DNA of 43,707 nt from a virus: positions 1 through 43,707 of IMG/VR virus record IMGVR_UViG_3300020446_000019. One strand, 5' to 3'. The position numbers were made by a program, and so were the translations under genes. The notes beneath the pieces were generated by a model. It was given only the letters and a program-made list of their open reading frames with translations. It had not been told where the DNA came from and did no database searches. Numbering within the stretch: the stretch's first letter is position 1; the number at the start of each line of letters is the position of its first letter. Positions 1 through 43,707 of this stretch are shown one piece after another.

Positions 1-179
1 GGATTTTCTAGTAAGGGTGCAGTATCAATCTTATGAGGAGCAGGATGATAACAACTATGTGTTTCACCTGTTTGAAAGTATATATTGGCATGATACCATT
101 TAGCAAAGCAAAACGTAGGAGATATTTCCTGCGTAATAGTATCAATACGTTTAATTTCGTCAGCTTCAGAGCGTTCCAT
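1..179 (-). CDS. N-terminal part of a twitch/radical-SAM-like protein (cut by left window edge)
   Basis: A reading frame starts with ATG at 179 on the minus strand and stays open for 59 codons to the left edge, so only the N terminus is present. It begins MERSEADEIKRIDTIT and contains the stretch CFAKWYHANIYFQTGE followed by THSCYHPAPHKID. From memory this Cys/His-rich opening resembles marine phage proteins annotated as twitch-domain radical SAM proteins, in which a Cys-rich cluster motif follows outside the part visible here. The ATG shares one base with the TGA of the upstream glycosyltransferase-like gene (TGATG), so it is the last visible member of the operon starting at 3661 and is probably translationally coupled. 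The radical SAM assignment rests on recalled family resemblance; the diagnostic CxxxCxxC is not in the window. Confidence 0.6.
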   Translation of the reverse strand, partial: MERSEADEIKRIDTITQEISPTFCFAKWYHANIYFQTGETHSCYHPAPHKIDTAPLLEN

Positions 180-1099
180 CACTCTCTATCCAAAAACTGC
201 TTACTATTATCTCTTGCTGGATTTTGGTAAACTGTTTTAAAAAACTTACTTTGTCCTGCATCTAAAGGTTCTACAGATATAGGTAATAAAAGTTCATTTA
301 TTAACTTATCTCCAAACTCTTCTGTAGCTATAAACATATCATCTTCTTCAAGTTTTTTATTGTCCCAATATTCATTTAACCATTTAAAATCTCTAACGTG
401 TATATGATCCCAATCTGTACACATTGTTTTATATAGTCCTTCTCTTGCACCATAAATTGCCCATCTGCCATGTTCTACATCTGCACCTACCATAAGCCAA
501 ATATATAAACGATGTAAATTTTTCCAATGATTGTTATTAAATTGGTCAACTGTTACACGCATACCCCTATCTAATGCCATCTTTACGCCTTCACGAAATC
601 CTGCTCTCCATGCTTGGTGTGGTGTAGCATTATTGTATATATCACTATATACTCCATTCATTTGAATATACTGCGTATTCCAACAAAAATCAACTTGTGC
701 ATGAGGATTATCGTCTGGTGCATTTTCATGTGTACGCATATCCAAAACATATTGTTTTGGCCAACATTTTATTCCACCGTTGCCATAACACAATCCATTG
801 ATATTATTTTTTGCTGTCCAGCTTATTACCTTATCAGTTAAATCTGTATTTTCATCAAAATTAATTGACTGTGATAAAAAGTCTGGTCTAATTCTGTTAT
901 CTCCATCAACAGTTATAAAACGATCTGAATCGCTTTGTCTAGCCGCGGCTTTGTGTGCGGCATCGGACCCGTCTACCCCATGTACACGTTTTGCCCAAGG
1001 AACTTTTTTGCATAGATCTGCATAATTCTGTTCTGCATTTGGCTCATCGTAACTTAGATATACTATATCGTAATCGATAACACGGAATTGATTAGGCAT
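179..1099 (-). CDS. Putative GT-A-type glycosyltransferase, phage-conserved
   Basis: The 306-residue protein opens with a Rossmann-like strand, DIVYLSYDEPNAEQNYADLC (residues 11-30), then KRVHGVDGSDAAHKA and FITVDGDNRIRPDFL (61-75). The acidic DGD at 65-67 after a beta-strand is the position and shape of the metal/nucleotide-sugar binding motif of GT-A (family 2-like) glycosyltransferases. No signal peptide or membrane segment is visible, so it should act in the cytoplasm. The second half is rich in Trp and aromatic residues (HQAWRAGFREGVKMALDRG) and unknown to me. It overlaps the preceding 186-residue gene by 8 bases and the next by 1 base, in the six-gene operon. The glycosyltransferase fold is an inference from motif placement; the substrate is unknown. 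Confidence 0.6.
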   Translation of the reverse strand: MPNQFRVIDYDIVYLSYDEPNAEQNYADLCKKVPWAKRVHGVDGSDAAHKAAARQSDSDRFITVDGDNRIRPDFLSQSINFDENTDLTDKVISWTAKNNINGLCYGNGGIKCWPKQYVLDMRTHENAPDDNPHAQVDFCWNTQYIQMNGVYSDIYNNATPHQAWRAGFREGVKMALDRGMRVTVDQFNNNHWKNLHRLYIWLMVGADVEHGRWAIYGAREGLYKTMCTDWDHIHVRDFKWLNEYWDNKKLEEDDMFIATEEFGDKLINELLLPISVEPLDAGQSKFFKTVYQNPARDNSKQFLDRE

Positions 1100-1652
1100 T
1101 AACTACCTCATGATAATAACTAGAAAACTTTCTTACAGTATACAAGCTAACATTTGTTTTGTCAAACTCAAACTTACTATCAAATGATATTTTTAAGTTA
1201 TTTTTAAATGTAAGTGTTTTGTATAATACATTTGGATCATATAATTTTGTTACACTATAAACTTGTCTAGTTGGATCTATTGAAATATTTTGTGACTCTA
1301 TATAGTTTTTAAACTTTTTTCCTAAAACAAGTTCCCAACAATTTTCTTTAAAATTTTGTTTTATAATTATTTCTGTGTCATCGCTTTGTGTTTTTGGAAT
1401 CTCATATATAAAATTATAAGTATCATGACTCTCGTAGTATTCTTGTATATTTTTTAAAATATATTTTTTTTCTAAAAAGTCATATTCAACTTTAAAATTA
1501 CGTAATGATTGTGTGCCTTCAGCAAACTGTCTAACTTGTTCAAAGTCAACAAGTAAATTTTCTAAGTTTGGATCTGGAGTTCGTGCAATCCTATCAATGT
1601 TACCATTATCATCAAAACATACATATCTATCATGATTTATTTTAACAGTCAT
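1092..1652 (-). CDS. Conserved phage protein of unknown function
   Basis: A 186-residue protein that I do not recognise functionally. It starts MTVKINHDRYVCFDDNGNID, has a central segment VEYDFLEKKYILKN, and ends in a Lys/Phe-rich beta-like region. It has no signal peptide, no transmembrane segment and no catalytic motif I can name. The frame overlaps the upstream glycosyltransferase gene by 4 bases (ATGA) and the downstream one by 8, so it is embedded between two glycosyltransferase-like genes. That makes an accessory role in the same pathway plausible, but it could equally be a small structural protein. It is a real gene judged by its tight packing and by the absence of a competing frame of similar length. 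Confidence 0.7.
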   Translation of the reverse strand: MTVKINHDRYVCFDDNGNIDRIARTPDPNLENLLVDFEQVRQFAEGTQSLRNFKVEYDFLEKKYILKNIQEYYESHDTYNFIYEIPKTQSDDTEIIIKQNFKENCWELVLGKKFKNYIESQNISIDPTRQVYSVTKLYDPNVLYKTLTFKNNLKISFDSKFEFDKTNVSLYTVRKFSSYYHEVVNA

Positions 1653-2494
1653 TTTATTCCCAAATATTTCTCGTATATTGTAATTATTCTATCTGTAACA
1701 AAATCATCTTCTGTATAATGAAAAACTCCATGTTGACGATGATTACCAATTTTTAATTGTAAATCTTCTCCTAAATATGTTCCAACTCTATTTTGCCATT
1801 TATCTACTACAGAATTTTCCCAATTTTGTATACGTGGTTTCATATGTACAAAACTTGGATATTTTACTCTATTATTTGTTGTTTGATTTTCTACATTCAT
1901 AATTTTGATTGCAATAGAGCCTGACAAATCAATACTACATTTCCTTTGATATAATCTACCACCAGCGTGTTGTCTATAAAATTTTTGCCAGTTGTTTGTT
2001 ATCATTTCTAACCAAGTATAGTATTCGTGTGCAATATCGCTTTTTTTAAAATAATGCAATCCAGTGTAAATGTTTGGTAAAAAATTTTTTGAAAATGTAT
2101 TGCGATAATAATTATTAGTTACTAGCTCGTTTCGATAGGTATATACTTTATTCGTAAAAAATAATTCATAATTTTGTAAAAAATTAAACCAGGTAGAAAT
2201 ATCTTGTAATACAAGCATATCAGTATCCATTACAATAGTTTCATTATAAGGAGTTGCATGATATATTTTCCATCTATTTTCAATTTTCCATTCCGAATCT
2301 TTTGCATGATCACCCCAAGGAATATCAACAATATCGTCAAAAACTTGTTTGTATTTTTTACTTACATTATCATTTGTAATCAAACAAATTTTAGCCTCTT
2401 TATTAGTAGCACGTATACTCATTGCACTAAGATATGCTTGCTGTACATAGTCAACATTTGAATTTTGTGCTAACATTGTAAAGTTATTTTTCAT
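1649..2494 (-). CDS. Putative glycosyltransferase (GT-A fold, DTD motif), paralogue 2
   Basis: A 281-residue protein with the layout of a glycogenin/LPS-transferase-like GT-A enzyme. An N-terminal strand carries SNVDYVQQAYLSAMSIRAT, a second strand reads KICLITND (35-42), and the core motif TPYNETIVMDTDMLVL places a DTD triad at residues 90-92. This triad normally binds Mn2+ and the nucleotide-sugar diphosphate. Later there is GLHYFKKSDIAHEYY and a His/Tyr-rich C terminus (HRQHGVFHYTEDDF). It is clearly related to the next-upstream gene, which has TPYDETIVMDTD at the equivalent place. The overlaps are 11 bases with that gene and 4 bases with the 186-residue gene. It is soluble, and donor and acceptor cannot be told from the sequence. 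Confidence 0.75.
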   Translation of the reverse strand: MKNNFTMLAQNSNVDYVQQAYLSAMSIRATNKEAKICLITNDNVSKKYKQVFDDIVDIPWGDHAKDSEWKIENRWKIYHATPYNETIVMDTDMLVLQDISTWFNFLQNYELFFTNKVYTYRNELVTNNYYRNTFSKNFLPNIYTGLHYFKKSDIAHEYYTWLEMITNNWQKFYRQHAGGRLYQRKCSIDLSGSIAIKIMNVENQTTNNRVKYPSFVHMKPRIQNWENSVVDKWQNRVGTYLGEDLQLKIGNHRQHGVFHYTEDDFVTDRIITIYEKYLGIK

Positions 2495-3317
2495 TTATAA
2501 CTCTTTCAAGGCTAAATTTATTCATTATATGTAAATTACTGCCTTTAAATTTTGTTAATGTATATTCACCTAATCTATCAGCTTTTTCTAATAAAAGTTT
2601 AAATTCATCTCCTTTTATACTTACAAGTATATCCTTATCAATACTATAATATTTTTTTCCTGGCAAAGTTCCAATAAAACTATCTTCAACATATCCAGAA
2701 AGTATATGAACTGCAATACTAAAGGCAAAATCATTTCTATATACAGTATTTTTAAATTGATACACTCCTCTATAATGCATATAATTTTCTTTAATGTGTT
2801 TTACTAAATCAAAAAATATTTTATTAATATCATTCTTTTTAAAATAAATTACTGTTGCCCAATAAAAAGGAATACTTGTATCACTAATTCTTTTAAATTC
2901 AAAAGTATTATTATGAATACCTAAATGTGTAGCATCATTATATAATAATAAATCTTTTTGATGATTAAAACAATTAGTAAGTTTATCATTTGCTATTATA
3001 TAATCTGTATCCATAACAATAGTTTCATCATATGGAGTCAAATCATAACTTAGTTCTCTACCAGAATTTTTGAAGGATAATACACGTTTTCCTAAGCTTC
3101 CATCTCTGTAGGTCTTTTTATTTGAGATATAAGTTTCTGGATCTAATTTTACTATTTTATCAAAATATTTGCCAAAGCAATCACAACGGTCTATATCTGT
3201 AACCAAACTTACAGGTAGATTTAAATATTCTTTTATACGATTTGCACAAAAAACAGCTTGTTTTATATAGTTTATGCTTTCATTATTAAATGCAAAAAGT
3301 AATACACCTTTGCTCAT
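2484..3317 (-). CDS. Putative glycosyltransferase (GT-A fold, DTD motif), paralogue 1
   Basis: A 277-residue protein paralogous to its downstream neighbour. It has GVLLFAFNNESINYIKQA at the N terminus, LPVSLVTDIDRCDCFG (34-49), and TPYDETIVMDTDYIIAND with the DTD triad at 103-105. It then has FYWATVIYFKKNDINKIFF, the equivalent of the GLHYFKK block in the paralogue. The triad and surrounding hydrophobic strand are the hallmark of metal-dependent GT-A transferases; the acceptor may be a glycan, a protein or a nucleotide. The ATG overlaps the stop of the 115-residue gene by 4 bases (ATGA). Placement directly beside the tail fibre genes would permit a role in glycosylating virion parts, but the promoter is early-type, which fits action on host or precursor material. 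Confidence 0.75.
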   Translation of the reverse strand: MSKGVLLFAFNNESINYIKQAVFCANRIKEYLNLPVSLVTDIDRCDCFGKYFDKIVKLDPETYISNKKTYRDGSLGKRVLSFKNSGRELSYDLTPYDETIVMDTDYIIANDKLTNCFNHQKDLLLYNDATHLGIHNNTFEFKRISDTSIPFYWATVIYFKKNDINKIFFDLVKHIKENYMHYRGVYQFKNTVYRNDFAFSIAVHILSGYVEDSFIGTLPGKKYYSIDKDILVSIKGDEFKLLLEKADRLGEYTLTKFKGSNLHIMNKFSLERVINEK

Positions 3318-3661
3318 AAATCCATAATACCTTGCACTGATCTATTCTGTTTTAATTTGTTGTATTCCATTAAGTATCTATTAGATGCAACAAAGTAAGT
3401 AGAATGAACATTTTTTGTAAAATCCTGTAAATTATCTATAGAAATTGGAATATTATTGTCATCAATTAACACAGATTCTTCTTGGTCCATAGATACTAAA
3501 GATTGACAAAAACTTATAAGATCTTGTGTAACTGTAAATTGTCCGCCATTAAAATAATAAATTAAATTTTCTTTATATTGCTCATTTAATAATCTTTTTT
3601 GATTATTAAGAGTAACCATATAATTACTCATATCTAATGCTTTTTCAAGACGTTCATCCAT
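3314..3661 (-). CDS. Small conserved phage protein of unknown function
   Basis: A 115-residue soluble protein, first gene of the minus-strand operon. It begins MDERLEKALDMSNYMVTLNN and continues with a helical region (KRLLNEQYKENLIYYFNGGQF), then VLIDDNNIPISIDNLQDFTK and a C-terminal helix. From memory, similar small proteins recur in marine T4-like phages as hypothetical proteins; I know of no function. The start is well supported: a strong ribosome-binding site (TAGGAGAAA) lies 6-7 bases before the ATG, and a sigma70-type promoter lies just upstream. The stop overlaps the ATG of the first glycosyltransferase gene. Confidence 0.8.
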   Translation of the reverse strand: MDERLEKALDMSNYMVTLNNQKRLLNEQYKENLIYYFNGGQFTVTQDLISFCQSLVSMDQEESVLIDDNNIPISIDNLQDFTKNVHSTYFVASNRYLMEYNKLKQNRSVQGIMDL

Positions 3662-3684
3662 AGATTTCTCCTATTACGAGTTAT

Positions 3685-3713
3685 AGTATATAACAAAATT
3701 TAGAAAAAGTCAA
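3685..3713 (-). promoter_or_regulatory. Sigma70-type (early) promoter of the glycosyltransferase operon
   Basis: Read on the minus strand: TTGACT (3713-3708), a 17-base spacer, then TATACT (3690-3685). The 115-residue gene's ATG is at 3661, with a TAGGAG ribosome-binding site in between. The spacing is ideal and both hexamers are one base from consensus. It lies between the late virion block, which ends at 3728, and the operon, so the six downstream genes can be expressed by unmodified host RNA polymerase. Confidence 0.75.
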
Positions 3714-3727
3714 ATGTAAAGTGAATA

Positions 3728-4807
3728 TTATAAAGAACTATCTACTGCGCCTGTAGGTGCTACTTGTACAACTGCGTCATATGAAGATGCACCAATTGTA
3801 AAAGAACTATTTGGAGTAAAAGTAAGTAAATTAGATGTAACAGTACCGCCAACTTGTTCATCAATTGGATCATTTACACCTTCCGATTGTCCGCCTGTGC
3901 CTGCATCAGAATCATCAAATATTATTTCAAAAGTCATTTGACTACTACTTGGTATAACTAAATTTATTTGGTACTCGTTGTCATCATATATTTGTGTAAC
4001 TGGTACAGTGCCTGGATTACCACCAGTTACACCACCGCCTTGTTTTGTGTATAACCTTGTTGCACTGTTAAAAAATCCGCCACTTACCGCTGTATTAGTG
4101 CTAATACTTCCAATAGTATATGTAGATCCTGTACCACCTGTGCCGAGAGATTCTGTTTTATATTCTGTTCCCATTTTCCAAAAACGTATTTTACCCATTT
4201 CTGCAAGTATTCTATTCCAGTCCCAATCTTTAGTATTAGCAGTTCCAGTACTACCTCCAGTTAAACTTGCTTCAAATCTTATCTGTCCACCTGCATTGAA
4301 ATACTCATTTCTATCGGCCGCACTTGCCCAACTTACTGTCACTCTATGAGCAATTCTTGCATTTGCTCCTGTACCCCATGCTGAACTCCTAGAGCTAGAT
4401 ACAGATACGCTTCCTGATGTTGTCATATTTGACTCGTCAAAATTTGCTGTAGGAAATTCTGTTGATGCTGAATTAAATGCTGTACACGAATTTAACAAAT
4501 TTGTAAATTTTGTTATATTAGCATATACTATAGGATCTCCAACATCAAAATCGCCTGTTGCAATAGCATTACTTGCTGATGCATTTTGATGCACATAACA
4601 TCCTTGTAAATCCAAATATAAATTAAATTGCTGTAGCTGTGTAACAGTATCACTTACACCAGGTGTACTTCCACCTACCACTGTACCAGCAGTTAATGTT
4701 CTTCCATAACCTAAATCTGCATTACTTGTACTAGGTCCAACTACGCTTGAAATACTGTTAAAAATGTTGTTATAATCACTTGCAAGAATAGGAGTTCCTA
4801 CTGCCAT
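3728..4807 (-). CDS. Virion structural protein, paralogue B of a tandem pair
   Basis: A 359-residue protein rich in Ser, Thr, Gly and Asn, typical of secreted or virion beta-structure. It shares a diagnostic pattern with the gene immediately upstream (394 residues): an N-terminal SDYNNIFNSI segment, RNEYFNAGGQIRFEASLTGG, a W-x-x-(I/M)-L-x-x-M-x-x-I-x-F block, an (E/D)Y-x-I strand, and IIFDDSDAGTGGQSEG. Comparable proteins are, from memory, common structural components of marine T4-like phages; a fibre, whisker or neck-appendage role is possible but not shown. A very strong ribosome-binding site (AAGGAGTAAGG) precedes the ATG. It is the last gene of the late block. Confidence 0.75.
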   Translation of the reverse strand: MAVGTPILASDYNNIFNSISSVVGPSTSNADLGYGRTLTAGTVVGGSTPGVSDTVTQLQQFNLYLDLQGCYVHQNASASNAIATGDFDVGDPIVYANITKFTNLLNSCTAFNSASTEFPTANFDESNMTTSGSVSVSSSRSSAWGTGANARIAHRVTVSWASAADRNEYFNAGGQIRFEASLTGGSTGTANTKDWDWNRILAEMGKIRFWKMGTEYKTESLGTGGTGSTYTIGSISTNTAVSGGFFNSATRLYTKQGGGVTGGNPGTVPVTQIYDDNEYQINLVIPSSSQMTFEIIFDDSDAGTGGQSEGVNDPIDEQVGGTVTSNLLTFTPNSSFTIGASSYDAVVQVAPTGAVDSSL

Positions 4808-4817
4808 ACCTTACTCC

Positions 4818-6002
4818 TTACAACTCTGTAAGAGTAGAGATTGTTGGAGATACATTTTCAACATAAGGTCCTGTAGCTCTATATTCTGTTAAGATACTTT
4901 CCAATGTTCCTTCTACTCTTTCGTCTGCTCCACCACTTCCTACATCAGAATCATTAAATTCAATTCTTACTGCTAATTGTTTAGTACTATTTGCTTTGAT
5001 TTTAATTACGTAATCATTTTCTGTGTACACTGTGGTTCCAGCTTTAGTATATACTGTTTGATAAGAACTTGTCAAGTCATAATTTCCAATATTAGAACCT
5101 GTACCACTAGATAATGTACTATATGTTTCAGTATGATTAAATTTAATTGTTGCCATATTTGTAAGCATTGTTTGCCAATTTAATGACTTTTGATAATTTT
5201 CTGATGCTCCAGCAGGCAAATTTGTAAGTGTTGCAGTAAACCTTAATTCGCCTCCGGCGTTAAAAAAGCCTCTTCTATCATTATCCGTAGGCCATGTAAC
5301 TAGAAATTCATGATAAACTGATTGCGGAGTAGCAGTTCCTCCCCATAAAGTTGTTCTTGTACTTGTAGCTTTTACAGCCGGATCAGCTTGTGTAAAGTCT
5401 ACATTGAATTTTGCATTTTCACAAGTAGTAGTTAATGATTCATAAGAATAGTAAGACTCTTCACTAATTGTATGTGTGAACTGTCCACCTGAAACATAAG
5501 ATCCCCATGAAGAATCACCTATTGGATTTGTAAATGGTGAACCAGCATTTCTATCGTAATTTTGATATAATTCAAAAGATGTTGTAGATAATACTTTTGC
5601 AAAACCAAATTGATTATTTAATTGTGTCATTCCAACTACACCTGAAATTGTGTCAACATATACACCATCAATTAATTTATGGTCTGTGCTTGTTACTATA
5701 GTTACAACATTATTATTACCTGTGTTTATAAAGGTTCCTGTAGTTATCAAAGTAGGTGTTGTATTGTCGTTAACTTCTTTTATAATACCAGTTGGTTCAG
5801 ACCCATTTTGGTGTGTCCTAATTTTTACTAAATCACTATATATTTGATTCATTTCTAAGGCAGTAACAATAGCTTCATCTGCCACTTGCGAGGATGCTAC
5901 TGCTTGATTATAACCTATATTGCCGCCGCCAACACCTAATAAATTTCCTACTCTTGCTTGTAAGTTGTTATAACGTGCGGCTGATATTATTTGATTGGTC
6001 AT
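4818..6002 (-). CDS. Virion structural protein, paralogue A of a tandem pair
   Basis: A 394-residue protein homologous to the next gene. It begins MTNQIISAARYNNLQARVGN, continues with an alpha-helical N-terminal third (EAIVTALEMNQIYSDLVKIR), then beta-rich sequence including the block FFNAGGELRFTATLTNLPAG. Its C-terminal signature is VRIEFNDSDVGSGGADERVE. Compared with the paralogue it carries an extra segment around residues 85-190 (from VTIVTSTDHKLIDGVYVDTI to about SGGQFTHTISEESY) that looks like an inserted beta-domain. No enzymatic motif is visible. The position among tail fibre genes and the composition argue for a virion component; the attachment point is unknown. Confidence 0.75.
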   Translation of the reverse strand: MTNQIISAARYNNLQARVGNLLGVGGGNIGYNQAVASSQVADEAIVTALEMNQIYSDLVKIRTHQNGSEPTGIIKEVNDNTTPTLITTGTFINTGNNNVVTIVTSTDHKLIDGVYVDTISGVVGMTQLNNQFGFAKVLSTTSFELYQNYDRNAGSPFTNPIGDSSWGSYVSGGQFTHTISEESYYSYESLTTTCENAKFNVDFTQADPAVKATSTRTTLWGGTATPQSVYHEFLVTWPTDNDRRGFFNAGGELRFTATLTNLPAGASENYQKSLNWQTMLTNMATIKFNHTETYSTLSSGTGSNIGNYDLTSSYQTVYTKAGTTVYTENDYVIKIKANSTKQLAVRIEFNDSDVGSGGADERVEGTLESILTEYRATGPYVENVSPTISTLTEL

Positions 6003-6023
6003 AAAAATTTACCTTTAATATAC

Positions 6024-7535
6024 TTATGTTTTTAAAACACATTCAACTAATTTTTCTTCTTGTGAGTCATTACTTTCTAAAGCAATTCCAACTAATGCTG
6101 ATGTTTTTGTAACAGTACATACTCCATTTTCCCAGGCATATACTGGTTGTCCTTTTGTAACTGGTCCTTTAACTTTAACTGGTAGTCTTCCTTTTAATCC
6201 TATATATTGACCTTCAGCTTCGCTGTTCATCATAACTGCTGGATTTGTACTCACTACACCAATACACATATCGCTTGATTTGGCAGGACAAACTTCACTG
6301 TCATCATCAAGTGATACTGCAACCGCTGTACCAGGATCTAATTCATTAGGCGTGGTGTATTTTTCTGCAATGTCCGCATATCTTGCTCTTGATGCAGTAC
6401 CTGTAAAAACATTTGCTTTTATATTTCCACTAGAATCTCTTGCAGGAATTGTGCTTGGAGTTGCTTCTATATCTGCACTAAATGCTGATGAGCTTACCAT
6501 TAATGCAGTAGCTTGTGTTGCTGTTCCTGTAAATGTTGTAGCATGAACGTTATTCCATTTTTTGGTTGTATCACCTAAAACATATGCATTATCGATAAAT
6601 GGAAAGAATCCTGTTTGTCCTCCGTCATTATTTTCAATTCTTGCAATTTCTATTAGCCCAGAGCCTGCTGTATATGCTTGAAACTTTACTTCATTTCCTA
6701 TCAAATTAGAAACTGTGGCTTCATTACCATTTGTTACGTGTAATTGTAAGTCTAAACTATCTCCGATTTTTATACCAGCATCGTCTGCAATGTTAACTGA
6801 TTGTCCTGCGGCCGCGGCATTTATAAAATTAGATGATTCTAAACCATTTAATTTTAACGCATTAGAAGCAGTTCCCCAATATACTGGCACTACTGTATCA
6901 TCATCAGGTCCAGTTATTCCTGTTGAAGGTGTGCGTATTAAAGTTATTCCTTTTTTGATAACTGGAAAATGTCCTGGCACATCAAAAGATGTAAGAGTTG
7001 CAGGCTGTGTAGCACTTGGTGTGAATGTTGTATCACTTATTACATACAGTGGATTATTATCAACTAGAGCTAAAATACATGGCACTCCAACATCAGATGG
7101 TGTAGAATTGATATTTGTACTTAATAATTGTGTTGTACCGCTACCAGCACTTTGAGGTCCGACTAGTATAAATTCGTTTGTGCTTGTTCTTGCATAAAGC
7201 TGATTTGTATTACTACTATACCATAAATCTCCTTCAACAAGTCCTGCTGGTTCGGTGCTACTTACTTCTGCACCGCCTGCTGTTTTCCAAGCACTTCCTG
7301 TGTAATATTTTAATTTATTAACTGAACTATCAAACCAAACTTGTCCACTTATTGCTTTAGAAGGACTAGTGGATCCTGCAAAAGATTCAAGTAAGAACAA
7401 AAAGTTTTCATTTTGTGCTTCTCCATATCCACTATAATTTTTTCCGATTAATTTTAAATCAGTTGTATTGTCTACAGTACCATCTTCTAATGATAGTAAT
7501 TGGGTTCCACTAAACCTGTTAATTATGTATGCCAT
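6024..7535 (-). CDS. Tail fibre protein 3, shared anchor domain, chaperone-like C terminus
   Basis: A 503-residue fibre protein. Residues 1-135 are the anchor domain shared with the two upstream fibres (KLIGKNYSGYGEAQNENFLF, then GQVWFDSSVNKLKYYTG and EGDLWYSSNTNQLYAR). The middle is Thr/Ala/Gly-rich shaft-like sequence. The C-terminal 130 residues start with RARYADIAEKYTTPNELDPG and include CIGVVSTNPAVMM and GLKGRLPVKVKGPVTKGQPV. That recalls the intramolecular-chaperone (peptidase G2-like) domains that trimerise phage fibres and may be cleaved off; I hold this loosely. It has a good ribosome-binding site (GAGGAA) and its own late-type promoter upstream at 7561. The next gene downstream starts 22 bases after its stop. 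Confidence 0.75.
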   Translation of the reverse strand: MAYIINRFSGTQLLSLEDGTVDNTTDLKLIGKNYSGYGEAQNENFLFLLESFAGSTSPSKAISGQVWFDSSVNKLKYYTGSAWKTAGGAEVSSTEPAGLVEGDLWYSSNTNQLYARTSTNEFILVGPQSAGSGTTQLLSTNINSTPSDVGVPCILALVDNNPLYVISDTTFTPSATQPATLTSFDVPGHFPVIKKGITLIRTPSTGITGPDDDTVVPVYWGTASNALKLNGLESSNFINAAAAGQSVNIADDAGIKIGDSLDLQLHVTNGNEATVSNLIGNEVKFQAYTAGSGLIEIARIENNDGGQTGFFPFIDNAYVLGDTTKKWNNVHATTFTGTATQATALMVSSSAFSADIEATPSTIPARDSSGNIKANVFTGTASRARYADIAEKYTTPNELDPGTAVAVSLDDDSEVCPAKSSDMCIGVVSTNPAVMMNSEAEGQYIGLKGRLPVKVKGPVTKGQPVYAWENGVCTVTKTSALVGIALESNDSQEEKLVECVLKT

Positions 7536-7560
7536 CGATGTTCCTCAAGTTTTACTATTG

Positions 7561-7568
7561 TATTTATT
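7561..7568 (-). promoter_or_regulatory. Late promoter (AATAAATA) of fibre gene 3
   Basis: Minus strand reads AATAAATACAATAG, ending about 26 bases before the ATG at 7535, with GAGGAA as ribosome-binding site between. It matches the T4 late -10 box TATAAATA at 7 of 8 positions and shares the TAAATACA core with the other late sites in the window. Confidence 0.6.
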
Positions 7569-7571
7569 TGT

Positions 7572-9467
7572 TTAAGGAGTATATGTAGTTGTGACTTCAT
7601 GTGACCAAACCCCCGCTATAACTTTAAACTTCATTGTATATCTAGTGATATTGAATGTTGTTGATATTGGAACAGCTCCAACACTAACGTCTTGTATTAC
7701 ACTAACGTTTTGTGTACCACCGCTATCTACTGCAAGAAAGCTTTTGTTTAATTGACTATTAACATCAGCAGTATCTGTTCCTGTAACTGCTGTCGAACTT
7801 GCATGAATAAATGCAAGTGTTCCGTTTGGAATAGTTACTGGATTTACTAAAGATGTAAGTATTGCTTTTACATCATTATTGTCTGATGCACTACTACTTA
7901 CAGTAATTGTTAATCCTGTAACATCTAAACCAAAAACTAATGTTTTTGATCCTAGTTCGGTATCAACATATCCTTTTGTTGCAACTGTACTATCCGCATC
8001 TTCTGTTAATAATGGATTTTCTGATACTGCTCTTGCACTTACTGCTGTCGTAACATTTGTTATTTTCTGCTGTGTAATTAAATTTACTGCTCCTGCCGCA
8101 TTTATATCAATACCGTTTGTAGCATTTGTAATTCTATCACCGTCTATTGTAATATTATCAATCGTAATAGATGCTAAACTACCTATGTTAATCAAACCCG
8201 GTGCAGATGTAACTGTTGAACTAAGAGCTGTTTTAGTTAGCACAGTGTCTCCACCAATCATTAATTCACCATTGTCATCATCTATATTAATATTATCTTC
8301 TGTGGTCCATGCTTGCTTGGCTACCCTATAAGTCCATTTTATGCTTCCGCCTTGTGTTTCAATTAAAAGACCTGCATCGTCTACAAAATCACTTGTGCTA
8401 TCTAATAACGAACTATCGTCTGGTATTGCAAGTTGAATATTTTTATCTGCTACTCTTAAAGAAGTAACTGATTCATTTACAACTGTTCCTACAGTTAAAT
8501 TTCCTTCTATTCTTAAATCGCCAGAGAATCTTCCATCACCGTTAACATCTAGTGTTTTTGATGGAGTGACATTTAAAATACCTAATCTTTTGTTATCAGC
8601 GTCCCAATATTGTGCGGCATATGATCCTACACTATTTTTTAAACTTAATTTATAATTTGAACTTGTTATGTTATTGATTTGTTCAACTGTATCACCTGAT
8701 ACTTTTAACGTATGATCAGAATCATTACCAACTATTAATCCAAGATCATTATTTACGTGCAGTTTTCCTGCCATTGTATCGCCATTGGAATCAGTTGCAC
8801 TAACAAAATCATTTATTGTAAACGCTGTACCAAACTGATCTGTAATTGCTAATGCTTTATCTGCTATTCCTTCAGTAACAAAAGTACTATATGCACTGTT
8901 AATATTGATACCCATTCGTAAATTAGTAAATCCTGTTATTTCAGCACCTGGAGTAAAAGATTCTTTAGCTATAATTAAAATTGGAACTCCTGCAACAAAT
9001 AATTTTAAGATTGTTTTATCAAGTGCAAAATTATCTTTTACTGTTTCAACTTTAAATCCGCTTAATCCTTGTGATTTTGTATATACAGGACCAACAAGAA
9101 TCCACTCACTTCCTGTCCAATAATACATTTGATCTTTTGAACTATCGATCCATATATCACCTTCAATCTTTTCTAAAGGAGCTGTAGTAGATATTACACT
9201 ATTATCAGTACTTCTAAAAGTTACACCATCAAAAACTTTAAGTCTATTGTTTGTAGTATCAAACCATAATTGTCCTTTAATTGGCTTACTAGGAGCAGAT
9301 ACATTTGCAAAACTTTCTAAAAGTTTAATAAAGTTTTCATTTATAAATTCACCAAATCCTTGATAATTTTTTCCTATAAAAGTTAGTTCTGTACTAGTAT
9401 TATCAATTTTTCCATCAATTAATTCTGTAAGTAAAGTACCATCTGTTTTGTTCAGTCTATAACTCAT
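7572..9467 (-). CDS. Tail fibre protein 2, shared anchor domain
   Basis: A 631-residue fibre-like protein. The N-terminal 140 residues carry the common anchor (TFIGKNYQGFGEFINENF, GQLWFDTTNNRLKVFDG, EGDIWIDSSKDQMYYWTG, LVGPVY). A shaft follows with fibre-type strands such as KTLDVNGDGRFSGDLRIEGN and SITIDNITIDGDRITNATNG. The C-terminal 110 residues are a beta-rich tip without the tail-collar signature seen in fibre 1. The start overlaps the stop of fibre 1 by 4 bases (ATGA); a GGAG ribosome-binding site precedes it. The role, host recognition or baseplate appendage, follows from domain type and context. Confidence 0.8.
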   Translation of the reverse strand: MSYRLNKTDGTLLTELIDGKIDNTSTELTFIGKNYQGFGEFINENFIKLLESFANVSAPSKPIKGQLWFDTTNNRLKVFDGVTFRSTDNSVISTTAPLEKIEGDIWIDSSKDQMYYWTGSEWILVGPVYTKSQGLSGFKVETVKDNFALDKTILKLFVAGVPILIIAKESFTPGAEITGFTNLRMGININSAYSTFVTEGIADKALAITDQFGTAFTINDFVSATDSNGDTMAGKLHVNNDLGLIVGNDSDHTLKVSGDTVEQINNITSSNYKLSLKNSVGSYAAQYWDADNKRLGILNVTPSKTLDVNGDGRFSGDLRIEGNLTVGTVVNESVTSLRVADKNIQLAIPDDSSLLDSTSDFVDDAGLLIETQGGSIKWTYRVAKQAWTTEDNINIDDDNGELMIGGDTVLTKTALSSTVTSAPGLINIGSLASITIDNITIDGDRITNATNGIDINAAGAVNLITQQKITNVTTAVSARAVSENPLLTEDADSTVATKGYVDTELGSKTLVFGLDVTGLTITVSSSASDNNDVKAILTSLVNPVTIPNGTLAFIHASSTAVTGTDTADVNSQLNKSFLAVDSGGTQNVSVIQDVSVGAVPISTTFNITRYTMKFKVIAGVWSHEVTTTYTP

Positions 9468-11491
9468 ACTATCACTCCAGTGTAAATAATATAATTTAAT
9501 GTTACAAATGGATCTGTTGTATCTAACGCAGAGTTTGTTGCAGTAGTCAATCCACCAGATGTAGACATTTTACTTCCACTTGCTCCATCAGATGCCGCTC
9601 CTCCTGCACTAGTATTTGTACCAGATAGACCTCCTACTGTACTTGTTACATAAAATTGATCGTTTGTATCACTTTTTAAATCATGCTCATGATCAGGTAA
9701 GTTAGCGGCAGTAATTGTGTTAGTAGCATTACCGCTTATTCCTCCTAAAGTACCTGTTCCTGCTGTTATTCTGTTATTATTTGATGATGGTGAACCTAAT
9801 GCACCTACAACACCTCTACCTCTTAAATCAGGCAGATTAAAAGTTTGGCTTGTGTCTGCACCATAAGTTGTACCTATAGATGTAAATAGTGTTGAATAAG
9901 TTGTCCTTAATTGAGAACTACCGTCGCATAAAAGCCATCCACTTGGTGCGGTTGTGCCAGCAAATGGAACAACAGTTCCAACCGGAATAGTTTGTATACT
10001 TCCAACAATATCGCTTTGAGAAGCTTTATATATTGTGCTTCCTCTTGTTACTAGCAATTCATCTGTGCCTACTATAGGAGCTGGTATTGATGGTTTATTT
10101 GTAATAAAAGCTGGTGAAATAGTACTATTTGCTAAAGTCTTGGTTGTGCCGCCGGTTTGTCCATCAAAAGTAAAACTATCAGCAGTAACATCTCCATCCA
10201 ATCTAAATGTTGTCGCACTATTAAGTTTTCCTGCACTAGTGGCTGTACCAGTTAGTGTTGCAGTAATTGCCAAACTAGAGCCTGCTTTTGGTTGAATTGA
10301 TGTTGTTGTTATTCTATTTGCATATAAGTTATCATAAAATAAACTTGCAGTTCCAATATTATGTGTGCCGTTGTTTTCAGGAATAATATTTTCTGCTGTA
10401 ATTTGACTATTAACTGTTAACGTTCCGCCAACGTGTAAATCTTGTGCTACACCTAATCCACCAGGAGTTGTTATAGAACCAGTAGTACTACTAGTTGAAT
10501 TAGTTGTAAGTGATGTCTTTATAGTTCCACTTGCTAAAATGTTGCCTGTGACATCTAATGATTCAGCCGGTGTTGGATTATTAATTCCTACGCTGTTTGT
10601 TACAGATGCTGTCTTTACTCTAATTGCCGGAGTTTGTGTTGCTGTAGTTCTTACATCTAATGTTCCTGTACCAGAATGCTCAATTATACTATCAGAATCT
10701 TCTACTAATATTGCTATATTTTTTGTTTGCCCAAATTCTATTCCTCTTGCATCACTTATTTTTAAAGGAACATTGACTGTTTGTAAACCTGCTTCTGCAT
10801 CATTTCTAACAAATTTTGTTCCATCTACTGGCAGATTGTTAATTACTAAATTATTTGCTTTTTCTGCTGTACCATTCAATTGAGATGATAATGTTTTATT
10901 TAAATTTATACCAATTTGAATAGGAATAGTAGACGTATATCCTGCAATATTTGTTTTTGGTGCAAACGCAACATTACTAATAATTGCCATCGGAATATCT
11001 TGTGCATAAATTATAGTAACTTTTTCTTTAGGAGCATCATCTGCTCTATCTATATCAACTGAAATTGCTCCTGTAATAGATGCCGAACTGTATTCTGGGC
11101 CAACTAAAACATATCCACTACCTGTATAGATATACAATTGACTATTTGTTGTATCAACCCAAATATCGCCTGCTACACTATTGTCTACAGCAGGTTGAGA
11201 TGCTGATTTTTTTAGGCCGCCCGCGGCAACCCATTGTGTCCCATCATAAATTTTAAGTTGATCAATTCCTGCTGTTGTATCATACCATAGTTGACCTTCA
11301 ACCGGATTGGTTGGCGGATTTGCATTTGCAAAATTTTCTAACATTTGCAAAAAATTTGTATTTAAACTACTACCAAACCCTGATAAATTTCTTCCAACTA
11401 ATTGCAAACTTGTGTCTGTATTAATACTTGAATCTTCAACAGTGATTGTGCCTTTATTTGCGTTATCTGTAAACGGTATTTCGTATGCCAT
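9464..11491 (-). CDS. Tail fibre protein 1 with tail-collar tip
   Basis: A 675-residue fibre. Residues 1-135 are the anchor domain (SLQLVGRNLSGFGSSLNTNF, GQLWYDTT, GDIWVDTTNSQLYIYTG, LVGPEY). A Ser/Thr/Gly-rich shaft includes GLGVAQDLHVGGTLTVNSQI and NIGTASLFYDNLYANRI. From about residue 498 comes a phage tail-collar domain: IPVGTVVPFAGTTAPSGWLL, CDGSS, then FNLPDLRGRGVVG. The tip (residues 575-675) has AANLPDHEHDL and ends in LNYIIYTG, as in T4 gp12-type and microcystin-dependent-protein-type adhesins. This makes it the best candidate for the receptor-binding short fibre. Its ATG shares one base with the stop of the 201-residue gene (TAATG); the ribosome-binding site is GGAGGG. Confidence 0.85.
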   Translation of the reverse strand: MAYEIPFTDNANKGTITVEDSSINTDTSLQLVGRNLSGFGSSLNTNFLQMLENFANANPPTNPVEGQLWYDTTAGIDQLKIYDGTQWVAAGGLKKSASQPAVDNSVAGDIWVDTTNSQLYIYTGSGYVLVGPEYSSASITGAISVDIDRADDAPKEKVTIIYAQDIPMAIISNVAFAPKTNIAGYTSTIPIQIGINLNKTLSSQLNGTAEKANNLVINNLPVDGTKFVRNDAEAGLQTVNVPLKISDARGIEFGQTKNIAILVEDSDSIIEHSGTGTLDVRTTATQTPAIRVKTASVTNSVGINNPTPAESLDVTGNILASGTIKTSLTTNSTSSTTGSITTPGGLGVAQDLHVGGTLTVNSQITAENIIPENNGTHNIGTASLFYDNLYANRITTTSIQPKAGSSLAITATLTGTATSAGKLNSATTFRLDGDVTADSFTFDGQTGGTTKTLANSTISPAFITNKPSIPAPIVGTDELLVTRGSTIYKASQSDIVGSIQTIPVGTVVPFAGTTAPSGWLLCDGSSQLRTTYSTLFTSIGTTYGADTSQTFNLPDLRGRGVVGALGSPSSNNNRITAGTGTLGGISGNATNTITAANLPDHEHDLKSDTNDQFYVTSTVGGLSGTNTSAGGAASDGASGSKMSTSGGLTTATNSALDTTDPFVTLNYIIYTGVIV

Positions 11492-12096
11492 TAACTATTC
11501 CCTCCGCTAAGGCTTTGAACTCTTACAGTATAATCAATTTGAATTAATCTATTTAATGATTTTTGTACAGGATGAAAAATTACGTGTGTTATTAGCCTAC
11601 CTGTCCCAGATGCACTGTAACCCCTTAAACCTAGTTCATCAAATACGAATTGCTGTTCAGTATCAGATGCAGTATCAAATGCATCCTGCCCATTTGGTTC
11701 GCCATAATCTAATAAACAGCAAACAACAACATCAGTATAATTTGTTCCGCTTACATGGCGTGTTTCTATTTTGTTTCTAGTTGGATCTAAATTATTTACA
11801 TTTCTATCATCAACTACTTTAGTATATGTTTGGTTATAAAGACTTGCATTAGTTCCTGTACTATTTGGAGTCAAATATGTAATAATTCCTGTAGGATCTA
11901 CAATAGTTCCTCCATTACCAAAACTCATTTCACTAATAAAACCTTGTCCAATATTGCCAAGGCTTTCGGCAAGGCTTATACTCATATTTTCATAATGTAT
12001 TGCATTACGTTTGTCAACAAAGATATGACCTGATTCAGGGTTATATATTTTTATATGACCTTCTATGTGTACACCATTTTGTTCTGTTTGTATCAT
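11491..12096 (-). CDS. Conserved T4-like virion protein, downstream of the giant gene
   Basis: A 201-residue protein that I recall as recurring in marine T4-like phages. It starts MIQTEQNGVHIEGHIKIYNP, has the block RNAIHYENMSISLAESLGN followed by ISEMSFGNGGT, then RHVSGTNYTDVVVCCLLDYG and ends THVIFHPVQKSLNRLIQIDY. No membrane segment or enzymatic motif is visible. Its position between the giant wedge-like protein and the fibres matches where T4 has gp8/gp9, so a connector between wedge and fibres is a fair guess, not a demonstrated role. It has its own late-type promoter (12113) and an AAGGA ribosome-binding site. Confidence 0.75.
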   Translation of the reverse strand: MIQTEQNGVHIEGHIKIYNPESGHIFVDKRNAIHYENMSISLAESLGNIGQGFISEMSFGNGGTIVDPTGIITYLTPNSTGTNASLYNQTYTKVVDDRNVNNLDPTRNKIETRHVSGTNYTDVVVCCLLDYGEPNGQDAFDTASDTEQQFVFDELGLRGYSASGTGRLITHVIFHPVQKSLNRLIQIDYTVRVQSLSGGNS

Positions 12097-12112
12097 ATTA
12101 TTATCCTTATTG

Positions 12113-12120
12113 TATTTATC
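12113..12120 (-). promoter_or_regulatory. Late promoter (GATAAATA) of the 201-residue gene
   Basis: Minus strand reads GATAAATACAATAAGGATAA, overlapping the stop codon of the giant gene. The AAGGA that follows about five bases downstream serves as ribosome-binding site for the ATG at 12096. The geometry, -10 box then about 5 bases then Shine-Dalgarno, repeats that seen upstream of gp48. Confidence 0.6.
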
Positions 12121-15100
12121 GGGTTAGCTTTATTGAGCTGTCTGTTAGAAATTTACTAATAGTATTTTTACTACTTGAAATACTTTTTCCTTTATCATTC
12201 CAAACTTTACCTTTTTTCCTTATAACTTTTATTTCTGTACCAGCGGTTGGTGCTGTTTTTAATGTTAAAATATTATTTTCCACTGTAAAATCTGCTAAAA
12301 CAGTTTCATCTCCACCTGGGCTATCTTGATCTAATGCAGTGTTATACAAAGAATATCCTGATTTTAGGAGTCTTTGTCCTCCTACAAATACATCAAATTC
12401 ATTAATACTAGCAGGTGTCCAGTTTAACACAAATGTTGTAGATGAATTATCTCCTGTGAAGTTTTGTGTATATGTAGTATCTTGATATGGAATAGTTTCA
12501 CTGCCTCCTTGATGAAATACTCTACTTGTAGTTAAGTGTACTTCGGGTATACCAGTGCCTAATGTTCCTCGTTGTAATTGACTCAAAACATTACCTTTTT
12601 TTACATAATATTCAATTCTTTCTCCATTGATAAAAATAATACCAGGCAACCCTGATTCTCTATTTGGATCATCTAAGCCTGCAGAATCTTTTAGCACAAT
12701 ATTTAAATCATACCAATTTAAATTTGATTGTAACTGATATTCTTTTGCACTGTTTATCCTCTTATAATGATATCTGTTCAATATATCTTTAAAAATTCTA
12801 TAAGCAAACTTTTTCTTACTTACAGTTGCACAAGAATAAAGTATTTCAATTTGATCATTTTTTTCTGGAGCTTCACTTAAAAGCACAGTTTTACCATCTT
12901 CTGCTAGTGTATAATCAACTTGTGCAGTTAAAAATTTACCATTTAAAAATACCCATGCATAATTTGCTCCAGGTATCTCTTTATTTAAAGGAATCTGTCC
13001 TTGAGAAACTAAATTTTTTGTCAAATAGTCTTCGGAACCTTCAGGAGCATTAGTATTGTCGTACGCAACCCTATAGCTTAGTCTCTGAAATTCATTTATA
13101 TCATGATTAGAAAATACATAAATTGTTACATCTTCGTTTGGTACTTCTTTTAAAGATAGTCTATTACTTTCTACTACAGTAACACTATCAATTTTAAAAT
13201 TTGTGCTATCATCTAAAAATAAAGTTGGCGTATCATCTTTTTCTGCTAGTAACACTAAATCACGCTCATAACCTTGTAAAATAATTGTAACATCATTTCC
13301 TACTTTTGTGAATTCTTGAACTGTGCAAATTACGTTTGTGCTATCATTTAGTGTAAAATTCATTTGGTCTAATGGTGCATAATCAATTAAATTTGCCGCA
13401 TTGCTTAATGTTACCTTTGTATCAACAAAGAAATAATCAGCTTTATCAATAAGTACAACACGCATTTTGTCGCCTGCAATACCAACAGATCTTGATGTCA
13501 AATTTAATCTACCATTAATGGTATCATATACATAATTCTTGGGTTCAACATACTCATCATTAATGTAAACTAAAACATCGGATTGCATAATTAATGTTTG
13601 ATCAACAAATTGCCAATTATCTAATTCATAAACTCTTTCTTGAGTTAGTGTATATAAAATTGAGTAACCTGCATCAAGAAATGTATTTCCTTTCTTTACT
13701 AAAACATTATGGCTATAAGGTTTTTTGTTAAAAGGTAAAGGTATCGCTCCATTTACTCCAAATGTATGTGTTTTGTTTGTAGATACGTTTCTATTAAAAG
13801 TTGTATCAATTGCTAATTGACTATATTGTTGTCCGGTTCCAGTATATAAAGTGTATGTGATAATACTATTTGCTTTAGGCGTATCGCCAAGTGTAATCAT
13901 AACTTTATCTGCGTCTTCTCCATATTCAGAACCTGATGCTGATACAAAGAAATTTGTAGTTACAACACCATTAATAGCAACAACTGCTGTTACTCCGGGC
14001 ACATAGCTGTAATATGTGATAAAGTTTTTACTTACTCCATCTGCTGTAAATGTGTCGCTATCTAAAATATTTGATCCATTTGTACCTATTGTCATTACAG
14101 ATAAATGTATGCCTACGGGTAACAAAGAACTATCAGAGATACGTAATATTTTTTCTACATAATCTATTTCGTATTGTGCAGGACTTAAAACGATGTTATC
14201 TAATTTAACAATAACACTATCCTGTGTTGCTGGTAATTCTTCTAAAGGATACTCAGCACTATCTCCGTCTGTAGTAAAATTTTGTACAGTAATCATGCCC
14301 TGTCCGTCGTTAACTCTTTCATATACTTGTATATCAAGAGTATCTAAAATTTGTCCAGGAACATTTTCTTCAGGTCCTTTTGATGTAGTTGGTGTTACAA
14401 ATCCATCTCCATCAACAACTATCTCACCAGCGGCTATACCAGTTGCAGTTGAAAATTTTCCTGCAATATTAGTTAAATCACCACCTGTGAGCTGAGTATC
14501 AAAAATAACACCAGTAGGAGTCACTGCTCCATCACTAGTAGATTTTCTAACAATTATAGTATCACCATCTGTTGTATTAATTCCTGTAACATCTAAAGCA
14601 AAACTATTTGTTATTCCGTCACCAACAATACTACGCATAATTGCGTCTGGATTAGTGAATATAGAAGAATCACCAACCCAATCTGGATCATCTAATCTAA
14701 TTGGATTTTCACTTGCTCCTGCTGTTACAGATTTATAATAAATGTTGTATGTCACACCAGGTTCAAAAGGTTTACTGACCGTTATATTTGCTGTGCTTCC
14801 ATCTAGTATAAAGACTTCATCTTCAAAATTAGTATCAAAATCATCAAAAGCATCTATTCCAAAAGCACCTTGGTCAAAACCTGTTTTTGCTCCAAATGAT
14901 GCTGTATCAATTTGTACTCCTCCATAGTCAACTCCATCCATTAGTTGAGCTAAATCTTTGCCATACTGTCCTGATGTTGGATTATAGAAAAAGTTAATTC
15001 TATCTTCTGCATTAAGATAGTCAATATCTTTTTTATATTTTACTGATATAACCGCATTTTTTGATGGTGCAACTGTAAAATTTATTTGTCCGTAATATCT

Positions 15101-18100
15101 TTCATAGCTTGCAGTGGTATCTAAAATATTTGATACACTATAATCGCTACTTAATTGTTCAACACTATTAACAATTATTTCTATATCTGCAGGTTTCACA
15201 CTCATTGGCCACTTCAAGTCAAAAAGTATTTGAGAACCTGTGCCTGTGAAAGTAGCTGAAACATTTAAATCAGTAACTTGAAATGTTCCTGATACTCTGT
15301 CAAATTTAATAATCATGTGTGTCGAGCGTACTGGAGAATTACCAAGAATTGCCACAGCTTTAGTATCTGTAGTTGCAACACCGTAAGCATCTTCATCTTT
15401 CTTTGTGCCTGTAAATGTTACATCTGGCTTTGTAATATATTTTTTACCTGTACCGTCAAAAATAATACCTGTAACTACATCACCAGAAATAGTCGCAGTA
15501 CCAGTAATGGTTGGTCCGCCTCCTCCGCTTATTGTAACAGTAGGAGATGATTCCCATCCGGATCCTCCTTGTGTTATTTTCACATCAGTTACTTCAAATC
15601 CTACATTATCAAACCAATTACGTTGTGGATAAGTTGTAACAAATGAAGAATAATTTTTTATTTCACTGTCAATAACTTGTGCGTTTTCAGGAATAATCTT
15701 TCCTTGCTGTTCGTCATATCTTGGAGGCAAGTCAAAGTCGGAAACATTTGTAGCTGTTGGATCTACACTTTCGTATGCACTTAAATATTCTCTAATTTTT
15801 GTACTATATGGCTTAACTTCATTTACATATTCTGTGTAACTTTCTAAATTATCATTTTTAAAATTAACTTTTTGTGATAATTCTCCAACATTATGCTTCG
15901 CTTTAATAAATGCTGTTTTAAATATCCAATCTACATTTGGTTGCTCTGCTAGAATGTATCTAATACTGCTAAAGAATAATTTATTCCATTCTACAGCCAA
16001 ATTATCAACAAAAACATTTTCCTTAATTGTATTAAGTAATATTCTTATTTCCTGTCCTGCATCTCTATCATATAATGCACTATCATACACTGCTTTATCA
16101 AAACCAAATTTTGCATTATTATACAGCAATGAACTTAATTGTAATGTACCATTTTGTCTTCCAATAGTTTGATAATTAACTGTATAATCAACTTCGGGCT
16201 GATTGTCAATTTTGTAAAGTAACAACCATCCTCCTGAACCTATTGATTCAACTTTAACAATATCTCCAAGCTCGTCTTTTAATCCTTCTAATGCATAACT
16301 TCCTGGTACTAAATAATCTATAGCTGTAGAAGAACTATATCCTGATTTATACCAGTCTTTATACTCCCAATATAAACTTGCATCATAACCCTGATTATTT
16401 ACTCTGACCCATTCTTTATCTGTTGTATTCCATATGTATGTAGCCCAAAATCCTAACAAAGTGCTATCCGCTTTTACTAGGGCTGTAAAAGGCCTTACTG
16501 TAACTACTGTGGATTGTGAATAGTTTCTGCCTTGATTTACTATAACAGCTTCAATAACTTGGCCTAAATTGTTTATATAAGTTTCAATCTCAGCACCTGT
16601 GCCTGTGCCTTGAATTGTTACTTTAGGTCCTCTACGTTTAGTATCATTTGCACTATCATATGCAGGATCTATATACCCACGTCCTGCATTTGTAATGTTT
16701 ACTCCAGTTATTCTACCGTCTGTAACTGTAAGACTTAAACTAGCCTGACTTATTTTAGAAGTTCCAATAAATCTCAATAAAGATTCTGTATCAACACTTT
16801 GATCATATTCTCTTGATACTGCTGATGGCTCTGGATCTTTTTTAGAAAAACCGGAAATATCAAATTCATCAACTATTAAATTACCTGATAAAACAAGATT
16901 TATTCTTTCTATTACTTGTTTTAAAGCTTCGGCTTTATTTACAAACATTGTTTGTAATGGCTCGTCTAGAATACCATATCTTCTTGCACTACTTATAGAC
17001 GGATCCGGTACAGGAGTTTTTTTATCATCATATCCTACTAAACTATCTATCCATTTTGTAACTAGTCTATTATTTGGTTGGCTAGTTTCAAGTCCTTCTG
17101 TGAGGAGATCATATTCTCTATGTAAATTATTCTCTTTCACTTCTGTAGTGTTGTAATATTCAAAATGCAAAATTGTATCTTTATCTTTAATTAAACTTCT
17201 ACAATTAAAAATACCAAAATTATCACTACCAAACATGGCTAAAAATTTGTAACCATTACTTGCTGGATCTTCAATTAAAGATGCTACTGTTGATGCACTA
17301 ATATTTCTATTAGGCATTGCAGGTAAAACTTTTGTATTTTTTACCCAATAAAAATATTTTGCTGAAAATAAACCTGTTATAGGATCATATACATTTTGTC
17401 TTGTATATCTTAAATTACCGTAACGTGATTTTCCACTAATGCCTTGTGATAATCCTTCTGTTGTATCTGCAATATCATCCCATTGCTCAGGAAGAAGTTT
17501 GCTTTCTACCCATTCGTAAATATCAACACTGTATCCAGGAATAACTTTATTCCAAACATTTGCACTATATTCTGAATTTTTTTGATAAGGATTGTACCAT
17601 CTTACTGCACTTAAATCCCATAATAATTTTCCTACTTTTTCTTCTGCCCAAGGATTCACTGTTCCGGTATTTGTGCTTCCTATATTGTATACAGCAGGAT
17701 CATAATATAATTTAAAATCTAATTCTCTTTCTGCGGCATTTGCAATCTTACCCTGTATAGGATCTATAAAATCTAAGTAAGTGATTAAATCACTTGTAAC
17801 TTTATCATATATAAATGATCCTTTCATCTTTTCATAATTTAAAAAATCTGTTGCTGATGCTAATGTGGTCCAATTTACTGTATCTCTATCAGAACGTAAA
17901 TCAAAAACTAATCCATTCCTTGTTCCACTTGTAGATAATCCTTCAAATCCTAAATATAAATGATTATTTGTATAAACAAGCTCAACGTCTCTTGCTGTTG
18001 CTAAATTCCTTGTAAGTGTATTTCCAGCATCATCATTGTAATAACTTTCATAATCAACTACTTCACTTACAGTATACCTATCATTGAGTAATTCAAAGGT

Positions 18101-21100
18101 ATATGCTTGTGGCCTTCTGGTTGAAATATTTGTTATTGTTGTTGTTCCATTGTCAAATGTTGTTGCGGTATTGTCAAATGTTGTTGAATCAAGATTCTTT
18201 CCATTGATTCCTAATACACATAATTTTTCTCCTGCAAAATCAAGTTTATAACCAAATCTTTCATTCACTGCACTGTTTGGTGCTTGTAAAATTTGTGTTG
18301 ATTCAAAGGCCATAGTTGTTGAATTGTATTTGTAAATATATACTAAACCTTGATCTATGCCAGTTTCGCTACTATCCACCACATCTGCAAGATTTGCACC
18401 TACAGCAATATAATTTCCATCATCACTTAAAGCAAGGCTATCTCCCCACAGCATATCAACTTGAGGTGCAGATATTACTTCATAAAATGCATATCTGTTT
18501 TCCTGTTTTCTGTATACATAAACTTGAAATTCTTCACTAGAATTATTATATGCTGTAAATGTTAGCACTTCTCCGTTAGCACTTACATCAATATTTTTTC
18601 CTGCATTTATAGTATTATTAAATGCTGTGCTATCGTTATCTCCATCTAATATTCCTGCTGAATATGGAAGGTATCCAAATCTATCAATGCCCACATCTGT
18701 TGTAATCCAAGAATTTATATCTGTAGGAATAGCACCTCCTGGTGCAATATCAACAAGTGCTTTGTATAAAGATCCCTCATACCAAACAATTTCATTTTTT
18801 CTATATGAATATATTGTGTTGTGCTGACCTCTATATTCTGAATCTTGTGTTCCTTTAAATTCTTTTTCTATATACAAAGTATCATATATGTAGATTCTAC
18901 CATTGTTTCCTTCACTTCTAACAAATAATTGATATTTTTCATCTGTGCTAAATGCAGTTTCTAATCCTATTCCAAATTTTTCATTATCAGTAGGATCAGA
19001 TGAAATAAATTGCTCAAGTAAAAAGAAAGTTGAATCTAATTGTTTTTTGTAAACATAAACAATACCTTGGTTAGTTAAACTAGATGCAGATCCATTATCA
19101 TCTGCAGGTATTTTATAAATTTGTTCCCAATCTTGGCTATCTGTATGAATTGTACTGCTATCGTCATCAGTTTCTCTTAATGCTTTCCATAAAGTTCCTC
19201 TATCACTAACTATATCATTTGTTAAAATTTGACCAGTAACACTTCCAATTTCTCCTAAGTATCTACTTTTTACATTACTTGCTAGAGGAGCAGATATGAA
19301 TAAAAATTGTCCATCATGAGATAATTTTACTTTTTGTCCAAAACCACTTGTAGAACTATGATATCCTGCTGGTACATCGATAGTTTGTGCAATATTTAGA
19401 GATGCTCCTTCGCTTGCTCTATTATACACAAATACTTTTTCATCGTCTGGCCTACCTATTACAAACAAACCGTTAGAATCATTAGAATCAAAAGTAGATC
19501 CAAATTTTCCGTCTCCTGCTTCAGAATTAGTTATTTCTTGTTTTCCGGTAACAATTTTTTGATTTTTAAATACTCCAAATTTATTGTTTGAAACATTGTC
19601 AATCCATATTGTATCATTTTCTCTCAAACCATATTCATTTATATCAGCGTTTACTAGGTCAGGTGAAGCATATCTTTTTGATAATAATTTAGTTATAATT
19701 CCAGTTGTACTATCTCCTAAATCTAAACTTTGATCGTCTGTTGTAATATCAGCAACAACATTCACAACATTTTCTGTGATAGTGTTAACTTTATAAAATC
19801 CATCTAAAGAATCTATTACAAACTGAATTCCGAATGTTTCACCTTCAGTAATTTCAGGAGTGCTATCAAAAGTTAAGTTAAATCCTGTATCAGTTTTTTC
19901 AAACAACAATACTCTATTTGAAGTTTTTACGTGTTGGTAAACATTCCAAGAATTTTTTTCACTAGTAACCCATATAAAATTATCCGCAGGTACATTAGCA
20001 ATATCTAAAGCAAGAATATCCTCAGGCGTTTTTACTAAAAAATTAATTTGATCTAAACTAACATATCCAGCTGTTTTACTATATTCATCTGTACTCCATT
20101 TTGAAGGAAATGGTTTTGTTGTGTAATTATTTGGTTTAATGTAAACATTTGGAGTTGTATATTGGTATACTAAATCAGTTCTAGCTTCATTTTTTATATC
20201 AACTAATTCAATAATTTGTGGTTCTATTCTAAATTGTTTTTCATCTAACTGATACTCTAATTCATCAAAAACATCTGTAGCACCATATTGTGCTTTTCTA
20301 ATTGCCCACTCTTCGTAAAATTCAATACTATCTTTATTTGCACTTCCTAATTTATCAAATAGTTTTGTTAAACTGTTTAGGGTACCTTTGTCTTTTATAA
20401 ATCCTTGATAAAATTTGTATTGACTTATTTCATCTTGTATTATATTATTTAGGTATTCTCTTTTTTGATATCCGATAAGATGTTGAGCTAATCTTTGTTG
20501 CTCAGTATCAAAATTATCTGTATCTAAATCATAAAAGTCAGCAAACTGATTTGCTTTGTAATCAAAGTTTGTTTTAAGTCCACTTTCTGGCTTTGATTCT
20601 AGCCTGTTCCAATTAGATGCATTAAATGTTGACGTTCCTGTTAAAAAATTATTAGCTGAATAATAATATTCTTTATATTTTACAATATCACCTAATCCAT
20701 AATCTTGCCATTGTTGCCACTCGTTTATAATTGCTTCATCGTAAATAAATCCTGGAATATCTAAGTTACCATTCCAATTATTTGTTCTATAACCAACTAC
20801 ATTTATTCTTTGTTGTCTATATCCGCTTGCAGGATTATATATTGTATCATTAAAGACTGTTGTATTATCTAATATTACCGCATGATCTTTTTGAACTAAC
20901 CCTAATTTTGCAAAATATAATCCTTGACTATCTTTTGGAAATAATTCTACACTATTTGATACATCTCTATTAATATTTAAAGACACATCTTTAATAGCTG
21001 TGCCCGATACATTTAAGGTTTTATATCCAAATATATTATCTCTTACACTATCAATAACAAAATAACTTTTTCCAAATTTTAATCTATTTGCTCCAGGACT

Positions 21101-24100
21101 AAGTGTAATAATAGACCCTAATGCCCAATTTTGCGTAGTATAAAATAAAAATTCTTTAATACCTAAATTAAAATTTTCTACAGCTTCTGTTTCACGATTA
21201 AAATAATCAAATTCAAAACCTAAATCAATTAACCTTTTTTCATAACCTTGTAAAAAATCAACTAAATCCTGAACTGTTTTTATAATAGTTCCATACGGGA
21301 GTTTAGATATAATTTCACTATAATTTTTCCTTAATGATGCAGTAGCACCACCTACAATAGGAAGTGATGATAATTTACTATAAAATTTTTGTTCAAAGCT
21401 ATCGCCAGCTACATGATTTTCATTTACTCTATAAAATTGATTTTGAAACTTTACAATTTTTCCTGCAACATATTGTTTACCTTCTGTCCAAAACAAGAAA
21501 TTTTCACTGAGTCCGCCAACTGTTATTGCCGGATCATTAGATGCTGATATAGGAGATCTGTATTCGAACACAGGATTTTCTTTATCATAACCACTTACTT
21601 TGTATCCTTTCTCAACACGTTCAATAATTACTCCGCTATATGCTACTGTTTGTAATGGTGAACTTTGTATCAAATTAATTTTATAATTTTCAAAAGGAAC
21701 AAATACATTACCTTTGTTTGTTGGAGTACGACTGTCTAACACTAATTTAAGTTTAGATTTGTCTGCAAATCCGCCAACTTTGAATGCAACTTTTTGTTTA
21801 AGTTTAGATAATTTTTCTACAAAATTTGAATATTGCGTTGTAATGTCGCTCGACATATAACTGTAAATATAATTTATTAAACCGCAAGTAAGTATTTTGT
21901 TACCAGTTGAATCTAATGTGTTTGTAAATTTTAAATTAGATAATTTTATTCTTTGTAAATTATCACCAGAATATACTAGCTGTCCAGTAACATCTCTTTT
22001 GATTCTACTTCTATCAAAACCCACGCCAACAACCTGTGCAGGCTTATTCAAAATTATAGCTTTTAGTAATGCAAACGGATATTCACTGCTACGCCTCCAT
22101 GCATTTTCTGTAGGTGTGTTATCTCCAAAACCAAAATTTTCTCCGGATTGTATTCTAAAACTAAATTCATTAATATATCCGCTGTCTAAAGGACTACTTA
22201 CTTTTCCTGTTTGTGTAACCGGAATGTGCTTTGTCAAATTCGGTCTTATAAATTTTTTATCTGTTCTTACTATTGTATCTGATGATCTTATAATACCTTT
22301 TTCTATATCCTCCCACATCACTAAATTATCACTTGTATACGGAGCTGGTCCATATTTTGTTTCCCACCAGGATGGTTTGATACTTAATCCTAACATTTCC
22401 CACGGATGTGTGTTAGGTCTATCAGTATCGTATGCATCTGTATAAACACCTCTCCAAAAACCATTTAATGTTCTGCCAGTATCACTGGTTGCAAATTTAT
22501 AATTATATGTGAATGGTTCGGCTTCGGTTACAAAACTATTATCTGTATAGTCTACATTTCCTGCTTTTTTTGTCCAACTTAAAAAGTCAGCAATAGTAAC
22601 ATCATTTATATCTTGCCTACTTATTTTTGTATTTCTAAATTCACCGCCGATATAATCATAAATGTCAAAAATATTTGTATCATAGGTAACTTTTATATTG
22701 TTGTAAAATCTTTTTTCTAATTCTAAAAGTAATTGATCTCTATAATCATCGTATCCTACTAAAATACTTCCATCATGTCCTCTAACAACAGTGACAGGAG
22801 TTTGATATGTTGTATCAACAAATATTTCTGGCTGATATGCTGGAAACATTCCCATAACTGTAGGGGTTTCAGGAATATAACTACCATTAGTTGTTTCATA
22901 TTCGTAAATATCTATTTTATCATCTACATTTAAAGTAAACGAATTTAAAAATTGTATAAAACCTTCATTAGTAAATTGATAATCTATATTATGATATGCT
23001 TGCACATCGTTTACATATATGTATACAGCTTTTTCACTTAATTCATTTAATGTAAACATATTACTAAGAGCATAAAATTTTAAATCAGAATCTAATACAG
23101 TATGTTCAATTTTTTTAAATGCACCAATACCTACCATATCAGAATTATAAAAAGGCATTGTTGTTTTTTTGTCTTTTGCAAGATGTAAAAGTATTTGGTC
23201 AACTTGCTCTCTTGTTGTGCCATTTAATTCTAAAGTTTCACTTGCTTGTATAAAAGCTCTTTTGTATTTGCTATATTCGTCCTTTGCAAAATTTATTGCA
23301 GATATTAGATTGTTTTCTTTATTTGATATTGCAAACAAAGGTAGATTTATTGGACCGCTGTGTTGTAAAAATTTTCTTCCGTACTTTTTAATATCACCCA
23401 AGTCACGTATGTTGTTTGGTCCGGGTTGCGTTCCTGTAAAGCCATCTAGTTCAGGAACAATACTATCTAAATGATCATTTACTTCACCTAATGTAAATTC
23501 TGTAATATCTTCATTAAGTGGATTTCTTTCAAAGTTATGAGGAAATTCATAATACCCATTTATATTTTTATCTGCTTGATCGGTATGAGTTTTTACTACA
23601 ATTATGTCTGTAGAATTTAAGTCAGTGTAAAATTTTATTACTTTCTCATTATTTCTATTGTTTTCAAAAGTATAATCAACATTTTCTAACTTTAAATTAT
23701 TATTTACATATACTACAGATTTTAGATCAGCTATTGACCCGCTTTTATCGTATACATCAATTATAAAGTTGTTGGTTTGTAAATCTCCTGTATATTTTCT
23801 AACAACATATTGCTTACTTAATACTGGAGATTTTATCCAACCATTTATAAAATTAAAATTATTACCAGTAGCATCATATTTTTTAAGATATCCAGTATTT
23901 GTGCCTTTGTTGAACACTGAATTACTAATTTCATAGCTAAATTTTTCATTTAGCAAACCAAAACCAAAAACAATATCACCTGTATTATTAATATTTTTGT
24001 ATGTTAAAGGAAACCCAAGTTCTGGATCATTTGCTCCTTCTCCTACTTTATAACTGAATATTCTGTTTCCTGTAAAGTCACTGTTTGGATATACTACTTC

Positions 24101-25885
24101 ATCTGAAAAACTTATGCCATTTTCATCAAACATATCAAACAAAGGTGCTTGATTGATTCCTGTTTTTTCCTGTGCTTTTTTCCAAGTAGTTCCATTAAAG
24201 AAGTACATAGTGCCTGCATTTTTTGTTCCCAAATTAATTAAGATAGTTTCATCTTTTAAAGGCATAGTATCATTTGTTTCAATTAATGTAATTTGACTGT
24301 TGCCATTAAAAGTTATAAACTTTACTTGAAATACTTTACCATATACCATATTGTCAGTATCATTTAAAAATACTACACGCATACCTTCTGCTAGTTCAAT
24401 ACCATCTACACTATATCCAGGTTGCCCTTCAATTTTTGATCTTACATCATTTGTATATGTATCAAGTAGGTCAACATTAGCTTTTGCTTTTGTACCATTA
24501 TTAAATAATTTCAGTCCTCTGTCAAATTCAATAATAGGTCGCTTACCTCTTGAATCTTCGTTTAGGTCAAATGTTTGACTGTTTAATTCAGCACTTTTTG
24601 TTATAACATCTTTGTGAAACCATCTATTATACCTTGACCAGGCATTTCTGTCAGCACATGACTTATTTGCTACAATGTAATCTTTAGTTCCTGCAAAGCT
24701 TTTTGCATCACTAAAAGGTACTCTATCAAAACCATTGGCATCAAAAGGCACTTTAGAATCAGTAGTAAAAACAGCTGGTACTTGTAAATCATTAACACTA
24801 ACTAATTCTATTTCATCTCCTACACCTTCTACATACCAAGAACCAATAGAATATTTTGCCGGTGTAACATTACCTGTAAAATATACCTTCATTCCATTGG
24901 AAAAGTCCCAACCATCACTTGTCCTGTATGTTCTTTTGCCCAGGATTTCATTTTCAACATCAATACTTGTATTTTCTTCTATGTTGTATATTTTTAATCT
25001 AGAACTTACATTTAAATCATATTGACTTATAAAATAAAGAGTATTAGGAGCATCATCAGGAATAGTAAATTCTAAAACACCAGATTCTATATATCCTGGA
25101 TTTACAAAACTACTTTGGTTCAACAAAACGTTGTCGTCATTAAGAGTAAGCGACACACCAGAAGTATAAAGCTGATTTATTACTGTACTGTCATCAAGTC
25201 TTTCGTCAGGATCTACTCCTCTATATAAAGCAATAGATAATGGGTTACCGGGAGATTCTATATTAAATCTATAAGTTTGTCCTCTATATAATTTTAAGTC
25301 AGGATTTTTTGTTAAACCGTTTGGATGGAATAACAATGCAATTGAATTATCTTCTTCAATTGTTTCTAAACGGTATGTGCTTATAACTTTATCAGTTTGT
25401 CCTCTAACAGCAACTTCTTGTGGCCCGTCAGGCAACCAATAATATTCTCTAAAATTACAAAATTTAGATAAATCTATACTTGGATTCCATGCATAAAATT
25501 CTTGCTCGTTTGTTTTGCTATGATTTTTTAAATTAGCACTGTATGTTTTTAATAAGCCAGTATAATCGTTATAATCAGAATAATATCTAGTATTACCAAT
25601 AAAATCTTCATATAAACTTACAGGTTCAAATTGATAATCTGTACGTTCTTTTGAAACATCTTCAACATAATTATCCTGTAATGTTACTGCTTTCGCTTCA
25701 CGGCTACCAACATATCCATTAATTTTTTCAATTACTCCAGGATTAGTAAACTGATCAAGTGTGCTGGATAGGAATTTTTTATTTTGTGGAGTTCTAAAAT
25801 ATCTTGGTAGTTGATCTACGCTTGTCCTTCTTGACTTGCCGTCAGCTGGTAATGCAGATTCATTTTGATCGCTATCATAGGACAT
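12116..25885 (-). CDS. Giant baseplate/tail structural protein (4589 residues), gp7 position
   Basis: One uninterrupted 13.8-kb frame. The N terminus (YDSDQNESALPADGKSRRTS, then VDQLPRYFRTPQNKKFL and FYAWNPSIDLSKFCNFREYY) is of a type I recall from very large structural proteins of cyanophages and pelagiphages. Visible parts: (a) N-terminal 1-900, tyrosine-rich with many short beta segments; (b) about 2125-2660, FG-GAP-like blade repeats (GFGQKVKLSHDGQFLFISAP, RFGYKLDFAGEKLCVLG, repeated VYVYK strands), suggesting a beta-propeller; (c) about 3050-3135 and 3432-3512, Gly-rich repeats of the form G-x-G-Y-x-x-P-x-V-x-I; (d) about 3860-4560, recurrent F-x-x-D-G-x-S-x-x-F and Y-x-I strand modules ending in FTGDNSSTTFVLNWTP. 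The ATG shares a base with the gp6 stop. T4 has gp7 here, but gp7 is about a quarter of this size; homology is unproven. Confidence 0.85.
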   Translation of the reverse strand: MSYDSDQNESALPADGKSRRTSVDQLPRYFRTPQNKKFLSSTLDQFTNPGVIEKINGYVGSREAKAVTLQDNYVEDVSKERTDYQFEPVSLYEDFIGNTRYYSDYNDYTGLLKTYSANLKNHSKTNEQEFYAWNPSIDLSKFCNFREYYWLPDGPQEVAVRGQTDKVISTYRLETIEEDNSIALLFHPNGLTKNPDLKLYRGQTYRFNIESPGNPLSIALYRGVDPDERLDDSTVINQLYTSGVSLTLNDDNVLLNQSSFVNPGYIESGVLEFTIPDDAPNTLYFISQYDLNVSSRLKIYNIEENTSIDVENEILGKRTYRTSDGWDFSNGMKVYFTGNVTPAKYSIGSWYVEGVGDEIELVSVNDLQVPAVFTTDSKVPFDANGFDRVPFSDAKSFAGTKDYIVANKSCADRNAWSRYNRWFHKDVITKSAELNSQTFDLNEDSRGKRPIIEFDRGLKLFNNGTKAKANVDLLDTYTNDVRSKIEGQPGYSVDGIELAEGMRVVFLNDTDNMVYGKVFQVKFITFNGNSQITLIETNDTMPLKDETILINLGTKNAGTMYFFNGTTWKKAQEKTGINQAPLFDMFDENGISFSDEVVYPNSDFTGNRIFSYKVGEGANDPELGFPLTYKNINNTGDIVFGFGLLNEKFSYEISNSVFNKGTNTGYLKKYDATGNNFNFINGWIKSPVLSKQYVVRKYTGDLQTNNFIIDVYDKSGSIADLKSVVYVNNNLKLENVDYTFENNRNNEKVIKFYTDLNSTDIIVVKTHTDQADKNINGYYEFPHNFERNPLNEDITEFTLGEVNDHLDSIVPELDGFTGTQPGPNNIRDLGDIKKYGRKFLQHSGPINLPLFAISNKENNLISAINFAKDEYSKYKRAFIQASETLELNGTTREQVDQILLHLAKDKKTTMPFYNSDMVGIGAFKKIEHTVLDSDLKFYALSNMFTLNELSEKAVYIYVNDVQAYHNIDYQFTNEGFIQFLNSFTLNVDDKIDIYEYETTNGSYIPETPTVMGMFPAYQPEIFVDTTYQTPVTVVRGHDGSILVGYDDYRDQLLLELEKRFYNNIKVTYDTNIFDIYDYIGGEFRNTKISRQDINDVTIADFLSWTKKAGNVDYTDNSFVTEAEPFTYNYKFATSDTGRTLNGFWRGVYTDAYDTDRPNTHPWEMLGLSIKPSWWETKYGPAPYTSDNLVMWEDIEKGIIRSSDTIVRTDKKFIRPNLTKHIPVTQTGKVSSPLDSGYINEFSFRIQSGENFGFGDNTPTENAWRRSSEYPFALLKAIILNKPAQVVGVGFDRSRIKRDVTGQLVYSGDNLQRIKLSNLKFTNTLDSTGNKILTCGLINYIYSYMSSDITTQYSNFVEKLSKLKQKVAFKVGGFADKSKLKLVLDSRTPTNKGNVFVPFENYKINLIQSSPLQTVAYSGVIIERVEKGYKVSGYDKENPVFEYRSPISASNDPAITVGGLSENFLFWTEGKQYVAGKIVKFQNQFYRVNENHVAGDSFEQKFYSKLSSLPIVGGATASLRKNYSEIISKLPYGTIIKTVQDLVDFLQGYEKRLIDLGFEFDYFNRETEAVENFNLGIKEFLFYTTQNWALGSIITLSPGANRLKFGKSYFVIDSVRDNIFGYKTLNVSGTAIKDVSLNINRDVSNSVELFPKDSQGLYFAKLGLVQKDHAVILDNTTVFNDTIYNPASGYRQQRINVVGYRTNNWNGNLDIPGFIYDEAIINEWQQWQDYGLGDIVKYKEYYYSANNFLTGTSTFNASNWNRLESKPESGLKTNFDYKANQFADFYDLDTDNFDTEQQRLAQHLIGYQKREYLNNIIQDEISQYKFYQGFIKDKGTLNSLTKLFDKLGSANKDSIEFYEEWAIRKAQYGATDVFDELEYQLDEKQFRIEPQIIELVDIKNEARTDLVYQYTTPNVYIKPNNYTTKPFPSKWSTDEYSKTAGYVSLDQINFLVKTPEDILALDIANVPADNFIWVTSEKNSWNVYQHVKTSNRVLLFEKTDTGFNLTFDSTPEITEGETFGIQFVIDSLDGFYKVNTITENVVNVVADITTDDQSLDLGDSTTGIITKLLSKRYASPDLVNADINEYGLRENDTIWIDNVSNNKFGVFKNQKIVTGKQEITNSEAGDGKFGSTFDSNDSNGLFVIGRPDDEKVFVYNRASEGASLNIAQTIDVPAGYHSSTSGFGQKVKLSHDGQFLFISAPLASNVKSRYLGEIGSVTGQILTNDIVSDRGTLWKALRETDDDSSTIHTDSQDWEQIYKIPADDNGSASSLTNQGIVYVYKKQLDSTFFLLEQFISSDPTDNEKFGIGLETAFSTDEKYQLFVRSEGNNGRIYIYDTLYIEKEFKGTQDSEYRGQHNTIYSYRKNEIVWYEGSLYKALVDIAPGGAIPTDINSWITTDVGIDRFGYLPYSAGILDGDNDSTAFNNTINAGKNIDVSANGEVLTFTAYNNSSEEFQVYVYRKQENRYAFYEVISAPQVDMLWGDSLALSDDGNYIAVGANLADVVDSSETGIDQGLVYIYKYNSTTMAFESTQILQAPNSAVNERFGYKLDFAGEKLCVLGINGKNLDSTTFDNTATTFDNGTTTITNISTRRPQAYTFELLNDRYTVSEVVDYESYYNDDAGNTLTRNLATARDVELVYTNNHLYLGFEGLSTSGTRNGLVFDLRSDRDTVNWTTLASATDFLNYEKMKGSFIYDKVTSDLITYLDFIDPIQGKIANAAERELDFKLYYDPAVYNIGSTNTGTVNPWAEEKVGKLLWDLSAVRWYNPYQKNSEYSANVWNKVIPGYSVDIYEWVESKLLPEQWDDIADTTEGLSQGISGKSRYGNLRYTRQNVYDPITGLFSAKYFYWVKNTKVLPAMPNRNISASTVASLIEDPASNGYKFLAMFGSDNFGIFNCRSLIKDKDTILHFEYYNTTEVKENNLHREYDLLTEGLETSQPNNRLVTKWIDSLVGYDDKKTPVPDPSISSARRYGILDEPLQTMFVNKAEALKQVIERINLVLSGNLIVDEFDISGFSKKDPEPSAVSREYDQSVDTESLLRFIGTSKISQASLSLTVTDGRITGVNITNAGRGYIDPAYDSANDTKRRGPKVTIQGTGTGAEIETYINNLGQVIEAVIVNQGRNYSQSTVVTVRPFTALVKADSTLLGFWATYIWNTTDKEWVRVNNQGYDASLYWEYKDWYKSGYSSSTAIDYLVPGSYALEGLKDELGDIVKVESIGSGGWLLLYKIDNQPEVDYTVNYQTIGRQNGTLQLSSLLYNNAKFGFDKAVYDSALYDRDAGQEIRILLNTIKENVFVDNLAVEWNKLFFSSIRYILAEQPNVDWIFKTAFIKAKHNVGELSQKVNFKNDNLESYTEYVNEVKPYSTKIREYLSAYESVDPTATNVSDFDLPPRYDEQQGKIIPENAQVIDSEIKNYSSFVTTYPQRNWFDNVGFEVTDVKITQGGSGWESSPTVTISGGGGPTITGTATISGDVVTGIIFDGTGKKYITKPDVTFTGTKKDEDAYGVATTDTKAVAILGNSPVRSTHMIIKFDRVSGTFQVTDLNVSATFTGTGSQILFDLKWPMSVKPADIEIIVNSVEQLSSDYSVSNILDTTASYERYYGQINFTVAPSKNAVISVKYKKDIDYLNAEDRINFFYNPTSGQYGKDLAQLMDGVDYGGVQIDTASFGAKTGFDQGAFGIDAFDDFDTNFEDEVFILDGSTANITVSKPFEPGVTYNIYYKSVTAGASENPIRLDDPDWVGDSSIFTNPDAIMRSIVGDGITNSFALDVTGINTTDGDTIIVRKSTSDGAVTPTGVIFDTQLTGGDLTNIAGKFSTATGIAAGEIVVDGDGFVTPTTSKGPEENVPGQILDTLDIQVYERVNDGQGMITVQNFTTDGDSAEYPLEELPATQDSVIVKLDNIVLSPAQYEIDYVEKILRISDSSLLPVGIHLSVMTIGTNGSNILDSDTFTADGVSKNFITYYSYVPGVTAVVAINGVVTTNFFVSASGSEYGEDADKVMITLGDTPKANSIITYTLYTGTGQQYSQLAIDTTFNRNVSTNKTHTFGVNGAIPLPFNKKPYSHNVLVKKGNTFLDAGYSILYTLTQERVYELDNWQFVDQTLIMQSDVLVYINDEYVEPKNYVYDTINGRLNLTSRSVGIAGDKMRVVLIDKADYFFVDTKVTLSNAANLIDYAPLDQMNFTLNDSTNVICTVQEFTKVGNDVTIILQGYERDLVLLAEKDDTPTLFLDDSTNFKIDSVTVVESNRLSLKEVPNEDVTIYVFSNHDINEFQRLSYRVAYDNTNAPEGSEDYLTKNLVSQGQIPLNKEIPGANYAWVFLNGKFLTAQVDYTLAEDGKTVLLSEAPEKNDQIEILYSCATVSKKKFAYRIFKDILNRYHYKRINSAKEYQLQSNLNWYDLNIVLKDSAGLDDPNRESGLPGIIFINGERIEYYVKKGNVLSQLQRGTLGTGIPEVHLTTSRVFHQGGSETIPYQDTTYTQNFTGDNSSTTFVLNWTPASINEFDVFVGGQRLLKSGYSLYNTALDQDSPGGDETVLADFTVENNILTLKTAPTAGTEIKVIRKKGKVWNDKGKSISSSKNTISKFLTDSSIKLTR

Positions 25886-28800
25886 TAGTAACTACTTCCT
25901 CCGCCACCGGATCCACTACCTCCTGATCCACTACCTCCTGAACCACTGCTACCCGAACCGCTACTGCCTGAACTACTTGAAGAGGTGCTAACTGTATATG
26001 CTGTAGATGTATTTGCAGAACTTTGTATTCCAACATTTAATATATCATCACTTGTAACAACTAGACCTGAAGCTTTAAGTCTTGATTCAGTAATAGCGTC
26101 TATAATTTGCACATCATCTACTGTAGCACTACTAATAAGTATTTCATCATTTTCGCTTTTTATTTCATATAAACTTCCAAAACTTTGTGTTTCTTGTTTT
26201 GGCACTAAAACAATACTAACTAAATCTGGAGAAAGTTTGTTTATTATAAATGTGGCTAACTCACTAAAATAGAAAGTTTCTCCAAAGTCCCAATTTTCAA
26301 GTGCAAAATATGCATTTACTGCATCTATTATTCTACTTTTTACATCATTGTCATTTACAACTCTTTCTGGATTTTTTACAACTTTTATTGTAGCTTGTAA
26401 ATCAACATCACTTTTGCTACCAAAAATAGGTTTGTATTTTACTGGATGATAAATTACATCATCACTTATACTTTTTATTGCCGCTACGTTTGTGTTATAA
26501 TCTAAAAATAATTGATCACTACTTGGAGGTAGAGGTAATGTTGTTATGTTTCCTTTTAGATAATCTCTATATGAATTATCATATGTTTTTGTAAGTAGAT
26601 ACACATCAATAATATTACTACTACTTGGGTCGATCCTTGCTTGCTCATCTGCGGCATGACTATATTCAAATTTTATGTCTTTTCTACCAGTATAAGCAAG
26701 ATAGTCTGATGTAAATTGTACAGCATTTGCAGTTTTATTATAACGCAAAAATACATTTCGGTCAATTAAATAAAAAACATCATTATCATTATATTGACTT
26801 AATGCTCCTATAGCACCTTGACTTGATTTTGTATAAATTGGTTCAATAGAAGCATCAACATAATTAAAAATTTCTGTTTTGTTAATTGTAGACTTCTTTT
26901 GAAAAATATATTTTGTAGATGAATTTGTATTTGGTGCGACAATATGTTCAAATAAATCAGGATCATCTACAACACCGTCATTGTCAGCATCGTTAAACGA
27001 AACTTCAATCTTTTTGCTGTTAATATAACCTGAATCATTTTTAAATTCACTTGTAATTTTCCAAGGCCAATCAACAGTAAAAGGAGTCAACTCGTCAGGT
27101 TTTAAATTTATACTTAAAACTTTTATTATATCTTCAACAACTTTGCCCGTCCTACTATCATAAATTTTATTTGTACTATCAAAGAAAAATCTTAGTTGAT
27201 CGTTGCTTTCAAAAACATATCTTAATCCTCTTGAAGTGATTGTATATTTTTGTCCATCTGTTTCAAAAAGTAGTAACCAACTTGCATCGCTTTGTGAATT
27301 AGTAGAATCACCTGTTTTACCAAGACTAAAAGCATTTGTGGTATCTAAATTATTAGCTAACACTACTCTCCATTGACTATTTTCAAAATCGTATCTTAAA
27401 CCAAATGTTTTATATGCAAATGCTTGGTCAATAATTTGTGTTTTTACAGCATCTTTAACGCTATTATCTAACACAGGAATTATTTCAGCAAGTACTGCAC
27501 TAGTTGGAATATTATCATTTAAAACTATTGGTCCTAACCCGGTATCTGGATCAACAACTGTTCCGTTTTCTGTTACAGATACAACTTTTACCCACTTGTA
27601 CGTGACTGCATTTGGATGATCAGCAACTCCAGGCATAAGCTCATGAGCATTATTTGCCATAAAATGTTGTCCATCTGGTGCATCAAATTTTAATAACGCA
27701 CCCGGTGTAACAAATCTCATAATACTTTTTGTGAAACTTGATACTGCAACACGACTAGTAGATGAGTCTGTAAAATATCCAGTAGCTCTATTTGTATCTA
27801 AAGATTCTGTGTTCCAAGCAATATTTAAAGCCTTTACTGAAGTATTCCTTGGAAAGTTAGTGTAATAATAATTTAATAACTTAGTATCTTTTATAACAGG
27901 AATAATTATATTATTAATAGCACTTTCTATGTCATTTCTTGTTGTAAAATCAAAACTATATTTGCTATCTAAAATTTCTCTATATAAAATACCATCATCA
28001 CTATATAATAAGGTGTTACTATATTTTCCACTAGCATCTCTTAAATCAAAATATCTGCTTATACCGCTACTTGTTCTATTAATAGCTTTTGTTTTTACTA
28101 TATTTTGATTAATTCCTAGTGTACCAACATTGTAATCTTCTCCTGTAATTAATCTATTCTGTGTATAATAATTTGCTGGAGCATTTGTTTTTATTGATGC
28201 ATTGCTTTCGCTTTCTGCACTATTATCTATAACTGATTTAAGTTCCATAACAAGTGTTAATGTTTCATTTTTTCCTGCGGCACTTGTATAAGGTATACTA
28301 ATTGTGATACCAGTTAGATCTGATGGAACAACTTTAAAACTACGATTATTGCTTGTTCTGTAGTATGCTTTAAAATTACCTTTTGGCAATGTTCCAAAAG
28401 TACCATCAGAAAAAATTAAACTTACTCTATCTTGAATGCGGCTTAAAACACCATAAATGTTTCTTACTTTTTTATTGACACTATTGTATATAATATTGTT
28501 ACCTTCAATATTATCAACCTTAGTCCAAAGTTCTGTTTCAGAGTTGTTACTATCTAATTTATATAACCATACATCATTGTTATTAACATTATCTGTGTCA
28601 ATGTTTACAGTAGTATTTGGTGTTGGATTGTTTATTTGGAAAGTGTTATTTTCTAATTTTCCTTGTCTAAAATGCAAAAAGAAACCACTATTGTTTGAAC
28701 CAGAACCTTGGCCATCATCTCTATACAAAAATGCTAATCTATTGCCAGGTAATGGTTCTTCTTCATATATAGAATTATTATCAATACTTGTGCTAACTAT

Positions 28801-29442
28801 TTCAAAATTTGTTGTTAGATTATCAATAGTCTTACTAAAACTATATATAGGAAGTGAAGTATTTGAAATTGAATTTAATCTGTACTGTTCTGTAATAACG
28901 CTATCAATTGTTTCTTTCTTTATACTTTTACCAAATTTATTATCTGCTGGTAAAGCTGAATTTATTATTTTTATAAATTGTTCATACCAATCGGCATTTG
29001 TTGCATCATTCCAAATAACTGTTTGTCCATTTAAGTTTGTACCATTACTATCAAAAATATCTTCTGTGGACGAAATGCTTTCAATTTTAAGAAGCCCATT
29101 AGCAGGCTGATTTCTTTTTGAATTATAACTTACTAATCTAGCTAGTCTTAGTACACTTTCTCTCCGTTCCGCAGTTTCTAAATAATTTTCACGTGCATTT
29201 AAATCTGATCTAAATGCAAGGTTCTGTCCTAAAAATGCAATAAGATCTATTAGTGCAATATATTCACTTGATTCTATATAATCGTTAAAATCTTCTGGAT
29301 AATTTTGTCGAATATAATTTATCATAGTACGTCTTAGATTATCAAAGTCGTAACTTTGGAAATCCGCATACTTGAAACTTTGATAAACTTTTTTCCAATC
29401 TTCTGCCAAAAGAAGTCTGTTTTGACGCTCTGTACTAGCCAT
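25885..29442 (-). CDS. 6: Baseplate wedge protein gp6
   Basis: An 1185-residue protein with the typical gp6 N terminus: DWKKVYQSFKYADFQSYDFD (residues 15-34), then NYIRQNYPEDFNDYIESSEY and IALIDLIAFLGQNLAFRSDL followed by ARENYLETAERRESVLRLA. In T4, gp6 dimers form the iris ring holding the baseplate wedges together. This protein is nearly twice the T4 length (660). The extra length is beta-rich middle sequence (residues about 240-800). The C terminus resembles gp6/gpJ-like wedge proteins (LATFIINKLSPDLVSIVLVP). It ends in an unusual Ser/Gly tail of about 33 residues. It is preceded by a GAGGAA ribosome-binding site and a candidate late promoter, and followed by the giant gene with a one-base overlap. 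Confidence 0.92.
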   Translation of the reverse strand: MASTERQNRLLLAEDWKKVYQSFKYADFQSYDFDNLRRTMINYIRQNYPEDFNDYIESSEYIALIDLIAFLGQNLAFRSDLNARENYLETAERRESVLRLARLVSYNSKRNQPANGLLKIESISSTEDIFDSNGTNLNGQTVIWNDATNADWYEQFIKIINSALPADNKFGKSIKKETIDSVITEQYRLNSISNTSLPIYSFSKTIDNLTTNFEIVSTSIDNNSIYEEEPLPGNRLAFLYRDDGQGSGSNNSGFFLHFRQGKLENNTFQINNPTPNTTVNIDTDNVNNNDVWLYKLDSNNSETELWTKVDNIEGNNIIYNSVNKKVRNIYGVLSRIQDRVSLIFSDGTFGTLPKGNFKAYYRTSNNRSFKVVPSDLTGITISIPYTSAAGKNETLTLVMELKSVIDNSAESESNASIKTNAPANYYTQNRLITGEDYNVGTLGINQNIVKTKAINRTSSGISRYFDLRDASGKYSNTLLYSDDGILYREILDSKYSFDFTTRNDIESAINNIIIPVIKDTKLLNYYYTNFPRNTSVKALNIAWNTESLDTNRATGYFTDSSTSRVAVSSFTKSIMRFVTPGALLKFDAPDGQHFMANNAHELMPGVADHPNAVTYKWVKVVSVTENGTVVDPDTGLGPIVLNDNIPTSAVLAEIIPVLDNSVKDAVKTQIIDQAFAYKTFGLRYDFENSQWRVVLANNLDTTNAFSLGKTGDSTNSQSDASWLLLFETDGQKYTITSRGLRYVFESNDQLRFFFDSTNKIYDSRTGKVVEDIIKVLSINLKPDELTPFTVDWPWKITSEFKNDSGYINSKKIEVSFNDADNDGVVDDPDLFEHIVAPNTNSSTKYIFQKKSTINKTEIFNYVDASIEPIYTKSSQGAIGALSQYNDNDVFYLIDRNVFLRYNKTANAVQFTSDYLAYTGRKDIKFEYSHAADEQARIDPSSSNIIDVYLLTKTYDNSYRDYLKGNITTLPLPPSSDQLFLDYNTNVAAIKSISDDVIYHPVKYKPIFGSKSDVDLQATIKVVKNPERVVNDNDVKSRIIDAVNAYFALENWDFGETFYFSELATFIINKLSPDLVSIVLVPKQETQSFGSLYEIKSENDEILISSATVDDVQIIDAITESRLKASGLVVTSDDILNVGIQSSANTSTAYTVSTSSSSSGSSGSGSSGSGGSGSGGSGSGGGGSSY
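25895..25902 (-). promoter_or_regulatory. Ribosome-binding site of the giant gene inside the gp6 Gly/Ser tail
   Basis: Minus strand reads GGAGGAAG, nine bases before the giant gene's ATG (25885). These bases are also the Gly-Gly-Ser codons closing gp6, so one segment serves as protein linker and Shine-Dalgarno element. With the TAATG stop/start overlap it fixes the giant gene's start and implies translational coupling. Confidence 0.7.
25910..25984 (-). repeat. 15-bp tandem repeat encoding a Gly/Ser linker
   Basis: On the plus strand the unit GATCCACTACCTCCT occurs twice exactly (25910-25924, 25925-25939). Diverged copies follow in register: GAACCACTGCTACCC, GAACCGCTACTGCCT and a more decayed fifth. 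Each unit encodes five residues of the GGSGS type at the C terminus of gp6. The pattern, exact copies nearest the stop and decay upstream, suggests recent slippage expansion. Confidence 0.8.
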
Positions 29443-29465
29443 AATTCGTTCCTCGATTTATATAA

Positions 29466-29472
29466 TATTTAG
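29466..29472 (-). promoter_or_regulatory. Candidate late promoter (CTAAATA) of gp6
   Basis: Minus strand reads GCTAAATATTATATAAATCG, 24-30 bases before the gp6 ATG at 29442, with GAGGAA as ribosome-binding site. It contains both CTAAATA, as upstream of gp48, and TATAAAT; which of the two is used cannot be told. It sits in the 51-base gap between gp25 and gp6. Confidence 0.45.
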
Positions 29473-29493
29473 CTGAAAAATAAAGTACGCATA

Positions 29494-29937
29494 TTAAATC
29501 AGACCTGCACTTTGATCAAAAGTTAATCTCATTCTTTCTGAGATATTATAGGGCAAATAAGTTAAGTCACATTCAATTTGTATTCCGTTTTCAAAAGCTT
29601 CTATTGTAACTTTGTTTACACTAACTCTTGGATCAAAATTTATTATATCTGTAACATTTTTTATTATTGCTTCTTGGAGAGTATCTGTAAGTGGTTCAAA
29701 TAATACGTCCCAAATAATTGTGCCAAATGTAGGATTCTCTAATTTTTCACCTTGTCGAATATGGAAATAATTAATAATATCTTGTTTAATTATTTGTAAA
29801 TCGTATTTTGTAAAATTGCCACTGGCTTGGTCAACTGTGCTAATACCCCTATACTTTTTAGAAGTTATAGGTTCGTTTTGTTTTGATCCAGCACTTACTG
29901 ATATATTTTTATATAATTGTTTTTCATTTGCAGACAT
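29494..29937 (-). CDS. 25: Baseplate wedge protein gp25
   Basis: A 147-residue protein of the GPW/gp25 family. The family core is clear: DLQIIKQDIINYFHIRQGEK (46-65), ENPTFGTIIWDVLFEPLTD (67-85), then INFDPRVSVNKV and a C-terminal beta-hairpin GIQIECDLTYLPYN. gp25 is the conserved sheath-initiator-like wedge component next to gp53 and gp6 in contractile tails. T4 gp25 is 132 residues, so the length is normal with a slightly longer N terminus. It lies between the Gly-rich 530-residue gene and gp6, as in other marine T4-like phages. A late-type motif lies only five bases before the ATG, leaving little room for a leader. Confidence 0.95.
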   Translation of the reverse strand: MSANEKQLYKNISVSAGSKQNEPITSKKYRGISTVDQASGNFTKYDLQIIKQDIINYFHIRQGEKLENPTFGTIIWDVLFEPLTDTLQEAIIKNVTDIINFDPRVSVNKVTIEAFENGIQIECDLTYLPYNISERMRLTFDQSAGLI

Positions 29938-29941
29938 AACG

Positions 29942-29949
29942 TATTTATT
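29942..29949 (-). promoter_or_regulatory. Weak candidate late promoter (AATAAATA) at gp25
   Basis: Minus strand reads AAAATAAATACGTTATG. The box matches the other late sites, but it ends five bases before the gp25 ATG, so a transcript starting from it would be leaderless or nearly so. It may be real with a leaderless start, or a chance match in AT-rich sequence. Confidence 0.3.
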
Positions 29950-29954
29950 TTCCT

Positions 29955-31547
29955 TTATCTAGGCACCACATAAGTTTTGCCATTAATATTTTTTATTCTT
30001 TCATTTGAAAATATTGTTCCTGTAAATGCTCTAATAACGTCTTTAGGAAGTACATCACCAAGTGTGTTATTTGTAACAGATCTAACTTCATCAACAAGTT
30101 TTGCTGGTGTATTGTTTAAAATAAAACTTCCTGTACTATCCACAGTTAATACTTTTTCAAATTCCTGAGCGGCAAATTCTGCTTTTGCGGCTAAATTACC
30201 AAATGTAGAATCTCCTGTTTTTTCAAAAATTTTATCATCCATAGCTCTTGATGTTGATGCAAGTGATGAAAAACTATTTGCTGGATTGTTTACAAAACTA
30301 ATTGTTCCTGCTATAGCGGCCGCTGTGCCAGGATTTATACTTGGCAAACCTGCTTTATCTAATAGTTTTGCGCCTACTCCGGCAATACTGGCATCAACCG
30401 CTGTTTTCAACACAGGATCTAATCCTTTATATGCTGTAGATATTGTATTTCCTAAACCTTTTACAGCAGTTGAAAAATCTTGTACTATAGGAGCCATTCC
30501 AGGAATTTCACTAATTACATTTCCTAATCCAGTAAATAATGTGCCTGCTACATCAGTTAAAGCTCCTGCTACATCTTTTACAGCTCCGCCTATTGCTCCT
30601 GATACTGTGCTAATAACATTTCCTAATGTACTAGTTAAAGCTGTTGAACTTAAGAGGTTTTGCATAACTCCTCCTAGTAAACCAGATAAACTTTTTACAG
30701 CACCTCCTATAATTTGACTAAGGCTTCCTGGTAATGATTGTAAAAAACTATCTGCTGTTTGATTTATTAAGTTACCTAATACATCTTGAATTGCTGTGCT
30801 TAGTCCTCCATTTGCATCACTTATAATATATCCTTGTTTTGTAGTTGTACCAGAAGCAGGACCTGCTTTTGTAATCGTATCTTTATCTAAATTATTTTTT
30901 TCTTTATCATCTATTGTATTAGGTTGTGCAACAAGATTTGCTGTGAATCTTTCTTCAGCATAAGGATCTAAAGATATATCATTTGTAGCATTTGGAATTT
31001 GATCTCCATCAGCACCTCTCAATATATCTGTTTGTGTGCTTAAAAGAGGTGGAGGACGCACTATATTATTCAAAGCTTTTATTTCATCTAGCCCGTCTAA
31101 CTCTTCTGATTGAAATGTTCCAGGTAATTCATTATTCTCTGCATCTCTGATTGCATCATCTTTATATCTAATCATTTTTGCTAAAGGATAATCTGCCCAA
31201 GTCTTTGGATCATCTGCAAACTGTTGTAATAAAACAATATATATTCTACCACCAGCAGAATTTATCCGCACTACAACAGCATCATTTTCTGGTCTACCTT
31301 CTGGATTATCAAAAGGCTTTTTTTTACTTCTAACAAATTCTTTTGCTTGTTGTCGTGTTAAAAAAGTCCATATTCCGTTACCTTTAATTTTATCATCAGG
31401 GTGTACAAAAGGATATGATGCTCTTTTTGTTTTTGTTGAAATTGCTTCATCTCCAGAAACAAATCTTTCTGCTTCATATGGATCAAATTTATTAGCACTA
31501 TTTTTAGTACCAATTGCTCCTCCATTTACTAGCCATGTATCTGCCAT
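29955..31547 (-). CDS. Virion structural protein with long Gly/Ala-rich amphipathic region
   Basis: A 530-residue protein between gp5 and gp25, a place where marine T4-like phages have an uncharacterised structural gene. The N-terminal half is charged and soluble (NGIWTFLTRQQAKEFVRSKK; GRIYIVLLQQFADDPKTW). Residues about 246-420 are an unusual Gly/Ala/Ser/Leu-rich stretch with repeated G-x-I/L-x-x-x-x-G patterns (SQIIGGAVKSLSGLLGGVMQ, VAGALTDVAGTLFTGLGNVI). Such sequence could form amphipathic helices that enter a membrane, as in phage penetration or tape-measure-like proteins. The C terminus ends NERIKNINGKTYVVPR. It starts nine bases after the gp5 stop with an AGGAGG ribosome-binding site. 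Its function is unknown to me. Confidence 0.75.
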   Translation of the reverse strand: MADTWLVNGGAIGTKNSANKFDPYEAERFVSGDEAISTKTKRASYPFVHPDDKIKGNGIWTFLTRQQAKEFVRSKKKPFDNPEGRPENDAVVVRINSAGGRIYIVLLQQFADDPKTWADYPLAKMIRYKDDAIRDAENNELPGTFQSEELDGLDEIKALNNIVRPPPLLSTQTDILRGADGDQIPNATNDISLDPYAEERFTANLVAQPNTIDDKEKNNLDKDTITKAGPASGTTTKQGYIISDANGGLSTAIQDVLGNLINQTADSFLQSLPGSLSQIIGGAVKSLSGLLGGVMQNLLSSTALTSTLGNVISTVSGAIGGAVKDVAGALTDVAGTLFTGLGNVISEIPGMAPIVQDFSTAVKGLGNTISTAYKGLDPVLKTAVDASIAGVGAKLLDKAGLPSINPGTAAAIAGTISFVNNPANSFSSLASTSRAMDDKIFEKTGDSTFGNLAAKAEFAAQEFEKVLTVDSTGSFILNNTPAKLVDEVRSVTNNTLGDVLPKDVIRAFTGTIFSNERIKNINGKTYVVPR

Positions 31548-31556
31548 TTTGCCCTC

Positions 31557-33173
31557 CTATTCTTCTACTTTTTCTGCTTCCGTTTTGTCAACCGTAACTT
31601 CTGTAGGATTTAAACTTTCATGACCTTGCCAAGGTTCATGTTCCGGTATCCTTTTAGGCACTGCTGAAGGCTTAGCCTTTTCTGCTTCTAATGCTTCTGC
31701 GGCTTCGTCAGCTGTTTTTGCTGGATTACCTCCTGAATTCATGTGTATTTGGTCTGCTGTTTCTTGATGTGTTTTACTTTTTAAATTCATTGTTTCAGCG
31801 GCTTGTAATTTAACATCTGTTTTTGCATTGAAATTTTGGGCACCTTCTGTAGTTACTTTTAAATCTTGTCCAACTTTTATATCATGCAATCCCGCAGATT
31901 CAACTTTTAAATCTTTACCTATTTTATAATCCTGAGATCCAACTGTTTGTACAGCTAAATCTTCTCCAACATTTATATGCATCTTAGTTTCTGTAGTAAT
32001 TTTTCCATCTATGCCAACTTTTACTTCCCAGTTTTCCGCAGACGACATAAATGTGCTTTCATTTGAAGTAAAATTTAAATTACGAGAGGCATGAATATTA
32101 ATATCTCTTTCAGCTTTCATGTTAATATCAGCATCACTGTGAAAACTAATACTATCTTCTGCATATACATCTAATTTTCCATTTCCTGTCATTTCAATCC
32201 AACAAGTTCCTTTACTATTATTAATGTAAATCAAATCTTCACTAGTATGCATTAATATTTGAGCACCAGTTCTAGTTCTCAGTCTAATTAATTCGTTATG
32301 AGGAATAGTAACATCGCCACCGCTTTCGCTTGCTTCTTTGTTTACGTATGCATATCCTGTTTCTCTTGGATTTCCTTTTCTAATTAGTTTATCATCTCCA
32401 TCATCTATAACAATACTACTACTGCCTAGTCTGCTCACAGGAATATTAGCTTTTGATTCTTTAAGACCAACTGGTGCAGTTGGTTTGCCGCCTCTTTTAT
32501 CTAAAGGTCCAGGACTACTAAAGCCAACAACTGCACTTGGAGTTTCTCTTTGAGCACTAGAAGTTGTTGTACCTCTAATTTCATCTTCAACTAACCCTTG
32601 TTCTATTAAAGCGTCTACAAATTCTGAGTTTATTGGTTTTTTATATTTTATTATATTATTTGTTTGTGGTTTTGTAATTGCTTTATTATATTCTCCTGCT
32701 GGTAATTTTTTTCCTTTAAGATTTGTTGGAATATCACCACTAAGCTGTTCTGTAGCAGGTTGTCCTCCAGGCAACATAAAAGTCATTCCTTTTTCTGGAA
32801 TACAAGCAAACCAGTAGCCAAAATCTCTACTGCCTTCAACAAATGTTACTAAAACTAAACTTCCTGGATCTGGCGGTATTGCCCAAAATCCATAACTTTT
32901 TTGTGTGCTTGCATAATCGTCATTTTTTCTTGGACCATTTTGACTATTTGTTACGCCATAAAAAGGACTTGCATAGTATACTTCTACAGTTTGTCCTACT
33001 GTTTCTCCAATATTACCAGCTTCAGCTGTTTTCAATAATTCGACACGTAATCCACCTAAATATAAACTATCTAAATGCTCTATGACTCTTGCAATATACG
33101 GGCCAGGATTACCAGGATTTGTTCCTGTATCTACTTTTCTTGTAACTTCATTTTTATTTGGAATATCAGTCAT
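31557..33173 (-). CDS. 5: Baseplate central spike/hub protein gp5-like, without lysozyme domain
   Basis: A 538-residue protein. Residues 22-140 are a gp5/VgrG-type OB-fold (GPYIARVIEHLDSLYLGGLR, SYGFWAIPPDPGSLVLVTFV, then GSRDFGYWFACIPE). A linker follows, and near residue 285 the block RLRTRTGAQILMHTSEDLIY opens the needle. From about 325 to 470 short strand repeats (SFHSDADINMKAERDINIHA, KIGKDLKVESAGLHDIKVGQ) form the gp5_C-type triple beta-helix that punctures the outer membrane. The tail PKRIPEHEPWQGHESLNP is a cyanophage-like ending. T4 gp5 has a lysozyme between OB-fold and needle; here that place holds only low-complexity linker. The ATG shares one base with the stop of the hub gene. 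Confidence 0.88.
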   Translation of the reverse strand: MTDIPNKNEVTRKVDTGTNPGNPGPYIARVIEHLDSLYLGGLRVELLKTAEAGNIGETVGQTVEVYYASPFYGVTNSQNGPRKNDDYASTQKSYGFWAIPPDPGSLVLVTFVEGSRDFGYWFACIPEKGMTFMLPGGQPATEQLSGDIPTNLKGKKLPAGEYNKAITKPQTNNIIKYKKPINSEFVDALIEQGLVEDEIRGTTTSSAQRETPSAVVGFSSPGPLDKRGGKPTAPVGLKESKANIPVSRLGSSSIVIDDGDDKLIRKGNPRETGYAYVNKEASESGGDVTIPHNELIRLRTRTGAQILMHTSEDLIYINNSKGTCWIEMTGNGKLDVYAEDSISFHSDADINMKAERDINIHASRNLNFTSNESTFMSSAENWEVKVGIDGKITTETKMHINVGEDLAVQTVGSQDYKIGKDLKVESAGLHDIKVGQDLKVTTEGAQNFNAKTDVKLQAAETMNLKSKTHQETADQIHMNSGGNPAKTADEAAEALEAEKAKPSAVPKRIPEHEPWQGHESLNPTEVTVDKTEAEKVEE

Positions 33174-35512
33174 TATTTAGGTCCATATGGTGTATAACTT
33201 TGCTGAGATGCATTTGCATCTGTCATTTTTACTGTTTTGTCATTAGTACCAGACTGTTTTATATCTTGTGGCTGGTTAGGTCTTCTTAATAATTTTAATC
33301 TTTGTGTAAACTGTCCGTTGTTAAATGAATTTGTTAGCGTTGTTACCCTATACAGTCCACTAAAACTATCAACAGGTATTGTATCTTCTGGAAATAATAC
33401 ATTTCCATCATCTTTGTAGTCAATTGGTGTTCTAAAATTTACAATTACGTCTACTTCGCTACGCTGATATTCCATACTTCCATTTGCTGTAGTATTTTCA
33501 TCTGTTTGACCAGCTGTAAAATTTCCCATACCACTATCAAATATATAATACGGATCTCCAAGTATTTCAAGATCTAATTGAACCAAGTCTACAAAGCTGT
33601 TTATGATATTGTCATTAAACATTTTTGCAATACGAACTTTGCTATCATCTAATCCTGCTCCTCCGGCTCCTTGTAAACTAGAATTTGAGACAGATAGTTG
33701 TTGTGCAAAACCTGTACCACTTAATCCGTTTGTTGTTTGATTAATTATACTGGCATCTTTATCACCTTGAACAATATTTTGTTGTAATCCGCCGCCTTTG
33801 CGTTGTAAATTATTTTGTCCAGCATCTGCCATTATACCTTTGAAAAAAGCGGCATTGATATTAATGTCAAAGTTAATTATATCATTATTTGCACCTGTAT
33901 ATATGTAGTTGTATTCTCTTTTTGCATTTGCTCTTAATTGTTCATAACTTAAACCAGGATCTGAAGGTTTTTGTAAAGCACTTGAATGAACTTTATAAGG
34001 AACTACTCTATAAACATATGTTTTTGCTAATGTTCCATCTTGTTGCTCTTTTGCAACTCCGTCTTTTATAAAAGTTTGTGCATCTATTTTAAACCATTCA
34101 ACCATTCCGTTTGCATCTGCTGGTCTTGTTTTTAATTCTTTTGCCCAATCTGAAGTTGTTACAACTTCTTCTATCATTTTTGTTACCTGTGTATCAGTAT
34201 TGAATGTAAAACTTCTCTGAACTGGATCTATGACGTTTTTTCCTCGTGTATAAACTTTATTATTTTTATCATATTGTTGTCCGCTTTTGCCCATTGGTTG
34301 TTTGCCTGGATCTTGATAGCTTTTTGCAATAGTTCCGTTACCTATTGCATTTACTGTGCTTGGATTTTGTGCTATTCTAGTTAATCCTTCACCAATACTA
34401 CTTTTGTTAAAAATCATACCAGTAACACTACTTAAAAAAGCGTCAAAATCTTGAGGAGCTTGGGCTCCTAAGAATCCAGTAATACTTTGAAATACACTAT
34501 TAATATCTCCTGATCTAAATGCTCCAAGAACTCCAGTTAATGCTCCAAAATTGGCTCCGCCAAATGCTCCGCCTAATGCTCCTGCTATTCCTCCGGCTAA
34601 AGCATTTTGCCCTATATTTCTTTGTCCTGCTACTGCTCCTCCTATAATACCACCAACAACACCTTTTGCAATATTACCAAACAAATTGCTTCCTGATTTT
34701 TGTGGAGCAACTGTTGCACCTTTATCAACAGCACCATTTTTTGCAACGCTACTTGAACTTGTTGCAATATCATTAGGAAAAGTTATTACTAATTCATCTG
34801 CAACTGGAAAATTACCTTCAGCTCTTAATTCTTCATATCTTCCATTCATTACTGTGGTTAAACTTTCTGGACCGGTTTGTAAAATCTCTACCACATTTTT
34901 ACCAGTAACAGTTATATCTGTATAGGTTCTATCAACTTGATCGATAAGTGCTTGTTCATTCCATGGAATAGCTGTTACATCATATCTTGTTCCACCACCA
35001 CTTACATTAAACTCTGCATTTGTAAGTTTCAAAGGAATTTTTCTTTGTAAATTTAAAGTTTTTCCATCTTTATCCACAGTAACTGGTTTACCATCATCAT
35101 CAAATCCTACAAATTCTATTGTAAGCAAAAACGGTGCTTGTAAGTAATTTGTATATCCTGCTTGTAATGCCGCAATTTGTAATGTTTGCAAAAATAAACC
35201 CATACTATACGGTTCAACGACTTGAAAAGATATATTTGTTGCATTTGTTAATCTTGTTCTAGTATTAGGTACAACTATTCCTTCAATTTCTACATCTTCA
35301 ATAAAATATTCTAGCTTTCCGCCGATTTGTTCTTCAAATACTGTTGAAACAAACCCTTCGCTTTTTCCTCCGCTTCTAAAAATTTCTAGTTGCGGTTTAT
35401 CTCCTATATAAGTTTCGTCAGGAAAATTAATTTCATCTTTTGTTAAAACAGCAAAAGTAAAGATGTAATTGTAACTTGAATATACGTGTAAAGGGTTAAC
35501 TTCAATTGCCAT
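33173..35512 (-). CDS. Baseplate hub protein (gp27-position structural protein)
   Basis: A 779-residue protein just upstream of gp5, where the hub ring protein is expected. The N-terminal part (YSSYNYIFTFAVLTKDEINF; MGLFLQTLQIAALQAGYTNY, then LQAPFLLTIEFVGFDDDGK) looks like a tube/hub beta-domain. Residues about 274-344 are a Gly/Ala-rich hydrophobic stretch (GGIIGGAVAGQRNIGQNALA; GGIAGALGGAFGGANFG). The C-terminal half resumes with beta-strands (SEVDVIVNFRTPIDYKDDGN; SGLYRVTTLTNSFNNGQFTQ, then RLKLLRRP), the latter typical of late-control/gpD-like hub proteins. T4 gp27 is 391 residues, so if equivalent it is much enlarged. Its start follows the gp53 stop directly. The hub role is inferred from position and C-terminal pattern. 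Confidence 0.7.
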   Translation of the reverse strand: MAIEVNPLHVYSSYNYIFTFAVLTKDEINFPDETYIGDKPQLEIFRSGGKSEGFVSTVFEEQIGGKLEYFIEDVEIEGIVVPNTRTRLTNATNISFQVVEPYSMGLFLQTLQIAALQAGYTNYLQAPFLLTIEFVGFDDDGKPVTVDKDGKTLNLQRKIPLKLTNAEFNVSGGGTRYDVTAIPWNEQALIDQVDRTYTDITVTGKNVVEILQTGPESLTTVMNGRYEELRAEGNFPVADELVITFPNDIATSSSSVAKNGAVDKGATVAPQKSGSNLFGNIAKGVVGGIIGGAVAGQRNIGQNALAGGIAGALGGAFGGANFGALTGVLGAFRSGDINSVFQSITGFLGAQAPQDFDAFLSSVTGMIFNKSSIGEGLTRIAQNPSTVNAIGNGTIAKSYQDPGKQPMGKSGQQYDKNNKVYTRGKNVIDPVQRSFTFNTDTQVTKMIEEVVTTSDWAKELKTRPADANGMVEWFKIDAQTFIKDGVAKEQQDGTLAKTYVYRVVPYKVHSSALQKPSDPGLSYEQLRANAKREYNYIYTGANNDIINFDININAAFFKGIMADAGQNNLQRKGGGLQQNIVQGDKDASIINQTTNGLSGTGFAQQLSVSNSSLQGAGGAGLDDSKVRIAKMFNDNIINSFVDLVQLDLEILGDPYYIFDSGMGNFTAGQTDENTTANGSMEYQRSEVDVIVNFRTPIDYKDDGNVLFPEDTIPVDSFSGLYRVTTLTNSFNNGQFTQRLKLLRRPNQPQDIKQSGTNDKTVKMTDANASQQSYTPYGPK

Positions 35513-35818
35513 TTAAAGTCCTAGTTCGGTCTTAAGATTACTTTGCTTAGGTAAGAATATTTTGACCCCAGCTTCTATGTCAAATACTGGATCTTTTATA
35601 ATATCCATATTTCTTTGAGCAAATACCCACCATAAACTTGCAGTTCCATACAAATCAAACGCTAGTAAATCTGGCCTATGATTATACTGAGGTTCTATTG
35701 TATATAAAATGTCGTCATCTTCTGCTGGAATTGATCTTATTTGCAATACTCCAAGTTCACCCGATGGTTCTACTGTAGTACTGTTCCAAGGACTTGTTTT
35801 TGCATAACTTACAGCCAT
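35513..35818 (-). CDS. 53: Baseplate wedge protein gp53
   Basis: A 101-residue protein carrying the gp53 core: YTIEPQYNHRPDLLAFDLYG (39-58) followed by SLWWVFAQRNMDIIKDP (61-77) and IEAGVKIFLP. gp53 joins neighbouring baseplate wedges in T4. It is short compared with T4 gp53 (196 residues), as are the cyanophage forms I recall. The ATG shares a base with the gp48 stop (TAATG) and its own stop abuts the ATG of the hub gene, so the three are tightly coupled. Confidence 0.92.
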   Translation of the reverse strand: MAVSYAKTSPWNSTTVEPSGELGVLQIRSIPAEDDDILYTIEPQYNHRPDLLAFDLYGTASLWWVFAQRNMDIIKDPVFDIEAGVKIFLPKQSNLKTELGL

Positions 35819-36633
35819 TATAAGTATCCCTCTGAAGTTATATCACCATTAATAAATTTATCTAAACTAAAAGATGATGCTTTGGTTCTACTGTATGTCG
35901 GTGTACAGGTTACACTTAGCATAGAACTTGTAGGAACCCATGTATATTGTTCAACTATTTGATTAGATTGTCCAACATTTATAGGCACCCTTATATAATC
36001 AACTCCATTTTCTAGGTTGTAAGTAAAATTTGTAACTACAACCGGAACATTATTCAATACATATGAACCATATCCGTTTAATTTTACAACAGGCGGAGGT
36101 GCTCCTTTATTACTTGTTTCACCAAATGCCATTTTTGTAATACTTTTGAAAAAATGTATAGCGGCAACCCAATATTTTCCGTCTTCTACTGTTTGTACAG
36201 GAAACTCTCCTGCAATAGTAATTGGTTCAATACTGCTATTTTCATATGTAGGAAAGAGATAATTACTATGTGTAGGATGTAAACTACCGTAATTTGCAGT
36301 ATGGGAAAAAGTAATATTAGGCACTAAAGGAAAAACCACCGAATTTCCAGTAACAGCTAAAGGTTCTAGCAAAGGACTTGTTCTAAAAGTTGCAAGATCT
36401 GGTACAGAGATGCGTACTCTCCAGTCTTCTCCTTGTGATGCGTTACTAGGATTGAAAGTCGCGGTGGCATAATTGGCAGATGCAGGCTCAGCACCAGGTG
36501 AAATGTTTTTACTTCGTAAGGCACTCATTAAAAGATTAACATTGGTTAAAAAATCAGATACACTTTGTTTTTTTGTAACATTATTTTCACTTCCAATGTT
36601 ATTATCTATACCTGTGATTGGATCAATTGACAT
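35818..36633 (-). CDS. 48: Baseplate tail-tube cap protein gp48-like
   Basis: A 271-residue protein, first gene of the late virion operon. Key blocks: DWRVRISVPDLATFRTSPLL, VVFPLVPNITFSHTANYGSL followed by HPTHSNYLFPTYENSSIEPI, the helix KYWVAAIHFFKSITKMAFG, and SYVLNNVPVVVTNFTYNLEN with GVDYI. From memory this pattern is that of marine T4-like gp48, which sits on the baseplate hub and starts tail-tube polymerisation. It is shorter than T4 gp48 (364). The order gp48-gp53-hub-gp5 supports the call; the related tube initiator gp54 is the alternative. A TAGGAG ribosome-binding site and a late promoter precede it. Confidence 0.72.
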   Translation of the reverse strand: MSIDPITGIDNNIGSENNVTKKQSVSDFLTNVNLLMSALRSKNISPGAEPASANYATATFNPSNASQGEDWRVRISVPDLATFRTSPLLEPLAVTGNSVVFPLVPNITFSHTANYGSLHPTHSNYLFPTYENSSIEPITIAGEFPVQTVEDGKYWVAAIHFFKSITKMAFGETSNKGAPPPVVKLNGYGSYVLNNVPVVVTNFTYNLENGVDYIRVPINVGQSNQIVEQYTWVPTSSMLSVTCTPTYSRTKASSFSLDKFINGDITSEGYL

Positions 36634-36651
36634 AATGACACTCCTATACTG

Positions 36652-36658
36652 TATTTAG
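36652..36658 (-). promoter_or_regulatory. 48: Late promoter (CTAAATA) of the virion operon
   Basis: Minus strand reads ACTAAATACAGTATAGGAG, with the ATG of gp48 at 36633. The TAAATACA core and the immediately following Shine-Dalgarno match the site upstream of the 201-residue gene. The box directly abuts the -35 of the divergent early promoter for gp55. Confidence 0.6.
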
Positions 36659-36687
36659 TTGACAAAAATATATGCGTAGTTTATAAT
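36659..36687 (+). promoter_or_regulatory. 55: Consensus sigma70-type promoter of gp55
   Basis: TTGACA (36659-36664), a 17-base spacer, then TATAAT (36682-36687): both hexamers are perfect consensus at optimal spacing. An AAGGA ribosome-binding site (about 36700) and the ATG at 36711 follow. It should be read by unmodified host polymerase early in infection. Confidence 0.85.
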
Positions 36688-36710
36688 AGAATATATAGCA
36701 AGGAAAAAAC

Positions 36711-37541
36711 ATGGCAAAAAGAATAAATTATCTAAATAATAAAGATATGCTAAAAGAAATACATAAAAGCAAAAGTACATTTTGTAGTTATGTTGATCCA
36801 GCATATGCACAATTTGATATTATACTTCCGTCTATTGAAAAAATTAATATCAGAACAATAGCAGAAGCAAAACGTAATCGTGCAAAGAAAATGACTACAA
36901 CAGCTTATGAAGCCGCAAAATCACAAAATAAAAAAGTTAAAATAACAGAATTCGAAGTAGATTATAGATCCATACAGAAATCTGATTTAATTTTTCGTGT
37001 TATGACTTTTGATCATATTCCAGATGAACCAGGACGCAAAAAAACACCAAAAACTATAGCTGATACAAAAACTAAACTTAATTTTCCACCATTTCAACAT
37101 TATAAATTTGATGAAGATGACAATTTGGTATGCATAGGAAAAAGTCATTGGGAAGGTGGAATGGAAAACGGATGTTTTTCTAAAGCTCACGGAACAGCGA
37201 CAAACGAATTAGCAAAAATGTGGATGAAATTAGTTGACAGATATGCAACAAGAGGTAATGTTAGAGGATACACATATAATGACGAAATGAAAGGACAAGC
37301 TATTTTACAATTATCACAAATAGGTTTACAATTTGACGAATCAAAGTCAAATAATCCTTTTGCTTACTATACCGCGGCTGTAACTAATTCATTTGTTAGA
37401 GTGATAAACTTAGAAAAGCGTAATCAAAATATTAGAGATGACATTTTAGAAATGAACGAGCTAAAACCAAGTCATACTAGGCAACACCAAGGTGAATGGG
37501 AAGCGGCCTTACGTAGAGAAGCAGAAATTAAACCAATATAA
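36711..37541 (+). CDS. 55: Late-transcription sigma factor gp55
   Basis: A 276-residue protein. The C-terminal half holds the gp55 core: NVRGYTYNDEMKGQAILQLS and ESKSNNPFAYYTAAVTNSFV followed by RVINLEKRNQNIRDDIL (213 onward). This is the sigma70 region-2-like part that contacts core polymerase and the late -10 box. Residues 1-20 (MAKRINYLNNKDMLKEIHKS) also look standard. Between them, about residues 30-160, lies extra sequence with a Lys-rich part and a Cys/His-containing block (VCIGKSHWEGGMENGCFSKA). T4 gp55 is 185 residues, so this is a long form; I believe similar long forms exist in other marine or rhizobial T4-like phages. It sits behind a consensus early promoter, opposite the late operon it should activate. 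Confidence 0.9.
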   Translation: MAKRINYLNNKDMLKEIHKSKSTFCSYVDPAYAQFDIILPSIEKINIRTIAEAKRNRAKKMTTTAYEAAKSQNKKVKITEFEVDYRSIQKSDLIFRVMTFDHIPDEPGRKKTPKTIADTKTKLNFPPFQHYKFDEDDNLVCIGKSHWEGGMENGCFSKAHGTATNELAKMWMKLVDRYATRGNVRGYTYNDEMKGQAILQLSQIGLQFDESKSNNPFAYYTAAVTNSFVRVINLEKRNQNIRDDILEMNELKPSHTRQHQGEWEAALRREAEIKPI

Positions 37542-37544
37542 AGG

Positions 37545-37573
37545 TTGCTTTTAAAGTATTTTTAGTTTATACT
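37545..37573 (+). promoter_or_regulatory. 47: Sigma70-type promoter of the gp47-gp46 operon
   Basis: TTGCTT (37545-37550), a 17-base spacer, then TATACT (37568-37573), in the 54-base gap after gp55. The transcript would start about 15 bases before the TTG start codon of gp47. It may add to read-through from the gp55 promoter. Confidence 0.6.
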
Positions 37574-37584
37574 ACACTCATAGC

Positions 37585-37588
37585 GGAG
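37585..37588 (+). promoter_or_regulatory. 47: Ribosome-binding site fixing the TTG start of gp47
   Basis: GGAG at 37585-37588 lies seven bases before the TTG at 37596. No ATG or GTG in frame lies nearby, and a later ATG start would remove the metal-binding DLH at residues 10-12, so TTG is the start. Confidence 0.75.
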
Positions 37589-37595
37589 TATTCTA

Positions 37596-38609
37596 TTGTT
37601 TAAAAAATCAGCAGTATTTACAGACCTTCATTTAGGTATGAAAGGCAATTCTCGAGTCCATAATCAAGACTGTGAGGATTATATTAATTGGTATATTGAC
37701 ATAGCAAAACAAAATAATTGTGAAACAGGTATATTCTGTGGAGATTGGCATCATAATCGTAATAGTTTGAACCTTACAACCATGGATCACACCATAAGAT
37801 GTTTAGAAAAACTAGGTCAATCGTTTGAAAATTTTTATATGTTTGCTGGTAATCATGATTTATATTACAAAGACAAACGTGATGTAAAGTCTACAGAGTT
37901 TGCTAGGCATATACCTGGTATTACTGTAATAGAAGATATACTTGTTAAAGATGATGTAGCTTTAGTTCCTTGGTTGGTAGGAGAAGAATGGCACCGTATA
38001 GAAAAGATACAATCTAAGTATTTGTTTGGTCATTTTGAACTTCCTAGCTTCTATATGAATGCAATGGTGCAGATGCCTGATACAGGTGAATTAAAAGCAG
38101 AACATTTTAAAAATCAAGAGTATGTGTTTAGTGGACATTTTCATAAAAGACAAAAACAAGGAAAAATACACTATATTGGTAATGCGTTTCCGCACAATTA
38201 TGCAGATGCATGGGATGATGCTCGTGGATTGATGATACTTGATAGAGAAAATAATGCAGAACCTGTATATATTGATTGGCCAGATTGTCCAAAATACAGA
38301 ACTGTAAAGCTATCACAACTAATTGACGAAAAAGATACATTGATAAAACCAAATATGTATTTGCGAGTAACATTAGATTTACCTATTTCTTACGAAGAAG
38401 CAAGTTATGTAAAAGAAACGTTTATAGAGCAGTATAATTGTAGAGAAATTACTCTAATACCACAAAAACATATTGAAGAAATTAGTACAGAACTTGATAT
38501 AGAACAATTTGAAAGTGTAGATCAAATTGTTAGTAATGAAATTCAAGCTATTGATAGTGAACAGTTTAATAAAAAACTACTATTGGACATTTATAACGAG
38601 TTAGCATGA
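37596..38609 (+). CDS. 47: Recombination endonuclease subunit gp47 (SbcD/Mre11-like)
   Basis: A 337-residue calcineurin-like metallophosphoesterase. All phosphodiesterase motifs are present: DLHLG (10-14), GDWHH (49-53), GNHD (85-88), GHFELPS (from 145) and GHFHKR (180-185). The Asp/His/Asn residues bind two metal ions. With gp46 it forms the nuclease that resects DNA ends for recombination-dependent replication and helps degrade host DNA. T4 gp47 is 339 residues, so the length is normal. The start codon is TTG, and the stop overlaps the gp46 ATG by four bases (ATGA), ensuring coupled, stoichiometric synthesis. Confidence 0.95.
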   Translation: MFKKSAVFTDLHLGMKGNSRVHNQDCEDYINWYIDIAKQNNCETGIFCGDWHHNRNSLNLTTMDHTIRCLEKLGQSFENFYMFAGNHDLYYKDKRDVKSTEFARHIPGITVIEDILVKDDVALVPWLVGEEWHRIEKIQSKYLFGHFELPSFYMNAMVQMPDTGELKAEHFKNQEYVFSGHFHKRQKQGKIHYIGNAFPHNYADAWDDARGLMILDRENNAEPVYIDWPDCPKYRTVKLSQLIDEKDTLIKPNMYLRVTLDLPISYEEASYVKETFIEQYNCREITLIPQKHIEEISTELDIEQFESVDQIVSNEIQAIDSEQFNKKLLLDIYNELA

Positions 38610-40384
38610 TACGTATAAAAGATTTAACAGTAAAAAACTTTATGAGTGTAGGTAATGTTACACAGGCAATTGATTTTAATAAAGAACAACTTACATTAGT
38701 ACTTGGTGAAAACTTAGATCAAGGAGGTGATGACACAGGATCACGTAATGGTACTGGTAAAACAACAATTATCAATGCATTAAGTTATGCATTATATGGA
38801 ATGGCATTAACTAACATCAAACGCAACAACTTAATTAACAAAACAAACTCAAAAGGTATGCTTGTTACACTAAATTTTGAAAAAGATAACAACAAATACC
38901 GTATAGAACGTGGAAGATCACCAAATGTTCTAAAATTTTATATAAATGATCACGAGCAACAAGACGAACTATCAAATGAATCACAAGGAGATAGCAGAAA
39001 GACTCAAGAAGATATAAATTCTTTAATTTCTATGAGTCATGATATGTTTAAACACGTTGTTGCACTCAATACATACACAGAACCATTTTTAAGTATGCGA
39101 GCAAACGATCAAAGAGCTATTATAGAACAGTTGCTTGGTATAACGATACTAACAGAAAAAGCAGAAGCTCTGAGAGAAAAAGTAAAACTAACAAAAGACG
39201 GTATTGCCGAAGAAACAATTAGAATAAATGCTATTGAAGCAAGTAATAAAAAGATCGAAGAAAGTATTGACCAGTTAGCCAATAGGCAAAGAGCTTGGAC
39301 ATCTAAGCAATCTAAAGATATTGAAAAATTTAAAAGTGCGATAAACGAATTAGAACAATTAGATATTAATAAAGAGCTAGATGCTCACGAAAAACTTACA
39401 AACTGGATTGAACATAACAATAGATTAACAAGTTTAAACAAAGAAAAAGCTACACTTGAAGCCGCACTAATGAGAGCAAATAAAAGTGTAACAAAAGCAC
39501 AAAAAGACACGCAAGACCTAGATGATGCTGTCTGTTATACCTGTGGACAAGCTTTACATGGTGATAAAAAAGCAGAAATACAAGAAAGAAAACAAAAAGA
39601 ACTTGATGATGCTGTAGCATATGAAAAAGAAGTTACTAGAAAACTAGATGCTACTATGTCTTTTTTAAATGAAATAGGTGATATAAATGGTAAGCCAACA
39701 ACATTTTATGAAACAGCAAAAGAAGCTTATGAACATAGAAACAACGTAGATAATTTACGTCAAGCACTGATAAGTAAAGAGCAAGAGGAAGATCCTTATC
39801 AAGCACAAATAGATGATTTAACAAATACTGCACTACAAGACATAGTGTGGGATAAAGTAAATGAACTAACAAACTTGAAAGATCATCAAGAGTTTTTATT
39901 AAAACTATTAACTAATAAAGATTCTTTCATAAGAAAAAAGATAATCGATCAAAACTTAGCATATCTTAATAACAGGCTAACATACTATTTAGACAAATTA
40001 GGCTTACCACATCAAGTTTTATTTCAAAATGATTTAAATGTAGAAATTACACAACTAGGACAGGATTTAGATTTTGATAATTTATCAAGAGGTGAACGTA
40101 ATAGACTGATACTAGGCATGAGTTGGGCATTTAGAGATGTTTGGGAATCATTATATCAAGGCATTAACTTACTATTCATTGACGAGCTAATAGACTCAGG
40201 AATGGATACTGCTGGAGTAGAAAGTGCTTTAGCTGTATTGAAAAAAATGGGTCGAGAAAGAAAGAAAAATGTTTTTCTAATTTCTCACAAAGACGAGCTT
40301 GTTGGGCGTGTAAATCATGTTATGAAAGTAATAAAAGAAAATGGATTTACAAGTTATGAAAATGATGTGGACATTATAGAATGA
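38606..40384 (+). CDS. 46: Recombination endonuclease subunit gp46 (SbcC/Rad50-like ATPase)
   Basis: A 592-residue SMC-type ATPase. The Walker A loop is GSRNGTGKTT (45-54). Two long charged coiled-coil arms flank a zinc hook CYTCGQAL (about 310-317). The ABC signature LSRGERNRLILG (about 492-503) and Walker B INLLFIDELIDSGMD (about 519-533) close the ATPase. Such proteins dimerise through the hook and head and regulate the gp47 nuclease. The acidic insertion DQGGDDTG just before Walker A (38-45) is a small oddity compared with bacterial SbcC. The length is close to T4 gp46 (560). It overlaps the next small gene by four bases. Confidence 0.95.
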   Translation: MIRIKDLTVKNFMSVGNVTQAIDFNKEQLTLVLGENLDQGGDDTGSRNGTGKTTIINALSYALYGMALTNIKRNNLINKTNSKGMLVTLNFEKDNNKYRIERGRSPNVLKFYINDHEQQDELSNESQGDSRKTQEDINSLISMSHDMFKHVVALNTYTEPFLSMRANDQRAIIEQLLGITILTEKAEALREKVKLTKDGIAEETIRINAIEASNKKIEESIDQLANRQRAWTSKQSKDIEKFKSAINELEQLDINKELDAHEKLTNWIEHNNRLTSLNKEKATLEAALMRANKSVTKAQKDTQDLDDAVCYTCGQALHGDKKAEIQERKQKELDDAVAYEKEVTRKLDATMSFLNEIGDINGKPTTFYETAKEAYEHRNNVDNLRQALISKEQEEDPYQAQIDDLTNTALQDIVWDKVNELTNLKDHQEFLLKLLTNKDSFIRKKIIDQNLAYLNNRLTYYLDKLGLPHQVLFQNDLNVEITQLGQDLDFDNLSRGERNRLILGMSWAFRDVWESLYQGINLLFIDELIDSGMDTAGVESALAVLKKMGRERKKNVFLISHKDELVGRVNHVMKVIKENGFTSYENDVDIIE

Positions 40385-40629
40385 ATGACGACACACACGA
40401 CAAACTTGTACAAACATATTTAGAATATTTTAAGGCAAATGAACAATTTGAACGAGGTCCTAGTCTAAGAACAAAAAGAAATGCTAGAGAGTTATTAAGA
40501 AAACTTAGAGACTTGGCAAAAGTTAGGCAAACAGAAATAAAAGAAAAATATGACATAGTCCTTGATGACATAAGAGCATCTGGCAAATGGGCAGGCAATA
40601 TAGGTAAATCAAAAAAGACAAAGAAATAA
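40381..40629 (+). CDS. Small basic conserved phage protein
   Basis: An 82-residue, lysine/arginine-rich, probably all-helical protein: QTYLEYFKANEQFERGPSLR then TKRNARELLRKLRDLAKVRQ and a C-terminal tail GNIGKSKKTKK. Its start overlaps gp46 by four bases, so it is coupled to the recombination nuclease. Marine T4-like phages carry a similar small basic protein at or near this place; I know of no assigned function. DNA binding would fit the charge, but no fold-specific motif is visible. The competing minus-strand frame of similar length is a shadow. Confidence 0.7.
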   Translation: MNDDTHDKLVQTYLEYFKANEQFERGPSLRTKRNARELLRKLRDLAKVRQTEIKEKYDIVLDDIRASGKWAGNIGKSKKTKK

Positions 40630-40650
40630 AATAGTTTGAATACATAAAGT

Positions 40651-41085
40651 ATGAGTTGGTTATATAAAGGTAAACAAGTAAACGAAATATCAAATGAATA
40701 CGAAGGATTTGTTTACTTAATAACAAACTTAACAAACAATCGCAAGTATGTAGGCAAAAAATTATCAAAGTTTAAAACTACAAAACCACCACTAAAAGGC
40801 AAAAAGAATAGACGCAGAGGTCACAAAGAATCAGATTGGCGTGACTATTGGGGAAGTTCAGACAAACTCAACGAAGATGTAGAGGCGTTAGGTCCAAAAA
40901 ATTTTACAAGAGAGATACTTTACTTTTGTAAATCTCGTGGTGAAATGTCATACTTAGAGGCAAAAGAACAATTTGACCGCCGTGTGTTAGAAACGGATGA
41001 ATATTACAATGGAATAATAAATGTGAGAGTAGGCGGTTCAAAGATTCTAAGAGAAAATTTAAAGGCACATCAGAACACTGTTTGA
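40651..41085 (+). CDS. GIY-YIG endonuclease, SegE-like
   Basis: A 144-residue protein with a GIY-YIG-type nuclease core: GFVYLITNLTNNRKYVGKKL (19-38) supplies the two strands (VYL and YVG variants). A Lys/Arg-rich loop GKKNRRRGHKE and DWRDYWGSS (62-70) follow, and YLEAKEQ near residue 98 is a candidate for the catalytic glutamate. It resembles the free-standing seg-type homing nucleases of T4-like phages more than intron-encoded enzymes, having no evident separate DNA-binding domain. It lies directly upstream of the candidate structured RNA and may cut DNA to spread this locus. The ribosome-binding site is weak (AAAG). Confidence 0.82.
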   Translation: MSWLYKGKQVNEISNEYEGFVYLITNLTNNRKYVGKKLSKFKTTKPPLKGKKNRRRGHKESDWRDYWGSSDKLNEDVEALGPKNFTREILYFCKSRGEMSYLEAKEQFDRRVLETDEYYNGIINVRVGGSKILRENLKAHQNTV

Positions 41086-41412
41086 TCGGGGTAGCTCGAT
41101 CCGTCAAGAAACTGCATGAAAGATTGCGGTTGGTGTGATGTTGTTCAACAAGGCTGTATGCTACGAAAACCCCTTAGCGATAGGAACGAAGCGGGGGATA
41201 GCAGAAAAAGTTGCGAAGCAAAAAAAAATTTTTGCAAAAATTTTTACTGCGATGTCGACGTAGGTTGGGAAAGGTCAGAGCCCAGTAGCAAAGTCAAACA
41301 CCTACTTCCGATCTCGGCCATGCTACTCGTATGAAGCTTGAGAAGATGGAACCTGTGTGATGGTTCCGTCTGACCAATTTATCTGTATGAAACGTAAGTG
41401 CTTCGCACTTAA
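41086..41412 (+). ncRNA. Candidate structured noncoding RNA (unknown class)
   Basis: No convincing gene lies in this gap. GC is about 45% over 41091-41380, against roughly 30% around it. Helices I can pair: 41084-41088/41097-41101; 41110-41115/41126-41131; 41159-41163/41199-41203 enclosing 41170-41173/41193-41196; 41260-41265/41300-41305 (GTAGGT/ACCTAC) enclosing 41266-41269/41281-41284; 41285-41290/41321-41326 (GTAGCA/TGCTAC); 41273-41278/41370-41375 (GGTCAG/CTGACC); 41346-41353/41362-41369 (ATGGAACC/GGTTCCGT). The GTAGCA helix interleaves with the GTAGGT helix, and GGTCAG sits in a hairpin loop pairing 92 bases away, so the 3' half would be pseudoknotted. Unpaired linkers are A-rich on the plus strand, which favours that strand as RNA. 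I could not match it to tRNA, tmRNA, RNase P RNA or a group I intron. Confidence 0.6.
41224..41245. repeat. Perfect 22-bp palindrome A5T5GCA5T5
   Basis: Five A, five T, GC, five A, five T: identical to its own reverse complement. It lies between the two halves of the candidate RNA. Preceding A residues and GC allow an alternative hairpin 41218-41224/41229-41235. It could be a linker, a protein-binding site with two phased A-tract bends, or part of a terminator; nothing decides between them. Confidence 0.7.
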
Positions 41413-41468
41413 TTAAATATAAAAATGTGTTTGAGCAAAGCGAAAACACAGATGAACATCGTTCATCT
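41395..41468 (+). other. Three consecutive perfect hairpins ahead of a late promoter
   Basis: TAAGTGC/GCACTTA with loop TTC (41395-41411), TGTGTTT/AAACACA (41426-41450), and AGATGAACATCGTTCATCT (41450-41468; 8-bp stem, loop ATC). They end eight bases before the late -10 box. None is followed by a clear T run on either strand, so they are not textbook terminators. They could close the upstream RNA, protect its 3' end, or act as an operator-like element. Confidence 0.6.
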
Positions 41469-41475
41469 TAGAATA

Positions 41476-41483
41476 TATAAATA
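41476..41483 (+). promoter_or_regulatory. Exact T4-type late promoter (TATAAATA)
   Basis: TATAAATACATACAT reads the full T4 late -10 octamer, 28 bases before the ATG at 41511. It is the only plus-strand late promoter I found and serves the 466-residue gene. Confidence 0.75.
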
Positions 41484-41510
41484 CATACATAACACTTGGA
41501 ACAACTCTAG

Positions 41511-42911
41511 ATGAAGATATTACAAATTATAAGTGAGGAAATTGCAACAGGAACATCGGTTATAATTTCCGATACAAAGTCAACACGTAGAGGCTCTAGG
41601 ACATATAAGAAAACATATGTATGGAACGGAACTAATTGGACATTTAATGGTACTCCAGTTTCTGATGAGATTGCTAAAAAAATAAATGCTTCTGACACAG
41701 TTAAAAACATTAAAAAAGCCAACAAAACCACTGGCAAATTATCTATCAACAATGAATCTGTTACTTCACAGCAAGTAGGTAAGAACAAATTTGTTGTTAC
41801 CTTCAAAGACACTGATGGAAAAGTAAAGTCTGTTAGATTTACAGATCCAAAACTGGCCGCAGGATTTGCAAGTACAATAAGAAAAGGTTCTACTTTTGCA
41901 CAAGCAACAAATCTATTGCCCAAAGACAGTTTTAAAGTTTTAAATTTTGGAAAAAAATGGGCCAGTATGATTACAGGTGCGGCAATGTCAAAAGAACAAA
42001 TTGACCGTTACATTCAAAAAATTAAAAATAATCCTAAGGCTCCTGGTGCTCAAAGATTTCTAGCTATAATAAATGGACCTTATTGGTCTAGTCTTGCAAA
42101 ATTTGCTGGAATAGCAGGCTTTGGTGTTGTATTGTATCAAACATTTGTTATCAATTATGATATAGTGTCTAATACACCTTCTGAAGAGTTTGAAAACGGA
42201 GAAGAAGAAAAACAAAATCTACTAGATATAATTACTGGATTGTTTGTTTCTCAAGCTGTACTTGGTCTTGTGGCAATATTAAGATTAGCCAAAACAGGTA
42301 AAACATTTATTAATTTAATTAGAGCTCCTGTGCGAGCTATTCAAGCTGGAGCATTGGTAACAGGAGTTGGAACTGTACCTGCAATAATTACTTTCTTACT
42401 TTCTGAAACAGCATTTTTTATTGCTCTTACTGCACTTGCAAATCCAACTGTACAATTGAAACTGGCTGAATGGGTAGCAACTTGGTGGGCAGGCGGTATG
42501 TTTGCCTTCATAGGCGGTGTAACTGATGTTACTATGAAGACTTTGGATAGTCTTACCGATGGTGCTATAGGTGGAGATACATTAAGAGATGCAATAGGAT
42601 TCAAAAAAGGTGTTGCTAAAATGCCAGCAGGTACTGCTTGGGCATCTAGTGAATGGGCAAAGCTGGCTTTCCAAGATTTAATTTTTCCACCAGACATGAA
42701 TAAAATCAAAGTTCCATGGTTGATGCCTGCACAAAGAAAGACTGCAATATTTGATGCACTTGAGATGAAAGCACCGTCTTCTTCACAAGATGCTCAACCT
42801 ACTATAACACCTGCAACAGATCCATATGCTGAACCTGGCAGACCAGGAGGCATGAATACTCCGCCACCAGCACCTCCGCAAATAGATGTTGACCGTCCTG
42901 GTCCACAATAG
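41511..42911 (+). CDS. Late membrane-active or virion protein of unknown function
   Basis: A 466-residue protein. The N terminus (MKILQIISEEIATGTSVIIS) and first 190 residues are soluble, with Lys-rich DNA-binding-like composition (KNIKKANKTTGKLSINNESV). Four hydrophobic segments follow: about 194-215 (AGIAGFGVVLYQTFVI), 237-260 (ITGLFVSQAVLGLVAIL), 279-312 (a long one, possibly a helical hairpin) and 321-338 (WVATWWAGGMFAFIGGVT). The C terminus from about 425 is Pro-rich (MNTPPPAPPQIDVDRPGPQ). There is no signal peptide and no recognisable enzyme motif. The late promoter says it is made with virion proteins; a role as internal/ejected protein, or in lysis or membrane modification, is possible. 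It converges with the next gene, with stop codons abutting at 42911/42912. Confidence 0.75.
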   Translation: MKILQIISEEIATGTSVIISDTKSTRRGSRTYKKTYVWNGTNWTFNGTPVSDEIAKKINASDTVKNIKKANKTTGKLSINNESVTSQQVGKNKFVVTFKDTDGKVKSVRFTDPKLAAGFASTIRKGSTFAQATNLLPKDSFKVLNFGKKWASMITGAAMSKEQIDRYIQKIKNNPKAPGAQRFLAIINGPYWSSLAKFAGIAGFGVVLYQTFVINYDIVSNTPSEEFENGEEEKQNLLDIITGLFVSQAVLGLVAILRLAKTGKTFINLIRAPVRAIQAGALVTGVGTVPAIITFLLSETAFFIALTALANPTVQLKLAEWVATWWAGGMFAFIGGVTDVTMKTLDSLTDGAIGGDTLRDAIGFKKGVAKMPAGTAWASSEWAKLAFQDLIFPPDMNKIKVPWLMPAQRKTAIFDALEMKAPSSSQDAQPTITPATDPYAEPGRPGGMNTPPPAPPQIDVDRPGPQ

Positions 42912-43109
42912 TTATAACAACGGCATTTTAGAATTTTTTGTATTTTCGATATTGTCTTTTATGATTCTTGATATTACATCTTGATCCATGACATCAGTGT
43001 TGTACATCAAAGTTTCAACAGAGAGTCCTCCTCTCATGTACCAACTGAGTCTATAGACAGTATCTTTTATTTTTTTAATATCTTCTTCAAACTCTTCGGC
43101 TAACAACAT
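42912..43109 (-). CDS. Small conserved T4-like phage protein
   Basis: A 65-residue soluble protein reading EDIKKIKDTVYRLSWYMRGG then LSVETLMYNTDVMDQDVISR and ending NTKNSKMPLL. The central LSWYMRGGLS and the closing KMPLL are features I remember from a small conserved gene beside the baseplate hub assembly genes in marine T4-like phages, without assigned function. The frame is open further upstream into the preceding gene, but ATG at 43109 is the first start after that gene's stop. Its size and position next to the gp51/gp26-like gene suggest a part in hub assembly. Confidence 0.65.
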   Translation of the reverse strand: MLLAEEFEEDIKKIKDTVYRLSWYMRGGLSVETLMYNTDVMDQDVISRIIKDNIENTKNSKMPLL

Positions 43110-43132
43110 TACTTCACTGTCATTAAGTGTTA

Positions 43133-43707
43133 TTAGCCTTTTACGAAAAAATCAGTTTGATCAACAGTTATTCTAAGTTGATTTTCTTTTCCGCAAGCGG
43201 CACACACAACAGTTTCAACAGGCAGTAACCAAGCTTCATACTGTGCATTGATATGGTCTTTAACAGCTTGATACATTTTTACGTCATAGTTTTCTATGAA
43301 GTCAAACATTGCCTTGAGATCAGTTTCAGTTTCTCCTTCTATTTCAATGCTTTTTAACGAAAGCAAAATAGTTTTTAAATTTAATTGTGCAATTTGTTTT
43401 AAAATACTATCTTTAAATTTATCTTTTTCACCTTCATCTACAATAGCAGGTAACTGTACTGATAATGCTCGCTGATATCCTACTGATTCTTTTTGTAAGT
43501 CAGTATATTGTTGATATGTAAGAGGAGAAACATTAATTTTGAAACCTTCATACATTAAACTATCTTGAAATGTAAGTCCGTTTAAATGATTAATGTATTT
43601 TTGCAAATCAACATCATAAGTGTTTTCTTCTCCGCAATGCATACATTTTTGCGAAACTGCCATATGATTACCATATGTTGCCATTCTGATTGCTAATAGT
43701 ATAGCAT
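43133..43707 (-). CDS. Baseplate hub assembly protein, gp51/gp26-like (cut by right window edge)
   Basis: At least 183 residues are visible from the ATG at 43684, but the frame is open past it to the edge (reading AILLAIR before MATYGNH), so the true start lies outside. ILLAIR-x-ATYGN is a run I recall from the T4 baseplate hub family, which supports the longer form. Two Cys pairs, CMHC (14-17 from that ATG) and CAAC (161-164), frame the domain and could bind zinc. Between them are NVSPLTYQQYTDLQKESVG and a helical region. T4 gp51 and gp26 help assemble the central hub; which of the two this equals I cannot tell. Confidence 0.75.
   Translation of the reverse strand, partial: AILLAIRMATYGNHMAVSQKCMHCGEENTYDVDLQKYINHLNGLTFQDSLMYEGFKINVSPLTYQQYTDLQKESVGYQRALSVQLPAIVDEGEKDKFKDSILKQIAQLNLKTILLSLKSIEIEGETETDLKAMFDFIENYDVKMYQAVKDHINAQYEAWLLPVETVVCAACGKENQLRITVDQTDFFVKG

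Follow-up and report, generated by a model that had tools for sequence, protein, structure and literature searches.

What is encoded in the gap that separates a GIY-YIG nuclease gene from the next gene in a 43.7 kb fragment of a T4-like marine phage? The window, that is the whole stretch of 43,707 nucleotides that was analysed, carries homologues of gp47 and gp46 followed by a gene for a SegE-like GIY-YIG nuclease (40651-41085, + strand; PF19835, E 4.2e-34), which lies directly 5' of the RNA described here. A first-pass annotation of this DNA had pointed to a GC-rich gap of 425 bases, and both observations were confirmed: the GIY-YIG gene stops at 41085 and its downstream neighbour begins at 41511, while GC across 41086-41400 is 39-51%, compared with ~30-36% in the flanks. 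The leader contains an AGGCA motif ~20 nt 5' of the RNA (41063-41067, + strand), and the downstream gene is preceded by TATAAATA (41476-41483, + strand), a T4-type late promoter motif. No tRNA was found in the window.

The RNA and its fold

For the + strand of the gap the folding energy is -95.4 kcal/mol (z = -2.1), a value matched by 1 of 100 shuffles, and the fold of the - strand is unremarkable (z = -0.4). Folding energy by itself is weak evidence, and it is conservation that decides. Exact pattern searches of IMG/VR found a 23-mer from the gap in 17 contigs and a 22-mer in 73, and two other exact patterns gave at least 120 matches each; in all, the same RNA is present in well over 200 IMG/VR contigs. 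Most members are longer than that of the window, with a 5' part that begins near AACACATAAGGTTGGCGGGCCAG and a length of ~340-440 nt up to the 3' hairpin; the window holds a short form with another 5' domain.

Covariation was read from long-form members, using an alignment (A1) of 39 diverse sequences and a 50-pair structure that includes a P3/P7 pseudoknot. Across these 39 sequences 95.5% of cells were paired, against 83.6% in shuffles, and two-sided changes were seen in 228 cells, against 71 after shuffling. The covariation score was 0.366, compared with 0.159 for shuffled alignments, and 0 of 500 shuffles reached 0.366; sliding the helix partners by 1-3 columns abolished the signal. An independent test, in which substitutions were reshuffled on the tree, likewise returned significant Watson-Crick pairs in several helices. 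The homologues with compensatory changes that the first-pass annotation had proposed looking for thus proved to be many. Taken together, these comparisons support about 12 helices, including one pseudoknot, and indicate that the structure is under selection and that this is a true structured RNA.

Homologue alignments place the whole RNA, a short form of what we call type A, from the GIY-YIG stop through the 3' hairpin (41084-41412, on the + strand, as are all parts given below). It opens with a 5' hairpin, GATCG...CGATC (41084-41101), which is kept in short-form homologues, followed by a variable 5' domain (41102-41150), identified by comparing short and long forms, in place of which long-form members have a domain of ~150-190 nt. 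The 5' strand of P3, TGCTAC (41159-41164), pairs with the 3' strand GTAGCA (41285-41290) to form a pseudoknot with P7; the P3 columns covary, with ~80-85% of cells paired and many two-sided changes, and column 220/444 is significant in the tree-based test. P4 is a hairpin with a near-invariant AGGAACGAAGC segment (41170-41197), in which C-G, U-A and G-C exchanges are seen in columns 224-227/251-254, and it is followed by a variable apical hairpin (41198-41252). P7 (helix 10) is formed by GTAGGT (41260-41265) and ACCTAC (41300-41305), with 99.6% of cells paired, and a hairpin TGGG...CCCA (41266-41284; helix 11), whose changes include a GC to AU exchange, lies within the pseudoknot.

The 3' domain is built around a direct repeat that the first-pass annotation had missed. 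Copy 1, GTATGAA, follows ACTC in a loop region (41329-41335), and copy 2, the identical GTATGAA, follows ATCT in the single-stranded 3' tail (41385-41391), 56 nt away. Between them stands the P9 hairpin, AGATGGAACC...GGTTCCGTCT (41344-41371; helix 12), which has 99.4% of cells paired and was found in 229 of 229 complete 3' domains. The RNA ends in a terminator-like hairpin with a poor T-run, TAAGTGC-TTC-GCACTTA (41395-41411), recognised in the sequence; homologues have a different hairpin at this position.

The interleaved helices drawn in the first-pass annotation were borne out in one half. The pairing 41260-41265/41300-41305 is P7, with its two-sided changes, but 41285-41290/41321-41326, which can be drawn in the window, is not conserved, its 3' side being missing from most homologues. 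In the conserved structure 41285-41290 pairs instead with 41159-41164, which gives a different pseudoknot, backed by covariation. The loop-to-3' pairing that had also been proposed, 41273-41278/41370-41375, involves positions that are nearly invariant across homologues. Conserved pairs of the window include 41159-41164/41285-41290, 41260-41265/41300-41305, 41266-41269/41281-41284 and 41344-41353/41362-41371. The interleaved P3/P7-like stems resemble those of group I introns; in introns, however, P8 lies between P3' and P7', whereas here a hairpin lies between P7 and P3'. We rejected a group I intron, since there is no Rfam match and the RNA sits between complete genes rather than inside a split gene.

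In the alignment, the variable apical hairpin (41198-41252 in the window) behaves as a set of exchangeable cassettes. Some cassettes (for example ACGGTRTAGCGTA pairs and CGCGAAGCGG) are common to RNAs that otherwise differ, across type A and the type B described below (the window, L003, L013, L034, L051, L168 and L353), and in the loci scanned their 36, 15 and 8 matches all fell within the RNA.

Distribution and genomic context of the family

The suggestion in the first-pass annotation that a new RNA class was plausible is supported by these homologues and by searches for known relatives. The proposed comparison with Rfam was run (Rfam 15) and matched no known class: the window gave no match at gathering thresholds, and permissive E-values returned only chance-level matches far below gathering scores; the long-form loci and type B were likewise without a match. 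GenBank phages, queried by blastn with the short form, a consensus, divergent members and type B, yielded no relative, and a description of this RNA was not found in the open-access literature. Among bacterial genomes there were two matches, PBPT01000016.1 and PBPT01000082.1 (L077 and L078), marine MAG contigs that carry the same phage genes and that, although binned as Candidatus Neomarinimicrobiota, are probably phage contigs within a MAG. The evidence is drawn from sequence, mostly of uncultured contigs, some of which may be chimeric at this conserved spot. We conclude that the gap almost certainly encodes a member of a previously undescribed family of structured RNAs of uncultured marine phages.

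GOLLD and ROOL, the function of which is unknown, are likewise large, ornate and pseudoknotted phage RNAs (PMC12286853); the RNA described here differs from them in being shorter, in lying outside any tRNA island and in having no Rfam match at any threshold tried. With a retron or DGR RNA in mind, we looked for reverse transcriptase (PF00078), which was absent from 16 records, some of them fragments, while control genomes were positive.

The usual gene order, in large T4-like marine phages, is gp47, gp46, GIY-YIG, RNA and late genes, and a GIY-YIG gene lies 5' of the RNA in 168 of the 169 loci with enough upstream sequence. This synteny is the point in favour of reading the RNA as a guide for the adjacent nuclease, with copy 1 of the repeat as guide and copy 2 as target. 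The exception among the 169, L096, belongs to a different type of tailed phage, which it shares with L085 and L283: the terminase large subunit is ~50% identical to Pelagibacter phage HTVC111P-like terminases, the portal is SPP1-like, and there is neither gp46 nor GIY-YIG. This is a small tailed phage unrelated to the large T4-like ones. L282 has gp46 and the RNA but lacks the nuclease gene, and phage Melnitz has a GIY-YIG protein 72% identical and no RNA. Because the RNA occurs without the nuclease and the nuclease without the RNA, the two are independent, so that the tie to GIY-YIG implied by the first-pass annotation comes down to synteny; with no sign of mobility either, a guide function is extremely improbable. 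A mobile GIY-YIG/RNA unit of the homing type was also rejected, given the fixed gp47-gp46-GIY-RNA order and the presence of the RNA alone in unrelated phages. The occurrence of the RNA in an unrelated tailed phage type indicates that it has moved between phage types.

A sample of 37 loci fetched through gp46, and thus chosen independently of the RNA, gave type A in 27 and type B in 8, the other 2 being cut off, so that every fully readable gp46-GIY-YIG locus in it (35) carries an RNA. Type B is a different structured RNA at the same site, found in loci whose gp46 is among the closest to that of the window (L349 at 7.4-7.9 kb, L351, L352 at 7440-7880, L353, L357, L360, L362 and L363). Its core looks unrelated to that of type A, and it keeps ACTC-N7 ... 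ATCT-N7, with N7 = GAATAAT; in L362 the 5' domain is one common to short type A members.

Arrays of AGGCA, confined to the strand with the sense of the RNA, are found just 5' of it in phages of two unrelated types (leaders of L085, L096, L283, L127, L138, L232, L080 and L168, with the motif at 41063-41067 in the window). Counted over the 160 nt that precede each of 91 long-form RNAs, AGGCA was seen 235 times, against 27.6 expected; no genome-wide excess was found, the enrichment being local, before the RNA.

The twin 7-mer

The twin 7-mer is the most informative feature of this RNA. The two copies are identical within 212 of 216 loci, a figure free of exact-match bias, with 13 different words overall, from ACATGAA (159 loci) to GCCAAAT, and they are identical in 26 of 26 loci of the gp46-fetched sample. 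On the tree the word changed at least 22 times, both copies in concert in the sequences compared. The three positions 5' of the word are never equal (CTC versus TCT), and the position 3' of it is equal in 39%; the border of identity is sharp, at exactly 7 nt. As the test of concerted change located copies by exact match, the 7 positions are equal by selection there, and the borders are unbiased. In the RNA, copy 1 is set in the context CUC-N7 in a loop and copy 2 in the context UCU-N7 in the 3' tail. Searching 8.5 Mb with the rule CTC-N7-gap-TCT-same N7 gave ~270 matches, all but one stray of which lie within these RNA genes, and the same rule picks up 8 of 8 type B RNAs.

What does the word pair with? 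Within the RNA, mutual information and an offset scan found no complementary position that covaries with it, and counts in the flanks show no excess of the word or of its complement. At places that can be aligned pairwise in other genomes, only the two copies themselves follow the word. Translation starts in 112 gene families contain 1 complement of their own word, compared with 2.7 expected from other words, and hence no excess.

A further constraint comes from contigs that avoid CATG (0 seen, against 15-43 expected). Their words are without CATG, both copies having been altered, and the CATG was lost in three ways, giving ACGTGAA, ACATAAA and ACAGAAA; CATG avoidance was seen in 0 of 155 contigs that carry ACATGAA. 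Since both copies lost CATG together, and in three ways, it is equality that matters and not sequence. A fixed outside partner is disfavoured, because such CATG-forced joint changes would then be disallowed. These comparisons show that the copies must equal each other and that the word is otherwise free.

Several phages show a strong, phage-specific loss of restriction-type tetramers (G001, G004, G006, G007, G008, G009 and G013, the records of L053, L148, L161, L196, L132, L153 and L283, respectively), with seen/expected counts of 2/333 for GTAC, 0/93 for CATG, 0/178 for CTAG, 0/112 for AGCT and 59/293 for AATT. G004 has no CATG over its first 100 kb and then, from the repeats of the RNA onward (~100.3 kb), has 8, a normal frequency; its word is ACATGAA. 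This contig is probably a chimera whose parts meet at the conserved RNA, the alternative being a recombination joint exactly there, and it was left out of the CATG-avoidance argument.

These data bear on three other readings of the repeat. If this were a small RNA that acts in trans, its two identical 7-nt seeds, in loop and tail, both binding one target in an RNA of phage or host, the exposed positions, the length of exactly 7 nt and the sharp border would all be seed-like, and regulatory RNAs with two equal seeds are known. There is, however, no conserved complement at orthologous places or translation starts, and each of the at least 22 word changes, including those forced by CATG, would need a matching change in the target. 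We consider this reading unlikely, if by no means far-fetched.

Identity combined with free sequence is also the hallmark of overlap regions in site-specific recombination, such as the 7-bp overlap of lambda Int, and the 7-mers could be an exchange region of this kind, for which identity matters and sequence does not. Yet the expected deletion product was found in 0 of 229 complete 3' domains (3 of the 229 were at first flagged as deletions and differ only by a base change within P9), a spacing of 56 bp is very short, and the RNA fold is conserved, which makes recombination a very unlikely explanation.

A purely architectural, cage-forming RNA, in which a neighbouring molecule or a protein docks the twin word twice with one and the same surface, would suit an RNA that is large, ornate, pseudoknotted and phage-borne like ROOL and GOLLD (PMC12286853). 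A docking surface that tracks at least 13 words is nevertheless hard to imagine, and no complementary site within the RNA covaries; we regard an architectural role as quite improbable.

A proposed R-loop at the RNA's own gene

The only complement that automatically tracks every change of the word is the template strand at the RNA gene itself, and it is for this reason that we propose an R-loop. In its general form, the proposal is that this would be a self-address RNA, which would use its internal 7-nt word to find the gene that encodes it, or a strand copied from that gene, at the site of the 3' copy, the rule being kept while the whole core is swapped (type A and type B) and while the RNA moves between unrelated phages; we hold this reading to be close to evenly balanced between right and wrong. 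In the mechanism that we have in mind, the fold of the transcript would expose copy 1 as RNA polymerase passes the 3' end, and copy 1 could then pair with the template DNA strand at copy 2. The transcript would thereby be locked to its own gene as a persistent R-loop, aided by AT-rich DNA and by the hairpin just downstream, and this R-loop may prime replication of the phage, or open the DNA for it or for recombination-dependent replication. Such a mechanism, resembling ColE1 RNA II or T4 origins, in which we infer R-loop, priming and replication alike, is put forward tentatively, as one that is somewhat more apt to be wrong than right.

In ColE1 RNA II, the pairing stretches lie at positions of about -265 and -20. 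The persistent hybrid from which ColE1 replication is primed requires pairing between a stretch of rG in the transcript and a stretch of dC in the template (PMC4412123, PMC5043065). The likeness lies in a long structured transcript with an internal stretch that matches a 3' stretch and pairs with the template there (PMC4412123, PMC5043065); here, equality of the internal and 3' stretches was found in 212 of 216 loci, through at least 22 concerted changes. The differences are that the present RNA belongs to a phage and not a plasmid, that its 7-mers are AT-rich, that a hairpin follows directly after copy 2 and that no antisense RNA I was seen. No sequence relation to RNA II was found in the Rfam search, among the models of which RNA II may not be included. 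T4 origins combine a promoter with an R-loop region, and priming occurs from R-loops (PMC4412123, PMC5043065). The phages studied here are T4-like, and oriF and oriG of T4 consist of an R-loop at a promoter plus an unwinding element (PMC4412123); those origins, however, have no known requirement for a conserved structured RNA or for a twin word, and an origin role here is a prediction.

Several features of the loci fit an R-loop, among them a single RNA copy per genome and a T4-like gene content; the DNA downstream of the RNA is AT-rich. A sigma70-like promoter (TTGACA, ~17 nt, TATAMT) lies 5' of the RNA in L127, L138 and L232 only, and this promoter and the AGGCA array would weakly favour an R-loop origin. 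Other features point the other way. As 7-mers rich in A/T, the words are less strong than the G/C stretch of ColE1; a simple hybrid predicts neither the sharp limit of 7 nt nor the conserved, unequal flanks (CUC versus UCU); and copy 2 is followed by a terminator-like hairpin, in contrast to RNA II, the transcription of which continues. In seven genomes the minimum of the cumulative GC skew lies ~5 kb upstream of the RNA, where it coincides with a switch in gene direction. GC skew, examined at third codon positions as well, was set aside as evidence for an origin, being confounded by gene direction.

The family adds to marine viruses an abundant class of RNA that had not been listed. A twin 7-mer of free sequence is a signature that evolution rarely leaves, and the mechanism behind it can be tested directly by small swaps. 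If the R-loop primer proves true, it would show by what means the large, uncultured phages of the T4 type may initiate their replication, and it would link the primer RNAs of the plasmid type to phages.
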